From assembly GCF_001042695.1 (NCBI RefSeq), contig NZ_AP012334.1:744001-808000 (forward strand): DNA of 64,000 nucleotides, read 5' to 3'. How positions within the stretch are numbered: the first letter of the stretch is position 1; each line of letters opens with the position of its first letter. The stretch comes from Scardovia inopinata JCM 12537. GTDB taxonomy: Bacteria; Actinomycetota; Actinomycetes; Actinomycetales; Bifidobacteriaceae. The position numbers were made by a program, and so were the translations under genes. The notes beneath the pieces were generated by a model. That model was not told the origin of the DNA and did not search any database. It saw only the letters and a program-made list of their open reading frames with translations. Positions 1 to 64,000 of this stretch are shown here, piece after piece.

Positions 1-749
1 ACGGCATGCCCCTGACCTCGACTGACCATATGCTTCCGGGGCTGAACTCGGCTTATCCTGGATTAGATGGTTTTAAGACCGGAACCACGGAGATTGCCGG
101 TGCCTGTTTTGCGGCAACAGCAGTCAGACATGGGATGAGGGTTATTACCGTTATTCAACATGCCTCTCATGCTGATGGGAATGAGGAAGCCCGCTTTCAA
201 GCCATGAAGAAACTCCTGGATTACTGCTTTACTGCTTATGGTCTGGTTGTAGTTGTCAGGAAAGGGAAATCTTTCAAAGGCAGCTCCCTGCCTCTTGTCG
301 ATGGAAAGAAGAAGAGCGTCCCCCTGGTAGCCCAGTCAGATTTGACTGTCTGCTTGTCGCAGAAGGAAAAAGTACTCCTTACATCGGCCACTGACCCCTC
401 TACATCCTCCTTTGCCAATACTGCCATTCCTGTCATCCATACCCTATTTACTGAGGTAAAAGCTCCCGTGAAGAAAGGAAAAGTCCTTGCTACCCTGGCA
501 GTTACCCAGAGAAAAGATTTTACCGGAGTAGTGGCTCTTCCTTCTACTAATCTCAGTGCTGGGCAGACTGTTGACCGGAAGCCTCAGGAATCTCAGGACC
601 CTGGGTGGAAGAGATGGCTGGACTCCCTGTGGAAGAAGATCAGTTCCCGCATGTCGTCCTGGTGGAAGTCGGCAACTTCCTGGCTTCACCAAACCTGGCA
701 ATCGTTCCTGTCATCCATACAACAATGGTGGGATGGGATTTCTTCCTAG
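1..749 (+). CDS. D-alanyl-D-alanine carboxypeptidase (PBP5/DacA family), 3' part
   Basis: Partial: the frame is open from the window edge, so the N-terminal half with the SxxK and SxN motifs lies outside. It trims the terminal D-Ala from peptidoglycan stem peptides outside the membrane. The visible part has the third active-site motif of the family, KTGTT, about 25 residues in, followed by the usual segment ending LLDYCFTAYG and a beta-rich PBP5 C-terminal domain. The last 47 residues hold nine tryptophans among Lys and Ser, which suggests an amphipathic helix lying on the membrane. The family and the KTG box are seen; the anchoring role of the tail is inferred. Confidence 0.85.
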   Translation, partial: GMPLTSTDHMLPGLNSAYPGLDGFKTGTTEIAGACFAATAVRHGMRVITVIQHASHADGNEEARFQAMKKLLDYCFTAYGLVVVVRKGKSFKGSSLPLVDGKKKSVPLVAQSDLTVCLSQKEKVLLTSATDPSTSSFANTAIPVIHTLFTEVKAPVKKGKVLATLAVTQRKDFTGVVALPSTNLSAGQTVDRKPQESQDPGWKRWLDSLWKKISSRMSSWWKSATSWLHQTWQSFLSSIQQWWDGISS

Positions 750-758
750 CCTGGTGTA

Positions 759-786
759 TAGTCAAAACTTGTGTTATGCATAAAAT
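759..786 (+). promoter_or_regulatory. Candidate rpsD promoter
   Basis: TAGTCA at 759-764 (four of six to TTGACA) and TAAAAT at 781-786 (five of six to TATAAT) are separated by 16 bases. It would start transcription near 793 and give a leader of about 190 nt before rpsD. Prediction from sequence only. Confidence 0.35.
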
Positions 787-798
787 CATATCCGAAAA

Positions 799-877
799 GA
801 TAGGGTTGTATGTGCATAAGACGTCTGAAGTCATAGTCCGTCAACGGTTCGATACGGCATGTAGGGTTCGCCCTATC
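799..877 (+). promoter_or_regulatory. Candidate rpsD leader with competing stems
   Basis: GATAGGG at 799-805 and TAGGG at 863-867 can both pair with CCCTATC at 871-877. The nearer pairing gives a hairpin with a TTCG loop (TAGGGTTCGCCCTA). Mutually exclusive pairings upstream of a gene for S4, a protein known to repress its own mRNA in other bacteria, suggest an autoregulatory leader. No known leader family is recognised. Confidence 0.3.
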
Positions 878-980
878 TGTGCTGTACTGCAGATATCTGC
901 ATTAGCGTTGGAGAGACCAGACTTAGGTGGGGCATAGTGCTTCGCCTGCGTACAAACAACGACAGATAGGAAATAATATA

Positions 981-1607
981 ATGACAAAAATTCAGCGTGC
1001 ACGCCGTCAGGTGCGCCTGTCCCGTTCACTGGGCATTGCCCTGACTCCTAAGGCTCAGCGCCTTTTTGAGAAGCGTCCTTACGGACCTGGTGAACATGGC
1101 CGTGACCGTCGTCGGGCCGAGTCCGATTACGCCGTACGTCTGCGCGAAAAGCAGCGTCTGCGTGCTCAGTACGGTATTTCTGAGAAACAGCTGCGTGCTG
1201 TTTATGAGCGCGCTACCCGTGCTGCCGGTCAGACTGGTACCTCTATGCAGGTTCAGCTGGAAACCCGCTTGGATGCGTTGGTTCTCCGGTCTGGTTTTGC
1301 TAGGACTACAGCTCAGGCTCGTCAGTTCGTAGTTCACCGTCACATCCTGGTAGACGGCAATATTGTTGATCGTCCCAGCTACAGGGTCAAGCCCGGCCAG
1401 ACTATTCAAGTCAAGCCCAAGAGCCAGACCATGGAGCCTTTCCAGGCTGCTGCCGAGGGTGTTCACCGCGATGTTCTTCCTCAAGTTCCTGGATATCTGG
1501 ACGTCACTCTTCCTTCCCTGAAGGCAACCTTGACCCGTCTTCCCGAAGTGGAGGAAATTCCTGTTCAGGTTAATATTCAGTATGTGGTTGAATACTACGC
1601 CCGCTAA
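981..1607 (+). CDS. rpsD: 30S ribosomal protein S4
   Basis: Primary rRNA-binding protein of the small subunit; it nucleates assembly of the 16S body and, in several bacteria, represses its own mRNA. The protein is 208 residues, the usual length. It shows the N-terminal S4 region (KAQRLFEKRPYGPGEHGRD) without a zinc-binding Cys set, then the S4 RNA-binding domain from about residue 95 (LETRLDALVLRSGFA... RQFVVHRHILVDG). The start at 981 is preceded by AGGA nine bases upstream; an in-frame upstream start at 927 would add residues unlike any S4. It is monocistronic here, with its own leader and a strong terminator downstream. Confidence 0.97.
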   Translation: MTKIQRARRQVRLSRSLGIALTPKAQRLFEKRPYGPGEHGRDRRRAESDYAVRLREKQRLRAQYGISEKQLRAVYERATRAAGQTGTSMQVQLETRLDALVLRSGFARTTAQARQFVVHRHILVDGNIVDRPSYRVKPGQTIQVKPKSQTMEPFQAAAEGVHRDVLPQVPGYLDVTLPSLKATLTRLPEVEEIPVQVNIQYVVEYYAR

Positions 1608-1662
1608 ATAAAGTCTTTTTTCAAGTCTTTTATCTTTTTTGGCCTTGTGCAGAAGTGCCTCA

Positions 1663-1745
1663 GCAAAGGCATGAGGTACATCAGCCTAGGTATGAGATAC
1701 TGTGGCAAAAGCATGAGATGCCTGGGCAAAGAAAGATGAGGGCAT
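1663..1745. repeat. Four imperfect 21-bp tandem repeats downstream of rpsD
   Basis: Units start at 1663, 1684, 1705 and 1726. They share the pattern GC(A/C)(A/T)A(A/G)G(C/T)ATGAG(G/A)T followed by a variable stretch of about seven bases; the fourth unit is the most diverged. They lie between the rpsD stop and the terminator, so they are probably transcribed as 3' UTR. Confidence 0.6.
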
Positions 1746-1746
1746 A

Positions 1747-1785
1747 AAAAACCGTCTGTCAGGAGAAATCCTGCAGACGGTTTTT
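1747..1785. terminator. Bidirectional rho-independent terminator
   Basis: AAAAACCGTCTG (1747-1758 region) pairs with CAGACGGTTTTT (1774-1785), with an inner AGGA/TCCT stem. A-runs on one side and T-runs on the other let it serve both rpsD (+) and the convergent aminotransferase gene (-). Confidence 0.9.
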
Positions 1786-1826
1786 GTATAGTTTTGTATT
1801 GCCTTATATAGTTCTATCTAGTTCTG

Positions 1827-3038
1827 TTACTGCTGTCTGCTCAATGCCTGAATCAGCCTGTCAGTACCGTCTTCCACCAAGGTGCGGGAGGTTCCTAAAT
1901 TCATCCTCAAAAACGCAGCCCCGGAGGGTCCGTACATTTTTCCTGATGACAGATAAAGTCCGGTTTGCTCACGAATTTGACGGCTTAAGAGGTCGGCATC
2001 ACTGGTGAAGGCACGGCAGTCCAGCCAGAGCAGATAGGTGGCATCTGACCGGGGAATATGCAGATTCGGCAGGTTCTTGCTGAGCTTTGTTCTTGCATAA
2101 TCCTTATTTTCCTGAATATAGTGATTAACTGCCCGCAGCCAGTCCCGGCTGTGGGCATAGGCTGCAATGGCAGCCGGGCAGGAGAAAACAGTGGGCTCTG
2201 CAACTCCATCCCTGATCAGCTGGGCTTGAACCCTGCGGCGGATCCAGTCAGTGCTGACTACTAGGTAAGCCGAATGAAGGCCGGCAATATTAAATGCTTT
2301 CGAGGGGGAATTGCAGGTCACAGCCACTTCTCGGGCAGCCGGGTATACGGATGCAAAGGGAGTATGAGCCAGGCCAGGTCGTCTAATATCGCAGTGGATT
2401 TCATCGGAGACTACTATCACATGATGATCTTTAGCCAGTTGGGCAATAATCGCCAAGTCATCCGCAGACCATATATTTCCTGTGGGATTCTGGGGATTGC
2501 AGAGGATCATCATGGTAGTCAGGGGGTCAGAAAAAGCCTCCTCTAAAGCAGCAAAATCCATGGAGTACTCGCCAGCTTGATAGATGAGGGGAGCATCGCA
2601 GACCTGACGTCCATTGTTAATAATGGAAGTATAGAAATTGTTGTAAACAGGGGACTGAACCACTATTTTTTCGCCTGGGTTGGTCAGAGAGCGGATAGCA
2701 GAAGAGATAGCGGGGATAACTCCAGCTGCAAAAATAACATCTGCTGGATTAATTTGTGTCTGATACTCCTGCCGCCACCAGGCAGCTATGGTCTGACCAA
2801 ATTCGTCAGGAACCAGGGAATAGCCGTAGGTAGGGTTAGACACCCGCTCCCGCACAGCATCAACAATTGCAGGGGCTGTGGCAAAATCCATATCAGCCAC
2901 CCACATAGGCAGCTCATGTGGCTTGGTGCTCCATTTCACTGAATCGATCTGGCTGCGGTCTACGGCTTCAAAAGGAAAAGGCCGGGAGGAGGAATCATGG
3001 TCACATGCCTCTGAGGCATGAGAAATAGTATCGGTCAT
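1827..3038 (-). CDS. MalY/PatB-family PLP-dependent C-S lyase (cystathionine beta-lyase type)
   Basis: Fold-type I PLP enzyme, class I/II aminotransferase superfamily, 403 residues. The opening region (VDRSQIDSVKWS... LPMWVADMDFATAPAIVDAV) is typical of MalY/PatB proteins, which cleave cystathionine and related C-S bonds to give homocysteine or thiols. The PLP lysine lies in SPSKAFNIAGLHSAY, about residue 245, and VVSDEIHCD carries the PLP-contacting Asp. It is transcribed divergently from a LysR regulator 130 bp away. A true aminotransferase role cannot be excluded, but the N-terminal signature favours the lyase group. Confidence 0.85.
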   Translation of the reverse strand: MTDTISHASEACDHDSSSRPFPFEAVDRSQIDSVKWSTKPHELPMWVADMDFATAPAIVDAVRERVSNPTYGYSLVPDEFGQTIAAWWRQEYQTQINPADVIFAAGVIPAISSAIRSLTNPGEKIVVQSPVYNNFYTSIINNGRQVCDAPLIYQAGEYSMDFAALEEAFSDPLTTMMILCNPQNPTGNIWSADDLAIIAQLAKDHHVIVVSDEIHCDIRRPGLAHTPFASVYPAAREVAVTCNSPSKAFNIAGLHSAYLVVSTDWIRRRVQAQLIRDGVAEPTVFSCPAAIAAYAHSRDWLRAVNHYIQENKDYARTKLSKNLPNLHIPRSDATYLLWLDCRAFTSDADLLSRQIREQTGLYLSSGKMYGPSGAAFLRMNLGTSRTLVEDGTDRLIQALSRQQ

Positions 3039-3111
3039 ATTTTTAGCATAGATGCGGATATGGATGGGCTGGAGAGAGAGGAAGAAAACCGCCCGTTTTC
3101 TGTCACAATGA

Positions 3112-3129
3112 ATATTAGAATAGTAATAT
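3112..3129. promoter_or_regulatory. LysR-box dyad between the C-S lyase and its divergent regulator
   Basis: ATATTA at 3112-3117 and TAATAT at 3124-3129 form a perfect inverted repeat around GAATAG. T3113 and A3125 give the T-N11-A pattern of LysR-type binding sites. It lies 40 bp before the lysR start and about 75 bp before the lyase start, where such regulators normally bind. Confidence 0.5.
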
Positions 3130-3168
3130 ACGGATTATGAATACATGGCTGTATGAATGGAGACCATC

Positions 3169-4053
3169 ATGGAAATTCGTGTCCTGGAATATTTCTTGAC
3201 TGTTGTACAGGAAGAGAGCATTTCCGCAGCAGCTGATCTTCTGCATGTAACCCAGCCCACCCTGTCCCGCCAATTGATCGATCTGGGAAAAGAGCTGGGA
3301 GTCACCCTGCTGAACAGGGGAAGATACGGGGTGACCCTGACCCATGAGGGGATGATCCTGCGCAAGAGAGCAGAACAGATAGTGGATCTGGTTTCTGCTA
3401 CCCGGGAAGAAGTGACAGAATCCGATCGGGACATCGGTGGGGAAATCCGCCTGGGCTGCGCTGAAACCGTGGCCTTTGATTATCTTGCCGGGGCTATGCA
3501 CCAGGTCCGTCAGGAGTATCCTGGCATCACCTTCAGGGTCATGAGTTCCGATGCTTACGAGGTGATCGACAATCTGAACAGGGGACTGTACGATTTTGGC
3601 CTTCTGCTCAGCCCAAATTTTCCTGATACCTATGACTATCTGGAACTTCCTCACCAGGAGAAGTGGGGGCTCCTTATGAAATCTGATGACCCTCTGGCGG
3701 CAGATAGTCTTGATGCCGCTGTCCTCTTAAAGATTCCTCTTATCGTTTCCCGCCAGTGGGAGGACCAGGCAGGTCTGAGAATTCCGGGTCAGGGCCTGCT
3801 CAGACGAAATAAACTGAATATTGTATCTGTTTACAATCTGGCCTATAACGCTTCCCGCATGGTGAAGGCGGGCTTGGGTTATGCCTTGATAATTGACGGG
3901 TTAATTGATACTTCTGCCGGCAGCGGCCTTACCTTTAAACCCTTGGATGTGGACATCACAACGGTTCCTGCCCTGATCTGGAACAAACACAGGACAGAGA
4001 CCAGGGCAGGTCAGATATTTAAAAATGCTCTGATTCAGTCAGTATCTGCATGA
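3169..4053 (+). CDS. LysR-family transcriptional regulator
   Basis: DNA-binding regulator of 294 residues. The N-terminal winged helix-turn-helix is clear (EIRVLEYFLTVVQEES... ADLLHVTQPTLSRQL), followed by a periplasmic-binding-protein-like effector domain. The start at 3169 is chosen over 3157 because GGAG lies six bases upstream of it and the protein then opens MEIRVLEYF, as the family does. It is divergent from the MalY/PatB gene with a LysR box between them, so it most likely controls that gene and itself. The effector is unknown; a sulfur amino-acid metabolite would fit. Confidence 0.88.
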   Translation: MEIRVLEYFLTVVQEESISAAADLLHVTQPTLSRQLIDLGKELGVTLLNRGRYGVTLTHEGMILRKRAEQIVDLVSATREEVTESDRDIGGEIRLGCAETVAFDYLAGAMHQVRQEYPGITFRVMSSDAYEVIDNLNRGLYDFGLLLSPNFPDTYDYLELPHQEKWGLLMKSDDPLAADSLDAAVLLKIPLIVSRQWEDQAGLRIPGQGLLRRNKLNIVSVYNLAYNASRMVKAGLGYALIIDGLIDTSAGSGLTFKPLDVDITTVPALIWNKHRTETRAGQIFKNALIQSVSA

Positions 4054-4227
4054 TACTGACCTGCCAGAGTGCAGGTAAAAATGGCTTTCCCACTGTTGGG
4101 TATCGCTGCGCTGTCCTAGCAGAACCTGACCCTGCTTATTGAAAACACAGGCAGTAACCCCTATCAGCCACAGAGGTCTGTGTCCAATGTATCTGCGCAA
4201 TTCAAGGATGAAGTCCGGTGTTCCCAT
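4039..4227 (-). pseudogene. NUDIX hydrolase remnant (N-terminal fragment)
   Basis: About the first 46 residues read like the start of a NUDIX hydrolase: MGTPDFILELRRYIGHRPLW, then LIGVTACVFNKQGQVLLGQR and SDTQQWE. The frame then runs into unrelated residues and stops, and no NUDIX box (GX5EX7REUXEEXGU) follows on any frame. The break is near 4085, beside the lysR 3' end, so a deletion joining the two is likely. The remnant cannot encode an active enzyme. Confidence 0.65.
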
Positions 4228-4265
4228 GTCTGCCTCCTGTATCTTGAGTGTGGAATACTAGGAAT

Positions 4266-5039
4266 ATGCTTCTTCATCTGTATATCATTCGTCACGGTCA
4301 GACATACTTCAATCGCTACAACCGCCTGCAGGGCTGGTCCAATTCACCTCTGACTGAAGAGGGAAGGGCCGATGCCCTGCGTGCAGGCAGGGCTTTGAGC
4401 CATATTGAATTTGCGGCTGCCTTTTGCTCAGATACCAGCAGGGCCCAGCAGACGGCCAGAATCATTCTTGATGCCAATGAAGCCTGGAGGAAGCGAGAGT
4501 CGGGACAGGGGCAGGAGCCGGAGGAAAGCTGCGAGCTTGCCCAGACCGATGCTGCTGAATTGACTGCTGACCGATCTTTCAGGGAGCAGTTTTATGGGTA
4601 TTTCGAGGGTCAGGATATGGGTCTGGCCTGGTGGGCAGCTGGTGCACCTCATGGAACCCCCACCTATAAAGAAATCGTTGCTACATACGGCCTGGCTGCC
4701 AGCCGAGACTTCCTGAAAGAGGCCGACCCTTTCCATGATGCTGAATCAGATAAGGAATACTGGCAGCGGATTGATTCCGGCTTCCATCTTATTGCCAGCC
4801 AGGCTGAGGAAAAAAATTTCCACGACGGAAACAATATTCTTCTAATTTCTCATGGCAATACTCTGCTAAGCCTGATGAATCGTTTTGCTCCCCACGGGTA
4901 TGATCTATCTGTTCGTCCGGCTAATGGGAGCCTCACCCGCTTTGATTTTGAGACAGATAAGCCCCTGGATCAGGCAATAACGGTGATCGAATACAACACC
5001 AGCATGGATCCCAACACGGCGGACCGTAGACCATGCTAG
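4266..5039 (+). CDS. Histidine phosphatase family protein (phosphoglycerate-mutase-like)
   Basis: Branch 1 histidine phosphatase of 257 residues. The catalytic RHG motif is at residues 9-11 (YIIRHGQTYFN), and the second histidine is in LLISHGNTLLSL near residue 198. SDTSRAQQTA is the usual phosphate-pocket region. Such proteins act as small-molecule or cofactor-independent phosphatases; the substrate cannot be read from sequence. The start at 4266 gives the family N-terminus MLLHLYIIRHG; an upstream GTG at 4248 has no better ribosome site. It starts just after the NUDIX remnant on the other strand. Confidence 0.82.
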   Translation: MLLHLYIIRHGQTYFNRYNRLQGWSNSPLTEEGRADALRAGRALSHIEFAAAFCSDTSRAQQTARIILDANEAWRKRESGQGQEPEESCELAQTDAAELTADRSFREQFYGYFEGQDMGLAWWAAGAPHGTPTYKEIVATYGLAASRDFLKEADPFHDAESDKEYWQRIDSGFHLIASQAEEKNFHDGNNILLISHGNTLLSLMNRFAPHGYDLSVRPANGSLTRFDFETDKPLDQAITVIEYNTSMDPNTADRRPC

Positions 5040-5129
5040 GCTAAAATACTATAGATAGAAACTACAAGACGATATCTGAGATGGGCGGGTCTCGTGGCTG
5101 AGACGCTTATCCACAGAAAAGAGGTCATG

Positions 5130-5576
5130 ATGGATGTTGGACAAATCGCCGGATTGATTGCTGCTATTGCTTTTGCAATTTTGGCCGGTTTTATGATCTA
5201 TCCCCTGATTCGTCTGGGAAAACTTTTTGATCAGCTGGCAACAACGGTCAAAGATGCTGGGGATCATACTATCCCTGCCCTGGATGAAGGAGTATCGACT
5301 GTTAAGAAGGTCAATCAGAGTCTGGATGATGCCAATACTATGACCGGAGCTTTAAGCACTACAACCAACAATGTCACTGCTTTAACCGACCTATATGGCT
5401 CCATTCTGGGCAAGCCCATCATCAAGGTTGCTGCTGCTGTCTACGCGGCTAAACAGACGATGATGGACTTTCTTGACAGCAAGCGGGGCAAGAAGAAGCC
5501 AGGGCGGGAAGAAAGTGCAAATTCCCCAGCTGGTGTGCATGCTGGCACTGACAAGAATTATTCTCAGAAAGCATAG
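5130..5576 (+). CDS. DUF948 domain membrane protein
   Basis: Small protein of about 148 residues with one N-terminal membrane helix (IAGLIAAIAFAILAGFMIYP) followed by a hydrophilic, helical DUF948 region (LFDQLATTVKDAGDHTIPAL) and a basic tail. DUF948 proteins are found in Gram-positives and are of unknown function; some are linked to general stress. The start at 5130 has GAGG five bases upstream; the adjacent ATG at 5127 is too close. An upstream GTG at 5094 is unlikely. It is followed 11 bp later by another small gene, probably in the same operon. Confidence 0.75.
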   Translation: MDVGQIAGLIAAIAFAILAGFMIYPLIRLGKLFDQLATTVKDAGDHTIPALDEGVSTVKKVNQSLDDANTMTGALSTTTNNVTALTDLYGSILGKPIIKVAAAVYAAKQTMMDFLDSKRGKKKPGREESANSPAGVHAGTDKNYSQKA

Positions 5577-5587
5577 GGGAGGTCACT

Positions 5588-5836
5588 GTGTTGAAAAGAC
5601 TATTCTGGTTTGGCCTGGGTTTTGCAGCCGGTGTCGTTGCTGCTGCCAAGGCAAACGCATACGTTCGCGATCACACTCCCAAGCATGCCAGGGAGTTTAT
5701 CATGGGTGAAGACCAGGACAGGGTTGCAATGAGAACCCTTCAGGGACTCTTTCAGGAGTTTAATGCCTACAGGACTGAAAGAGAAGATCAGCTAAATTCT
5801 GATTTCGTGAAAAAGTTTGCCGGAAGCAAGGGATAG
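5588..5836 (+). CDS. Conserved small protein downstream of DUF948 gene
   Basis: An 82-residue protein starting at GTG 5588 with GGGAGG five bases upstream. A short hydrophobic glycine-rich N-terminus (LFWFGLGFAAGVVAAAKANA) is followed by a charged helical part. It resembles proteins that sit beside DUF948 genes in other bifidobacteria, but no function is known. Its place 11 bp behind the DUF948 gene suggests a shared role at the membrane. Confidence 0.65.
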   Translation: MLKRLFWFGLGFAAGVVAAAKANAYVRDHTPKHAREFIMGEDQDRVAMRTLQGLFQEFNAYRTEREDQLNSDFVKKFAGSKG

Positions 5837-5904
5837 GCGTTACGGGAGGTAGGTGTTAGGTATATTTAGGAGGCTTGTGCAGCCACGGGCAATACGGACC
5901 TGTC

Positions 5905-5950
5905 GTGAGTAGCCCCATGAGCATCAAGTGAGTAGCCTCATGGGTAAGTT
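5905..5950. repeat. Two 23-bp direct repeats upstream of alaS
   Basis: GTGAGTAGCC(C/T)CATG starts at 5905 and again at 5928, exactly 23 bp apart, in the gap before a terminator. No function is apparent. Confidence 0.5.
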
Positions 5951-5953
5951 GGT

Positions 5954-5980
5954 GTGGCGGGAACTTCCCGCCACTTTTTT
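5954..5980 (+). terminator. Rho-independent terminator before alaS
   Basis: GTGGCGGGA (5954-5962) pairs with TCCCGCCAC (5966-5974) across a 3-base loop and is followed by six T residues. It ends the DUF948 operon about 105 bp upstream of alaS. Confidence 0.85.
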
Positions 5981-6084
5981 CTGAGCTGACTAATCTGTTC
6001 TTCTCATCATCGGTATAGGTTACAATATGAGTCTGTAAAACGGCAGAGGCTTGATAACTGACGGGAATTCTTAAAGGAGAATGC

Positions 6085-8787
6085 ATGCGTACATCTGAGA
6101 TCGCAAAGCAATTTGTGACTTATTTTGAAAAGCACGACCATTTGGTGCTGCCTTCAGCATCGCTGATTTCGCCGAATCCAACCACTTTGTTCACTATTGC
6201 CGGCATGGTTCCCTTTATTCCCTATCTTTTGGGCGAACAGACTCCACCTTCCCGTCGGGTGACCAGCAATCAGAAATGTGTTCGTACACTGGATATTGAT
6301 GAAGTCGGTAAAACAACCCGTCACGGTACCTTCTTCCAGATGCTGGGGAACTTCTCCTTTGGAGATTATTTTAAGGCTGAAGCAATCCATTATGCCTGGG
6401 AACTGCTGACTTTGCCTCAAGATCAGGGCGGATACGGGTTCAACAAAGACAAGCTTTGGGTCACAACTTATACTGACGATGAAGAGGCACGATCCCTGTG
6501 GAAAAATGAAGGTATGGATCCAGAACACATGCAGGTTCTGGGCATGGAAGACAATTTCTGGACCACAGGCGGACCTGGGCCAGGAGGTCCTTGCAGCGAA
6601 ATTTATGTTGACCGCGGTCCTGAATATGGATCTGACGGCGGTCCCATAGCTGATGAAAACCGGTATATTGAAATATGGGACCTGGTTTTTGAAAATTTTG
6701 AAGTTGACAATGTAAAGTCCAAAACGGATATGCATATTGTGGGTGAGCTTGCCAACAAGAACATCGATACCGGCATGGGGTTGGAGCGGGTGGCCTACCT
6801 TTTGCAGGGCAAAGAAAACATCTATGAAACAGATGAAGTTTTCCCTGTTATTGAAGAGGCCGAACGTTTGTCTGGCTTGACCTACGGGGAGGATCCCCAC
6901 AATGATGTGCGCTTTAGGGTAGTGGCTGATCATGTGCGATCTGCCCTCATGATTATGGGAGATGGGGTTCGGCCCAGCAATGAAGGCCGGGGCTATGTGC
7001 TTCGTCGTCTGATCCGCCGCAGTATTCGGGCTATGAAGATGCTGGGGGTCGATCATGAAGTCTTTCCTCATCTGCTGCCTGTTTCTAAGGCCCAGATGAG
7101 ACTGAGCTATCCTGAACTGGACGACAGCTTTGATGAAGTCTGCGAGACTGCCTACGGGGAGGAAGCAGCATTCCGCCGTACCCTGGACCAGGGATCCTCA
7201 ATTCTGGACCTGGCTATTTCCAAGGCAAAGGACGGTGCTCTCAAAGCCGGATCAGACTCTCCTCGTGTTTCCGGGAAGGACGCTTTTGCCCTGCATGATA
7301 CCTATGGATTCCCCATTGAGCTGACCACAGAAATTGCCAGGGAAAAAGGGGTTGAGGTAGATCAGAATGCTTTCCGTGATTTGATGGCCCAGCAGAAGCG
7401 GCGGGCACGGGCTGATGCTCTCAGGAAGAGACATAATGTGGATCTGAGTGTGTATGACGATGTCAGGAAGGCTTTGAAGGAACCGATTGAATTCACCGGC
7501 TATAAGGAATATTCCAGCCGGGGGAAGGTCTTGGCTATTATCGATGAAGAGCTGGGCTCTGTAGAGTCTGTTACCGGTCCTGCAACAGTAGAACTGGTTT
7601 TGGACAGGACTCCTTTCTATGCAGAGCAAGGCGGGCAAATGGCCGATTATGGTCAGATTTCCAGCGATAAGGGAGCCAGCCTTGATGTGGATGACGTTCA
7701 GAAGCCGGTCAAGGACCTCTATGTTCATCACTGCCTGCTGACTGAAGGGACAATCAGCCTGGGAGATGAGGTCTCCTCTGCTATAGATGTTCAGCGCCGA
7801 ATTGGCATGACGCATGCTCATACAGCTACTCATGTTTTGCATAAGGTTGTCAGAGAAGTCCTGGGTCAGAAAGCGACTCAGTCGGGCTCCGTTGTGGATC
7901 CTGACCGTCTGCGCTTTGACTTCCACTGGTCCAAAGCCCTGACCAGCTCTCAGCTGCATCAGATTGAATCGAGAGTTAACGCCCGTATCAGGGACGATTT
8001 GGAAGTCACATGGAAGAATATGCCCATTAATCAGGCATTAAGCCTGGGAGCTATGCACTTATTTGGGGACAAATATGGTGATGTTGTTCGTGTGGTCACC
8101 ATTGGCTCCGATGGCTGGAGCCGGGAACTGTGCGGAGGCACCCATGCAGCCAGGACCGGAACCATTGGCTCTTTTACTCTCTTGTCTGAGTCATCGGTTG
8201 GCACAGGTGTTCGCAGGATCGAAGCTCTAGTGGGGGATAAGTCATACGAGTTCAACCACAGTCAGCATAGTCTGATCAACAAGCTGGCCTCGGATCTTAA
8301 TTCCCGCCCTGATGAGCTGGAAGAACGTCTGACTGCTCTGGAAGACAGGCTGAAGGAATCAGATCGGAAGTTGGCTCAGATTTATGAAAAACAGATTGAG
8401 GATATGATTCCTCAACTGGTTTCTCAGACCCAGGCATCTGCTGATCCGGTGTGGGTCGCCAGCAAGAATGTTGGAGTTTTTGGATCGGTGGAAGCCCTGC
8501 GCAAAGCAGCGACCGATACCCGCTCTCGCCTGGGAGACGATAAGCCGGCAGTGGTGGCTCTTGTCGGGGTCAGTTCAGATTCAGGCAAGCCTATTATATG
8601 CGTTGCAACCAATGCTCCTGCCCGCAAGAATGGGATCAAAGCGGGTGACTTGGCTAGGGCGGCTTCCAAAATTCTTGGAGGGGGCGGCGGCGGCAAGCCT
8701 GATTTTGCCCAGGGTGGCGGCCAAGATGCCTCCCAGGCGGAAGCGGCCTTGGATGAAATTAAACGGCAGGTAGAAGTACGTGACTAA
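6085..8787 (+). CDS. alaS: Alanyl-tRNA synthetase
   Basis: Class II synthetase of 900 residues that charges tRNA-Ala. The catalytic domain opens with the typical [20 protein letters not shown] and contains [13 protein letters not shown] and GTFFQML. The editing domain has the zinc-binding HTATH near residue 577 and CGGTH near residue 682. The C-terminal C-Ala domain ends in a glycine-rich segment ([15 protein letters not shown]). AAAGGAGAA lies before the ATG at 6085. It overlaps the next gene ruvX by 8 bp and heads the alaS-ruvX-mltG operon. Confidence 0.97.
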
Positions 8788-9280
8788 GAAGTCTGTATGG
8801 TTAGGATTGGATTTGGGCAATGCCCGCATTGGGCTTGCCCTATCTGACCCTGAGTTGACTTTTGCTCATCCTGAGGGGGTCATTCAGGCAGGAGGAGATT
8901 ATTTCTACGCTATAGATCAGATTGTTGATGTGATCGAAGACCGGGAAGTTTCCCACATAGTTCTAGGTTACCCCTTAAACCTGGATGGGGCGGAAGGGAA
9001 ATCAGCAAAAAAAGTCCGCCGTTTTGCCCAGGCACTTTCCCGCAGGCTGGAGGAAGCTGGTATAGACAGTCAGATAGAACTCACAGACGAGCGTATGACA
9101 ACTGTCAGCGCCCATGATCTGCTGCTCCAGGCCGGCATGAGCTCGCGTCAGCACCGGGCTGTGGTTGATACTCAATCAGCTGTGGTCATACTGCAAAGTG
9201 CTCTGGACAGTCATAAAAATAAGGTGGCAGCACAGGAGATGATATCCGATAATCTCCCCGACAATCAGGAGGATGCATGA
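8780..9280 (+). CDS. ruvX: Putative pre-16S rRNA nuclease / Holliday junction resolvase-like YqgF
   Basis: RNase H-fold protein of 166 residues. The first catalytic Asp is in [17 protein letters not shown], followed by [10 protein letters not shown] and the late motif TDERMTT with the conserved Glu. YqgF processes the 5' end of 16S rRNA in Escherichia coli; older annotation calls it a resolvase. GTG start at 8780 overlaps the end of alaS by 8 bp, and its end overlaps mltG by 4 bp, so translation is likely coupled. Confidence 0.9.
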
Positions 9281-10500
9281 CAGACGAACCCGATAACAGC
9301 AATGATCTGATGGATTTTTTCAGTCAGGATCAGGAGGGCTCTTCATCGGATCAATCACAGCTTGATCCTCCTCTTCCTCCTACCCTCCGGGTAAAGGCCA
9401 GGCGGGAGGCTGCTCAGCGCAGGAAGAAAAAGAGAATTCAAGGATTTTTTCAGGCACTGATTGCCCTCATCCTCATTGTTGGCCTGATTTTTACCGCTAC
9501 TATAGTGGTTCGGGGAATTAAACAAGCCAAAAAACAACAGGATACTAGTCTGGCTGTTAAAGATTGCTCTGATTATTCCGGTCCTGGTACTGATACTGTT
9601 GAGTTTACTGTCTCCCGAGGGGAAGGATCAGGGAAAATTGCTGAAGATCTGGTCAAAGCCGGAGTAGTTAAATCTTCCTGTGCTTTCAACAATGCTGTTT
9701 CCGGAGCCGAAGCCAGTCAGTCCTTGCAGCCAGGAACTTTCAGCCTGAAAAAAAAGATGAAAGCTTCTGATGTAGTGGCAATACTGGTAGATCCCTCCAA
9801 GGCCAAAGCTATTCTGAATATCGTCCAGGGAGATACTGTCAAGAAGGTGATAGCCAAAGCTGCCGCAGCTTCTGATCATCTGACCCTTGCCGATTACCAA
9901 AAGGTTATTGATAATAAAGGCAAAGGCATTCTTCCAGCTGAAGCAGGAGGCAGCTTTGAAGGCTGGCTGCAGGAGGGCACCTATGAGGTCAAGGATGCCA
10001 CCAGTGCCCAGGCGGTACTGAAAAAAATCGTTAATGCCCGCATTGATCATTTAAATTCCTTAAATGTTCCCCAGGGAAGTAAACGGGAGACAATTTTGAT
10101 CAAGGCATCGATTGCCCAGGCTGAGGTTAATAGGTCTGATTATTACGGCAAAGTTGTTCGAGTGATTGAAAATCGGCTTGCAAAAGACATGACTCTGGGC
10201 ATGGACACGATTAATGCTTACGGGTTTGGACTGGATGATGCCAGTCAGCTGACCAAATCACAGTTGGCAGATTCCAGCAATGCCTATAATTCCCGTGTTC
10301 ATAAGGGTCTGCCTCCCACTCCCATCAGCAATCCAGGGGATGATGCTATAAAGGCAGCCATTAATCCGCCGGCAGGGAACTGGCTGTACTTTGTGACTGT
10401 CAATCTTGACACAGGAGAAACCAAGTTTACCGATAATTCCAAGACTTTCAACACTTATGTGAAGGAATATCAGCAGTGGTCTGCTGCCCACGGTGAGTAA
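9277..10500 (+). CDS. mltG: Endolytic murein transglycosylase MltG
   Basis: Membrane-anchored lytic transglycosylase of 407 residues that cuts nascent glycan strands and helps set their length. A charged cytoplasmic N-terminus of about 55 residues is followed by one membrane helix (ALIALILIVGLIFTATIVV, about 60-78) and a LysM-like and YceG domain outside. The catalytic Glu is in ASIAQAEVNR near residue 280, and the C-terminal part carries GLPPTPISNPGDDAIKAA, a family hallmark. ATG overlaps the end of ruvX by 4 bp. Confidence 0.93.
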   Translation: MTDEPDNSNDLMDFFSQDQEGSSSDQSQLDPPLPPTLRVKARREAAQRRKKKRIQGFFQALIALILIVGLIFTATIVVRGIKQAKKQQDTSLAVKDCSDYSGPGTDTVEFTVSRGEGSGKIAEDLVKAGVVKSSCAFNNAVSGAEASQSLQPGTFSLKKKMKASDVVAILVDPSKAKAILNIVQGDTVKKVIAKAAAASDHLTLADYQKVIDNKGKGILPAEAGGSFEGWLQEGTYEVKDATSAQAVLKKIVNARIDHLNSLNVPQGSKRETILIKASIAQAEVNRSDYYGKVVRVIENRLAKDMTLGMDTINAYGFGLDDASQLTKSQLADSSNAYNSRVHKGLPPTPISNPGDDAIKAAINPPAGNWLYFVTVNLDTGETKFTDNSKTFNTYVKEYQQWSAAHGE

Positions 10501-10604
10501 AAATGTGTAAAATTATGCATGATTATCAAGTACCTGCTGCAGTGAAAATGTGACTTGGCAAGACGGAATCAGTTTTTCATAAGATAGACACGTCTTCTTC
10601 CGAT

Positions 10605-10633
10605 TTGCTTCCCTTTGTCTTTGTGGATATACT
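10605..10633 (+). promoter_or_regulatory. Candidate promoter of the orphan lipoprotein gene
   Basis: TTGCTT at 10605-10610 and TATACT at 10628-10633 are 17 bp apart. Transcription would begin near 10640, leaving a 5' leader of about 180 nt before the start codon at 10820. Confidence 0.45.
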
Positions 10634-10640
10634 AGGTGTA

Positions 10641-10756
10641 GTCCTTAAGATCGTATGCGATGGTGCATATGAGGGACGGAAAGGATGGCGATAGTGCCAT
10701 GATTAGCATAAGGAAGCATGTGAACATGCCTGCATGGAGGCACCGGCGTCTATCCT
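10641..10756 (+). promoter_or_regulatory. Structured 5' leader of the lipoprotein gene (possible riboregulator)
   Basis: Two folded parts can be drawn. First: GTCC 10641-10644 with GGAC 10674-10677, holding ATCG/CGAT around TATG. Second: AGGAT 10682-10686 with ATCCT 10752-10756, GTGCC 10694-10698 with GGCAC 10739-10743, ATG/CAT next to it, and an inner GCATG-TGAA-CATGC hairpin at 10716-10729. No known riboswitch class is recognised, and the pairings are short. Confidence 0.3.
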
Positions 10757-10819
10757 ACAGATATTCGTGATTCAAAGCTAGTATCTACATATAAGAGATT
10801 CTAAGCGGAGAACCTTGGC

Positions 10820-12100
10820 ATGGATACAAAAATAGTCCATCGGAAGCTAGTGCAGATAATAGCAGTATTATCTGCACTAGCTTTTCTGTTTAGTTGTTGT
10901 AGTGCTTGTGGCCTTGATAGGTTTGATAAGAAGAGTTTTGAGAAGATTAATCTTAAAGAGTATCAGTATGCACTTTTCATTTCCCCTCAGTGGACAGATG
11001 ATGACGGGGGTAAGATTGGTTACTTGCTGCTGATTAAACCAAATGGACAGTATCTAGTCCAGCGGCAGGGAAGTATGGATAATGGGAGTATTTCCTGGAC
11101 TAAAAATAGTCTATTTTATACAGATTCGAAACGGGACTATTGGCTGTCAGATTCCAGGGCTCCGCACCGTGTTCCTTCTGAAAAGTTTTATCTTCAGGAT
11201 GGGTTGGTTACTCTGGCTGATGGAGTGACACGGGTAGGCGTTTATAATGGTGGCTATAGTAACTCACAGCATACGGATTATGATGAACAGATTGTGATAT
11301 CCGATACTCATTGGCAGTCGCATCGTTTTAGGTCTCATTTTCAGTATTCGCTGGTTGCAGCATGTGGGAATGATGTATATGGACTGACAACTGATGATTC
11401 GTTGACATCGAAAGTTTTTGATAAGAGTGTGGATCGTATTGTGCAGAACAAACGATTCTCTTTTAAAAAGGTAATGAAGTATACGGATCCTCTTGGTGAG
11501 TCTGGTCCGGTAACAGGTAAGGGGTCTTGTGCGAATAATCGCATCGTTTTTCTTGGTTCGCATTCGAGGGAAAGTGGGGAGAAAATTCGGCACACAGAAG
11601 TTACTAAAAAACTTCTTGCCCACCAGCAGAAAGACGAGTATGGCAAGAAAGAGATTGAGTCAATTGAAGTGATTAATGTACAGACAGGGGAGTGGAAGAG
11701 TCTTCCTCTCATCAATAAGGATCACACAACTTTTCTTTCTAATCGTTTTGGATTTGATTATTCTGTTCAAACTTATAATTCGCTGAACAAAGGGTATCTC
11801 TATTGGATACATGGGGATGGAAGGATATTGAAGACTGATATGAAGAGTGGTGTTACAACTGTTGTGAGTACAATTTTGCATAATACGAAACATAAGATCG
11901 AGGATATAGCCTTTCACCCTACGGTAATCAAGAATAGAATGGTTGTTCTTGTGGAGGATTGGACTAAGCCTGATCGTGATATCACTATTTATACCATTGA
12001 TTTGAAAACAGGTACAAAAGTTTCGCAGGTAAGCATTAAAGGTTTGGAGAAAAAGATTGCAGACAATATGATACTGCGCGGTTTTGCTGTCAGACCTTAA
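10820..12100 (+). CDS. Predicted lipoprotein of unknown function
   Basis: A 426-residue protein that I do not recognise. It opens with a positive N-region (MDTKIVHRKLV), a hydrophobic core and a lipobox-like LFSC near residue 26, so it is probably anchored outside by a lipid. The rest is hydrophilic with many short beta-like stretches and repeated Trp/Tyr/Gly-Asp turns (GYLLLIKPNGQYLV, GYLYWIHGDGRILKTDMKSG), which could fit a beta-propeller; this is a guess. The gene is visibly more AT-rich than its neighbours, has its own promoter and leader, and sits where the aro cluster meets mltG, so recent acquisition is possible. Its signal-peptide codons form a 16-bp perfect hairpin. Confidence 0.75.
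   Translation: MDTKIVHRKLVQIIAVLSALAFLFSCCSACGLDRFDKKSFEKINLKEYQYALFISPQWTDDDGGKIGYLLLIKPNGQYLVQRQGSMDNGSISWTKNSLFYTDSKRDYWLSDSRAPHRVPSEKFYLQDGLVTLADGVTRVGVYNGGYSNSQHTDYDEQIVISDTHWQSHRFRSHFQYSLVAACGNDVYGLTTDDSLTSKVFDKSVDRIVQNKRFSFKKVMKYTDPLGESGPVTGKGSCANNRIVFLGSHSRESGEKIRHTEVTKKLLAHQQKDEYGKKEIESIEVINVQTGEWKSLPLINKDHTTFLSNRFGFDYSVQTYNSLNKGYLYWIHGDGRILKTDMKSGVTTVVSTILHNTKHKIEDIAFHPTVIKNRMVVLVEDWTKPDRDITIYTIDLKTGTKVSQVSIKGLEKKIADNMILRGFAVRP
10844..10883. repeat. Perfect 16-bp inverted repeat inside signal-peptide codons
   Basis: AAGCTAGTGCAGATAA at 10844-10859 and its exact reverse complement at 10868-10883 flank the 8-base loop TAGCAGTA. The stem is followed by TTCTGTTT. It covers about codons 9-21 of the lipoprotein gene. 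As RNA this is a very stable hairpin 24 nt after the start codon. Confidence 0.9.
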
Positions 12101-12175
12101 AACTTCTCCTTTCTACACCACAAAAAGCCAACACAGGACAATCTGTTACAAGCTTTCTGGCTGTTAACGCCATAA

Positions 12176-12691
12176 TCAGACTGGCAGAAAGAGAATAATC
12201 AAAGCTGCTGCTGAGATAAAGGGAACATAAGGAAGAGTAAGATTTTTGTTTTTCAGTACTCGTTCTCTTGCCAGCCGCTTGTGGTTATTGTGCTTCCTAT
12301 AAACGCTGCGGATTGTAGACACCAGCAGGAGACCTCCCAAGCCCACCAATCCCAGCAAACCCAGGATTAACCACCAAAAAACGATGGATGTCCATCCAAA
12401 CCACCCAGGAATCAGCGTCATCAGAGCTGTGGCTGTAACATCTCCCACACCCAGAGATCCAGGACGAACCAAGGCCAAAATCCATTGAACAGAGGCAGAA
12501 ACCAGGGAAATTGCCACTGCTTCCATCACCCGCACCGATGGGCCAGACAGGAGAAGAAAAGCTCCTACCTGGGTGACATAGGCAAGGGCAACCAGCAGGC
12601 GGGGGACCCGGCGGCTGGCTATATCGATGCAGGAGAGGATAAGTCCTGCAATCAGCGTGGGAAGAAATATCCAATCGAATAGATAGGGCAC
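12176..12691 (-). CDS. A24-family prepilin peptidase-like protein
   Basis: Integral membrane aspartic protease of 171 residues, the short form without the N-terminal methylase domain (TadV/CpaA-like). The two catalytic Asp motifs are present: CIDIASRRVP near residue 22 and LGVGDVTATAL near residue 83. About five membrane helices are seen and a basic region near the end. Such enzymes cleave leader peptides of type IV or Tad pilins, but no pilin genes are in this window. GTG start at 12691. The gene converges on the lipoprotein gene. Confidence 0.8.
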   Translation of the reverse strand: MPYLFDWIFLPTLIAGLILSCIDIASRRVPRLLVALAYVTQVGAFLLLSGPSVRVMEAVAISLVSASVQWILALVRPGSLGVGDVTATALMTLIPGWFGWTSIVFWWLILGLLGLVGLGGLLLVSTIRSVYRKHNNHKRLARERVLKNKNLTLPYVPFISAAALIILFLPV

Positions 12692-12797
12692 TCCGTAATA
12701 TATACCCTAGAATCCTTAAAGACACAGCGGCACAAGGCAGCTGTAAAAAATGGTGCGACAGTAGAAACATTGCAGCAGCAGGAAAGGGGCAGTTTTC

Positions 12798-14030
12798 ATG
12801 CTGAGATGGCAGACAGCCGGGGAATCCCATGGCCAGGCTCTGGTAGCCATGATAGAGGGACTCCCGGCAGGAGTAACGATTTCAGAAGACATGATTACCC
12901 AAGCCCTGGCCCGGCGACGGCTGGGTTATGGCAGGGGAACCCGCATGCTTTTTGAACAGGATAAGCTTAGGATTCTCTCCGGTTTGCGGTGGGGGAAGAC
13001 ATTAGGCAGCCCTCTGGCGCTGGAAATTGCTAACAGCGAGTGGCCCAAGTGGGAGAAGGTAATGAGTCCTCTGGAGCTTGCCGCAGAAGACAGGCCAGAT
13101 GCTCAGGGACGGAATGCTCCTCTGACCCGACCCCGGCCGGGACACGCTGATTTAACCGGAATGCGCAAATACGGGTTTAATGATGCCCGGCCGGTGCTCG
13201 AGAGATCTAGCGCCAGAGAAACCGCCGGGAGGGTTGCTCTGGGAGCTGTTGCAGCAGCTTTTTTGGAGCAGGCGGCAGGAATTCAGACGGTCTGCCATGT
13301 TGTTTCTCTTGGCGGTATTTATGCTAACCAGAAAAATAATCCCCGCCTAATTCCCCGCCCGGAAGATTGCGGACGGCTGGATCAGTCCCGCACCAGAACA
13401 CTGGATTCTGAGGCTGAAGAAAAAATGGTTCAGGCTATTGATCAGGCAAAAAAGTCAGGAGATACCCTGGGTGGAATCGTGGAAGTCCTTGCCTACGGGG
13501 TGCCTGCGGGCCTGGGCACTTATGCCGAGGCGGACAGACGGCTGGATGGGGCTTTAGCCGGAGCCCTCATGAGCATTCAGGCGGTTAAAGGGGTAGAAAT
13601 TGGCGATGGCTTTGCTGAAGCTGACCGTCCCGGCAGTCAGGCTCACGATGAGATTGTCTACGACTCCCAAGGGAAGATCAGTCGGCTCAGTAATCGGGCC
13701 GGAGGTTTAGAAGGCGGTATGTCTAATGGAGAGGTCATTCGAGTGAGAGCAGCCATGAAACCCATTCCTTCCCTTCCACGGGCCTTGCGGACAGTGGATG
13801 TTGCAACGGGACAGGCAGCCACCGCCATTAATCAGCGATCAGACACCACCGCAGTCCCAGCAGCTTCCCTCGTTGCCGAAAGCATGGTCAGACTGGTCCT
13901 GGCACAGTTTGTTCTGGAGAAATTCGGAGGGGACAGTCTGGCTGAAGTCAGAAGAAACATAGACGGATACCTCAGATCCTGGCCTCAATTTATGCAGGGA
14001 TCTTATCATCAGGAGGAGTCTCATGCCTGA
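12798..14030 (+). CDS. aroC: Chorismate synthase
   Basis: Converts 5-enolpyruvylshikimate-3-phosphate to chorismate with reduced FMN, the last step of the shikimate pathway. The 410-residue protein has the signatures [18 protein letters not shown] at the start, [14 protein letters not shown] with a family histidine near residue 115, and [15 protein letters not shown] near the end. AGGAAAGGGG precedes the ATG. It overlaps aroKB by 8 bp and leads the aroC-aroKB-aroQ operon. Confidence 0.97.
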
Positions 14031-15762
14031 GCAAGAGCAGGAAGCTAGCAAGAAGTCGGATCATGATCTACCGGTTTACCGAGTCGTCCTCATTGGAATG
14101 CCCGGGGCAGGAAAAAGCAGAATTGGCTGGGAAATTTCCAAGATGCTGGGGGCAACTTTTATCGATACCGATGAAGAAATCGTTGCTCGGGAAGGACGGT
14201 CTATCAGTGACATATTTGCTCAGGATGGGCAAGAGGCATTCAGGATTATTGAGCAAACCCTTATAGATCAGCTTCTTGATCAGTCTCTGAAATCAAATAA
14301 GTCTCAAGTTCTGGCTTTAGGAGGAGGTGCTCTGACTCACCCTCAAACAGCTCAGGCTGTGGAGCATTTTGCAGCCCAGGGAGGCAGCGTGGTTTATTTG
14401 GATACGGATCCTGATGATGCCATAGAACATGCTGTTCGCCGCAAAGGGGCCCGTCCTCTCCTGGAAGATGATCCCAGGGGCACCTGGATGAAACTTTATC
14501 GGCAGCGGTCAGATCAGTATATCCGCCTATCTACGGTTCGGGTATCTACCCGGGGGAAAACTCCCCAGGGAACCGCGGCTACCGTTATGGATGCCCTCAG
14601 AGAAAAGAGAATCACGGTCAAGAACAGGGATGGGGATTATCAGGTGGTTGTTGGCAGCAACCTTTTTATGCATATTCCTCAAGTACTGAGTTCCTGGCAT
14701 CCTGAACCCAATAAAATTGGTCTCATCCATACTGCTCCCACCCAGGCTCACAGTGATAAAGTCCGGGGAATTCTTAGGCAGCATGGTTATCAGGTAGTGG
14801 AAATGGTAATTCCTGATGCTGAAAAGGGAAAAACGATTCAGACCCTGTCGACTGTCTGGAAAAAGCTGGGTCTGGAGGGTTTTACTCGGTCTGATGCCCT
14901 GATTGGTCTGGGTGGAGGAGCGGCAACCGATGCTGCCGGCTTTGCTGCTGCAACCTGGATGCGGGGAATTTCGTACATTAATTGTCCGACCTCTCTTTTA
15001 GCCATGGTTGATGCCTCGGTTGGAGGCAAAACCGGCATTAATACTGCCCAAGGGAAAAATCTGGTAGGGTCTTTTTACACTCCTCGCTTGGTTTTGTCTG
15101 ATGTGGAAACCCTCAAAACTTTGCCTGCCGATATTTTTACTGAAGGTCTGGGTGAGGTTGTTAAGTGCGGTTTTATAGCTGATCCAAGCCTGGTGGACAT
15201 CCTGGAAAATAACGCTTCCTGGCTGAAAAACTGCATTCCAGCCACGTTGACTGAAGATCAGGTAGCTGTGGTAACTGATCTGATTGAGCGGTCGGTTAGG
15301 GTAAAAGCTGCTTATGTGGGCAAAGATTTTACTGAGCAGGGTCTCAGGGAATTCCTTAACTATGGGCATACCCTGGGTCATGTGATTGAGCTGATGGAAG
15401 GCTTTACAGTCCGCCATGGGCAGGCTGTTTCGGTTGGTATGGTTTTTGCTGCCGAGTTGGCCAGGATTGAAGGGCTGATAGATGATGATCTAGTGGATCG
15501 TCACCGCAGAGTTCTTGCTTCTTTAGGCTTGCAAACTTCCTGGCGGGTTCCTGACCCCGATAAGGTTATTGCCCTCATGCACAGGGATAAGAAGGCCCGG
15601 GGACCCCTTATGAGATTTGTTGTTCTTCATGGTTTAGGCCAGCCGGATCATCTGGATGGTCCTGATGAAAGGGATATAAGGGAAGCCCTGAGGGGAATCA
15701 GCACCAGCAGCCAGGATAGCACCAGCGTCACGATGACAGGTGTCGGGAAGACAGCGGCATGA
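14023..15762 (+). CDS. aroKB: Bifunctional shikimate kinase / 3-dehydroquinate synthase
   Basis: A 579-residue fusion of two shikimate-pathway enzymes, as found in bifidobacteria. Residues about 20-195 are the kinase, with the P-loop GMPGAGKS at 25-32, TDEEIV and ALGGGAL. Residues from about 205 on are the synthase, with [30 protein letters not shown] near 330 and [12 protein letters not shown] carrying metal-binding histidines. The start overlaps aroC by 8 bp. The order kinase-synthase differs from the pathway order, but both activities serve the same route. Confidence 0.95.
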
Positions 15763-15774
15763 CAGGAGGAAAAG

Positions 15775-16272
15775 ATGAGTAACAGCCAGGCAGAAAGCAG
15801 GGAAGTCAGGGAGAACCGTGACCAGTTGCTGCCGGTTATCATGGTGGTCAATGGCCCTAATTTAGGGCGGCTGGGAGTCAGAGAACCGGACATCTATGGT
15901 TCCCTGACAATGAAAGACCTAAAATCTCTCTGTCAGCGGTGGGGCAGGGATAATGGATTTCAGGTGGAGGTAGTCCAGAGCGATGATGAAACTGATCTGG
16001 TTCATTGGATGCATCAGGCTGTAGATAAGAATATACCCGTGGTCCTGAATCCAGCCGCCTTCACCCACTACAGCTATGCCTTATCTGATGCAGCCGTTCA
16101 GGTGACCAGGGCCGGCCTGCCCCTGGTGGAAGTTCATATTTCCAATCCTGCCGCTAGGGAATTCTTCCGGAAAAATTCTTTGATTTCGCCCGTTGCCACC
16201 GGTACTATCACTGGCCAAGGGCTCTATGGATATATCCTTGCCCTGGAAGCAATCCATCATATACTGTCATAG
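15775..16272 (+). CDS. aroQ: Type II 3-dehydroquinate dehydratase
   Basis: Dehydrates 3-dehydroquinate to 3-dehydroshikimate. The 165-residue protein has a 20-residue extra N-terminus, then the type II signature VVNGPNLGRLGVREPDIYGS with the catalytic Arg and Tyr, NPAAFTHYSYALSDA, and EVHISNPAAREFF with the catalytic His. An AGGAGG site overlaps the gap behind aroKB. It ends the aro operon. Confidence 0.94.
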   Translation: MSNSQAESREVRENRDQLLPVIMVVNGPNLGRLGVREPDIYGSLTMKDLKSLCQRWGRDNGFQVEVVQSDDETDLVHWMHQAVDKNIPVVLNPAAFTHYSYALSDAAVQVTRAGLPLVEVHISNPAAREFFRKNSLISPVATGTITGQGLYGYILALEAIHHILS

Positions 16273-16352
16273 GCTGCCCTAAAGTCTGACAGAAAATCTG
16301 TCGTAATCTGGGTAGAGGGTCGGATAAAGAATTCAGCCTGATTGTTTTGTGA

Positions 16353-18120
<1,768 letters not shown>

Positions 18121-18164
18121 GGCTGTTGGGAAGGCCCCCGGCTGACTGGGTAAATTTTACCGGA

Positions 18165-18171
18165 CAGGCGC
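18165..18171. other. Candidate left attachment-site core
   Basis: CAGGCGC, repeated at 28020-28026 on the far side of the element. A 7-bp match could be chance; serine recombinases need only a 2-bp identical core. Confidence 0.2.
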
Positions 18172-18223
18172 TTGAAGCAGCAGCCTCAGAAACGAGTTGT
18201 CAAGAGTTTTTTCATCAAATGGA

Positions 18224-18260
18224 CAAAAAAATGCCGGAAATCTGTTTCCAAATTCCCGGC
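18224..18260 (-). terminator. Terminator of the tnpW end of the element
   Basis: On the minus strand GCCGGGAATTT pairs with AATTTCCGGC-like sequence around GGAAACAG and is followed by ATTTTTTT. It lies just behind tnpW and would stop minus-strand transcription from the element before it enters pyrG. Confidence 0.65.
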
Positions 18261-18269
18261 CCGTTAATG

Positions 18270-18476
18270 TTACTGCATCCGCTGTACCTCGTTGCGAAGC
18301 ATCCGCTTGATTTTGTCGCTCATGGTTTCCCGGCTGGTGGTGCTGAAATAGATTTTAACCCGGTAGGTGGTCTTGCCGATTTTCTCCACCAGTGCGGGAC
18401 GCTCGTCCTCCTGTGCGACAAGGGGAACAACACGGTCAGACGTGGCAGCGTTGTTAATGGTTCCTTTGTTATTCAT
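18270..18476 (-). CDS. tnpW: Transposon-encoded protein TnpW
   Basis: A 68-residue protein with the TnpW-type C-terminus (KIGKTTYRVKIYFS, ETMSDKIKRMLRNEV). The family occurs in Tn4451-like elements; its role is not known. The start at 18476 is chosen because AAGGAG lies just upstream; the longer reading from 18572 has unrelated N-terminal residues. It is the outermost gene at the left end of the element. Confidence 0.75.
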   Translation of the reverse strand: MNNKGTINNAATSDRVVPLVAQEDERPALVEKIGKTTYRVKIYFSTTSRETMSDKIKRMLRNEVQRMQ

Positions 18477-18594
18477 AGATACTCCTTCCAAATCATCGAA
18501 TGGGAGTTTACCGACTATTAGAGGCCGCTTTTCGGGTCTTGGAATACAACCACACAGGCCCCCTGTTGACACGTACCCGGAAAGCCTTGATTTA

Positions 18595-18957
18595 TCAGGT
18601 TTTTTCCGTTTCTAAATGCGTAGAAATCGCGTATCGTTTTCGCTGCCTCGCGGCTTCCCTGCGGCGGCGCTCCCGTTTGGCGCAGTCCGGGCAGTATTTC
18701 GCCCGGTTGGAGCCGGGAAGAAACAACGCCCCGCATAAGACACAGCGTTTTCCGCTCTGTCGGTGAAATATGGCAGTTTTCAACTCCTTGTCCATCGGAA
18801 GGACGGCGGCGCGGAACCATCGGCACAGCAATGAGTAGGAAATGCTCTGAACGCAGACACATTCCTCACCATCGTCCAGCATGAGGCAGTTGCCGTTATC
18901 GTAGTTGCAGCACTCATGCACCAGCCGCCGCGCCCGGCGATACTGGTGGTAGCTCAT
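18595..18957 (-). CDS. Cysteine-rich VLP domain protein
   Basis: About 120 residues. It matches the Cys_rich_VLP proteins carried by Tn4549/Tn4451-type elements: RRLVHECCNYDNGNC, GEECVCVQSISYSLLC, then AVLPMDKEL and a CxxC...CxxC zinc-ribbon-like pair (CVLCGALF, YCPDCAKRERRRR) with a basic tail. Function is unknown; metal binding is likely from the cysteines. ATG 18957 (MSYHQYRRARR) is used; a TTG at 18993 would add 12 residues. It is divergent from the dinJ-yafQ pair. Confidence 0.78.
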   Translation of the reverse strand: MSYHQYRRARRLVHECCNYDNGNCLMLDDGEECVCVQSISYSLLCRWFRAAVLPMDKELKTAIFHRQSGKRCVLCGALFLPGSNRAKYCPDCAKRERRRREAARQRKRYAISTHLETEKT

Positions 18958-19031
18958 GACAGGACTATGTTCATGCGGTTTGAGTGCTTTCAACGGTGGA
19001 TCGCTTCTTTTCCTCGAAAATCGAAATATTA

Positions 19032-19080
19032 TTGCTTATTCGTGCTGTGTATTGCATTTATCGTGCAAATAACATATACT
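19032..19080 (+). promoter_or_regulatory. dinJ-yafQ promoter with repeated operator sequence
   Basis: TTGCAT at 19052-19057 and TATACT at 19075-19080 are 17 bp apart. TTGCA/TGCAA arms make a dyad across the -35 box, and a related stretch (ATTGCTTATTCGTGC) lies 20 bp upstream as an approximate direct repeat. Such sites fit autoregulation by the antitoxin-toxin complex. Confidence 0.55.
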
Positions 19081-19109
19081 ATAGATACCAGTACGAAGGA
19101 GTTGATACT

Positions 19110-19388
19110 ATGGCTGGGAATACAACGAATATCAGCATCCGCATAGATTCAGATTTGAAAACGCAGGCCGATGCCCTGTTCGGTGAGCTTGGCATGAATT
19201 TGACCACTGCTTTTAATATTTTTGTTCGCCAATCGCTCCGGGAGGGCGGCATTCCCTTTGACATCAAACTGGATCAGCCCAACAAGGAAACGATAGCCGC
19301 CATGCTGGAGGCGGAAAGGATTGCGAAAGACCCGTCCGTAAAGGGCTACAGCGACTTGGATGAGCTGTTCGCGGAACTTAAAAAATGA
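19110..19388 (+). CDS. dinJ: DinJ/RelB-family antitoxin
   Basis: A 92-residue antitoxin. The N-terminus is a ribbon-helix-helix DNA-binding domain (NISIRIDSDLKTQADALF, LTTAFNIFVRQSL) and the C-terminal part, rich in acidic residues (YSDLDELFAELKK), would wrap the toxin. GAAGGAG lies eight bases before ATG 19110. It overlaps the toxin gene by 4 bp, the usual arrangement. The pair probably stabilises the element in the chromosome. Confidence 0.88.
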   Translation: MAGNTTNISIRIDSDLKTQADALFGELGMNLTTAFNIFVRQSLREGGIPFDIKLDQPNKETIAAMLEAERIAKDPSVKGYSDLDELFAELKK

Positions 19389-19675
19389 GGAAAACAAAGT
19401 ACACGGTCAAGTTCACCACGCAATTTCGTAAGGATTACAAGTTGGCGATAAAGCGCGGCCTGAAAATCGAATCGCTGGAAGAGGTTGTTGCATTGCTGGC
19501 GACAGGTACGCCGCTGCCGGAGAAGAACAAAGACCATGCGCTTTCCGGTGATTGGGCCGGACATCGGGACTGCCACATTCTCCCGGACTGGCTGTTGATT
19601 TACCGCATCGAGGATGATGTGCTGGTGTTGACTTTGGCCCGAACCGGGACGCACAGCGACTTATTCGGAAAATAA
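19385..19675 (+). CDS. yafQ: YafQ/RelE-family mRNA interferase toxin
   Basis: A 96-residue toxin of the YafQ type, which cuts mRNA on the ribosome. Family motifs are seen: FRKDYKLAIKRG, HALSGDWAGHRDCHILPDW with the conserved histidines, LLIYRIEDD, and the C-terminal ARTGTHSDLF with the catalytic His. ATG overlaps the antitoxin stop (ATGA). A terminator follows directly. Confidence 0.87.
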   Translation: MRKTKYTVKFTTQFRKDYKLAIKRGLKIESLEEVVALLATGTPLPEKNKDHALSGDWAGHRDCHILPDWLLIYRIEDDVLVLTLARTGTHSDLFGK

Positions 19676-19680
19676 CGGAG

Positions 19681-19713
19681 TGCCGTATGGGGGAAACCTG
19701 TACGGCATTTTTT
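19681..19713 (+). terminator. Terminator of dinJ-yafQ
   Basis: TGCCGTA (19681-19687) pairs with TACGGCA (19701-19707) and is followed by six T residues. It sits against the end of the relaxase gene on the other strand. Confidence 0.75.
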
Positions 19714-21138
19714 ATCGTTCGGGTTCCTGCCCCCGATCTCTGGACTTCTCCGACCGTGCAAGTTCATCGGCGGTCTTGCGGATTTTCTCCACGGCCTGAA
19801 TATCCGTGCGCATGGCTTTTATCTGCTGATACAGGGCGCTGTTTTGGGCGGTGAGGCGTTCCACTTCGGCCTGCCAATGCTTGGGCGTAATCTTCTCGCC
19901 GGACGCTTTCAGTTCGTTCAGATACCGCACGGCGGCGTCATACAAGGCAAGTTCCTCGCTGTGCGCGTCCTGAAACTTTTCCCGCGCTCGCGGTTTCAAA
20001 GCGGTAAGACACTGGCGAACCGGCTTGTTGTCGGAATACTGCTTCCACATGGAAAGCCGCTTGTTCAATCCGTCGATCTGGCGGGCGGCGGCGGCAATCT
20101 CGCCGCGCAGGCCGTAGTATTCCGTCTGCATAGCGGTCACTTTTACGTAAAGCTCCTGCATGGAGGAAATACTGTTTTCCTGTAAAAAGTTGAACAGGGC
20201 GGCGCTCTCTTTGAGGGCCTTAACCTTGCCGTATCGGGTGGTGGGCTGTGCTGCGGCCTGCGCCTGTTGAAGCTGCTCCCAAATGCTTGGTTTTTTCTCA
20301 GGCAGCGCGGCGGCTTGCTGCTTTGACCAGTTGTAGAGGCGGGTAATCCGGGCCTTGATTTCCTTCAAAAGCCGGTTCTGTGCGGTAATTTCCCGGTTGA
20401 CAGTGCCTTTCTCGGTGACAAGGCCCCGGCGCTCCATCTGCGTGGCCGCGACGCCCATATGAACGGTGGGAATTTTCTGTACGCCCTGCCGGATATAGCT
20501 GCGGTGATCGACGCGCTGCAGCAAATTGCGAAATTCCAACATGGAGTTGGCGTAGCGCGCCCACTGCGCGCGCCATTCTTCGGCCTTGCCCGGATCGTTC
20601 CAGTCGGTGATGTTGACCCGATGACTCTTCCGGGGAGCCGGATGCGCTGGCCGCGCGCGTTGAGGTCGTATTCCTTGCGGCATTTCGCTCCCCACTCGCC
20701 GCGCTTATTAAGTGGGCGCAAAGTGAGCATGATATGCGCGTGGGGATTTCCGTCGCCCTTGTCGTGGATGGAAAAGTCCGCGCACATCCCTACGGAGACA
20801 AAAATGTCCTGCACGTATTTTCTGACGAGTCGGATTTGTGAATACTGGTCGATCTCCGCCGGAAGCGCGATTTCGATTTCGCGGGCAAGCTGGGCATTGC
20901 GGCTTTTCTCTGATTTTTCCACACTGTTCCAGAGGATGGAACGGTCGGAAAATTCCGGCGGGGCATGGGCTGGAAGAATGATTTCCGAATGGACTACACC
21001 GCCCTTTTTCATATAGTCATGCGTAATGCCGTCCCACTCGTTTGTGAGCTTTTGACCGCTGCGGTAAGCGACGGCGGCAACGGCGCTCCGGCCTTGGCTT
21101 CTCTTGATAATTTTGATGCTGCAATGGTAGATGGCCAT
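19712..21138 (-). pseudogene. MobA/MobL-family relaxase, frameshifted
   Basis: The N-terminal part, starting MAIYHCSIKIIKRSQGRSAV at 21138, holds the relaxase signature with the histidine triad (DGNPHAHIMLTLRPL) and reads to RIRLPG. The rest continues in another frame from KSHRVNITDWNDP (about 20632) through the HRSY motif and a long coiled-coil region to 19712. Reading across needs one added base near 20632-20640, so a single-base deletion is the simplest cause. An intact protein would be about 475 residues and would nick oriT to start transfer. It may be inactive, or the shift may be a sequencing error. Confidence 0.82.
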
Positions 21139-21294
21139 AAGCAAAAATCCTTTCGACGGCAGGCATAAACAAAACCTCAAGCCGCGTCAGATTTTCCGCA
21201 GAAAATGTGGCGCGGTATGAGGTTACACAAGAGGTTTGGAGGGCGTAGCCCTCCATCGCGTCCGTAGGACGCAACAGCCTCGCAGAGCGCACGG

Positions 21295-21325
21295 CACCCG
21301 TCAGGGTGTATAAGTGCGCCCTTGT
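21295..21325 (+). other. oriT: Candidate origin of transfer (IncQ/MobA type)
   Basis: CACCC-GTCA-GGGTG at 21295-21308 makes a hairpin directly followed by TATAAGTGCGCCCTT at 21309-21323. TAAGTGCGCCCT is the nick-site core of the RSF1010/R1162 (IncQ) oriT, which also has an inverted repeat on that side; the nick there falls before CCCT. It lies between the relaxase start and the DUF3847 gene, the expected place. Confidence 0.7.
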
Positions 21326-21335
21326 CCCAAGGGAG

Positions 21336-21596
21336 CTATCCCGTACCTTTGCGGGAACCCTGTTTTTCTTCAAGAAACGCCTTTACCTGTTTGCCCGTCA
21401 TAGGGATGATTTCAGGAAAGACGCTTTCCAGAATAGCCCCGTGCTCGATAAGGCGATGTGTCCGCGCTTTACGCTCCGCATCGGCTTTCCGGTTCAATAG
21501 AATTTTCTGCCGGTTTTTAAGCTGGTGGATTTTCTCCCGCACAGCTTCCAGCTCCTGTTTGGATGTTGGCATATCGTTCTCAATCACTCCATCCAT
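21336..21596 (-). CDS. DUF3847 protein, likely mobilization accessory
   Basis: An 86-residue helical, basic protein. Its middle (KNRQKILLNRKADAERKARTHRLIEHGAILESV) is the DUF3847 pattern found next to MobA/MobL genes in Firmicutes elements. It may help the relaxase at oriT, which lies just beyond its 3' end, but that is inferred from position only. The start at 21596 overlaps the end of the upstream sigma-like gene by 13 bp. Confidence 0.7.
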   Translation of the reverse strand: MDGVIENDMPTSKQELEAVREKIHQLKNRQKILLNRKADAERKARTHRLIEHGAILESVFPEIIPMTGKQVKAFLEEKQGSRKGTG

Positions 21597-22015
21597 TTTT
21601 TCTTCTCAAAATAGCGTCTGAGATTTCTCACACCTTTTTTCACGGAATCGCAAACGCCGGTTTCGTTCACTCTCTCGGCGTGGGCAATCTCAATTTTCTT
21701 CATGCCGAGGATATAATGCGCATACACGCGCCGCGCCTGAATGGGCGGCAAATGGTCAAGAGCTTCGTACAGTTGTTCCATCGAAACCTTTTGCATAAGG
21801 ATTTCTTCGGGTGACGGTTCTGTATGAAGAATGCTGTTTTCGATACCATCACCGCGATCCAGAGAATAATAGGCTTTGTGATACCATGCACGATGATTGT
21901 AATTGTCTTCCTGTCTTTTCGCTAACAAAAAGGCTGCGGCAACTTCATCCTTGACCTCAACAAAACAATCCTCATTTAGAAATGGGTAATATTTGCGCAG
22001 ATTGATGATAGGCAT
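21584..22015 (-). CDS. Sigma-70-like regulatory protein of the element
   Basis: A 143-residue protein opening MPIINLRKYYPFLNED, the usual start of small sigma-factor-like proteins in Tn916/Tn4451-type elements. The C-terminal half resembles sigma region 4 (LYEALDHLPPIQARRVYAHYILGMKKIEIAHAE, given in part). GGAGG lies eight bases before ATG 22015; the longer reading from 22090 is rejected. It may control the mobilization genes downstream. Confidence 0.75.
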   Translation of the reverse strand: MPIINLRKYYPFLNEDCFVEVKDEVAAAFLLAKRQEDNYNHRAWYHKAYYSLDRGDGIENSILHTEPSPEEILMQKVSMEQLYEALDHLPPIQARRVYAHYILGMKKIEIAHAERVNETGVCDSVKKGVRNLRRYFEKKKWME

Positions 22016-22116
22016 ACTGCTAACCTCCAGACAGCAAGAGAGGCAGACAGCTCGAAACTGCCTGTCCCTCTTGCGTGTATGATAGGGCAAAAGCCCTTCA
22101 CCAGTTAGCCTGAAAA

Positions 22117-22533
22117 TTATGTTTCGTAGATCAATAAACTCAAAGCTTTTCTACATTTTTTATGAACTGCCTTAATGGAATTCCAGACGGCGTATTTGGA
22201 ACAGCCGCAAATGTTACCGATTTGGGTACAACTGAATCCATCCAGCGCGTAAAGAAAAAATCTTTGGCGTTGAATTTCCGTGCAGCTTTCCAGTAACGTC
22301 ATAATTTCATGCAGGGTTTCCTTTCGGCAGAGCCATTCTTCCGGGGTTTCATAGTAGCTACGGCTGCACTCATGAGCGATGATGCGTTCATTAAATTCCC
22401 GTCCGTCCCAATGGCGGCGCTGCTCATGAAACAGGTTCTCGGTTTTGTGGTCGACCCGATCAAGATATTTTCCAACTTCGACGGACACTTCCACGTTTAC
22501 GCTTTGTCCGTAAATTTTGATATGGACATCCAT
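22117..22533 (-). CDS. Second sigma-70 region-4-like protein
   Basis: A 138-residue protein starting MDVHIKIYGQSVNVEVSVEV at 22533, with GGGCGG upstream. The C-terminus has a region-4-type helix-turn-helix (LYALDGFSCTQIGNICGCSK, YAVWNSIKAVHKKCRKAL). Such genes are common in the same class of elements and probably regulate transfer or excision. No region 2 is seen, so it is not a full sigma factor. Confidence 0.7.
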   Translation of the reverse strand: MDVHIKIYGQSVNVEVSVEVGKYLDRVDHKTENLFHEQRRHWDGREFNERIIAHECSRSYYETPEEWLCRKETLHEIMTLLESCTEIQRQRFFLYALDGFSCTQIGNICGCSKYAVWNSIKAVHKKCRKALSLLIYET

Positions 22534-22639
22534 AATTTTTCCGCCCTTTCTGAATGTCTTGAAAATCCAGAAAAGGCGGCGGGAGGCGAACGGCAATGGG
22601 ACAAAAAAATGCCCAATGGGAGAGCATCCCAAAGGGCAG

Positions 22640-22921
22640 CACGAAAGCTGTTATATTTTATATAATGCCGATTAAGGTCAGAATGGCCCCGATAAGCAAT
22701 TCGGCTTTTTTTGAGGCATCAACGCCTATCGGGTAAAATCTGTTGTCCGCCGGTCACGCCCGGCCGCATGAAAGCGGCCGGATAGTCTTTATAACAATCT
22801 GAATAGACATAAAAAATCCTCCAAGCCCACGAGCTTGAAGGATTTTATAACAAGGAAAGTATCCCGCCAAACCCGTGTTTTTTTGTTTGGTGGGATTCAT
22901 TAAGCAGTCATAGTTTAAAAG
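22640..22921. other. Non-coding stretch rich in hairpins
   Basis: No gene seen. It holds CCGGCCGC-ATGAAA-GCGGCCGG at 22760-22781, a terminator at 22811-22846, and ATCCCGCCAAAC paired with GTTTGGTGGGAT at 22861-22896. GCCGAATTGCTTATCGGGGC-type alternative pairings also occur at 22690-22740 followed by a T-run on the plus strand. It separates the transfer genes from the cargo. Confidence 0.6.
22811..22846 (-). terminator. Terminator behind the ABC module
   Basis: AAAATCCT 22813-22820 pairs with AGGATTTT 22839-22846 and CAAGC with GCTTG; the minus strand ends in six T residues. It follows the ABC permease gene. Confidence 0.75.
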
Positions 22922-23686
22922 TTATAATTTTTTCTTTTGAAATGCAAAAGCGCTCAATATGAAGCAAATCGCGGTGGCGGAAATCGTTATCCGGATGGTG
23001 ATCGTAAAATCAGCCAATAAAGTGGATTTTGCTAACATGGATGCATTCTGAGAGGCAAGGGAAATAGGGTTCCATTTTTGCAATTTTGGGAAAGCATCCA
23101 GTGCCAGCAAGACACCTAAACTCACCGCGTCAAGCAGTAATCCACCATAATTCCCAGTCGTTATTGTCCCAGCAAACAGCACAAGCGCTAACAAAAAATC
23201 TCCAAACAGCCAAAGACAGAATAAAGAGAAAGCAAGATGCGGAACCGCAAACGTGCCAAACAAATACTGCGTATATCCGCAGCAGATTAATGCGGATATA
23301 GCATATCCAGCCGTCCAATTCAAAACCGACACTAAATATTTTACAAGTATAACAGTGTTCCTCGAAAGGCCTTTGGCAAGTGGTATGATCAGTGTGCCGC
23401 GATTCATCTCTTGGGGAAGTGATGTGCCAAATATCAGGATCAAAACAATCATTCCGATTTGGCTTATGTTCTTAAAAAATTGTGCTCACGCATCGGAAGC
23501 GGTAATTTGAGGCAATTTGATCGTAATACCCGATGCGGATAAGCTTTTCAATAATTCCGGTGTCATTTTTGCCAACAGCGGACTGGTCATACCGAACAAA
23601 ATCAAAATGGAGAACAAAATCAAGAGCTTGTATCCGCGCAGCTGTTCAAGAAATTCCTTTCTAAGATAAGCGGTAAAACCGTTCAT
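22922..23686 (-). pseudogene. ABC-2-type permease with in-frame TGA (YxlG-like)
   Basis: Two open parts in the same frame: residues 1-66 from 23686 (MNGFTAYLRKEFLEQLRGYK with a first membrane helix) and a second part from 23485 to 22922 with about five membrane helices. They are split by one TGA at 23486-23488. The flanking residues SDA-x-AQFFKNI suggest a Trp codon (TGG) changed to TGA. The whole would be about 254 residues, normal for the family. It is the membrane partner of the ATPase just upstream; without readthrough it would be inactive. Confidence 0.8.
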
Positions 23687-24597
23687 TGAATCACCTCTAA
23701 AAATACATCTTCCAGCGTAGGCTCCAAAACCTCGTATTTCAGCACAGGAAGATGGCTTTGAGAAAGTAGTCCAAGCAATTCAGACCCATTTTTCTGAATA
23801 TCCGTAACCTTTAAAATAATGGAATCTCCGCTTGCATCCAGTGATTTTACAAACGGAAGTGTTTTGCAAAGCCCTACCAATTCCTGCAATTTTTGTTGCT
23901 CTGTATGGATAAGAAGAGCATTTCTTTCAAAATGTCCTCTTACTTCTTCAAGCGGTCCTTGTAAAGCAATTTTCCCATCGTTTAAAATAGCAATATGGTC
24001 GCAGATGCGTTCCACATCAGATAAAATGTGAGTAGAAAATAAAATGGACGTTTCATTCCCCGCAGCGGATAAAATATCCAATATTTCCTTACGCCCCACA
24101 GGATCGAGGGCCGAAGTGGGCTCATCGCAAATGAGTAAAGCGGGATTTCCAAGCAGAGCTTGGGCAATGCCGAGCCGCTGCTTCATTCCTCTGGAAAATC
24201 CTCTGATTTTCCTGCTTTCATCTTCAAGACCTACCATTGACAACAATTCTTTCGCACGTCCTTGAATTTTTGTCCTTGAAAGTCCAGCAATCCTTCCGCA
24301 GAACAATAGATACTCAAGAGGCCGCATATAGCCGTAAAACTCCGGTACATCCGGCAAATAACCAATGTACTGATTGGTTTCCGTATTACCATACTTCACT
24401 CGTTTGCCGGATACGGTTATTTCCCCAGCATCCGGTCTGAGAAATCCAAGAATCAATTTCATAGTTGTCGTTTTTCCCGCGCCGTTTTTACCAATCAGCC
24501 CGAATATACTGTGTTTTGGTATGCCGAATTTCAGATCTTGAAGTACGGCTCAATCGCCGAATTTTTTCGATACCCCCTCAAGTTGAAGTATCTCCAT
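23683..24597 (-). pseudogene. ABC transporter ATPase with in-frame TGA (YxlF-like)
   Basis: Starts MEILQLEGVSKKFGD at 24597, then TGA at 24550-24552, then reads on in the same frame through the Walker A (GLIGKNGAGKTTTMKLIL), the signature FSRGMKQRLGIAQALL and Walker B LLICDEPTSALDP. The full length would be about 304 residues. Restarting at the Met at 24462 would lose the Walker A, so the gene is probably dead unless the TGA is read. It overlaps its neighbours on both sides (permease by 4 bp, PLDc_N gene by 1 bp). Confidence 0.82.
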
Positions 24598-24797
24598 CAG
24601 TCATCGCCCTTTCCAATGGTGAAGTACAGGATAGGCCCGATGATTTCAACAACAAGAACAATAATGACCCAGAAGATCCGGTTTCCGAAACGATAGTTCT
24701 TGTGCCGAAGCACATGAATTAACGCCGTGACCGCGAGGGCCAATTCTATGATCGCCACCGGAATTAAAAACGGTAGATACGTCATCATGTCTTTCAT
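24597..24797 (-). CDS. PLDc_N-domain small membrane protein (YxlE-like)
   Basis: A 66-residue protein with two membrane helices (LPFLIPVAIIELALAVTALI; IFWVIIVLVVEIIGPILYF) and the PLDc_N end FTIGKGDD. Such proteins accompany ABC exporters, as YxlE does with YxlF and YxlG in Bacillus. ATG 24797 has GGAGG about ten bases upstream and overlaps the XRE gene stop by ATGA; a TTG at 24815 is less likely. It is intact, unlike the two genes it serves. Confidence 0.78.
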   Translation of the reverse strand: MKDMMTYLPFLIPVAIIELALAVTALIHVLRHKNYRFGNRIFWVIIVLVVEIIGPILYFTIGKGDD

Positions 24798-25915
24798 TTC
24801 GTGTTTTCCTCCCAATGATTCAAACGGTTCACGATTTGCTGAAACCGTTTGTCTTCATGCAGCGTTTGAAATGCAGGGTTTTGTGCAATGGTCGAGGCGA
24901 TGTCTTTGCGAACGAGCGTCTCACTGCGCGGCATGTGTGTCCCAAGATTCAGAGAAGCAAAAAAAGGTTCCAATCGATCGAAAAAATCATTACCTTTTAA
25001 TGTTAGAGGAAAGACATTTTTTCGGGTCGCTAGGTCGGTATACGCTTCCAGCAGATTCAACGCCTGATCGTTTTTGCCGATAGAATGATAGGCACTTGCG
25101 GCTATCAGATAAAATGAAAAGTAGGACGAGGGATGAAGCTGCTCAAGATCAAATACTTTTCCGAAATCCAGCGCTTTTTTCAGGCAGGCGTCCATTTTCA
25201 CCGGATCATCCGCATACAAATCGATCATATCCGGGAAGGTCCCAAACAAAGCCAAAACATTTTGATATAACTGTTTTTGCAGTACATCTTTAGCCTTTTC
25301 GGTATCTCCTTTCATCGCGTATGCCTTAGCAAGAAGCTGCTCTATCGTAACAGGGCTTTCTTTAATTCCTTCCAGCAAATCAATTGCGTCAACGGGCCGC
25401 TGTAATACCAGAAAACAATATGCCCGCATGGAAAGTGCTGATTGGGCAAGCGACGCGTCATGACTTTCTTGTTCCACTCGTTCCAAAAGCGCTGAAGCTT
25501 CTTCATAAATTGAGGACGTTTTCGTGGGATCGCCTGCTTGCTGTGCATGATTAACAAGAAGCTCACTCATTGCAAACAGCAGATCCCAACAAGAATAATA
25601 TTTTTTTATGATCTCTTTGCACCTTTGATACACTGGGTCGAATGGCTCCGTGGCAAATGCGTCGGCAAGTTCAATATATAGTTTTTTGATATCCTCGGCG
25701 GTCATTTGCGGCTGATACCCTAACAAGTCGTCTACGGTTTTATCAAAATAGGATGCGATGATCGGAAGTAGCAAAATGTCGGGGTAGCTTTGCCCAGATT
25801 CCCATTTTGAAACGGCGGGTTTGGATACGCCGAGATACTCTGCAAGTTCTTCCTGTGTAATTCCTTTTTCCCTTCTTAACTGAGAAATATTACGGCCTAT
25901 TTGAATGCTTTGCAT
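24794..25915 (-). CDS. XRE-family regulator with TPR-like C-terminal region
   Basis: A 373-residue protein. The N-terminal 65 residues are a Cro/C1-type helix-turn-helix (RREKGITQEELAEYLGVSK, PAVSKWESGQSYPDILLLP). The rest is all helical and looks like tetratricopeptide-type repeats (SALSMRAYCFLVLQRPVDAI), which in related regulators bind a peptide or other signal. It leads the ABC operon, overlaps the next gene by 4 bp, and has its own promoter and a 15-bp palindrome upstream. It probably senses a compound that the ABC module exports. Confidence 0.85.
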   Translation of the reverse strand: MQSIQIGRNISQLRREKGITQEELAEYLGVSKPAVSKWESGQSYPDILLLPIIASYFDKTVDDLLGYQPQMTAEDIKKLYIELADAFATEPFDPVYQRCKEIIKKYYSCWDLLFAMSELLVNHAQQAGDPTKTSSIYEEASALLERVEQESHDASLAQSALSMRAYCFLVLQRPVDAIDLLEGIKESPVTIEQLLAKAYAMKGDTEKAKDVLQKQLYQNVLALFGTFPDMIDLYADDPVKMDACLKKALDFGKVFDLEQLHPSSYFSFYLIAASAYHSIGKNDQALNLLEAYTDLATRKNVFPLTLKGNDFFDRLEPFFASLNLGTHMPRSETLVRKDIASTIAQNPAFQTLHEDKRFQQIVNRLNHWEENTK

Positions 25916-25940
25916 TAGAATCCCTCGCTTTCATACACAT

Positions 25941-25969
25941 AGTATAGGCCACGAAAAATGCTGCGACAA
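25941..25969 (-). promoter_or_regulatory. Promoter of the XRE-ABC operon
   Basis: On the minus strand TTGTCG (25964-25969) and TATACT (25941-25946) are 17 bp apart, 26 bp before the XRE start codon. Confidence 0.6.
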
Positions 25970-25999
25970 GCGACTTGTAGTTAATAATCATAAAAATAA

Positions 26000-26014
26000 T
26001 TAACCAATGGTTAA
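26000..26014. promoter_or_regulatory. Palindrome, candidate operator
   Basis: TTAACCA-A-TGGTTAA is a perfect 15-bp palindrome between the XRE promoter and the recombinase gene end, about 30 bp upstream of the -35 box. A further GTTAA half-site lies near 25980. Confidence 0.4.
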
Positions 26015-26041
26015 CTTGCAGTGTGCACGTTGATCGCTTTT

Positions 26042-27928
26042 TCAGATCGCGACAGGATATACTGGTGAAATGCCCTTTTGCGGCTCTGCTTTCGGTAGAT
26101 TATTAACGGGAGTAAATACCCCCTTTGCTATGTCCTCGGTACGCAGGACCAATTTTTTTGCCTCAATCTCAGCTTTTTTCGCTGCCGTGACTTTATTCTC
26201 GTACTCCCGTTGCTTGCCGTTTGCCTTGCGCCGCAGATAGTTCCGGTGCAGCCTGTCCCGGCGTTCCTCCTTCTTACGCAGTGCATCCTGTTCCTCCGGG
26301 GTCAAGCTGATTTCCCCAAAGTGAGGCGGCACATATTTCCCCACAAAATTGAAGTAGATTTCCACTTCCTGCGTGGTGTCCTGACTGCCCTTGCGGCCTC
26401 GCTCATGGACAACGATTTTCTCCACAAATTCATTGAGCATGGTGGTGGTCAAAGAATCGAATTTTTCGTACTTATCGATCAGGGCAATAAACTTTTCTGT
26501 GGATTGCTGCTTGCGCTCGTAACCGGAAACGGTCTGCTCCAGTTCTTCAATCTCGCCGGAAAGCTCATCCTGCTCATCGGCGTACCGTGCGTCGAGGGTG
26601 GCAAAACGTGCATCCGGCAGTTTGCCAAGAATTTTATCCTCATAGATCTGGCACAAAAGCTTTTCCAACTCGTCAGAGCGCTTCTTTGCCTCCGCCAACC
26701 GCTTCTTTTTCTGCGCGATACCGTTGGACTGTTGGGAACTTTGAGCGTCCTTTACCGTCTGGATAAATTCGGCCCGGTCATTCTTGGAATACGCCGCGAT
26801 AGCACGGAGCGTATCGGCAATCAAGGTCATGACCACATCGGCGTTTATACGGTGCTGGGTGGGGCAGAGCGTACCTACGGGGACTTTGCTGTACTGCGAG
26901 CAAGTATACTGCGGGATGCGTTTGCCGTTGTTGGTGCGGTGGACGTACATTTTGCCGCCGCAGTCGGCGCAATATATCAGGCCGGTAAGCGGATGCGTCT
27001 CACCCCAGCCGTCCGGGTAGCGCCGGACATTGCCCCGGATGCGCTGCACATTATCAAAGGTTTCCTGATCGATAATGGCTTCATGAGTGTTCTCGAATAT
27101 CGTCCATTCGGTTTCATCCACATAGTGGCTTTTCTTGTCCTTAAAGTGCTTGCGGGTCTTGAAATTGACCGTGTGGCCGAGATATTCCCGTTTTTTGAGA
27201 ATGTTCACGACGGTGGAAGAACCCCAACCGTAAATATCCTTGAAAGCCTTGTTTTTGTTCACGCCCTCGCCGTGCCGCGCCAAATGGATGGCGGGGATTT
27301 CCACCTTGTCGGCGGTTAACTGCTGGGCAATCTGATACGGGCCGTGGCCGTCCATCGTCATGGCAAAGATGCGGCGCACGACGGCGGCGGCTTCCTCGTC
27401 CACGATCCAGCGCTCCCGCTTTTCATCTGCCCATAAGTACCCGTAAATGACCGTGCCGGTCAGGTGCTTTCCGGTCATGCCTTTGGCCTTGAAAACAGAT
27501 TTGATTTTCCGGCTGGTATCCCGAACGAAAAATTCGTTCATGATGTTCCGGAAGGGAGTAAAATCGTCATCGTCTTTGGCACTGTCCACGCCGTCGTTGA
27601 CGGCAATCAGCCGAACGTTTTTCTGCCGCAGAATCTCCATAATCTGGCCGACTTTGAGATAATCACGCCCCAAGCGGCTCATGTCTTTCACGATGACAGC
27701 TTCTACACGCCCTGCCTCGACTTCCTCCATCATGGCCGTAAATCCGGGGCGGTCAAACCGAGTGCCGCTTATGCCATCATCGGTAAAATGGGTCGGGCGC
27801 GGAAAGCCGTTTCTGCGGGCGTATTCCTCCAGCATCTGCTTCTGGTGGGATATGCTGTTGCTCTCACCTTGTAGCTCGTCGTCGCGGGAAAGCCGTTCAT
27901 ATAACGGGGTGATTTTTCCGTTTCCCAT
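26042..27928 (-). CDS. Large serine recombinase (transposase/integrase of the element)
   Basis: A 628-residue recombinase expected to excise and insert the element. The resolvase domain comes first, with the catalytic Ser at about residue 14 in YERLSRDDE, then VIVKDMSRLGRDYLKVG. A recombinase domain follows, a zinc ribbon (YCADCGGKMY... CSQY... LCPT), a coiled coil, and a DUF4368-type C-terminus (EIYFNFVGKYVPPHF). It is intact and lies at the right end of the element reading inward, like tnpX in Tn4451. Its promoter region overlaps a nested inverted repeat at the element end. Confidence 0.92.
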   Translation of the reverse strand: MGNGKITPLYERLSRDDELQGESNSISHQKQMLEEYARRNGFPRPTHFTDDGISGTRFDRPGFTAMMEEVEAGRVEAVIVKDMSRLGRDYLKVGQIMEILRQKNVRLIAVNDGVDSAKDDDDFTPFRNIMNEFFVRDTSRKIKSVFKAKGMTGKHLTGTVIYGYLWADEKRERWIVDEEAAAVVRRIFAMTMDGHGPYQIAQQLTADKVEIPAIHLARHGEGVNKNKAFKDIYGWGSSTVVNILKKREYLGHTVNFKTRKHFKDKKSHYVDETEWTIFENTHEAIIDQETFDNVQRIRGNVRRYPDGWGETHPLTGLIYCADCGGKMYVHRTNNGKRIPQYTCSQYSKVPVGTLCPTQHRINADVVMTLIADTLRAIAAYSKNDRAEFIQTVKDAQSSQQSNGIAQKKKRLAEAKKRSDELEKLLCQIYEDKILGKLPDARFATLDARYADEQDELSGEIEELEQTVSGYERKQQSTEKFIALIDKYEKFDSLTTTMLNEFVEKIVVHERGRKGSQDTTQEVEIYFNFVGKYVPPHFGEISLTPEEQDALRKKEERRDRLHRNYLRRKANGKQREYENKVTAAKKAEIEAKKLVLRTEDIAKGVFTPVNNLPKAEPQKGISPVYPVAI

Positions 27929-27951
27929 GCTTGCGTCCTCCTATATGTAAA

Positions 27952-28012
27952 ATGCTCTAAGTATTCTCATTAACCATGACAAAAATCATGATAAATAAGC
28001 CTCTTAGAGCAT
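27952..28012. repeat. Nested inverted repeat at the right end of the element
   Basis: ATGCTCTAAG at 27952-27961 and its exact reverse complement CTTAGAGCAT at 28003-28012 enclose an inner CATGA/TCATG pair around 27975-27990. It lies upstream of the recombinase start. It could be recombinase binding sites at the end of the element or an operator of its promoter. Confidence 0.65.
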
Positions 28013-28019
28013 ATAACAC

Positions 28020-28026
28020 CAGGCGC
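28020..28026. other. Candidate right attachment-site core
   Basis: CAGGCGC, the partner of the copy at 18165-18171, eight bases outside the nested inverted repeat. Weak evidence on its own. Confidence 0.2.
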
Positions 28027-28123
28027 CTTCTGCTTTTCTGTGAGGAAAATGACTTTCCTACCTCTTCCCTTTACGGCTAAGAGGGTTTAGGATGGTACAG
28101 TACACAAGAACGGGGAGGTATCC

Positions 28124-29623
28124 GTGACAGTAACGGATAAAACGCAGCAGGATTCATCTGATGTTGAGATGAATCAGTATGTTGCGGACCGCGCGAACGT
28201 CAATGAGGAGAAGCTCAAACAGGATGACGAAATTATCGCGCAGTTTGGTGACTACACCTATGGCTGGCATGATTCCGATGCAGCTGGTCAGGCGGCAAAA
28301 AAAGGAATAGATGAGCAGGTAGTTCGGGACATTTCCGCTGACAAGTCAGAGCCTGACTGGATGCTTGATTTCAGGCTGCAGGGCTACCAGGCTTTTCTGG
28401 ACAAGCCAATGCCTAAATGGGGAGTAGATCTGTCAGGCTTTAATGCTGATGACTTCAAGTATTACGTCAAACCCATCGATAAGCCAGTCAATTCTTGGGA
28501 TGAACTTCCCACCGATATCCGCACCACCTATGATCGTTTGGGGATCCCGGAAGCAGAAAAGAAGCGTCTGGTTTCCGGTGTTGCTGCCCAGTATGAGTCG
28601 GAGGTTATTTATAATTCCATACGGGAGGATCTAAAAAAGCAGGGAGTTATTTTTGTTGACACCGATGCTGCCGTGCGAGATTACCCTGATTTGGTTAGGA
28701 AGTATTTTGCCACTGTTATTCCCCCTGATGACAACAAATTTGCCGCTTTGAACACGGCAGCCTGGTCGGGCGGATCCTTTGTTTATGTACCCAAGGGGGT
28801 TCATGTAGATATTCCCTTACAGGCATACTTCCGCATCAATACTCCGGCTATGGGTCAGTTTGAGCGAACCCTGATTATTGCCGATGAAGGTTCTTACGTT
28901 CATTATGTGGAGGGGTGCACGGCTCCTGTCTATTCCCAGGACTCTCTGCACGCAGCTAACGTGGAAATTATTGTGGAGAAGAATGCCCGGGTTCGCTATA
29001 CTACGGTGCAGAACTGGTCTAATAATGTCTATAATTTGGTAACTCAGAGGGCTTATGTTAAAGAAGGGGGAACCATGGAGTGGGTCGATGGAAACATTGG
29101 CTCTAAAGCAACCATGAAATACCCTGCCTGCATTTTGGCTGAGCCCTATGCCAAGGCAGAGACCCTGTCCCTGGGTTTTGCAGGCCGAGGACAGTACCAG
29201 GATACTGGTGCCAAGATGATTCATCTGGCCCCCCACACCTCCTCAACCATTGTAGCCAAGTCTATTTCCCGTGGGGGAGGCCGATCTGCATACAGGGGTC
29301 TGGTAAAAATTATCGATGGTGCATACGGGTCCAGTTCCAATGTGGTCTGTGATGCCCTTCTGGTGGATGATTTTTCCCGCTCCGATACTTATCCGCATGT
29401 AGACGTGAGAGAAGATGACGTTTCTATGGCTCATGAGGCTACTGTTTCCAAGGTTTCCGAGGATCAGCTCTTTTACCTGATGAGCAGGGGAGTGGAAGAA
29501 AAAGAAGCTATGGGCATGATCGTCAGAGGTTTTGTCGAGCCTATTTCCCGGGAGCTCCCCATGGAATATGCCCTGGAACTTAACCGACTTGTAGAGTTGC
29601 AAATGGAAGGATCTGTAGGCTGA
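28124..29623 (+). CDS. sufB: Fe-S cluster assembly protein SufB
   Basis: Scaffold subunit of the SufBCD complex, 499 residues. The beta-helix core has the family motifs ([49 protein letters not shown]). GTG start at 28124 has GGGAGG upstream. It is the first gene of a six-gene suf operon and overlaps sufD by one base (TGATG). No SufR-type regulator lies in front; the element ends about 100 bp upstream, so the original upstream region may have been changed. Confidence 0.95.
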
Positions 29624-30906
29624 TGACAGAAAGTACAGTAGATTATTCATCACCGGCGTCTCCGGTAAAAAATCAGGAGATATCTTTTCCACAGGCAGAT
29701 CCCACTGACCCTTATGCTATTCCGGCAGCCATGCCCTCCAGCGCAGATAAGGAGCCGCGATCCTTCAACCCTGACGATTTCCCTCTGCCAACCCGTAAGC
29801 AGGACGACTGGCGTTTTACTCCCCTTGACAGGATGGAGGAGTTTTTCTCTGTTTTCCATCCGTCTGGGAAAACTGAACTGTCACTGACTACGGTGGATGG
29901 CAGTCCCGTTCCAGCCGGGGTAGCCGATTTAAGACAGACTACCACCTCTGATCCTCAGGTGGGCACTGTTTTGCTTCCCAGTGATCGGGCTGCTGCTGTT
30001 CAGTGGATCAGCTCCAGAGATCATGCGTATGTCCTTACTCTTCGGGGTACCTGGACTACCCCCCTGGTTTTGAAAATTCAGGGCAAGTCCTTGGATATGG
30101 ATGCCTTCCAGCTGTCCATTATTGCTGCGCCTGAATCCAGGGGAGATCTGGTCATTGAGCACCAGGGCGATGCTCGTCTGGCTGAAGGGATTGAAATTTC
30201 TACTGGAGCCAATTCTCATGTCTGCATAGCCTCCATTCAAGAGTGGTCCCCAGCCAGCAAACATGTGGGCAATCACCGAATTCACCTTGGGCAGGGAGCA
30301 AGCCTCCGCCACTGCGTGGTGACCTTGGGAGCTGATGTGGCCAGGATTCGCATAGACCAGGATTTTGATGGACCCGAAGGTGACATCAACATGCTGGGCA
30401 TCTATTTTGTAGAACCAGGTGAACACATGGAGCACAGAACCATGGTGGTGCACAATCAGCCTGACTGCAAGTCCAGAGTTATCTATAAGGGAGCTTTGGA
30501 GGGAAAACAAGCCCATTCCACCTGGGTGGGTAATGCTCTTATTCAGCCGACCGCTCCCGGAACTGACTCTTATGAACTCAACCGGAACTTAGTTTTGATT
30601 CCCGGGGCTGTGGCGGATTCTGAGCCCAACCTGGAAATTGAAAACGGAAATATTGTTGGGGCCGGTCATGCAAGCTCAGTAGGCCGTTTTGATGATGAGG
30701 AGCTCTTTTACCTTCAATCCAGGGGAGTGCCTGAGGCTGAAGCACGCAAACTGGTAGTGCGGGGATTCTTCGGCCAGCTGATAGAAGAAATTGGCATTCC
30801 CTCCATTGCTGCCCATCTCATGGATGCAGTCAATCGTCGTCTGGATGCTGCCGGACCTGCTAATCAAGGAATATCAGAAACCACTACTTTTCTCAGCGAG
30901 GAATAA
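29623..30906 (+). CDS. sufD: Fe-S cluster assembly protein SufD
   Basis: Partner of SufB in the SufBCD complex, 427 residues. It has a variable N-terminus with RKQDDWRFTPLDRMEEFF, a beta-helix core, and the C-terminal SufBD motifs (RFDDEELFYLQSRGVPEAEA, RKLVVRGFFGQLIEEI). The start overlaps the sufB stop, so the two are probably translated together in step. Confidence 0.92.
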   Translation: MTESTVDYSSPASPVKNQEISFPQADPTDPYAIPAAMPSSADKEPRSFNPDDFPLPTRKQDDWRFTPLDRMEEFFSVFHPSGKTELSLTTVDGSPVPAGVADLRQTTTSDPQVGTVLLPSDRAAAVQWISSRDHAYVLTLRGTWTTPLVLKIQGKSLDMDAFQLSIIAAPESRGDLVIEHQGDARLAEGIEISTGANSHVCIASIQEWSPASKHVGNHRIHLGQGASLRHCVVTLGADVARIRIDQDFDGPEGDINMLGIYFVEPGEHMEHRTMVVHNQPDCKSRVIYKGALEGKQAHSTWVGNALIQPTAPGTDSYELNRNLVLIPGAVADSEPNLEIENGNIVGAGHASSVGRFDDEELFYLQSRGVPEAEARKLVVRGFFGQLIEEIGIPSIAAHLMDAVNRRLDAAGPANQGISETTTFLSEE

Positions 30907-30911
30907 ATACT

Positions 30912-31691
30912 ATGTCGACATTGGAAATTAAAGATCTCTATGCGTCCGTTGAAACCAAGGAGGGACGCAAACAAATTCTTAAAGGTGTTAATCTGACCCT
31001 GAATTCTAACGAAACTCACGCCATTATGGGGCCCAATGGTTCGGGTAAATCTACCTTGGCTTACACTTTGGCCGGGCATCCTAAATACATGGTTGATGAG
31101 GGACAGGCCTTGCTGGATGGCCAGGATTTGCTAAAAATGACCCCTGACGAGCGTGCTCAGGCAGGTCTCTTCCTGGCTATGCAGTATCCAGTGGAAGTAC
31201 CGGGAGTATCTATGACCAACTTCCTGCGCACTGCAAAAACTGCTGTGGATGGTCGGGCTCCTGCTATTCGTCAATGGTCTAAGGACTTGGCAGAAGCCAT
31301 GAAAAATCTGCGGATGGACCCTAAATTTGCTCAAAGGTCAGTAAATGAAGGCTTCTCCGGTGGTGAGAAAAAGCGGGCTGAAGTTTTGCAGCTGGAACTG
31401 CTTAAGCCTAAGTTTGCTATTATGGACGAGACTGATTCTGGTCTGGATGTGGATGCCTTACGAATCGTGTCTGAGGGGGTTAACCGGGCGAAGGCTGCCA
31501 CAGGTCTGGGCATTATGCTGATTACCCATTACACCAGAATTTTGAAGTATATTAAACCCGATATTGTTCACGTCTTCGCCCAGGGCAAGGTCGTGGAAAC
31601 AGCTGGTCCTGAGCTTGCTGACCAGCTGGAAGAAAGCGGTTATGATCGTTTTCTTCCCGAAGGGGCAGATTCTGAGTCGGCACGTGCCTAG
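30912..31691 (+). CDS. sufC: Fe-S assembly ATPase SufC
   Basis: ABC-type ATPase of 259 residues that drives the SufBCD scaffold; it is not a transporter. Walker A GPNGSGKSTLAYTLAGHP, the SufC-type Q-loop AMQYPVEVPGVSM, signature FSGGEKKRAEVLQLEL and Walker B FAIMDETDSGLD are present. It starts five bases after sufD. Confidence 0.95.
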   Translation: MSTLEIKDLYASVETKEGRKQILKGVNLTLNSNETHAIMGPNGSGKSTLAYTLAGHPKYMVDEGQALLDGQDLLKMTPDERAQAGLFLAMQYPVEVPGVSMTNFLRTAKTAVDGRAPAIRQWSKDLAEAMKNLRMDPKFAQRSVNEGFSGGEKKRAEVLQLELLKPKFAIMDETDSGLDVDALRIVSEGVNRAKAATGLGIMLITHYTRILKYIKPDIVHVFAQGKVVETAGPELADQLEESGYDRFLPEGADSESARA

Positions 31692-31701
31692 GAAGGGAAA
31701 G

Positions 31702-32985
31702 ATGACAGCTATTAGCATTGACTCAATTCGGGACCAGTTTCCCATTCTCGCCCGTAAGGTTCACGGATATCCTTTGGTTTACCTGGATTCAGCAGCAACC
31801 GCCCAAAAGCCTCAGGCTGTTATAGATGCTGAATCTGACTTCTATCGAACCATTAATGCCGGGGTTCACCGCGGTGCTCATGCGTTGGCCGCCGAAAGCA
31901 CAGAGGCCTATGAGGCTGCCCGGGGCGATATTGCCAGACTGGTTGGTGCCAACAGCCAGCCTGGACAGGAAGAAATAGTGGTCACTTCAGGTGCAACGGC
32001 TGGTTTGAATCTTTTGGCTACAGCTTTTGGAAATGCCAGCCTGGACCGGTCAAACAAGCCGGCTTCCCGTTTCGCCCTCCACCCGGGTGACAATATTGTG
32101 GTCACCAGGGCGGAGCATCATTCTGTCCTCCTGCCTTTTCAGGAGTTGGCAAAACGAACCGGGGCCAGTTTGACCTGGTTGGATTTGACAGAGGACGGAC
32201 GGATTCGCACCGATGATCACATGCTGGAGTCAGTTATAACTGACAGAACAAAAATAGTTGCTTTTACATATGTATCAAATGTGACAGGGGCTATTACTGA
32301 CGTTGAGCCTATTGTCAGGCGGGCTCATCAGGTGGGAGCTCTGACTATTCTGGATGCCTGCCAGGCGGTTCCTCACTTTGCTCTTGATGTGCATGCCCTT
32401 CAGGTAGATTTTGCTGCTTTCAGCGCTCATAAAATGTATGGTCCCACAGGAGCCGGCTTCCTCTATGGGAAACGGGAACTACTGGAAGCCCTGCCCCCTG
32501 CCAGTTTCGGCGGATCAATGGTGGAACTAGCCTGGATGAATAAACCGGCTCGATACATGGACCCTCCTGCTCGCTTTGAAGCTGGAACCCAGCCTGTAGC
32601 ACAGGTAGTAGGGGCCGGGGCTGCAGCCCGATGGATGCAGGAGATTGGTCTTGACACTTTTGAAGCTCATGAAAAAAAGTTGACACACCGTCTGCTCCAG
32701 CTGTCTTCTATTGATTCTGTGCGAATTTTGGGACCGGTAACAGAAGAAAATCGCATTGCTACTGTGTCATTTGAAGTAGAAGGAGTCCACCCTCACGATG
32801 TGGGGCAGTTTATCGATTCCCAGGGGATAGCTATTAGGGTAGGCCATCACTGTGCTCAGCCCGTACATAGACATTTCGGTCTCTATGCTTCCAATCGGGC
32901 ATCGGTGGGAATCTACAACACTCTAGCTGATGTAGATGCTCTTCTTGACGCAGTCAGCCGTGTGCGGAAATTCTTCCATGCCTAG
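31702..32985 (+). CDS. sufS: Cysteine desulfurase SufS
   Basis: PLP enzyme of 427 residues that takes sulfur from cysteine for cluster assembly. The PLP lysine is in FSAHKMYGPTGAGFL, the cofactor-contacting region is TRAEHHSVLLP, and the persulfide Cys is in RVGHHCAQPVHRHFG near the end. Start at 31702 with GGAAGGG upstream; a longer reading into sufC is rejected. It works with the SufU gene next to it. Confidence 0.95.
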   Translation: MTAISIDSIRDQFPILARKVHGYPLVYLDSAATAQKPQAVIDAESDFYRTINAGVHRGAHALAAESTEAYEAARGDIARLVGANSQPGQEEIVVTSGATAGLNLLATAFGNASLDRSNKPASRFALHPGDNIVVTRAEHHSVLLPFQELAKRTGASLTWLDLTEDGRIRTDDHMLESVITDRTKIVAFTYVSNVTGAITDVEPIVRRAHQVGALTILDACQAVPHFALDVHALQVDFAAFSAHKMYGPTGAGFLYGKRELLEALPPASFGGSMVELAWMNKPARYMDPPARFEAGTQPVAQVVGAGAAARWMQEIGLDTFEAHEKKLTHRLLQLSSIDSVRILGPVTEENRIATVSFEVEGVHPHDVGQFIDSQGIAIRVGHHCAQPVHRHFGLYASNRASVGIYNTLADVDALLDAVSRVRKFFHA

Positions 32986-33082
32986 AATTTTTGACTTATA
33001 GTTCAGAAAACGGGCACAAGAAACGACCTTGGCGCTGATAGAATAAAAGTCGTCGTGCATAGAATGGGTAAGGAAGCAGACT

Positions 33083-33709
33083 GTGGATAATTTTGGTTTA
33101 AGTAGTGACGATTTAGAGCTCATGTATCAGGAAGTTATTCTGGAAGCTTCTAAAAATCCTCATGGGAAAGCTCATTTCGCAGATGATATCACCTCAGCAG
33201 ATTCAGAGGACCAGGCCGGGGAATCTTCCTTGAGCGGATCCAGTACAACCCTGCAGGCCAGTCATGAATATTGTGTTCCAGCTCAGTCCCACCAGTTTAA
33301 TCCCACCTGCGGGGATGAAGTAACGGTCAGGGTTGAACTTTCCGATGGATCTGACGGCAAGCCGATCAGAATTGAGAGTCTTGCCTGGGATGGGCAGGGC
33401 TGTTCCATTTCACAAGCCAGTCTGTCTATTATGTATGATTTGGTTCGCGGAAAAACTGTCGACCAGGCAATGGAATTGGATAAAACTTTTCATCAATTGA
33501 TGAATTCCCGGGGCAGGGGATTGGACGATGAGGCTGCTGCTGATTCTTTGGAAGATGCCATTGTTTTTCAGGGAGCTTCTCAATACCCCATGAGAATCAA
33601 ATGCGCCCTCCTGGGCTGGGAGGGACTGAAAGATTCCATGGCAAATGCCCTGGTTCAGATTGAACAGACAGCATCCGTTAACGGTTCTCACAGCAGTTCT
33701 CAGCATTAA
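33083..33709 (+). CDS. sufU: SufU-type sulfur acceptor / scaffold protein
   Basis: IscU-like zinc protein of 208 residues that takes sulfur from SufS. The three Cys are in NPTCGDEVTV, GQGCSISQAS and KCALLGWEGL, with the Asp after the first Cys. It is longer than usual (about 150) because of a 40-residue acidic, Ser-rich insert after residue 30 (TSADSEDQAGESSLSGSS). GTG start with AAGGA upstream. Confidence 0.92.
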   Translation: MDNFGLSSDDLELMYQEVILEASKNPHGKAHFADDITSADSEDQAGESSLSGSSTTLQASHEYCVPAQSHQFNPTCGDEVTVRVELSDGSDGKPIRIESLAWDGQGCSISQASLSIMYDLVRGKTVDQAMELDKTFHQLMNSRGRGLDDEAAADSLEDAIVFQGASQYPMRIKCALLGWEGLKDSMANALVQIEQTASVNGSHSSSQH

Positions 33710-33722
33710 GGAGGCGACAGGT

Positions 33723-34202
33723 ATGACAGAAGAAACTTCTCAGAAATCTCAGAAAAATCATATATCTCAGGAGACTCAGACAGCGTCAGCTGGTGACGGT
33801 CAGACGGCCAGGCAGCCTGTGGAAACCGAATACCAGGGGATTACCATTACCTCGCTTGATGACATAGGCAGGGCAACGGCTGAAGATATCAGGCAGGCCC
33901 TTCATCAGGTGATGGATCCGGAACTGGGCATTGATGTCATTGATCTGGGCCTGGTCTATGGGATTGAAATTGACTACCTGGGCCGCTGCATCATTACCAT
34001 GACTTTGACAACCCCGGCCTGCCCTCTGACTGATCTGATAGAAGATGAATGCGCCAGCGCCCTGGCCGGCCTGGTGGAAGAGTTTCGGGTTGACTGGACC
34101 TGGACTCCTCCTTGGAATATCGATATGATTACTCCGGAAGGTGCCGAACAGTTGGCAGCCCTGGGGTTTAACGTCAATAATCTGCCTCGGGCTTACGCCT
34201 GA
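33723..34202 (+). CDS. SufT-like metal-sulfur cluster assembly factor (MIP18/DUF59)
   Basis: A 159-residue protein with a polar 45-residue N-terminus and a DUF59 domain (IRQALHQVMDPELGIDVIDL, GLVYGIEI, TTPACPLTDLIED with the conserved Cys). Proteins of this type help load Fe-S clusters and close suf operons in actinobacteria. It starts 13 bases after sufU with AAGGAGG upstream. Confidence 0.88.
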   Translation: MTEETSQKSQKNHISQETQTASAGDGQTARQPVETEYQGITITSLDDIGRATAEDIRQALHQVMDPELGIDVIDLGLVYGIEIDYLGRCIITMTLTTPACPLTDLIEDECASALAGLVEEFRVDWTWTPPWNIDMITPEGAEQLAALGFNVNNLPRAYA

Positions 34203-34252
34203 GAGCTCCTGCCATGGATCGCTGCTGATATTGTGACGGTGGAGGAAGACAC

Positions 34253-34972
34253 ATGTCTCGAAATTTAGTTCTTTTGGACCTGGATGGAACACTTACCAAG
34301 TCAGATCCGGGGATTCTTACTGCTGTCCGCTACGCCTACAGAGTTTTGAATACACCAATTCCCACTTCTGAGGAACTGGAGACTTTCATTGGGCCGCCCC
34401 TGATTGATTCTTTCCTCCTGCATGGTTTTCCTCAGCGGCAGCAGGCACTGGAAGCTGTGGACACCTATCGTCATGCCTATATGGGAGAGGCCATGTTTGA
34501 TGATCCTCATCATCCCGGTCAGAAAATTCCCGCTATGTATCTGGCTGATGTTTATCAGGGAGTTTTTCAGGCTCTGACTGACCTGCATCAGGCTGGATAT
34601 CAGCTGGCCATTGCCACCTGCAAACCGGAACCTCAGACTTTCAAAATCTGCGATTATTTTCATATTGGTTCTTATTGTGATGGTGTCTATGGGGCTAGTC
34701 TAGACACCAGCCGGATTCATAAGGATCAGGTCATTGCCTACGCTTTTCAGGGAATGGGTTTCAATCCTGACCGGGGAGATCGGGCCATTATGGTTGGAGA
34801 TCGATGGACTGACATTGACGGCGGGCATGCCCAGGGTCTGACTACTGTGGGTGTTTCCTGGGGCTACGCTCATCCGGGAGAGCTGGCTGAGCATGGGGCA
34901 GAAATTATTATTGACAAGGTATCAGATTTGCCTTCGGCTGTTGAGCAGTCTTTTCATGGGTCAGGCCGGTAA
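34253..34972 (+). CDS. HAD-superfamily phosphatase (phosphoglycolate phosphatase-like)
   Basis: A 239-residue haloacid-dehalogenase-type hydrolase. Motif I is LLDLDGTLTKSDPGI, motif II is in IATCKPEP, motif III Lys is in HKDQVIAYA, and motif IV is MVGDRWTDIDGG. The helical cap lies between motifs I and II. The substrate is not readable; the family includes phosphoglycolate phosphatase. GGAGGAAG lies before ATG 34253. It may be cotranscribed with suf, 50 bp behind, but is unlikely to take part. Confidence 0.85.
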   Translation: MSRNLVLLDLDGTLTKSDPGILTAVRYAYRVLNTPIPTSEELETFIGPPLIDSFLLHGFPQRQQALEAVDTYRHAYMGEAMFDDPHHPGQKIPAMYLADVYQGVFQALTDLHQAGYQLAIATCKPEPQTFKICDYFHIGSYCDGVYGASLDTSRIHKDQVIAYAFQGMGFNPDRGDRAIMVGDRWTDIDGGHAQGLTTVGVSWGYAHPGELAEHGAEIIIDKVSDLPSAVEQSFHGSGR

Positions 34973-35142
34973 GGGTGCTGATGACTGCTAGCACTCAGCA
35001 GCACCCAGCACTGGCAGCACTCAGTACTCGTTAAAAGGTAGGCATTAAAGGGTCAAGGTATAAAAGACCGAAGATTAAAAGGGCCAGAAGGAAGAGCTCT
35101 CTGCCTTTCCTCCCGGCCTTGTCGTTTGATAGTTTTTCTTTT

Positions 35143-36390
35143 TTAGGCTTCCACTACCGTCCCCTTAGGAACAACGGTAATCCCTTCGGGAGTAACGGTC
35201 ATACCCCTGTCCAGATCTTTCTGACGGTTAACCCCTATGGTGGCATGTTCTTTAACGACTACATCCTTGTCGAGGATGGCCTTCTCAATCCGGGAGTAGC
35301 GCTGAATATCGCACCTATCCATAATGACCGAATCGTTCACCTGAGCCCAGGAATGAACACGGACGCTGCGAGAAATAACAGAATGATTGACCTCGCCGCC
35401 GGAAATAATGACCCCAGGGCAAACCATGGACTCTACAGCATGTCCCATACGGCCTGAATTAGCGTGGACAAACTTGGCCGGAGGCAGGGATCCTACGTTG
35501 CTGTAAATTGGCCATTCCATGTTGTACAGGTCAAACTCAGGAACATGGGCAATCAGGTCCATGTGAGCATCGTAGAACTGCTTGAGAGTACCTACATCAC
35601 GCCAATAGTCGCGATCCTGGCTGTTTGAGCCAGGCACATCGTTGTCGTGGAAATCATACACACCTGCTTGACGACGGGCGGCAAAATAAGGGGCAATATT
35701 GGTTCCCATATCGTGCTTGGATTGCGGATCCTCTGCATCCAGCTTCAGGGCTTCAAAGAGGGCATCGGTATTAGCCACATAATTGCCCATCGAAGCCAGC
35801 ATCAGATCTGGTGCATCAGGCAAACCCTGAGCAGTAGCCGGTTTTTCTTCGAAATTAGTGATCATCTTGCGGTTATTGGGGTCTGTGTTGATTACCCCAA
35901 ACTGGTCAGACTGAGAAACGGGCTGCCTGATAGCTGCTACCGTGAACTCTGCTCCGGTATCAATATGAGATTGAACCATTTGCCGGTAGTCCATCCGATA
36001 GACATGATCGGCCCCCAGGATGACCACAATATCGGGGCGTACATCCTCAATAATATTAATAGTCTGTGCAATGGCGTCGGCGCTTCCCAGATACCAGCGC
36101 TTACCCAGCCGCTGCTGGGCAGGTACAGTGGATACATAATTGTTGAGCAGGGAGGAGAAATGCCACATCTTCGAGATGTGCCGGTCAAGAGAATGAGACT
36201 TATATTGAGTCAGAACAATAATCTGCCGATATTTTGAGTTGACCAAATTACTCAGTGGAAAATCGATGAGTCGATACATGCCTCCAAAAGGAACAGCCGG
36301 CTTGGCCCGTTCCTTAGTCAAGGGCATCAAACGGGTTCCTTCGCCCCCTGCTAGAACAATGGATAGAATCTTTGGGTTCTTTTTTGCCAT
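35143..36390 (-). CDS. glgC: Glucose-1-phosphate adenylyltransferase (ADP-glucose pyrophosphorylase)
   Basis: Makes ADP-glucose for glycogen. The 415-residue protein has the nucleotidyltransferase motif [53 protein letters not shown], and a left-handed beta-helix C-terminus ([19 protein letters not shown]). The ATG at 36390 has GGAGGGAAAT in front; an upstream TTG would add only four residues. The glycogen synthase gene lies apart near 58.3 kb. Confidence 0.95.
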
Positions 36391-36510
36391 ATTTCCCTCC
36401 AATATGAGCTTCTTCGCCTGAAATTGGTACTTCTATTGTGGCACAAAAAAATTTTCGGCGTGTCGAAGAAGGAAAAATTTCGGAAAAAGAGAAAAATAAG
36501 TGAAAAAGGG

Positions 36511-36541
36511 ACAAGTCGATAATCTCAGATTATGGACTTGT
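36511..36541. promoter_or_regulatory. 31-bp near-perfect palindrome before the NCS2 permease gene
   Basis: ACAAGTCGATAATC (36511-36524) and GATTATGGACTTGT (36528-36541) are reverse complements at 13 of 14 positions, with TCA between. It lies about 90 bp before the permease start, within the glgC/permease divergent region. It could be an operator or an mRNA hairpin; there is no T-run after it. Confidence 0.6.
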
Positions 36542-36628
36542 GGTAGTCAGACAATGACCTTGTTGGGAGGTGGTTCCTGTACCCTGAAAGCGACTTTTTA
36601 TAGGACCCATAGATGCATAAGGAGAGAT

Positions 36629-38005
36629 ATGGCCTTGACTAAGATATGGAAACTTCACGGAGACGGCAAGCATATAGCACCGGGAGAGGTTATTGAACCA
36701 GAAGAACGATTGACCTGGGTTAGGACAGCAGGGATTGGTGCTCAGCATGTTATTGCTATGTTTGGGGCAACTTTCCTGGTTCCTATCCTGACAGGATTTG
36801 ATCCCTCGACAACGCTTTTCTTTACTGCTCTGTCAACGGCTCTCTTCCTTTTAATTAACAACAATAAGCTACCTAGTTATCTGGGTAGCTCTTTTGCTTT
36901 TATCGCTCCTATTGGAGCTGTCACAGCTGCTCATCATGGTTTGGAAGGCTTCCAGCTGGCTTCCTTCGGCATTCTCTGCACCGGTCTAGCCCTGGCCCTG
37001 ATTGGCCTGATTGTTCATTTTGTAGGATCCAGGTGGATTGATATTGTCATGCCTCCCGTGGTCAACGGAGCTATTGTGGCTATTATAGGTTTCAATCTGG
37101 CTCCCAGTGCCTGGAATAATTTCAAGACAGATCCTATTACTGCCCTGGTAACCCTTTTGGCGGTCATGCTCATTTCTGTTCTTTTTAAGGGTCTGATTGG
37201 ACGACTCAATATTTTGCTTGGCGTGATTGTTGGCTATATTGTTGCCTGCTTCCGGCATAAGGTGAAGTTTGCTGCCATCAGTCAGGCTGCCTGGTTTGGC
37301 CTGCCAACTTTCCACACTCCCAAGGCAAATTTAAACATTCTGAGCATGTTTCTGCCTGTTGTTTTAGTTCTGATTGCCGAGAATATTGGACACGTTAAGT
37401 CTGTCTCCCTCATGACCGGACGCAATTATGATGACCGCATTGGCCGTTCCCTCTTTGCCGATGGTCTGGGTACTGTTTTCGCCGGATTGGGAGGAGGCTC
37501 CGGTACCACAACCTATGCTGAGAATATTGGAGTTATGGCTGCGACCAAGGTCTATTCAACCGCTGCTTATTGGTTTGCTGCTTTCTTTGCCCTGATCCTG
37601 AGTCTGTGCCCCAAGTTTGGTGCCATGATTAATACCATTCCAGCCGGAGTTTTGGGGGGAGTAACCACTCTCCTCTATGGCATGATAGGCATGCTGGGTA
37701 TTCGTATCTGGGTGGAAAACAGGGTTGATTTTGCTAAACCGGTAAATATGACTGTCGGCGCTGTCACCATGATTATTGGTATTGCTGATTTTACTTTTGC
37801 CATTCAAGGGGTAAGCTTCAATGGTATTGCTATCGGGTCCCTTACTGCTCTGGCTGCTTATCATCTTCTCAAGCTTTTGGGCAGGCTGACCGGTGTCATA
37901 ACTGACAACTCAGATTACATCACAAGTAAAGAAACTGACCCGGCTGCCTTGTCGGGGACTCTGTCTCAGGAAAATCTGGCTCAGAAAGAAAGTCAGACTG
38001 ACTGA
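36629..38005 (+). CDS. NCS2-family uracil/xanthine permease
   Basis: Membrane transporter of 458 residues with about 14 hydrophobic segments. Family motifs include GIGAQHVIAMFGATFLVPIL at the start, LPSYLGSSFAFIAP, VLIAENIGHVKSVSLM with the conserved Glu, and the substrate loop GLGGGSGTTTYAENIGVMA. It most resembles uracil permeases, but uric acid or xanthine transport cannot be excluded. The start at 36629 has AAGGAGAGAT upstream; a longer reading from 36500 is rejected. A strong palindrome lies in its leader. Confidence 0.87.
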   Translation: MALTKIWKLHGDGKHIAPGEVIEPEERLTWVRTAGIGAQHVIAMFGATFLVPILTGFDPSTTLFFTALSTALFLLINNNKLPSYLGSSFAFIAPIGAVTAAHHGLEGFQLASFGILCTGLALALIGLIVHFVGSRWIDIVMPPVVNGAIVAIIGFNLAPSAWNNFKTDPITALVTLLAVMLISVLFKGLIGRLNILLGVIVGYIVACFRHKVKFAAISQAAWFGLPTFHTPKANLNILSMFLPVVLVLIAENIGHVKSVSLMTGRNYDDRIGRSLFADGLGTVFAGLGGGSGTTTYAENIGVMAATKVYSTAAYWFAAFFALILSLCPKFGAMINTIPAGVLGGVTTLLYGMIGMLGIRIWVENRVDFAKPVNMTVGAVTMIIGIADFTFAIQGVSFNGIAIGSLTALAAYHLLKLLGRLTGVITDNSDYITSKETDPAALSGTLSQENLAQKESQTD

Positions 38006-38096
38006 CGGCCCTGTGATAGCCATCTAGACCACAGACACGGCTTTTTCCTGTTGGGGAAGTGTCCGTGCTAAGATAGCCAACTGTTGCGAAAGCATC

Positions 38097-38188
38097 GTCC
38101 GGGTGGCGGAATGGTAGACGCGCTAGCTTGAGGTGCTAGTGCCCATTTTTGAACGGGCGTACGGGTTCAACTCCCGTTCCGGACACCA
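38097..38188 (+). tRNA. tRNA-Leu (anticodon GAG)
   Basis: Acceptor GTCCGGG pairs with TCCGGAC (one G-T pair), the D-arm is GGCGGAATGGTAGACGC, the anticodon stem CTAGC/GCTAG holds loop TTGAGGT with anticodon GAG, a long variable arm follows (class II), the T-arm is CGGGTTCAACTCCCG, and CCA is encoded. It reads CUC and CUU. Confidence 0.96.
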
Positions 38189-38190
38189 CA

Positions 38191-38225
38191 AACCTCTTGA
38201 TTCTCACCAATCAAGAGGTTTTTTG
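38191..38225 (+). terminator. Terminator of tRNA-Leu
   Basis: AACCTCTTGATT pairs with AATCAAGAGGTT around CTCACC and runs into a T-stretch (38219-38224). Confidence 0.9.
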
Positions 38226-38342
38226 GTAACTAAGTCTGCGTCAATTGGCAGTAATCAAACGTCAATGACTACAACTCAATAATCTCGCTAATTTCGGCTT
38301 TGTTTTCTTTCCCCTTAGGATTGGAAAGCAGAAGTCGGCAGG

Positions 38343-39197
38343 ATGGACTCGATGACAATAATTCCGGTTGATTCCCTGGATGATGACCGCCTGGCGGCCT
38401 ATACCCGACTGACTGAGGTTCAGTTGCGCAACCGTTTAGAGCCCGACAAAGGGATCTTCATTGCAGAGAGTCCTAAAGTCATAGACAGAGCCCTGGCTGC
38501 CGGAGTTCAGCCCCTGTCCTTTTTGGTTGAGGGATCATGGCTGGATTCTATGAAAGACCTTTTCTCTGCTGCAGAAAAAAGATGGGGATATGATATTCCT
38601 GTCTTCGTGGCTGGTTTCGATCTGCTTCATAAGATTACCGGCTATCGGCTTCATCGAGGGGCTCTCAGCGCTATGCGCCGCTGGAAACTGCCGACAGTTG
38701 AAGATATCTGCAGGGATGCCCACCGAGTAGCAGTTCTGGAAAATATTGTAGATTATACCAATGTTGGTGCTATTATGCGGTCAGCAGCGGCCTTGAACGT
38801 GGATGCTGTTCTCTTGACACCCTCCTGTGCTGATCCTCTTTACCGGCGGGCAGCCCGAGTTTCTATGGGAACTGTTTTTCAGGTGCCCTGGACCCGGATT
38901 GGGGGTGATAACCCTCACGCCTGGCCTCAGCCATCGATTCATCAGCTGACTGACTTGGGATTCACCACAGTATCCATGGCTTTGACTGATGACTCCATCA
39001 GTCTTGACCAGCTGGTCAGCAGAAAGATTGATCGACTGGCCCTGATTTTTGGCACTGAGGGTGACGGATTGAGCAGGCGGACTTTGGCTGCGGCAGATCT
39101 GACCGTTAAAATCCCTATGAGCCATCAGGTAGATTCCCTGAATGTGGCAGCATCCAGTGCTGTTGCTTTTTATGCAACTATGACAGGAAGGAAATAA
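38343..39197 (+). CDS. TrmH/SpoU-family RNA 2'-O-methyltransferase
   Basis: SPOUT-class methyltransferase of 284 residues. An N-terminal substrate-binding part (NRLEPDKGIFIAESPKVIDR) is followed by the knotted SAM domain with NIVDYTNVGAIMRSAAALN, IFGTEGDGLS and IPMSHQVDSLNVAASSAVA, the three family motifs. The target (rRNA or tRNA 2'-O) is unknown. It starts a forward operon that runs to 45.5 kb, three bases before rsmE. Confidence 0.9.
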   Translation: MDSMTIIPVDSLDDDRLAAYTRLTEVQLRNRLEPDKGIFIAESPKVIDRALAAGVQPLSFLVEGSWLDSMKDLFSAAEKRWGYDIPVFVAGFDLLHKITGYRLHRGALSAMRRWKLPTVEDICRDAHRVAVLENIVDYTNVGAIMRSAAALNVDAVLLTPSCADPLYRRAARVSMGTVFQVPWTRIGGDNPHAWPQPSIHQLTDLGFTTVSMALTDDSISLDQLVSRKIDRLALIFGTEGDGLSRRTLAAADLTVKIPMSHQVDSLNVAASSAVAFYATMTGRK

Positions 39198-39200
39198 GCT

Positions 39201-39953
39201 ATGACAGCCCCGCTTTTCCTGATTCAGCCGCATGATTTGACAGCTGCCTCTGCAAATCAGCTTTTTCAGCTCCCTCCCTCGGCACGGCAGCATGCGTTTA
39301 AAGCCATGCGTCTGAGCAAGGATGATCTTCTTGAAATCAGCGATGGGGCCGGGAATCGTCTGAGAGCACAGGTAGTTAATCCTCAGGAGGGCACGGTGAG
39401 GATTGTGTCTGAACAGTATGAGCCTCAGCCTTCTATAAAACTTGGCCTGGTCCAGGCCCTCGCCAAATCCGACCGGGATGAGCAGGCTATTGAAATGGCT
39501 ACGGAAATTGGGGTAGATTTTATTTTGCCCTGGCAGGCTGACCGCAGTATTGTTCAATGGAAAGGTCCCAAAGCAGCCAGAGGACTGCGCAAGTGGCAAG
39601 ACCAGCTGATTATGGCGACAGAGCAGTCTCGCCGGTCCAGGATTCCCCGTCTGAATCCCCTGGTGGCATCGTCTGGTTTGGAAGAATGGATCAGGAAAGA
39701 GGTCGATGCCGGCTCCCAGGTTCTGCTGCTCCACCAGGATGCAGACTTGTCGTGGAGTCAGGTTTCACTGCCGGAAACAAGCCCTATGATTTCTGTGATC
39801 GTTGGCCCCGAAGGAGGAATCAGCGATAAGGAAGTTGAAGCTTTCGCTGCCGCAGGAGCCAAGCCGGTTCTCTTGGGCCACACTATTCTTCGGGCTTCCA
39901 GCGCCGGTCCGGTAGCCCTGGCCCTTTTATCCGGAGCTCTCGGCAGGTTTTAG
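39201..39953 (+). CDS. rsmE: 16S rRNA (uracil-1498-N3)-methyltransferase
   Basis: SPOUT methyltransferase of 250 residues. It has the RsmE N-terminal PUA-like part (HAFKAMRLSKDDLLEISDGAG) and the knot motifs VIVGPEGGISDKEVEAF and LGHTILRASSAGPVAL. It methylates U1498 of 16S rRNA in other bacteria. It lies between the TrmH-like gene and the HIT gene. Confidence 0.92.
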   Translation: MTAPLFLIQPHDLTAASANQLFQLPPSARQHAFKAMRLSKDDLLEISDGAGNRLRAQVVNPQEGTVRIVSEQYEPQPSIKLGLVQALAKSDRDEQAIEMATEIGVDFILPWQADRSIVQWKGPKAARGLRKWQDQLIMATEQSRRSRIPRLNPLVASSGLEEWIRKEVDAGSQVLLLHQDADLSWSQVSLPETSPMISVIVGPEGGISDKEVEAFAAAGAKPVLLGHTILRASSAGPVALALLSGALGRF

Positions 39954-39983
39954 TGTAGAATAAGCCACAAGGAGCGTGTCATC

Positions 39984-40373
39984 ATGACAGAAAATATACA
40001 GGACAAGAAAGAGACCAGAGGACAGGTTAATTCAGCAGACAGTCAGGAAGATTGCCTTTTTTGCAAGATTATTGCTGGTCAGGTTCCCAGCAGGGCAATT
40101 TATGAGAATGAAACAACGTATGCCTTTGCTGATATTAACCCTAAGGCTAAAGTTCATGTGCTGGTAGTATCGAAAAAGCATTATCGGAATGTTTATGAAT
40201 TAGCTCAAGCCAATCCTGCCGAGCTGGTAGATATGATCAACGTTGCCCAGACCATTGCTGATAAGGAATATCACGGTCATTTTCGGCTTGAATTCAATAC
40301 AGGTGAAGACGCAGGTCAGTCTGTTTTCCATGTTCATGCCCATGTTCTCACCGGCGAAAAATTGGAGGAGTAA
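39984..40373 (+). CDS. HIT-family nucleotide hydrolase
   Basis: A 129-residue histidine triad protein. It starts CLFCKIIAGQVPSRAIYEN after 25 polar residues and ends with the triad HVHAHVLTG. Family members hydrolyse AMP-linked substrates such as aminoacyl-adenylates. SD-like AAGGAG lies upstream of 39984. The gene sits just before phoH. Confidence 0.9.
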   Translation: MTENIQDKKETRGQVNSADSQEDCLFCKIIAGQVPSRAIYENETTYAFADINPKAKVHVLVVSKKHYRNVYELAQANPAELVDMINVAQTIADKEYHGHFRLEFNTGEDAGQSVFHVHAHVLTGEKLEE

Positions 40374-40382
40374 ATTTTCTGC

Positions 40383-41501
40383 ATGGCTTCTACCACACGA
40401 ACCATTGTTATTCCGCAGGAACTGAATCCTGTCACCGTTTTTGGCCCCCAGGATGATGTTATCCGTTTGGTGGAGAAAGCTTATCCTGATTTGTCCATAG
40501 CTGTCAGAGGAAACAGGGTAGCCATAGTTTCCACTTCTGTCAAAACTGAAAGTCAGGCTGCAGAAGCTGAGGCCTTTATTCATGAGCTCATTGATGCTGC
40601 CTATCTGGCTCCTCTGCATGCCGACGATGTGAACCGCATTCTTTCCCGCAGGATGTCGCCGAAGATGGGTCGCCAGGGAAGCCGCAGTTCGCGGAGTCAG
40701 AACCCTGTCTTCACAGACCGTCCCCGGTCTCGCGGACAGACTTTTTTCTTCCCCGGTGCTACAGGGTCATCTGCACCCATGGCGGGACGGATCCCCAGTG
40801 TGATTACCATGGCCCACGGGGTTCCGGTCAGGGCAAAAACTGCCGGCCAGCTTGCTTACATTAATGCTATTGAATCGCATACCATTACTTTTGCCATTGG
40901 GCCTGCAGGAACCGGGAAGACCTATCTTGCTGTAGCTAAAGCAGTCAGGGCCTTTGATGATGGTCTTGTCCGCAGGATTGTCCTCACCCGGCCAGCCGTT
41001 GAAGCGGGAGAATCTCTGGGTTTTCTGCCCGGCACCCTGGATCAGAAGGTCGATCCTTACTTACGGCCCCTCTATGATGCCCTGTCAGACATGCTGGGTA
41101 ATGAGCGCATGCAGCGTTACCTGGCTGATAATACCATTGAAGTTGCTCCTTTGGCCTATATGCGTGGCCGGACTCTCAACGATGCCTATGTTATTTTGGA
41201 TGAAGCACAAAATACCACCCAACACCAAATGAAGATGTTCCTGACCCGTTTGGGGTTTAATACCAGGATGGTCATCACGGGAGATTCTACTCAGGTTGAT
41301 TTTGCCGTCCGCAATTCTGGCCTTAAAAATATTGAAGATATCCTGGCAGATGTTCCTGACATTGCCTTCATTCATCTGGGAAGTGATGACGTAGTCCGCC
41401 ATTCCTTGGTGGGAACCATAGTCACCGCTTATGAGAACTATGATCGACACGTCCACGGCCGTCAGCAGGTAGGAGAAGAGAAGGCAGGTAAGGCACGATG
41501 A
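40383..41501 (+). CDS. phoH: PhoH-family ATPase
   Basis: A 372-residue protein with a Walker [17 protein letters not shown] near residue 180, [15 protein letters not shown], and Walker [21 protein letters not shown]. An N-terminal KH-like part precedes. PhoH proteins are ATPases tied to RNA handling and usually lie beside ybeY and era, as here. It overlaps ybeY by 4 bp. Confidence 0.94.
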
Positions 41502-42022
41502 GCGTAGACATTACTAACGAAACCGGTTGGGAGGTCCAGCCCATGGTCTTTTCAGATTTGGCCATGTGGACCATGGACCAGATGAGGGTCAGCCCTCAGA
41601 GTGATCTTTCCATAGCTTTCATCGATCCCCAGCCCATGGCTGAGCTCCATGTTCGTTGGATGGGCCTGGAAGGCCCTACTGATGTTATGAGTTTCCCCAT
41701 GGATCAACTCCGGCCCGGAGATGAGGATAACCGGCCAGAAGGGCTCCTAGGCGATATTATTCTCTGTCCCCAGGTAGCCAGTATGCAGGCTGCTGCCGCT
41801 GGCCATTCCACTATAGAAGAAATGATGCTGCTGACCATTCATGGGGTCCTTCATCTTTTGGGCTATGATCATAAGAAACCAGATGAAGAAAAGCGCATGT
41901 TTGCCCTTCAGCGCCAGTTGCTGCTGACTTTTCTCTCTCAAAGGCCGGGTGCCCTGGTTGATGTACTGCCGCCGGGCCAGGAGCCCGACACTGATGTTGA
42001 GGGGTTGATCAATCATGACTAG
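41498..42022 (+). CDS. ybeY: Endoribonuclease YbeY
   Basis: Zinc-dependent RNase of 174 residues needed for 16S rRNA maturation and ribosome quality. The zinc motif [16 protein letters not shown] is near residue 113, preceded by the [11 protein letters not shown] strand region and [11 protein letters not shown]-terminal 35-residue tail is extra. It overlaps phoH and the CorC-like gene. Confidence 0.94.
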
Positions 42023-43403
42023 TGAGCAGGTAATCCTTATGGTTGTGCTGATTCTTATTGCTACAGCGGTTATTTGGTTTGCCATTGCCATGGCGGTGTG
42101 CGAGGCAGCAATTGGAAGAATCTCTCGCTCCACCCTGAATAACATGGTGGTGGAAGTACAGACAAATGATGAATCTGCTTTCATCAGCCGGCGGAAATTG
42201 AGAAAAATTCGTCGGGTACAGCAGTTTGTTGCTCATCGACACGCTACAGCAGCTTCCTGCTCTTTTATGCGCATCGTGGCCAACATCTGTGAAGGTGCTT
42301 TGGCCCTGGCCATCGCGCAACTGGCTGGCGCCCCCCTATGGGGACAATTCCTGGTTGCCTTCTGCCTGGCTCTCATAGTTGCTGTCATCTCTTACCTGGC
42401 CCGACCCAAGGCCACCAATACTGATTCTGTTCAGATTATGATGACTTACTCGCACCTGGTTTCCTTTGCTGAAGCCATTACTCCTTTTACCAGGTGGTCA
42501 GACAGGGACAAGACTCAGAAGGGCTCTGACCAGGACCTGTCTGAGGATGAGGAAGTTGAAAAAGCCCATATCGAGCAGGGTAGGGCAGCTATTGAGCGTT
42601 TGGCTGAGAATGATATTTTCGATAAGGAAATTTCAGAAATGCTGCGCAACGTTCTGACCCTGTCGGACACTCTGACCAGGGAGATCATGGTTCCCAGAAC
42701 AGATATGTTCTGCATAGATAAAACCACCAGTCTCAACGATCTCCTTAAAATGTGTTCTCGGTCAGGTTTCTCCCGGGTTCCCATTATTGGTCAGTCTGTG
42801 GATGATCTGATTGGTATTGCTTATCTGAAAGATGCGGTCAAATCTGTTGCCTTCAATCCGGCTGCTGGCAGCCGGCAGGTTCAGACAATTGCCCGTAATC
42901 CTATGCTGGTTCCAGAATCCAAACCTGTTGATGATCTTTTTCATGATATGCAGACTTACCGTCAGCATATGGCCATGGTAGTGGATGAATACGGGGGCAT
43001 AGCGGGAATGGTGACTATCGAGGATGCCCTGGAACAGATAGTCGGTGAAATGGAAGATGAGCATGACCGAGTGCAGCACCAGGAACCTGAACAGCTGCCT
43101 GACGGAGGCTGGAAGGTTCCGGCTAGAACCTCTTTGGCAGATATTGAAGAACTGTTTGAGATGGACATTGACGACGACGATGTGGACACAGCGTATGGGC
43201 TTCTGACCAAGGCCCTGGGAAGCGTTCCCATTGTGGGATCGACAGCATCAATCCACGGACTTGAGTTGACAGCAGTGGATCAGGCTGGCCGCCGCAAGAA
43301 AGTGTCCACTATTGTGGTCGAAAGAGAAGGCTTAGGTGAAGAAGACCGCCAGCACGAGGGAAACCACGATCGTGAGGGCAGTGAAGAGCAGGGGGAATCA
43401 TGA
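42015..43403 (+). CDS. CorC/HlyC-family hemolysin-like (CNNM) transporter-associated protein
   Basis: A 462-residue membrane protein: a DUF21-type transmembrane domain (about residues 1-135), a pair of CBS domains ([40 protein letters not shown]), and a CorC_HlyC C-terminal domain ([19 protein letters not shown]). Members act in Mg2+/Co2+ efflux. It overlaps ybeY by 8 bp and era by 4 bp. Confidence 0.9.
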
Positions 43404-44431
43404 CCGAAGATGCACGCCAGAATACAGGCGAGGAACTCGAAAGAGCAGGCAGCGACCAGACTTTCCGCTCTGGTTTTATTGCCGTTGTAGGCAGACCCAA
43501 TGTGGGCAAATCTACCCTTATCAACTCACTGGTTGGTAAGCAGGTTGCTATCACTTCTTCTAAGCCTGAAACTACCAGAAAGGCTATCAGGGCCATTGTC
43601 ACCCGAGATGATTGTCAGCTTGTTCTGGTGGATACGCCAGGAATCCACCGGCCCAGAACTGTTCTGGGTAAAAGACTGAATGATATTGTGGATGAATCTC
43701 TGGCGGACAGTGATGCCATTGCTTTCCTTCTTCCTGCCAATCAGGAAATCGGCCCCGGAGACAGGCGAATCCTTTCTCGTCTGCGTCAACAGTTTTCCTA
43801 TAAGGATCAGTCTGGCCAGTGGCAGTGGCGCAAACCCCTGATTGGAGTTATCACTAAAATTGACTATCTGAAAAAGAATGACCTGGTGAACAAAATTATT
43901 GAGATTGATCAGTTCGGGCATTTCACCCAGCTGGTCCCGGTCTCTGCACTACAATCAGACAATGTGGATGAGGTCCTGCGGGTTTTCCGGCAGGCAGTCC
44001 CTGAAGGTCCCCTTATGTATCCGGTTGAGCAGATTTCCGAGGAACCGCCAAAGGAGACCATAGCCGAGCTGATTCGTGGTGTATTCCTGGAGGAGCTGGA
44101 TGATGAGCTTCCTCACTCTCTGGCGGTAGTGGTTGACTCCATAGAATATCCCGACAGCGATGACAGGGGACAGGATGAAGACCAGACTGCCGACTCATAC
44201 AGGCAGGCTGACCACAAGGCTCTGGTTCATGTCTCTGTCTATGTAGAACGGAATTCACAGAAACCTATTATTATTGGACATAATGCTGAGCACCTGGTCC
44301 GAGTGAAGAAGAAGCTTCGAACACCGGTTAACAGGATTGTAGGCTGCAAATCGACTTTGGATCTTCATGTGAAAGTCTCCAAGAGCTGGCAGTCAGACCC
44401 CAAGAAGATTCAGCGGCTGGGTTTTATGTAG
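43400..44431 (+). CDS. era: GTPase Era
   Basis: Ribosome-assembly GTPase of 343 residues. G1 is VGRPNVGKSTLINSLVGK, G3 DTPGIHRPRTVLG, G4 is TKID, and a KH domain follows (RVKKKLRTPVNRIVGCKSTL). A roughly 25-residue acidic insert (DSDDRGQDEDQTADSY) lies in the first part of the KH domain region. It binds the 3' end of 16S rRNA, fitting the ybeY and rsmE neighbours. Confidence 0.95.
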   Translation: MTEDARQNTGEELERAGSDQTFRSGFIAVVGRPNVGKSTLINSLVGKQVAITSSKPETTRKAIRAIVTRDDCQLVLVDTPGIHRPRTVLGKRLNDIVDESLADSDAIAFLLPANQEIGPGDRRILSRLRQQFSYKDQSGQWQWRKPLIGVITKIDYLKKNDLVNKIIEIDQFGHFTQLVPVSALQSDNVDEVLRVFRQAVPEGPLMYPVEQISEEPPKETIAELIRGVFLEELDDELPHSLAVVVDSIEYPDSDDRGQDEDQTADSYRQADHKALVHVSVYVERNSQKPIIIGHNAEHLVRVKKKLRTPVNRIVGCKSTLDLHVKVSKSWQSDPKKIQRLGFM

Positions 44432-44458
44432 ACAAATATGTAGACAAAGGAGTTTCTT

Positions 44459-45511
44459 ATGAGTAAACGGAACGGAAGACAAGAGCCTATCAATGTGGCA
44501 ATTTTGGGGGCAGGCAGGATAGCTGTTACTATGGCTAAAACCCTGATTGGTATGGGGCAGGACGATCGTTACAAGAGTGCAGTCACACCGTATGCTGTGG
44601 CTACCCGCGATGATCCGGGCCGGGCTGCTCAATTTGCTTCTGACTATGGCTTTGCTCATTCCTATGGCAGTTACGAATCCATGCTGGATGATGATGACGT
44701 TGATCTGGTTTATATTGCTACTCCTCATGCTTTTCATGCTGCGCAGGCGATTGAATGCATGGAGCACGGCAAGAATGTTTTGGTAGAAAAATCTTTCACT
44801 GCTACAGAAGAGCAAGCCAGCCGTGTTTTTGAGACATCAGATAGAACTGGTCTGCTCTGCACCGAAGCTATATGGACCCGGTATCTGCCGTCCCGGCAGC
44901 TGATTCTTGATCTGATGAATGATCAGGGGTCACAGGGTATTGGACCTGTTCACGCTGTTCATGCAGATTTATCCTACCCGGTAGGGGATAAGGCCAGGAT
45001 GACAGATCCGGCCCTGGCAGGAGGGGCTCTCTTGGATCTAGGGGTCTACCCTTTGAATTTTATTCGCATGCTTTTTCCCCAGGTGAATCCCACTGATATT
45101 ATGACCGCAGCGAAACTGACCGACCGCAAAGTTGATGAGTCTAATGTAACTACTATCTGGCTTGCCAATGGAGTCAAGGCTACCGCTACATCTGATATGA
45201 CCTGTATGTCAGACAGGAATGGAGTCATTCAGGGAGAAAAAGGCTATATTGTTGTCGATAACGTTAATAATCCCAAGAAAATTCAAGTTTTTGGCAGGGA
45301 TGGAGCCTTAACCAAAACCTGCCAGGCGCCCCCGCAAATCACTGGATTTGAATATCAGCTCATGGCTAGCGTGGACGCTATTCGCCAGGGGAAGAGAGAG
45401 TGTACACAAATGCCTCATCAGGAAACAGTGTTCATGATGAGGCTGATGGATGCTCTCCGCCACAACTGGGGAGTCTGGTATCCTTTTGAGTCCCAGGACT
45501 CCAGGAGTTAA
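44459..45511 (+). CDS. Gfo/Idh/MocA-family oxidoreductase
   Basis: NAD(P)-dependent oxidoreductase of 350 residues. The Rossmann motif is VAILGAGRIAVTMAKTLIGM, the family motif VDLVYIATPHAFH and VLVEKSFTATEEQASRVFE with the catalytic Lys, and the second domain has GGALLDLGVYPLNFIRML. Members act on sugars, inositol or trans-dihydrodiols; the substrate here is not known. It ends three bases from the convergent ligase gene. Confidence 0.88.
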   Translation: MSKRNGRQEPINVAILGAGRIAVTMAKTLIGMGQDDRYKSAVTPYAVATRDDPGRAAQFASDYGFAHSYGSYESMLDDDDVDLVYIATPHAFHAAQAIECMEHGKNVLVEKSFTATEEQASRVFETSDRTGLLCTEAIWTRYLPSRQLILDLMNDQGSQGIGPVHAVHADLSYPVGDKARMTDPALAGGALLDLGVYPLNFIRMLFPQVNPTDIMTAAKLTDRKVDESNVTTIWLANGVKATATSDMTCMSDRNGVIQGEKGYIVVDNVNNPKKIQVFGRDGALTKTCQAPPQITGFEYQLMASVDAIRQGKRECTQMPHQETVFMMRLMDALRHNWGVWYPFESQDSRS

Positions 45512-45514
45512 AAG

Positions 45515-47566
45515 CTAGGCTGCCTTCTTACGGGGAACATACATTTGGGTGTCGAGCAGCTTCTGGTAGCGCTTAATCACCCGGGGACGGATGACCTTCA
45601 TGGAAGCGGTCAGAAGACCATTGTCCTGACTGAAATCTTCGGGGAGGACGATGAATTTGCGAACCGACTCTGCCCGGGAAACTCCTTCATTGGCCAGGTT
45701 TACATACTTTTGGATTTCTCCCCGGACGGCAGCGTTCTCTGCTGCTTCTTCCAGGGGCATATTCTTGTCCAGATCATTGGCTTCGAGCCAGCTCCTGACG
45801 CTGTCCTCATCAAGAGTGATCAGGGCGGAAATAAAGGGCCTCTTATCACCCAGAACTACAGCCTGGGAGACCAGAGAACAACGGCGGATAGCTTCCTCAA
45901 TAGGGGAGGGAGATACATTTTTACCTCCGGCAGTGATGATCAGATCCTTCTTTCTGCCGGTGATGTAGAGAAATCCGTCCTTGCTGAAGGAGCCTAAATC
46001 GCCGGAAGCAATCCAGCCATCATCGGTAAAGGCTTCCTTGGTCGCCTGATCGTTCTTATGGTAGCGTTTAAAGGCTCCCTCACCTTTGATTTGTATCTCG
46101 TCTTCTTCACTGATGCGGATGGAGAAGCCGGGGAAAACAATTCCTACAGAACCTGCTTTGAAGGGGGTTCCCAAGGGGTTGAAGGTACAGGGGGCTGAGG
46201 TTTCAGTCATGCCGTAGCCTTCGTAAACAGGGATTCCCGCTCCTCGGAAGAAGCTGAGCAGCTGAGGATCCAGGGGGGCGCCTCCGCAGACCAGCCACTT
46301 AGCCCGTCCGCCCAAGGCTTCCTTGAGGGCTGAATACACCAGGGGAGTATAAAGGGTGCGGAGGGCACTTTGAGTAGGCTTAGCCTTGCCTGTTTCTGAG
46401 ATGGAAGACATGTAGCCCTGGGCAGTATGAGCTGCTGCAGCAAAAATATGCCCTTTGATTCCATGCCCTGCCTTCTGGGAAGCAGCATTGTAGACTTTTT
46501 CAAAGACGCGGGGAACCCCAATCATAATGGTAGGGCGGGAGGCCTGCAGGTCTGACAGAAGGGTGCTGATTCCGGTGGCAATGTGCACCTGGATAGAACT
46601 GGAGATAACTCCGTAATTAATGGCACGGGCAAAGACATGTGCCTGGGGTAGGAACATGAGAATGGATCCATCGGGATCGGACAGAAGATCTGGAATGAAA
46701 GCATTGATATTGAGAGCAAAAGCAACCAAATTACGCTGGGTCAGTTCCACCCCCTTCGGAGCGGAAGTTGAACCGGAAGTGTACACAATAGTGCATATGT
46801 CGTCTAGCCTGACTGAGTTGATTCTTTCGTCCAAATCATCGTCCGACACGGCCCGTCCATATGCCTGAATTTCCTGCAGGGCCCCATTTTCCAGGCAGTA
46901 AATTTTTTTCAGGCTTTTGCAGTCATCTATAGCTCCATCAGCTCGCTCTAGCATGTCTTTAGTTTGCACAACCAGAACTTTGGCATCAGAATTATTAACG
47001 ATGGCCCGGATTTGAGCTGCAGAATCGGTGTCGTATATGGTGGACAGGACCCCTCCGATAGACAGAACAGCGGCGTCGATAATATCCCACTCATATGAGG
47101 TCCTGCACATAAAGGCTAGACAGTCTCCCTTCTTCATGCCCTGATGTATCAGGCCCTTTGCTGTTGCCCTAATGTCAGCCAAAGCCTGGTTGGCAGAACG
47201 GGTAACCCAGCGGCCATTATCTTTAAAGTGGAAGAGCGGGCCATCGCCGGTCCGCCGGGCTCTATCTTCATAAAGAGAGTAAATAGTAGTGGAATCAGGT
47301 ATATTTTTCACGCCCTCGGTTGTGCTGGTCAGCAGCCCGGTGACGGGATCAGGGCCGGTGGTGGTAGGGTAGTCCCGGGACCAGTAGTGGACTATAGGCT
47401 GAGAGTTGGCAGTCCAAGTATTCTCGTCCTGAGCAGGCTGATCTTCCTGACTGGTAAAATACTGCTGCTGATTAGTAGGTGAAGAAGAATGATTTGAAGC
47501 AGAACTTGTTTTCCTGGAAGCGGTCAGCTCCTGCACCTTTGTTTTTACCTCATCGAAAAATCCCAT
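45515..47566 (-). CDS. Long-chain fatty-acid-CoA ligase (AMP-forming)
   Basis: A 683-residue member of the ANL superfamily. After an 80-residue polar N-terminus come the AMP-binding motif YTSGSTSAPKGVELTQRN, GYGMTETSAPCTFNP, DGWIASGDLGSFSKDGFLYI and the adenylation Lys near the end. It activates fatty acids for lipid use; bifidobacteria use such enzymes for exogenous fatty acids. Its promoter would lie in the 300-bp gap shared with the divergent L25 gene. Confidence 0.9.
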   Translation of the reverse strand: MGFFDEVKTKVQELTASRKTSSASNHSSSPTNQQQYFTSQEDQPAQDENTWTANSQPIVHYWSRDYPTTTGPDPVTGLLTSTTEGVKNIPDSTTIYSLYEDRARRTGDGPLFHFKDNGRWVTRSANQALADIRATAKGLIHQGMKKGDCLAFMCRTSYEWDIIDAAVLSIGGVLSTIYDTDSAAQIRAIVNNSDAKVLVVQTKDMLERADGAIDDCKSLKKIYCLENGALQEIQAYGRAVSDDDLDERINSVRLDDICTIVYTSGSTSAPKGVELTQRNLVAFALNINAFIPDLLSDPDGSILMFLPQAHVFARAINYGVISSSIQVHIATGISTLLSDLQASRPTIMIGVPRVFEKVYNAASQKAGHGIKGHIFAAAAHTAQGYMSSISETGKAKPTQSALRTLYTPLVYSALKEALGGRAKWLVCGGAPLDPQLLSFFRGAGIPVYEGYGMTETSAPCTFNPLGTPFKAGSVGIVFPGFSIRISEEDEIQIKGEGAFKRYHKNDQATKEAFTDDGWIASGDLGSFSKDGFLYITGRKKDLIITAGGKNVSPSPIEEAIRRCSLVSQAVVLGDKRPFISALITLDEDSVRSWLEANDLDKNMPLEEAAENAAVRGEIQKYVNLANEGVSRAESVRKFIVLPEDFSQDNGLLTASMKVIRPRVIKRYQKLLDTQMYVPRKKAA

Positions 47567-47865
47567 ACTGACTCCTAACGGGCGTGATTGCTAAGAGTCA
47601 GCTCTCACACCATTTCTGATTTCTTGTGGATGCCCAAAGGTTCAGGCATTCTCCAAACTGGCTTATACTCTTACAAGTTTAATCTGTAAACAGGAAAAGA
47701 TGGGCGGGCGTTCCCTGGTACTTTTTCTACGACTTTTGCTATAGTTCTAGAGTGCTTTGGCGAGGGGATTATACCCGTAATCGACTCAGCTTTCGGTCCT
47801 GCTCCTTTTTGGGTTCTGGCCCGGTTGGTGTGCGATAGACCCAAGGCCAGCGAAAGGAGTATTTA

Positions 47866-48471
47866 ATGGCAGATATCACACTAGAAGGCGAAGCCCGCAA
47901 CGAATTTGGCAAGGGTGCTGCCCGCCGTATGCGTCTTGCTGGGTTCATTCCTGCAACAATTTATGAGGGCGGCAATGAGCCTGCTTTTGTTAAGCTTCCT
48001 CAGAAGGAGGCTACCCTGGCTATGCGTCATGCGAATGCCTTGATCGAAATCAAGTATGGCAAAGAAAGCAAGTTGGCTGTGGCCCGTGAAATTCAGCGAA
48101 ATCCTGTCAAGCGCACCATTGAGCATATTGATTTCTACGAAGTCCATGCTGGTGAAAAGGTGGAAGTTGAGGTTCCGGTCTTTATTGAGGGCGATCCTAA
48201 GGGTGCAGCTGTGGCCTTTGTTGATGTACAGAACCTGACTGTGCGTGCCGATGTGAGCAACCTTCCTGAAAATATTACTATTTCTGTTGAGGGATTGGTA
48301 GAAGGCGATCATGTTTTTGCGAAGGATGTAAAACTTCCTGAGAATGCTGAACTGGTAATCGATGATCCTGAAGAATCCATTGTTTCGGTAATGATTCCTG
48401 CTGAGGAAGAGGCACCAGCTGCTCCGGCTGCTGCTCCTGATGAGGCAACAGAATCTACTGAAGAAGAGTAA
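47866..48471 (+). CDS. rplY: 50S ribosomal protein L25/CTC (TL5 type)
   Basis: 5S rRNA-binding protein, long form of 201 residues. The L25 domain comes first (DITLEGEARNEFGKGAARRM, RMRLAGFIPATIYEGGNEP) and a CTC beta domain follows (GEKVEVEVPVFIEGDPKGA), ending in an Ala/Glu-rich tail. GAAAGGAG is upstream. The 300 bp before it hold the divergent start of the ligase gene and no other gene; a TATAGT near 47740 could be its -10 box. Confidence 0.93.
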   Translation: MADITLEGEARNEFGKGAARRMRLAGFIPATIYEGGNEPAFVKLPQKEATLAMRHANALIEIKYGKESKLAVAREIQRNPVKRTIEHIDFYEVHAGEKVEVEVPVFIEGDPKGAAVAFVDVQNLTVRADVSNLPENITISVEGLVEGDHVFAKDVKLPENAELVIDDPEESIVSVMIPAEEEAPAAPAAAPDEATESTEEE

Positions 48472-48500
48472 AGCAGCAAAACGAACTGCATTTCTGCTCA

Positions 48501-48534
48501 ATAGCCAGGACAATCATTGCCCTGGCTATTTTTA
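48501..48534 (+). terminator. Terminator of rplY
   Basis: ATAGCCAGG pairs with CCCTGGCTAT and is followed by TTTTTAT, 30 bp after the rplY stop. Confidence 0.85.
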
Positions 48535-48583
48535 TATTCTGGCTACCGTGGTGGTTTCCCAGTTCTGCGCTAGTCTTTCTTTG

Positions 48584-49396
48584 TTAGTCTTTAGTGTTTT
48601 TCCTCCGGTCATTATTTTCTTCCCGACGAGTACGGCGCCTACGTTTTGTTGATCGGTCGGACTGACGTTTCATGGAAGTTCCATAATCTTTTATCCGGTG
48701 GCTCATAAATTCCTGAGTAAGCAGGAGCTGGTTGGTCTTTCGGGGGATGGCTCCAGGAACCATAAAATTGAACTTAACGGATAAGATGCGAACAGCAATG
48801 ACTAAGGCTACAATGAGCAGGTCAAGGGCAATCTCCCCGTGAATGGAAATAAAATTGTGTGATTGAGCCCGGCTGGTCAGAACTGTCAAGATGCAGCCCA
48901 GGGTAGTGGGAACTGCATAAAAATGCTTATCCCGAATAATCAGAGGGACATCTCCCAAGAGCATATCTCTCAGGGTACCTCCGCCGAAAGCGGTAAACAT
49001 TCCTAGGAAAATAGCCGTTCCTCCGTTAAAGGAAAAAGTTAGGCCTTTCGCTGTTCCATCCACTGCAAAAAGGGCAGTAGCCAAGGCATCGCTGACAACC
49101 AAAAGCCAATACATACTGTCCAGCTCCAAATGAGCAATGACAACGATGAGCCCCGCCGCAAAAGCGGTTAAAATGTATCCATAGTGGGATATCCCCACCG
49201 GCGGAGTATCTCCCATAGCTATGTCGCGTATAAATCCTCCACCCAAAGAAGTCACCCAGGCACAGACCATGATGGAGAAGATATCGAGCTTTTTATGCAC
49301 GGCTACCAGGCCGCCGTTGATACCTGCGAAGAGCATGCCAAGGTATTCGATAATGATGAGAAAGATGTTGCTCTCAATGGCTATGGGGTGATGCAT
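48584..49396 (-). CDS. TRIC-family cation channel protein (UPF0126)
   Basis: Membrane protein of about 270 residues made of two related halves, each with GGGxxRD (LGGGFIRDIAMGDTPP and FGGGTLRDMLLGDVPLI), as in trimeric intracellular cation channels of bacteria. A very basic C-terminal tail follows (STKRRRRTRREENND). ATG 49396 is chosen because the family begins at about that point and GGGGGA lies upstream, though 12 bases away; an ATG at 49468 would add 24 residues and has no ribosome site. Confidence 0.82.
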   Translation of the reverse strand: MHHPIAIESNIFLIIIEYLGMLFAGINGGLVAVHKKLDIFSIMVCAWVTSLGGGFIRDIAMGDTPPVGISHYGYILTAFAAGLIVVIAHLELDSMYWLLVVSDALATALFAVDGTAKGLTFSFNGGTAIFLGMFTAFGGGTLRDMLLGDVPLIIRDKHFYAVPTTLGCILTVLTSRAQSHNFISIHGEIALDLLIVALVIAVRILSVKFNFMVPGAIPRKTNQLLLTQEFMSHRIKDYGTSMKRQSDRSTKRRRRTRREENNDRRKNTKD

Positions 49397-49515
49397 GAGT
49401 ATTAGTTTATCCCCCTGTCTGATAATGGCGACATGGCGAGGGGCCAATGTCTTTACTATCATGTACATAAATATGTAATTATAAAATTATGATTATAACG
49501 AAATGAGGTGGAATT

Positions 49516-50433
49516 ATGAGAAAAGTTGGTGTTATTGGCATAGGCCATGTTGGAGTCACCGTTGCTTTCAGTCTTTTTACTTCCGGTGGAGCTGACCAGC
49601 TGGTCCTGATTGATACTAAGAAAGAGAAGGCAACCGCAGAGGTCAACGATTTTAAGGATGCCCTGGCCCGTAACCATCATCATCTGGTGGTGGTCGATGG
49701 CGATTATTCAGAGCTAGCCGATGCTGACGTTATCGTTACTGCTTTCGGTGATGTTGCTGCTACTGTGGCTTCAGGAGATAGGTTCGGAGAATTCAACTTT
49801 AATACAGTCCAGGCTCAGAGCGTAGGAGCACAAATCAAAGCCAGCGGTTTCCACGGAATTATCGTAGATATCTCTAACCCCTGCGATGTGGTAACGAATA
49901 TTCTTCAGCAGACCAGCGGGCTGCCCAGGAATCATGTTTTTGGGACCGGTACCTCTTTGGACACAGCCAGAATGCAGAGGGCTGTCGCCGCTTATCTGGG
50001 TGATCAGGATCCCCGCAATATTGGGGGCTATGTCCTGGGTGAACATGGAAATTCCCAATTCACCGCCTGGTCAACAGTGACAGTGGGAACCAGGCCCCTG
50101 GCTGAGTTTATTGATGATCCTTCAGTCTATCCCCAGATGGAAGAGGCTGCCCGCCAGGGCGGTTTTGTAACCGCAGCTGGTAAAGGCTATACCAACTATG
50201 CTGTTGCCACCTGTGCTGTTCGCCTCGTGGAAGCGGTTTTTTCTGATGCCAGACTCCTGACTCCTGTTTCTACCTATGTAGAAAAGGTCGGTACCTATGT
50301 AGGATATCCGGCTTTTGTGGGAGCAGATGGGGTTGTTAAGGTCCACGATTTAGAGCTGACCGCAGATGAAAATGCCCAGCTGGAGAAAACAGCCACCTAT
50401 CTGAAGGAGAATGCCGCCAAGGTCGGCTTCTGA
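49516..50433 (+). CDS. L-2-hydroxyisocaproate/lactate dehydrogenase family enzyme
   Basis: NAD-dependent dehydrogenase of 305 residues in the LDH/MDH superfamily. It has GVIGIGHVGVTVAFSLF, VDISNPCDVVTNI, GTGTSLDTARMQRAVA with the catalytic region, and GEHGNSQFTAWSTV with the active His. The residues around FKDAL and GDRFGEF resemble L-2-hydroxyisocaproate dehydrogenase of lactobacilli more than the main L-lactate dehydrogenase, which is a recalled likeness. GAGGTGG lies before the ATG. It stands alone with a strong terminator behind. Confidence 0.85.
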   Translation: MRKVGVIGIGHVGVTVAFSLFTSGGADQLVLIDTKKEKATAEVNDFKDALARNHHHLVVVDGDYSELADADVIVTAFGDVAATVASGDRFGEFNFNTVQAQSVGAQIKASGFHGIIVDISNPCDVVTNILQQTSGLPRNHVFGTGTSLDTARMQRAVAAYLGDQDPRNIGGYVLGEHGNSQFTAWSTVTVGTRPLAEFIDDPSVYPQMEEAARQGGFVTAAGKGYTNYAVATCAVRLVEAVFSDARLLTPVSTYVEKVGTYVGYPAFVGADGVVKVHDLELTADENAQLEKTATYLKENAAKVGF

Positions 50434-50655
50434 TGCTCCTGGTGCTTCTGTATCTCTCAGGTTTCTCAGCCAGCCCAGTCCCGAGTCCTGCCCCGAGTTG
50501 TATGAGGGAAGAGGAGACTACTGAGGAGAGAGGACGAAGGCAAGAGCCCTATTCGATGGCAGGATCAGGACTGTTGGGACTGTAAGATACGACTGTAAAA
50601 ACTGTAAAAGGGCAGTGCATAAAAAGATATAAAAAAGGTATAAAAGAAAGTATAA

Positions 50656-50700
50656 AAAATCGGACCAGCAAGGAAACTGTGAGCTGGTCCGATTTTTTGT
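50656..50700. terminator. Bidirectional terminator between the dehydrogenase and rpsT
   Basis: AAAAAATCGGACCAGC pairs exactly with GCTGGTCCGATTTTTT across a 13-base loop; A and T runs serve both strands. The 220 bp before it, after the dehydrogenase gene, hold only short GACTGT and TATAAAA repeats. Confidence 0.92.
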
Positions 50701-50775
50701 GCTCGCCGGATAATCCGGATAATTTAATTATCTGGTTTTACTTATCTGATTATCAGCTTATCAGCGGGCAGAAAG

Positions 50776-51036
50776 CTACATTTTGTTGATGGCAAGAGCA
50801 AGAGCAGACTTGCGGTTAGCAGCATTATTCCGGTGAATAATGCCACGTCCTGCAGCCTTGTCAAGCTTCTGAGCTGCCTGGGCATAAGCTTCCTGAGCGG
50901 CTTCTTTATCACCGGATTCAATTGCTTCGCGGGTCTTGCGAACAGCATGCTTCAGCTGAGTCTTGTAAGCTACGTTGCGCTGGTGAGCTTTCTCGTTAGT
51001 GAGAATGCGCTTCTTCTGCGACTTAATATTTGCCAC
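50776..51036 (-). CDS. rpsT: 30S ribosomal protein S20
   Basis: Small-subunit protein of 86 residues, basic and helical: [20 protein letters not shown] at the start, then [16 protein letters not shown] and the C-terminal [20 protein letters not shown] start at 51036 with GGAG six bases upstream; the longer frame from 51108 adds unrelated residues. It is divergent from lepA, the usual bacterial neighbour. Confidence 0.95.
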
Positions 51037-51206
51037 TGTTATCTCCAAACGGTTATTTTCTGTACGGCATACAAAGGCACATCCTATCACAGGGTCTGTA
51101 AAACGCAACGCTGCAGCCGGCTTATTTCCTATCCCTTGCTAGAATGAGGCACTGCATAGGTAAGCTTATGTGCTTTATTAGACAGGTGGATTAATCGGAG
51201 GACATC

Positions 51207-53078
51207 ATGGCGCATACAAATCAGCCGGGTTTTACTGATCAATCCCTCATCCGTAATTTTTGTATTATTGCTCACATAGATCATGGCAAATCAACGGTTG
51301 CAGACCGCATTTTGCAGCTATCCGGCGTGGTGGAGCAGAGGGAGATGAGAGATCGTTTCCTGGATCGGATGGATATTGAACAGGAACGGGGAATTACCAT
51401 CAAATCTCAGGCCGTTCGAGTTCCTTGGACTTTTGATGGTCAGGAATATACCCTGGGCATGATTGATACCCCTGGTCATGTGGATTTTTCTTACGAGGTT
51501 TCCCGTTCTCTGGCTGCCTGCGAGGGAGCGGTTCTCCTGGTGGATGCTACTCAGGGAATTGAAGCCCAGACCTTGTCCAATCTTTATATGGCCATGGATC
51601 ATGATCTAACGATTATTCCTGTTCTGAACAAAATTGACCTGCCCAGCGCTGAACCCGACAAGCATGCTGAGGAAATAGCCGGTCTGCTGGGAATTCCCCA
51701 GTCTGAAATTCTGCGAGTTTCTGGCAAGACGGGGGAGGGAATTTCAGAACTGCTGGACAGGATTGTGACCGACATTCCAGCGCCCCAGGGGAATCCGGCG
51801 GCCCCGGCCCGGGCCTTGATTTTTGATTCCGTCTACGATTCTTACCGGGGAATTGTTACCTACATTCGTATGGTAGATGGAATCTTGCCCAGCAGACAAA
51901 AAATACGAATGATGAGCCTGGGAACGGTGCATGATCCTATCGAACTTGGTGTTATCAGCCCCGATATGATTCCTACCCAGCAGCTGTCTGCCGGGGAAGT
52001 AGGCTACATTATTACTGGAGTGAAAGACGTTAGCCAGTCCAAGGTAGGGGACACTATTACTCAAGAATCACGTCCTGCCAGCCAGGCCTTACCAGGTTAT
52101 AAAGACCCTCAGCCTATGGTTTATGCCGGACTCTTTCCTATTGACAATGCTGATTTCCCCGAACTCAGAGAGGCATTGGACAAACTCAAGCTCAACGATG
52201 CTGCCTTGGTTTATCAGCCGGAGACATCTGTTGCCTTAGGTTTCGGTTTCCGCTGTGGCTTTTTGGGGTTGCTCCATATGGAAATTGTTTCTGAACGTCT
52301 GAGCCGGGAATTTGGGCTGGATCTGATTTCCACGGCTCCCAGTGTGACTTATCAGGTGGAAATGGAAGACGGGAGCACTCACCGTGTTACCAATCCCAGC
52401 GAATTTCCGGAAGGCAAAGTCCGCAAAGTAACGGAGCCTGTAGTGACTGCAGATATTATCCTACCCAAGGAGTTTATTGGAGCGGTAATGGAGCTGTGTC
52501 AGGAGCATCGGGGTCAAATGGGAACCATGGAATACTTAAGCCCTGACCGAGTGGAGATGCATTACCGCCTGCCTTTGGCAGAAATTGTTTTTGACTTTTT
52601 TGATCAGCTCAAAAGCCGAACCAAAGGATATGCCAGCCTGGACTACCACGATGATGGATCCCAGCAAGCCGATTTGGTTAAGGTTGATATTCTAATTCAG
52701 GGCGAAACGGTTGACGCTTTCAGCGCCATTGTTCACAGGGATAAGGCTTATTCCTATGGGGTTATGATGACCAAGAAATTAAGGGAGCTGATTCCCCGGC
52801 AGCAGTTTGAGATTCCCATTCAGGCTGCTATCGGTTCTCGCATTATTGCCCGCGAGAACATCAGGGCTCTTCGCAAGGATGTGCTTGCCAAATGCTATGG
52901 GGGCGATATTACCCGTAAGCGCAAGCTGCTGGAAAAGCAGAAAGCTGGCAAGAAAAGGATGAAGATGCTGGGGCATGTGGAAGTTCCTCAGGAGGCTTTT
53001 ATCGCTGCCTTGTCTACCGATCAGCCCACAGACCGGGATACCAAGGATAAAATTCGGGCAGCGGAAAAATCGCAATGA
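51207..53078 (+). CDS. lepA: Elongation factor 4 (LepA)
   Basis: Translational GTPase of 623 residues that back-translocates or remodels stalled ribosomes. G1 is in [19 protein letters not shown]3 [17 protein letters not shown]4 [10 protein letters not shown], and the LepA-specific C-terminus ([20 protein letters not shown]) is present. Its stop overlaps hemW by 4 bp. Confidence 0.97.
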
Positions 53079-54334
53079 CACTGAACCAGGTCTTTCAAAT
53101 CTCACCGGCCTCACCGGTAGAAGAAATTTCGCAGGCGGGACGGGTTGCTCCTTTCAGCCTGTATATTCATGTCCCCTTTTGCATGAGACGCTGTGGCTAT
53201 TGTGATTTCAATACCTATACAGCCTCTGACCTGGGTGGGGGAGCCAGCAGGGATAATTATGCTAACCTGGCCGTTCAGGAAATGGTTTTGGTTAAACAGT
53301 GGCAGGAAGAGCAGGGGATTAAAGAGCCTGCCCTGTCCACTGTTTTCTTTGGCGGGGGGACTCCGACTATTCTTCCTGCCCATGACCTGATTTCCATCCT
53401 GTCTGCTGCCCGGGATATCTGGGGTATTTGCGAAGGGGCTGAAATTACTACTGAAGCCAACCCTGATACGGTTGACAGCAATTACATTCATCAGCTCGCA
53501 GATGGCGGTTTCACCCGGATATCCTTTGGCATGCAGTCAGCCGTACCATCAGTCCTGGCAACCCTGGACCGGACTCATACTCCGGCACATGTGGAATCGG
53601 GGGTGAGAGCGGCTCAGAAAGCAGGCCTGCGCACCAGCCTTGATTTGATTTATGGAACGCCGGGGGAGAGCCTGGACCAGTGGGAAGTCAGTCTGCGAGC
53701 TGCCCTGGATTTGGGAGTCACTCATATTTCTGCCTATGCCCTTACTGTGGAACCGCATACGGCTATGGGAAGGCGGATTTCTCGCGGTCAGCTCCCTGCC
53801 CCTGATGACGACGATCAGGCTGAAAAGTACCGCCTGGCTGAGCGAATGTTGACTGATGCCGGTCTTTCTTGGTATGAGGTATCTAACTGGGCTCTTCCTG
53901 GGGATGAATCCCGTCATAATTTAGGGTATTGGCATAACATTGACTGGGCGGGGATAGGCCCAGGTGCTCATTCTCACTATAATTTCCAGCCGTTGCGGGC
54001 ATGGGATATAGCCCATCCCCGGGCATGGGCACAAACGATGACAGATGATAAAAGGGTTCCCTGGCAGGGCCAAGAGAATATCAGTCCGAGTGAAAATTTA
54101 GAAGAGGCCATACTGCTGGGTGTGCGGATTCGTGATGGTCTGTCGCTTGATCTTACTGATTCTTTGGCAGTTCGACAGGGACTGGAGCCCTTGGACGAAT
54201 CTGTTATTCACGATCTAGAATCTGAGGGGCTGGTGACAGTGACCACAGAGCCCCGAATACTAACTCCAACCCTGAATGGCCGACTGTTGAATGATCTGGT
54301 TATAGAGCGCCTATTTAATGCATATAAGGTATAA
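53075..54334 (+). CDS. hemW: Radical SAM heme chaperone HemW
   Basis: A 419-residue radical SAM protein with the 4Fe-4S motif [10 protein letters not shown] near residue 38, GGGTPTILP, and ANPDTVD. It was long called oxygen-independent coproporphyrinogen oxidase; HemW instead carries heme. The start overlaps lepA, as in many bacteria. A HemN_C-like C-terminal domain follows. Confidence 0.92.
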
Positions 54335-54361
54335 TTAATCAATAATTATCTTAAATATCAG

Positions 54362-54490
54362 ATGCATGAAGAAATGTATATTTCTTATTATGTGAAATTG
54401 AAAGGAAATTCTGTAATACCCTATATGGTATTTTCATTAAGTAACGAGGAAATTCTATCTACGGAAAAGATACTTAAGTTTCTAAAGTAA
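54362..54490 (+). CDS. Possible 42-residue ORF, doubtful
   Basis: An open frame MHEEMYISYYVKLKGNSV... ending LKFLK, with an AT-rich codon pattern and no ribosome site. It could be a decayed regulator or chance. It is listed because the 300-bp gap between hemW and the MFS gene otherwise holds only the promoter region. Confidence 0.15.
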   Translation: MHEEMYISYYVKLKGNSVIPYMVFSLSNEEILSTEKILKFLK

Positions 54491-54523
54491 GGAATTGTGT
54501 AAGGAATTGGAATGTAATGATGC

Positions 54524-54556
54524 TTGACCTTAATGATATAGACTCAGTCTAGTATC
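54524..54556 (+). promoter_or_regulatory. MerR-type promoter with central dyad before the MFS gene
   Basis: TTGACC at 54524-54529 is followed 20 bp later by TAGTAT at 54550-54555. The dyad TAGACT-C-AGTCTA (54539-54551), extending to GATA/TATC, fills the spacer and overlaps the -10 box. A long 19-20 bp spacer with a dyad is the layout of MerR-controlled promoters, which often drive efflux genes. No MerR gene lies next to it. Confidence 0.45.
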
Positions 54557-54631
54557 ACACGATGAGTGTTAAAATGCAAATTTGCGGATAAATTTTCAAT
54601 GTGGATCTTGATTAAGGGGAAAGAAATTCAT

Positions 54632-55990
54632 ATGGAACGTGTAGATAATCTTGATAATAATGATACGGTCAGTGATTCTGCAGTGAAGGATACTTCTGTG
54701 CAGGAAAGCAAATCATCAGCTGGGGGTAAGCCCCGTCTGACTGGTAATTACGCCTGGTGGTTTACGGCTGATACTGCTTCCGCCCTCAGTCAATCCATTC
54801 GGTCCTTCGCTATTTCAGTAGTTCTGCTGACCCTTACCGGATCCACCGTTCAATCCGGATACATGAGTGCCCTCTCGTATCTTTTAGTTGGTCTTACTGC
54901 CCTCATGGGGGGTGTCATTGTTGATCGATATGATCGGCGGAAACTTCTTATACTCTCTACTCTTATTGGGGCTGTAGTTTATGGCATAACTTTTATATGG
55001 GGATCCCTGTGGGGATTAAATGTTGTCCTTCTTTATGCAATTACTGTTATTCTCGGTATCAAGGCAGGCCTTTTGGGGAATGTGTCAGACATACTTCTGA
55101 GGGAAGTCGTCCCACCTGAAGAGCTGCCCGTTGCCATGTCTCTCAATCAGGGCAGAGATGCAACAGTCAGCCTTCTGGGTTCTCCTCTGTCTGGTTTTCT
55201 GGTGACAGTCTCTTCCGTTTTTCCTTTTGCCGTAGCAACAGTGCTCAACCTGGTCGGAGCTTTCTCTGCCAAGTTTATAAAATTGCGCAAGCAGGTTGAG
55301 AAGCATGATGACCCTGGAAACAGTTCGCATACGACCAACAGTATGAAGGATCAATTCCGCAAAGCATTCAAAGGGTTCTCCTTGATACATCGCACACCCA
55401 TTCTCCGGCGTATGGTTATGGTCTCGGTTTTATTTTTCCCTTTTATTAATGCCGTTCTTAACCTTTTGGTTTACTATACTGTCAATACTGAGAAGTCGCC
55501 TCTTTCTGCAGGATGGCTGGAATCATCCACCGCTCTTGGCTTGTTGGTTGGATCCTTGATTTCAGCCCGCCTGGTGAAGAAGGTGGATACAGGGAAAATA
55601 ATTATTCTTGCCTTCCTGGTGCCTGTACCTCTGGTTTTTGGTGCAGTTTTTGCTCCCAACTACATTGTACGGCTCTGTTTTCTTCTTCCTATTGTTCTTA
55701 TGCTTCCAGCCGCTAACGCAAGTTCAGGAGGATTTATTATGCAGATCATACCGCAAAATCTTCTTGGCCGTTATTTTGCCGTTATGTCCCTGCTGGGAGT
55801 CATTTTTAATCCACTCATGTCGCTGGTAGTGGGATATGGATTGAAATACTGGGGATTAAGAGTTACCGGGACGATTTTTGCTACAGGCATGCTGATTACT
55901 GCTTTGCCATCTTTCAGCAGTCTGCTCCGGAACATACCCACTCCTGATAAATGGAATGATTATGCACAAACTCTAACTGTGAAAAGTTGA
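54632..55990 (+). CDS. MFS transporter, likely efflux
   Basis: A 452-residue major facilitator with about 12 membrane helices. The N-terminus is polar (residues 1-35), then GNYAWWFTADTASALSQSIR, the loop motif GGVIVDRYDRRKLLI between helices 2 and 3, and a central loop near residue 235. The pattern is that of Mef/MdtG-type drug exporters, but the substrate is unknown. ATG 54632 is used; the frame runs upstream to 54566 but the added residues are not family-like. AT-rich sequence lies before it. Confidence 0.82.
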   Translation: MERVDNLDNNDTVSDSAVKDTSVQESKSSAGGKPRLTGNYAWWFTADTASALSQSIRSFAISVVLLTLTGSTVQSGYMSALSYLLVGLTALMGGVIVDRYDRRKLLILSTLIGAVVYGITFIWGSLWGLNVVLLYAITVILGIKAGLLGNVSDILLREVVPPEELPVAMSLNQGRDATVSLLGSPLSGFLVTVSSVFPFAVATVLNLVGAFSAKFIKLRKQVEKHDDPGNSSHTTNSMKDQFRKAFKGFSLIHRTPILRRMVMVSVLFFPFINAVLNLLVYYTVNTEKSPLSAGWLESSTALGLLVGSLISARLVKKVDTGKIIILAFLVPVPLVFGAVFAPNYIVRLCFLLPIVLMLPAANASSGGFIMQIIPQNLLGRYFAVMSLLGVIFNPLMSLVVGYGLKYWGLRVTGTIFATGMLITALPSFSSLLRNIPTPDKWNDYAQTLTVKS

Positions 55991-56032
55991 GATCTTGGTC
56001 ATTCCCCGAATAATTATTATATAATTGTTATC

Positions 56033-56060
56033 TTCAATTTCTCCCCCCCCCCATTATAGA
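56033..56060 (+). promoter_or_regulatory. C10 tract inside a likely promoter spacer
   Basis: Ten C residues at 56043-56052. A weak -35 box TTCAAT (56033-56038) and -10 box TATAGA (56055-56060) lie 16 bp apart around it. Changes in the number of C residues would change the spacer length. The next gene starts at 56113. Confidence 0.4.
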
Positions 56061-56112
56061 GTAGACTGCACAAAGAGATGGAAAAATATACAGTTTTTGG
56101 GGATCTCTCCTA

Positions 56113-57411
56113 ATGATTAAAAAAATACAAGCTTTAAAGCCTGCTTTTCGCTGGGCTATTGTGGGACTTGTCTTCTCTATGGTGGGGAATCAGGCCTTTG
56201 AGGGATCGATGATTCCCAGCATTATTGCTGTCAGTCTGCCCGCCTGGGTGCTGGCTTTCCGCAGTACCTTCAGCGTTGTCAGTGATTTTTTCTCTCCAGC
56301 CGCTGCCTGGGTAGTAGAGAAAGTTGGCGCTTTTAAGGCACTGGCAACAACTGAGGATCTGGAAGGGGTTCTGTGCCTGATTGTAGCTCTTATCCCTTCG
56401 TCTCTGCCCTGGTGGAAATGGGCACTTTTTGCCCTATCCTGCGCTCTTCTGCTCACCGGATTAATTATTGACGTTGCCGGTGAAGTTTTCGATGTAGATA
56501 TGGCTGGAGGTGATGACAAGGCATTAGTTAACTACAGTGCTGTCCTCAGTGTTCTTGCCAGCATTGTGATTTTGCTGGGAAGTGTGGCTGGCTCAGCCAT
56601 TGCTACTGTTTCTGTTGTCGCTGTTCTCATTTTCTCTTCGGTGACTTCTTTTGCCTGTGCCGCTACCCGTTTCTTTTCCCGGGGATATATGCCGCATCAT
56701 CATACAGAAGAGGTCCTGGCTGATTCCTCACCTGAAACATCGTCTGCAGATTCATCGGCCGAAAATGCAGAAGCCAGCCAGGAGACTGAGTCTGCTGTCA
56801 ATACAGAACCTGCTTTTACCATAGGAGCTTTTCTGAAGAAACCCTTCTCATCTCAGAACTTGCCCTTTGCCAGTCTTTTGGCCGGGTCCTTCTTCCTGGT
56901 CCTCATTCCTGCCTTCTGGATCAGCTACACCAGCCTGGGGATCGGCCATACTCATGGAAATAAAATCCTGCCTGTCATTACTGCTTTTGATGGTGCAGGC
57001 AGCATTCTGGGTTCCCTCCTTTACTCTCATTTTTCCAGTAAATGGACTATGAAAAAACTCACCTACAGCGGTCTGGGAATTATGATGGCCGGAGTCCTCC
57101 TGGTGGCAACCCACTTTCTGCCTCTGATTTGCCTGGGCTATATGCTGTCAGAAGTGGGACGGATGTCTATGGCACAGTCAGTTGTTGTAGCCCGGCAGCT
57201 CACTTTTAAAGGGCCGGCCCTGGCACGCTTCAGCGGTTTCGTCCGTTTTATTGCTTCTTTTGCCGGAGTTATTGGGTCCTGGCTGGGCTTGCTTTTGTCT
57301 GCCTGGTGGCAGTATCTTCCCTTTGGCGCTCTTGCACTGGGACTTCTTGCTGTTCCGGCCCTGAGGGCCCTTCCTGAAGGAAGAAGACAGAAGTCTGCAG
57401 CCAATAACTAG
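56113..57411 (+). CDS. MFS-like permease
   Basis: A 432-residue membrane protein with about 12 helices. It has no clear drug-exporter loop motif. The two halves are joined by an acidic, Ser-rich loop of about 45 residues (DSSPETSSADSSAENAEAS) after a His-rich HHHTEE. The first half has AFRSTFSVVSDFFSPAAAWV and DMAGGDDKALVNYSAV. The substrate is unknown. It starts 122 bp after the other MFS gene and has its own C10-tract promoter region. Confidence 0.78.
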   Translation: MIKKIQALKPAFRWAIVGLVFSMVGNQAFEGSMIPSIIAVSLPAWVLAFRSTFSVVSDFFSPAAAWVVEKVGAFKALATTEDLEGVLCLIVALIPSSLPWWKWALFALSCALLLTGLIIDVAGEVFDVDMAGGDDKALVNYSAVLSVLASIVILLGSVAGSAIATVSVVAVLIFSSVTSFACAATRFFSRGYMPHHHTEEVLADSSPETSSADSSAENAEASQETESAVNTEPAFTIGAFLKKPFSSQNLPFASLLAGSFFLVLIPAFWISYTSLGIGHTHGNKILPVITAFDGAGSILGSLLYSHFSSKWTMKKLTYSGLGIMMAGVLLVATHFLPLICLGYMLSEVGRMSMAQSVVVARQLTFKGPALARFSGFVRFIASFAGVIGSWLGLLLSAWWQYLPFGALALGLLAVPALRALPEGRRQKSAANN

Positions 57412-57579
57412 ACCGCCACTGAAATCAGAACTGATAGAAGAATTGGTAGTGCAGCAGGTAAGGCAGCGTGGAGCACAGCCTCAATCTTAGTTCCAGCCTG
57501 TGGCTATACTTGCTAACAGCGTAGTGAACAACGTAAGCAACAGATAAGGTACAAAGACGACTCAGGTGGAGGAGTTCGC

Positions 57580-58146
57580 ATGGCAAATCGCAGGGAACGC
57601 AGGGCAGCCCAAAAACGTCGGCGTCAGGGGAAAGACAAGGCTCAGTTTCAGGAAGAGAAGCGTTCAGCTGGAGTTTTGGATGAGCAGAACCTTAATACAA
57701 GATCTGTTCATCTGCAGGAGAGGGCTCAGGGTGAATGGAAGCCCTCCAGCAGTGTCCAACGGTCAGACAATGGATCAGATGTCCCTTCAGCTAACCCTGC
57801 TGTGGAGCCTGTAGCATCCACAAAAAGTGGCAGGAATAAGCAGAAGAAAAAGGATAAAGCAGCTAAGCAGCAGGCTCGTTTGGAAGCTGCCAGGCGGGAA
57901 GAAATGCGGCGCAGACGATCTGCCAGCAGGAACGCCCATCCTATTCATTGGTGGTTTACCCTCCTGAACTGGGTTCTCTTGGTAGCTACAGCCATTGCCT
58001 TTGTTGTCATGATTTGGGTGCCAACAACCACGACTGTCATTGTGATAGTTACTATTCTTTTCTGCCTGGGTGTTCTCAATATCTTCTTCCTGGCACGTCC
58101 TATGAGAGACAACCCCAATGTGGATGAAAACGGAACGGCAATTTAG
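57580..58146 (+). CDS. Basic membrane protein of unknown function
   Basis: A 188-residue protein with a long, strongly basic cytoplasmic N-terminus (ANRRERRAAQKRRRQGKDKA; KKKDKAAKQQARLEAARREE, given in parts) of about 125 residues and two membrane helices near the end (FTLLNWVLLVATAIAFVVMI; TTTTVIVIVTILFCLGVLNI). GGAGGAG lies before ATG 57580. I do not recognise it. The basic part might bind nucleic acid or acidic lipids; that is a guess. Confidence 0.65.
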   Translation: MANRRERRAAQKRRRQGKDKAQFQEEKRSAGVLDEQNLNTRSVHLQERAQGEWKPSSSVQRSDNGSDVPSANPAVEPVASTKSGRNKQKKKDKAAKQQARLEAARREEMRRRRSASRNAHPIHWWFTLLNWVLLVATAIAFVVMIWVPTTTTVIVIVTILFCLGVLNIFFLARPMRDNPNVDENGTAI

Positions 58147-58288
58147 GCTACTTATCTCTCTGCTCTTTGGCTGATTTCTCTTCTCGCCTGGCGTTTTGAT
58201 AACGAATCAGGGTAAGATAAAAGAGGCGGTGATTTGTTGGTAATGGTGCATATGGGTCACCAGCTACCGTTCAAGCAAAGGAGCAGTT

Positions 58289-59518
58289 ATGCATGTTGAC
58301 TTATTAACCAGAGAATTTCCTCCTCATGTATACGGGGGAGCAGGAGTACACGTAGAAGAGCTGTCCCTTGCCCTGGCTCAAAAGATTGATGTAACCGTGC
58401 GGGCTTTTGATGGTCCCCGCAGTCCTGACCAGGTTCCGGTTCTTGCTCCGTCTGCAGCCGGTTCCCTAGAGGTTGCGGGCTACGATGTTGATCCTTCCAT
58501 GAAAGGAGCAAATCCTGCCCTGCAAACTTTTAATCTGGACCTGCAGATGGCCAAGGATGTGAATGCAGATCTGGTCCATGCCCATACCTGGTACTCCTGT
58601 CTGGCTGGCCGCCTGGCTTCCCAGCTCAATGACATTCCTCTGGTAATTACTGCTCACAGCCTGGAACCCTTCCGTCCCTGGAAAGCTGATCAGCTGGGAG
58701 GGGGATATCATTTGAGCTCCTGGGCGGAGAAAGATGCTTATGAGAATGCAGATGCCATTATTGCTGTTTCCCAGGGAATGAAGGAGGATATTCTCCAGGC
58801 CTATCCTGCCGTCGATCCCAGCAAGGTACGGGTAGTTTACAACGGTATTACCTTGTCTGAATTCCCTGAGCCAGCTGACGATGATCCCGGCTGGGCTGTT
58901 TTTGACCGGTATCATATTGACCGGTCCAAGCCTACTCTGCTCTTTGTGGGCCGGATTACCAATCAGAAAGGGCTGCCTTACCTGCTTAAGGCCCTACCCT
59001 TAATTAACAAGGATATTCAGGTTGTTCTCTGCGCCGGCGCCCCCGACACTCCACAGATTATGAAAGAGGTTCGCCAGGCATTTGAAAAGCTGGATCAGGA
59101 GAGGGGCAATATTATTTGGATTGAAGAAATGCTGCCCAGACCTCAGCTTAATGCCTTGGAGCACGGATCTGATGCCTTTATCTGCCCCAGTATTTATGAG
59201 CCCCTGGGGATTGTGAATTTGGAAGCCATGGTCTGCGGATTACCGGTCATAGGAAGTGCCACCGGAGGGATCCCTGAAGTAGTTCTTGATGGTCAGACCG
59301 GGATTCTGGTTCATTTTGATCAGGTTCACGACGGAACTGGGACTCCCACCAACCCCGACCAGTTTGTTCATGACATGGCAGCTGCCATTGATCAGATGTT
59401 TTCCAACCCTGACCGGGCTAAGCAGATGGGTGCGGCTGGATATCAGCGAGCCAGGGACGTTTTTTCCTGGCAGGCCATAGCCGACGAAACCATTAAGGTT
59501 TACCAGAGTTTGCTGTAA
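58289..59518 (+). CDS. glgA: Glycogen synthase (actinobacterial GT4 type)
   Basis: Glycosyltransferase family 4 enzyme of 409 residues. It opens HVDLLTREFPPHVYGGAGVH, and has PTLLFVGRITNQKGLPYLLK, FICPSIYEPLGIVNLEAM with the catalytic Glu pair region, and GIPEVVLDGQTGILV. Actinobacterial GlgA/GlgM proteins use ADP-glucose to build glycogen or maltose-1-phosphate. Its partner glgC is at 35-36 kb. AAAGGAG lies before the ATG. Confidence 0.9.
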   Translation: MHVDLLTREFPPHVYGGAGVHVEELSLALAQKIDVTVRAFDGPRSPDQVPVLAPSAAGSLEVAGYDVDPSMKGANPALQTFNLDLQMAKDVNADLVHAHTWYSCLAGRLASQLNDIPLVITAHSLEPFRPWKADQLGGGYHLSSWAEKDAYENADAIIAVSQGMKEDILQAYPAVDPSKVRVVYNGITLSEFPEPADDDPGWAVFDRYHIDRSKPTLLFVGRITNQKGLPYLLKALPLINKDIQVVLCAGAPDTPQIMKEVRQAFEKLDQERGNIIWIEEMLPRPQLNALEHGSDAFICPSIYEPLGIVNLEAMVCGLPVIGSATGGIPEVVLDGQTGILVHFDQVHDGTGTPTNPDQFVHDMAAAIDQMFSNPDRAKQMGAAGYQRARDVFSWQAIADETIKVYQSLL

Positions 59519-59607
59519 GCTATTCCTGATCTTGATTTCCATTATCAGTTGTAAACTAAGCGAGTTTGTTATACTTATTTTAAACTGGTGTGGAAAAGGG
59601 GATCAGG

Positions 59608-61374
59608 ATGCTAAAAATATGGCGGAAATATCTGACTCCGTACTGGGGACAGATTGTCATCCTGGTGGTCTTCCAAATTGCGCAGACTATTTTGAATCTG
59701 TATCTGCCCAATTTGCAGGCTGATATTATTAATAAGGGCGTAGCCACGGCTGATACTGACAAGGTGTACCAGCTGGGCTGGGTCATGATAGGAATTTCAC
59801 TGGCTCAGATTGCAGCCAACATTGCTGCCTCCTATCTATCTACCAGAATAGGTATGAGACTGGGGTACGAGTTACGCCGGGACTTTTTTGCTTCTGTAGA
59901 GAACTTCTCTCTGAACGAAATGGAGAAATTCTCAGCCGGCAGTCTGATTACCCGGTCTACCAATGATGTTCTTCAGGTTCAGCAGGCTACTATGCAGGCT
60001 CTGCTGATCATTCTCCAAGCACCGATTATGTTCATTGGCGGATTGATCCTGGCTATCCGTCAGAATGCCAAGCTGACCTGGTCCATTGCAATTATTATTC
60101 CTATTGTCGTGATTGTGGCCATGCTTCTCCTGTCTCAGATGGGACCGCTTTTCAAACGGTTGCAGAAGAGTCTGGACACCCTGAACCGCCTGGTGCGGGA
60201 ACAAATCTCCGGAGTTAGGGTTGTCAGAGCTTTTGTTCGTGAAAAAACAGAGACAGATCGTTTTGAAAAAGCCAACAACAATGTTTACAATATTCTGATT
60301 CCTGTTGGTCGTCTAATGAGCACCATGATTCCGCTCATGTTCTTTATTATCAACATGTCCAATGTGGCTATCATGTGGTTTGGCGGCAAGCTGATTGAAT
60401 CAGGAGATATGGAAATTGGCTCTTTGCAGGCTTTCATTCAGTATTTGATGGTTATTCTCATGGGAGCCATGATGGCGGCCATGATGTCCGTTATGCTTCC
60501 CCGGGCCAGTGTGGCTGCCGGCCGTATACATGAGGTTCTTACGGCAGTCAGTCAGATTCAGGCTCCAGACCATCCTTACTGGCCTGATCAGCCCAGGGGA
60601 GAAGTGGAATTTAAGGACGTATCCTTCCAATATCCCGGTGCTGAAGAACCGGTCCTTTCTCATATTTCTTTTACAGCTCTTCCTGGGCAGACCACAGCCA
60701 TTATTGGCTCCACCGGGTCAGGAAAATCGACCGTCATCCGCCTGGCCAGCAGGATGTTTGATGTAACTGAGGGGCAGGTTTTGGTTGATGGACACGATGT
60801 CAAAGAATATGATCCAGACCAGCTGAACACTCTTTTTGGAACCGTTCCCCAGAAAGCCCTGCTTTTTACCGGTACTATCCGCTCTAACCTGAGTTTTGGA
60901 GATCCTGAGGGCAAGGACGATCAGATGTGGAAGGCCCTGCAGGTAGCCCAGGCTGAAGATTTTGTGCGTGAAGAGCCAGATGGACTTGATACGGCGGTAG
61001 CTGAAGGAGGCACCAACTTCTCCGGAGGACAAAAGCAAAGACTGTGCATAGCCCGGGCTCTGATGCGAAATCCTAAAATATATACTTTTGATGATTCCTT
61101 CTCAGCCCTGGATGTGGCCACTGACAAGCGTCTGCATCAGGCTTTGATTCCGGTGACCCGGCAGGCTACTCAAATTGTTGTGGCTCAACGGGCTTCATCC
61201 ATTCGGACAGCTGACCAGATTTTGGTTATGGACAATGGCCGTATTGTGGGAAGAGGAAAGCACGACCAACTGATGGAAACATGTCCCGCGTATCAGGAAA
61301 TTGTTGAATCCCAGGGAGGACAGGGGCCGGACGTTGAATCCCTGCAGTTTAACCAGGCTGAAGGAGAAAAGTAA
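59608..61374 (+). CDS. ABC exporter subunit A (permease fused to ATPase)
   Basis: A 588-residue half-transporter: six membrane helices (about 1-300) and an ATPase domain with Walker A GSTGSGKSTVIRLASRM, signature FSGGQKQRLCIARALM and Walker B IYTFDDSFSALDV. The Walker B ends in Asp (DD) instead of Asp-Glu, typical of the degenerate half of heterodimeric exporters. ATG 59608 has AGGGG six bases upstream; a GTG at 59590 is less likely. It pairs with the next gene, which starts directly after. Confidence 0.88.
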   Translation: MLKIWRKYLTPYWGQIVILVVFQIAQTILNLYLPNLQADIINKGVATADTDKVYQLGWVMIGISLAQIAANIAASYLSTRIGMRLGYELRRDFFASVENFSLNEMEKFSAGSLITRSTNDVLQVQQATMQALLIILQAPIMFIGGLILAIRQNAKLTWSIAIIIPIVVIVAMLLLSQMGPLFKRLQKSLDTLNRLVREQISGVRVVRAFVREKTETDRFEKANNNVYNILIPVGRLMSTMIPLMFFIINMSNVAIMWFGGKLIESGDMEIGSLQAFIQYLMVILMGAMMAAMMSVMLPRASVAAGRIHEVLTAVSQIQAPDHPYWPDQPRGEVEFKDVSFQYPGAEEPVLSHISFTALPGQTTAIIGSTGSGKSTVIRLASRMFDVTEGQVLVDGHDVKEYDPDQLNTLFGTVPQKALLFTGTIRSNLSFGDPEGKDDQMWKALQVAQAEDFVREEPDGLDTAVAEGGTNFSGGQKQRLCIARALMRNPKIYTFDDSFSALDVATDKRLHQALIPVTRQATQIVVAQRASSIRTADQILVMDNGRIVGRGKHDQLMETCPAYQEIVESQGGQGPDVESLQFNQAEGEK

Positions 61375-63312
61375 ATGTCACATCAGCAATCATCACCGCA
61401 AATAACCGGCAGCCGTCGGCACACCCTGTCCCGCTTGATCCGCTACCTTCTGGCTGATAAGGTTCGTTTTATAGGCATGATTCTGGCTGGTATCGTGGGT
61501 GTAGGACTGATCGTGTATGCACCCAAGGTTTTGGCCAAGGCAACTAATCTTCTCTTTACAGGAGTTCTGGACGTTCTTCTCACCCGGATGGGGGTGCCTC
61601 AGGGGATGAGTACCGGCCAGATTCAGAAACTGCTTCAGTCCCGCGGTCAGGGGAAATTTGCTTCCCTCATTTCCCAGTACGATATTCATGTTGGCCAGGG
61701 CATTGACTGGACAGCCTTAGCCTGGGTTCTGGCCGGAGTAGTGGGCATTTATCTCCTGTCAATCCTTTTCCGCCTGGTCCAGAATTTCCTTATGACCAGG
61801 GTGGTGGCCGACAGTGTCTATGTAATGCGCAGGCAGATTGAAACCAAGATAAATTCCCTGCCCTTACGCTACTTTGACCGGGTTCCCCGCGGGGAGGTTA
61901 TGAGCCGGACCACGAACGACATGGATAACATTTCTGGCAGTCTACAGCAGATCCTGGGTGAATTCTTCTTCTCCAGCTTCCAATTTATCGGTACTGTCAT
62001 CATGATGCTGTCTGTTTCTCCTCTGCTGACTGTGATAGCTCTGGCTGTAGTTCCCTTCCTACTGGCGACTGTGGCTGTTATTCTTCGCATTACCCAGCCT
62101 CAGTTTGTTATTCAATGGCAAAAAACCGGACAGGTTAATTCCCATGTTGAGGAAATGTTCTCTGGTCATATGGTTGTTCGTGCATACGGACAGCAGGAGA
62201 AAGCCAAGGAAGAGTTTGAAGAATACAACAAGGGACTATATGAGTCCAGCTTTAAGGCAACTTTTGTTTCCGGCCTTATGAATCCTGCTACCGGTTTCTT
62301 CGGCAACCTTTCCTTTGTTTTAGTGGTCATTTTTGGCGGAATTAGGGTGATCAACGGGAATCTCAGCTTGGGCGATCTTCAGGCCTTCTCTCAGTACTCC
62401 CGCCAAATTTCCCAGCCCCTGGGGCAGATTGCTTCCATGGCCTCCATGCTCCAGTCAGCTTTGGCCAGTACCTCCCGGATTTTCGAATTCCTGGATGAAG
62501 AAGAGGCAGAAAAAGAAGATCCTTCTACTCCCAGCTTGATCGAACGGACAGGCGGTCCTATCCAGGGTCATGTCCGCTTTGACAATGTTTCTTTCTCTTA
62601 CGATCCCAGGAATCCGCTGATTGGTAATCTGAGTCTGGAAGCATTACCAGGTCAGACTGTGGCAATCGTAGGGCCAACTGGAGCCGGCAAGACGACCTTG
62701 GTTAATCTTCTCATGCGCTTCTATGAAGTTGATCAGGGAGAGATTACTATTGACGGAATCAAGACCAGGGAGATCACCCGCCAGAATCTGCGTTCTCATT
62801 TTGGTATGGTCCTCCAGGATACCTGGCTCTTTGACGGGACAATCAGAGATAATCTCTTCTACGGAGTTCATGACCCTTCTTTGAGAACAGATGACCGTTT
62901 ACTTGAGGCCGCCAGGGCTACTCATGTGGATGAATTCGTCCGTAAACTGCCTCAAGGCTATGAGACTGTGCTAACGGAAGACAGTTCGGAACTGAGCTTG
63001 GGGGAGAGGCAACTCCTGACCATCTGCCGAGCCCTCCTGTCGAACCCTGACATTCTTATTCTGGATGAAGCCACCAGCTCAGTGGACACGAGGACAGAGG
63101 TCAAGGTCCAGAATGCCATGAGTGCCCTGAGAGTAGGGCGGACCAGTTTTGTCATTGCTCATCGCCTGTCTACCATTCGGGATGCCGATCTGATTTTGGT
63201 AGTCAATCATGGATCCATCATTGAGCAGGGTAATCATGAGCAGCTCCTAGCTGCTGGCGGTGCTTATGCTGCCTTGTATAATTCTCAGTTCACTCAGGGG
63301 CAAGAAGAGTGA
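61375..63312 (+). CDS. ABC exporter subunit B (permease fused to ATPase)
   Basis: A 645-residue partner of the preceding gene. It has an extra stretch between the first two helices (about residues 50-110), the permease, and an ATPase with Walker A GPTGAGKTTLVNLLMRF, signature LSLGERQLLTICRALL and Walker B ILILDEATSSVD, so it is the catalytically normal half. Such pairs export drugs or lipids. It starts immediately after subunit A with GGAGAAAAG upstream and overlaps trmI by 4 bp. Confidence 0.88.
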   Translation: MSHQQSSPQITGSRRHTLSRLIRYLLADKVRFIGMILAGIVGVGLIVYAPKVLAKATNLLFTGVLDVLLTRMGVPQGMSTGQIQKLLQSRGQGKFASLISQYDIHVGQGIDWTALAWVLAGVVGIYLLSILFRLVQNFLMTRVVADSVYVMRRQIETKINSLPLRYFDRVPRGEVMSRTTNDMDNISGSLQQILGEFFFSSFQFIGTVIMMLSVSPLLTVIALAVVPFLLATVAVILRITQPQFVIQWQKTGQVNSHVEEMFSGHMVVRAYGQQEKAKEEFEEYNKGLYESSFKATFVSGLMNPATGFFGNLSFVLVVIFGGIRVINGNLSLGDLQAFSQYSRQISQPLGQIASMASMLQSALASTSRIFEFLDEEEAEKEDPSTPSLIERTGGPIQGHVRFDNVSFSYDPRNPLIGNLSLEALPGQTVAIVGPTGAGKTTLVNLLMRFYEVDQGEITIDGIKTREITRQNLRSHFGMVLQDTWLFDGTIRDNLFYGVHDPSLRTDDRLLEAARATHVDEFVRKLPQGYETVLTEDSSELSLGERQLLTICRALLSNPDILILDEATSSVDTRTEVKVQNAMSALRVGRTSFVIAHRLSTIRDADLILVVNHGSIIEQGNHEQLLAAGGAYAALYNSQFTQGQEE

Positions 63313-64000
63313 CTATCAGGCGGGGGCCGCTGAGAGCCGGGGAAAAAGTCCAGCTGACCGATAGGAAATCGTCCATGATTACCCTGCAGCTGGTCCCCGG
63401 TCGCTATACCCAAACAGCTCATGGCTATATTCGCCATGATGATCTGATTGGGTCCAGCGAGGGAACTGTTGTTACTACCGTCCAGCTCAATTCCTCTTTG
63501 TCTGATGAACAGGCAGAAGGAGCAGAAACAGGACGGGGAACAGGTGTCAAACCGGTACCATCCGAGCGATCGGCAGGAAGAAAAATGTCCGGCTGGTCAT
63601 ATTGCCTTATGCGGCCCCGCCTGAATGATTATGTTTTATCTATGCCCCGAGGGGCACAGATAATGTATCCCAAAGATATTGCCCAGGTTCTTCAGCTGGG
63701 TGATATCCGTAGCGGCATGCGGGTCCTGGAATCAGGCGGAGGGAGCGGAGCACTGGGAATTAACCTCCTGGAAGCTGTTGGCCCTCAGGGGCAGGTTACC
63801 ACTGTTGAGGTCCGGGAAGATTTTTCCCAGATTTACCGGGGCAATGTTCAGATTTTCTATGGCTTTCTTCCTCATTGGTGGAAGCTGATGGTCGGAGATT
63901 TTGACAGCACTTGTTCCCAGCTGGAAGATCACTATTTTGATCGGATTGTGCTCGATATGCTGGATCCCTGGAATCGGCTGGATCAGGCTGGCCGGGTTCT
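63309..64000 (+). CDS. tRNA (adenine-N1-)-methyltransferase TrmI-like, 5' part
   Basis: The frame opens with GTG at 63309, overlapping the ABC stop (GTGA), and runs to the window edge, so the C-terminus is missing. The N-terminal part has RAGEKVQLTDRKS and the linker LMRPRLNDYVLSMPRGAQIM, then MYPKDIAQVLQLGDI and the SAM motif RVLESGGGSGALGINLLEAV, and IVLDMLDPW. TrmI makes m1A58 in tRNA. A low-complexity insert of about 35 residues after residue 70 is unusual. Confidence 0.85.
   Translation, partial: MTIRRGPLRAGEKVQLTDRKSSMITLQLVPGRYTQTAHGYIRHDDLIGSSEGTVVTTVQLNSSLSDEQAEGAETGRGTGVKPVPSERSAGRKMSGWSYCLMRPRLNDYVLSMPRGAQIMYPKDIAQVLQLGDIRSGMRVLESGGGSGALGINLLEAVGPQGQVTTVEVREDFSQIYRGNVQIFYGFLPHWWKLMVGDFDSTCSQLEDHYFDRIVLDMLDPWNRLDQAGRV

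Follow-up and report, generated by a model that had tools for sequence, protein, structure and literature searches.

A long stem-loop in the signal-peptide codons of a Scardovia inopinata lipoprotein gene and its in-register counterpart of different sequence in a paralogue

Stem-loops that control translation from early within a coding sequence are described in the literature cited here for Escherichia coli and Streptococcus pyogenes. One of them, in E. coli fepA, is reportedly the 'starting block' of Jagodnik et al. (Mol Cell, 2017). According to two reviews, initiation is promoted by this fepA stem-loop, near +20, and by another in bamA (PMC12692685, PMC7769764), and the fepA effect is reported to be distance-dependent (PMC7079067). 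The latter paper also presents a stem-loop at +23 of S. pyogenes nra, placed outside the footprint of the initiating 30S subunit, silent disruption of which lowers the protein level at 25 C (PMC7079067).

Here we analyze a hairpin in S. inopinata JCM 12537, located in a 64-kb stretch of DNA (hereafter the window) that spans positions 744001-808000 of the single 1,797,862-base contig. The structure is a real early-coding stem-loop, common to a lipoprotein gene of this stretch (the window gene) and one paralogue, and its kind is known elsewhere. As in fepA and bamA, it resides among the codons of a gene for an envelope protein, and as in fepA close to +20; it is also stable and positioned outside the 30S footprint. 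It differs from the E. coli cases in that the gene encodes an actinobacterial lipoprotein, that the stem has 20 pairs, that the effect on translation is a candidate one, and that no small RNA is known here. The nra element was likewise predicted from sequence and is found at the same distance, +23, from the start codon, but its gene encodes a regulator, the stem-loop is shorter overall (29 nt) and its function was tested by silent mutations (PMC7079067). Among the matches listed in our literature searches, none concerned this hairpin or the leader preceding it, nor a stem-loop of this kind in the present bacterial group. The coordinates of all features are collected in Table 1.

Table 1. Positions of the hairpin, leader and gene features in the window, and of the paralogue stem in its own locus (L002).
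Feature	Position	Strand	Remarks
Probable -35, TTGCTT	10605..10610	+	sequence reading; 17 nt upstream of -10; absent from promoter scan list
Probable -10, TATACT	10628..10633	+	first bases of the near-identical block
Leader block	10628..10755	+	127/128 nt identical to paralogue leader (L002 1278-1405); mismatch at 10724
Leader core	10641..10700	+	outer 5-bp helix, inner helix, linker, hairpin
Leader outer 5-bp helix	10641-10645/10673-10677	+	
Leader inner helix	10652-10658/10665-10671	+	
Leader linker CGGAAAGG	10677-10684	+	first base is last base of outer helix
Leader hairpin	10685-10700	+	
Shine-Dalgarno GGAG of lipoprotein gene	10807..10810	+	sequence reading
Lipoprotein gene, 426 aa	10820..12100	+	ORF; signal peptide, lipobox-type cysteine C26, then predicted beta-propeller
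Hairpin with two outer G-U pairs	10842-10885	+	20 pairs; +23 to +66 of coding sequence; -28.9 kcal/mol
Hairpin 5' arm AAGCTAGTGCAGATAATA	10844-10861	+	codons KLVQII
Hairpin loop GCAG	10862-10865	+	
Hairpin 3' arm	10866-10883	+	exact reverse complement of 5' arm; codons ..LSALAF
Paralogue stem	L002 1498-1543		15 bp, two G-U pairs, 16-nt loop; found with G-U allowed

The first-pass annotation of this DNA had reported a perfect 16-bp stem with an 8-base spacer, its 5' arm 24 nt past the A of the ATG (10820). The hairpin is real and the distance correct, while the size was misjudged: 18 perfect base pairs are closed by a 4-nt loop (10844-10883), extending to 20 pairs once G-U is counted, and the first base of the stem falls at +23 with the G-U pairs and at +25 without them. 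Two further statements, that such a stem is unlikely by chance and that the protein does not demand it, withstood scrutiny. No other perfect Watson-Crick stem (loop of 3-20 nt) in the 64-kb window is as long, the runner-up having 16 bp, and the longest perfect stem in each of 20 first-order Markov random sequences measured only 9-11 bp. When the first codons of the gene were recoded silently, not one sequence folded as stably as the native one (0 of 300 and 0 of 150 recodings). Compared with its own recodings over the first 135 nt the gene scores z -8.06. In a set of 196 putative genes, drawn from the window and from 11 further 20-kb samples of the genome (220 kb), this is the most extreme value, the next being -4.28. 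For the segment 10760-10920 the predicted folding energy is -55 kcal/mol, which corresponds to z -4.99 relative to 200 shuffles. The genome sequence was completed with Sanger reads, with an estimated error rate below 1 in 10,000 (PMC4432351), which makes an assembly artefact improbable.

The annotation had also considered the element a possible trace of an inserted repeat, for which we find no support. Apart from the two arms themselves, the genome has no copy of the arm with fewer than 3 mismatches, only two matches with 3 mismatches each, and the stem of the paralogue is of different sequence. Neither the arm nor the leader displays the further genomic copies of a dispersed repeat or mobile element, and an Rfam scan over 10844-10883 peaked at 17.2 bits versus a gathering score of 44. 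The hairpin, taken together with the in-register stem of the paralogue, is explained neither by chance or codon constraint nor by an inserted repeat.

Nor is the gene an orphan, as it had been termed: the same genome encodes two homologues, a paralogue starting at 78714 (41% protein identity) and a distant third member near 1432071-1432940, and a profile search detects the family in 30 of 189 Bifidobacteriaceae genomes, the own genome included. A strict Watson-Crick search of the homologues returned only a 7-bp palindrome near the start of the paralogue, as if the stem were private to the window gene, an assignment overturned by the search with G-U allowed. The paralogue stem covers the aligned codons in the same register as the window stem, in agreement with the BLAST alignment. 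We examined 21 candidate pairs in this register. The two genes have 16 of them in common: in 6 both partners differ between the genes, in 4 only one does, and 6 are unchanged. The continuous stem of the paralogue includes 14 of these shared pairs, among them 4 of the 6 in which both partners changed, and the other two pairs are isolated in its loop; 4 pairs of the window stem do not form in the paralogue, and one outer pair is present there alone. Third codon positions of the two genes are 35% identical, i.e. near saturation, and an in-register run of at least 14 pairs was obtained in 32 of 100,000 silent recodings of the paralogue and in 108 of 100,000 of the window gene. A hairpin at the same codons, spelled with different letters in the sister gene, suggests from sequence comparison that the shape of the mRNA itself matters, and the fact that pairing is kept rather than sequence fits a sequence-independent role.

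Changes on both sides of a pair can nevertheless arise by mutation, and the main rival explanation is of this type: DNA template switches from one arm of an imperfect palindrome to the other would have made, and at times repaired, the stem, with paired changes introduced in single events and no need for selection. The window stem is perfect (18 pairs, 4-nt loop) and the paralogue stem contains two G-U pairs and a 16-nt loop, as if one copy had recently been 'corrected'. Hairpins can reportedly be both generated and preserved by this process (PMC8794818), and the RNA hairpins presented there resemble ours in their perfect stems and paired multi-base changes; in contrast, the window stem lies within protein-coding sequence, in two near-saturated paralogues. 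Furthermore, among the top-scoring genes the antisense folding scores are about as extreme as the sense scores, so that a DNA-level cause is possible. On the other hand, in coding sequence this close to saturation a useless stem should decay in both genes unless correction is frequent. The wobble pairs of the paralogue are also G-U in the mRNA sense, a weak argument as the search admitted G-U only, and two other family genes, G002a and G001b, may share a register as well, according to a hand alignment. Taken as a whole, we view template switching as unlikely, yet as the chief competitor.

The divergence of the arms also bears on functions that depend on the letters themselves. The long inverted repeat is located approximately 210 nt downstream of the probable promoter, where it could act as a DNA operator for a dimeric repressor, but the arm sequence differs between the paralogues while the pairing stays, and no further close copy is present in the genome; we regard an operator as extremely improbable. 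A transcription attenuator, as had been envisaged, or intrinsic terminator is in our opinion very improbable. The window stem appears in the output of a terminator scan, with CTTTTCTGTTT on its 3' side, and a U-run is likewise present after the G001b stem, TTCTTTTTCTTC. However, only 6 G-C pairs contribute to the window stem, and the U-run is not kept: it is absent 3' of the paralogue and G002a stems, which are followed by TTCTTGGC and CTAAAAATT, respectively. A G+C-rich stem combined with a U-run kept in the homologues, as in intrinsic terminators and attenuators, is not what we find here. Elsewhere in the window, positions 50654-50698 form a perfect 16-bp stem with an A-run and a T-run at its ends, probably a bidirectional terminator.

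The reading we tentatively favor, and consider plausible if somewhat short of probable, is that the 40-nt palindrome is a selected mRNA stem-loop at the coding start, acting when translation initiates or during the earliest steps of elongation. Starting from +23 or +25, the stem-loop would begin just past the stretch covered by the initiating 30S subunit, and could stop or position the ribosome at the start codon in the manner of the E. coli fepA 'starting block'; such positioning would then set the output of the lipoprotein. We infer that the stem acts as RNA, on translation, and in an activating rather than a slowing manner. The stems of the window gene, the paralogue and two other family genes, G002a and G001b, are all more stable as mRNA than as antisense (by 2.2, 4.1, 3.0 and 5.8 kcal/mol, respectively), in a comparison biased to the mRNA because the stems were chosen with G-U allowed. 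Counting against this mechanism, just two intact genes carry this very stem, and the stem start spreads over the four clearest cases (+23 in the window gene, +24 in G002a, +31 in the paralogue and +37 in G001b), while distance dependence is reported for fepA (PMC7079067).

Sequestration of the ribosome-binding site, hinted at by the first fold, was considered and rejected, as openness is hardly altered by silent recoding of the stem. The mean predicted openness from -20 to +15 is 0.45 in the native window gene and 0.45 over 60 silent recodings, and 0.44 native versus 0.46 recoded in the paralogue; for the Shine-Dalgarno sequence of the window gene the values are 0.30 native and 0.36 (sd 0.14) recoded. 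In neither paralogue do the openness predictions give any sign of direct sequestration of the start region, or of its relief, and since silent recoding barely changes them the stem appears self-contained. By sequence reading, the paralogue is without a recognizable Shine-Dalgarno sequence before its ATG (L002 1440-1468), which makes it plausible that a downstream stem aids initiation there. Upstream of the start codon of the window gene, AAAGCTAGT (10774-10782) has the same letters as the outer part of the hairpin's 5' arm and might base-pair with its 3' arm; a counterpart was not seen by eye in the paralogue.

If the stem was kept through near-complete turnover of synonymous sites in a Bifidobacteriaceae species, it would provide evolutionary evidence for control of translation by early-coding stem-loops. 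The hairpin moreover represents a clean test object, because synonymous changes suffice both to disrupt the stem and to rebuild it.

How far the property extends was assessed in 27 genes, namely those among 52 profile-match rows (some rows being pieces of one gene) for which a start could be assigned; fragments, genes in which no lipobox or start was evident, G069 and the frameshifted gene of G001 were excluded, and the starts of G017, G029a, G029c, G061, G091a and G089 are approximate. Only 5 of the 27 reach z <= -2.5, and 22 are without such a structure excess. Excluding the window gene, 4 of 26 family genes compare with 11 of 195 background genes at this cut-off, a non-significant excess (Fisher p 0.083, Mann-Whitney p 0.20), the two sets being scored with slightly different window lengths. 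We consequently discarded a family-wide rule of signal-codon hairpins on these counts. The G059 gene scores z -4.70, yet its structure is not one continuous stem. For G002a and G001b, a hand alignment on the RWRG/SRRG motif yields 12 continuous pairs at shared codons, 7 of them changed on both sides, and the observed runs are reached by 947 (1.9%) and 317 (0.6%) of 50,000 recodings, respectively; it is suggestive of a shared stem register in these two genes.

Homologues had been named in the first-pass annotation as the place to check the stem. The closest intact homologue has it, in the same register and with pair changes on both sides, which supports a putative mRNA-level role of the stem. 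Against a general role, the syntenic copy of the paralogue in a second genome, G001 (L004 1386-2654), is frameshifted and has no stem at the place of the hairpin, and most of the family is without the excess.

The occurrence of the stem within the signal-peptide codons of the window gene, the paralogue, G002a and G001b would also be congruent with a pacing of elongation rather than an effect on initiation, where the first ribosomes are slowed during synthesis of the signal peptide, leaving time for membrane targeting. Stems in coding sequences are indeed believed to slow elongation (PMC7769764). Nevertheless, the G002a and G001b stems precede the hydrophobic stretch, and a strong early structure is not a general property of lipoprotein genes here: 8 genes were flagged as lipobox-like, and the four that look like genuine lipoprotein genes in addition to the window gene (L126, two in L129, and L128) have z from -2.41 to 0.73. 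Hence we judge pacing to be rather improbable.

The stem is preceded by a second conserved element, overlooked in the first-pass annotation, a leader that is nearly the same in front of both paralogues although their coding sequences are near saturation. The -35 hexamer and its spacing are retained in the paralogue with a different spacer sequence, and BLAST extends the similarity to 91.5% over 177 nt (approximately 10598-10773). In the genome BLAST there are two long copies of the leader, each upstream of a member of this lipoprotein family, and the other five matches measure 14-22 nt with E >1; across the 189 genomes no further long copy was recovered, only the own genome and one 19-nt match. 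G001 contains a single exact instance of the core motif, upstream of the syntenic copy (L004, approximately 1290-1355), and G002 contains none. The plan of the G001 leader is identical, with outer helix, inner helix, CGGAAAGG and hairpin, while the letters of the stems differ, including all 7 of 7 inner-helix pairs in a hand alignment. Promoter-like hexamers are also retained by the frameshifted G001 copy (TTGCCA, 17 nt, TATCCT). As the copies within the genome are near-identical and the G001 leader has drifted, the leader is either homogenized between copies or very strongly constrained. Its fold scores are modest, z -2.42 and -1.77 in the own genome and -2.36 in G001.

Rfam returned no entry for the leader up to E 10, phage and plasmid collections held no match to it, and scans of a contig collection with the leader pattern and with the protein were likewise negative, although near records may be left out of that collection. 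With up to 2 mismatches the motif is present in 122 of 189 genomes and is commoner than a reversed control among the matches listed; with up to 3 mismatches, motif and control counts are 9 vs 15 in the own genome, 7 vs 5 in G002 and 34 vs 17 in G001. These inexact matches are taken for coding look-alikes. Small peptides encoded by the leader were set aside, as the reading frame around GGACGGAAAGG differs between the own genome and G001. From its sequence, the leader is a candidate new RNA element of oral bifidobacteria, so far uncatalogued.

Leader and hairpin may, in a reading that we find doubtful, constitute a two-part RNA control unit for the lipoprotein gene pair in the Scardovia/Parascardovia group, both parts having been preserved as the codons between them and beyond diverged almost to saturation. 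Such a unit would consist of a structured leader with stem-loops around the fixed CGGAAAGG linker, succeeded in the signal-peptide codons by a stem-loop that acts independently of its sequence; the leader could then possibly bind a ligand or protein, or act as a small RNA. A different connection between the two elements would be processing by an RNase III-type double-strand nuclease, with cleavage of the 18-20 bp stem limiting or maturing the mRNA or freeing the leader as a small RNA. The 20 continuous pairs of the window gene and the almost identical 128-nt leader in both transcripts are compatible with such processing. Stems of 14-15 pairs are short for RNase III substrates, however, and the paralogue and G002a offer only 15 and 14 pairs, respectively; we assign processing a low likelihood.

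Regarding the encoded protein, a Pfam/NCBIfam scan detected no family above its cut-off. The AlphaFold2 model (alignment of 25 sequences; mean pLDDT 87.2, pTM 0.84) displays a long N-terminal helix and then mostly strands. Foldseek ranks apocarotenoid oxygenases first and AztD, BamB and XusB lower down, at modest TM scores by query of 0.37-0.53. All of these we take to be beta-propellers, and the lipoprotein is thus predicted from its model to adopt a beta-propeller after the signal peptide. The window gene is flanked by genes that by the look of their sequences are presumably mltG-like and prepilin-peptidase-like, and what we assume to be a sucrose-phosphorylase-like gene adjoins both the paralogue and the syntenic G001 copy. 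Among the ORFs listed around the window gene or the paralogue there is no amidase-like neighbor. For 8 of 26 homologues examined (L035, L068, L051, L013, L053, L060, L038 and L042), the lipoprotein gene is located 3' of a gene with an NCSQ/NCGQ/HCGQ-type motif. One of the 8 upstream neighbors was scanned and matched Peptidase_C92 (YaeF/YiiX amidase; 29.1 bits versus a cut-off of 27), and in 6 of the 8 pairs the lipoprotein start codon lies no more than 60 nt from the stop of the YiiX-type-amidase-like gene, a possible functional pair.
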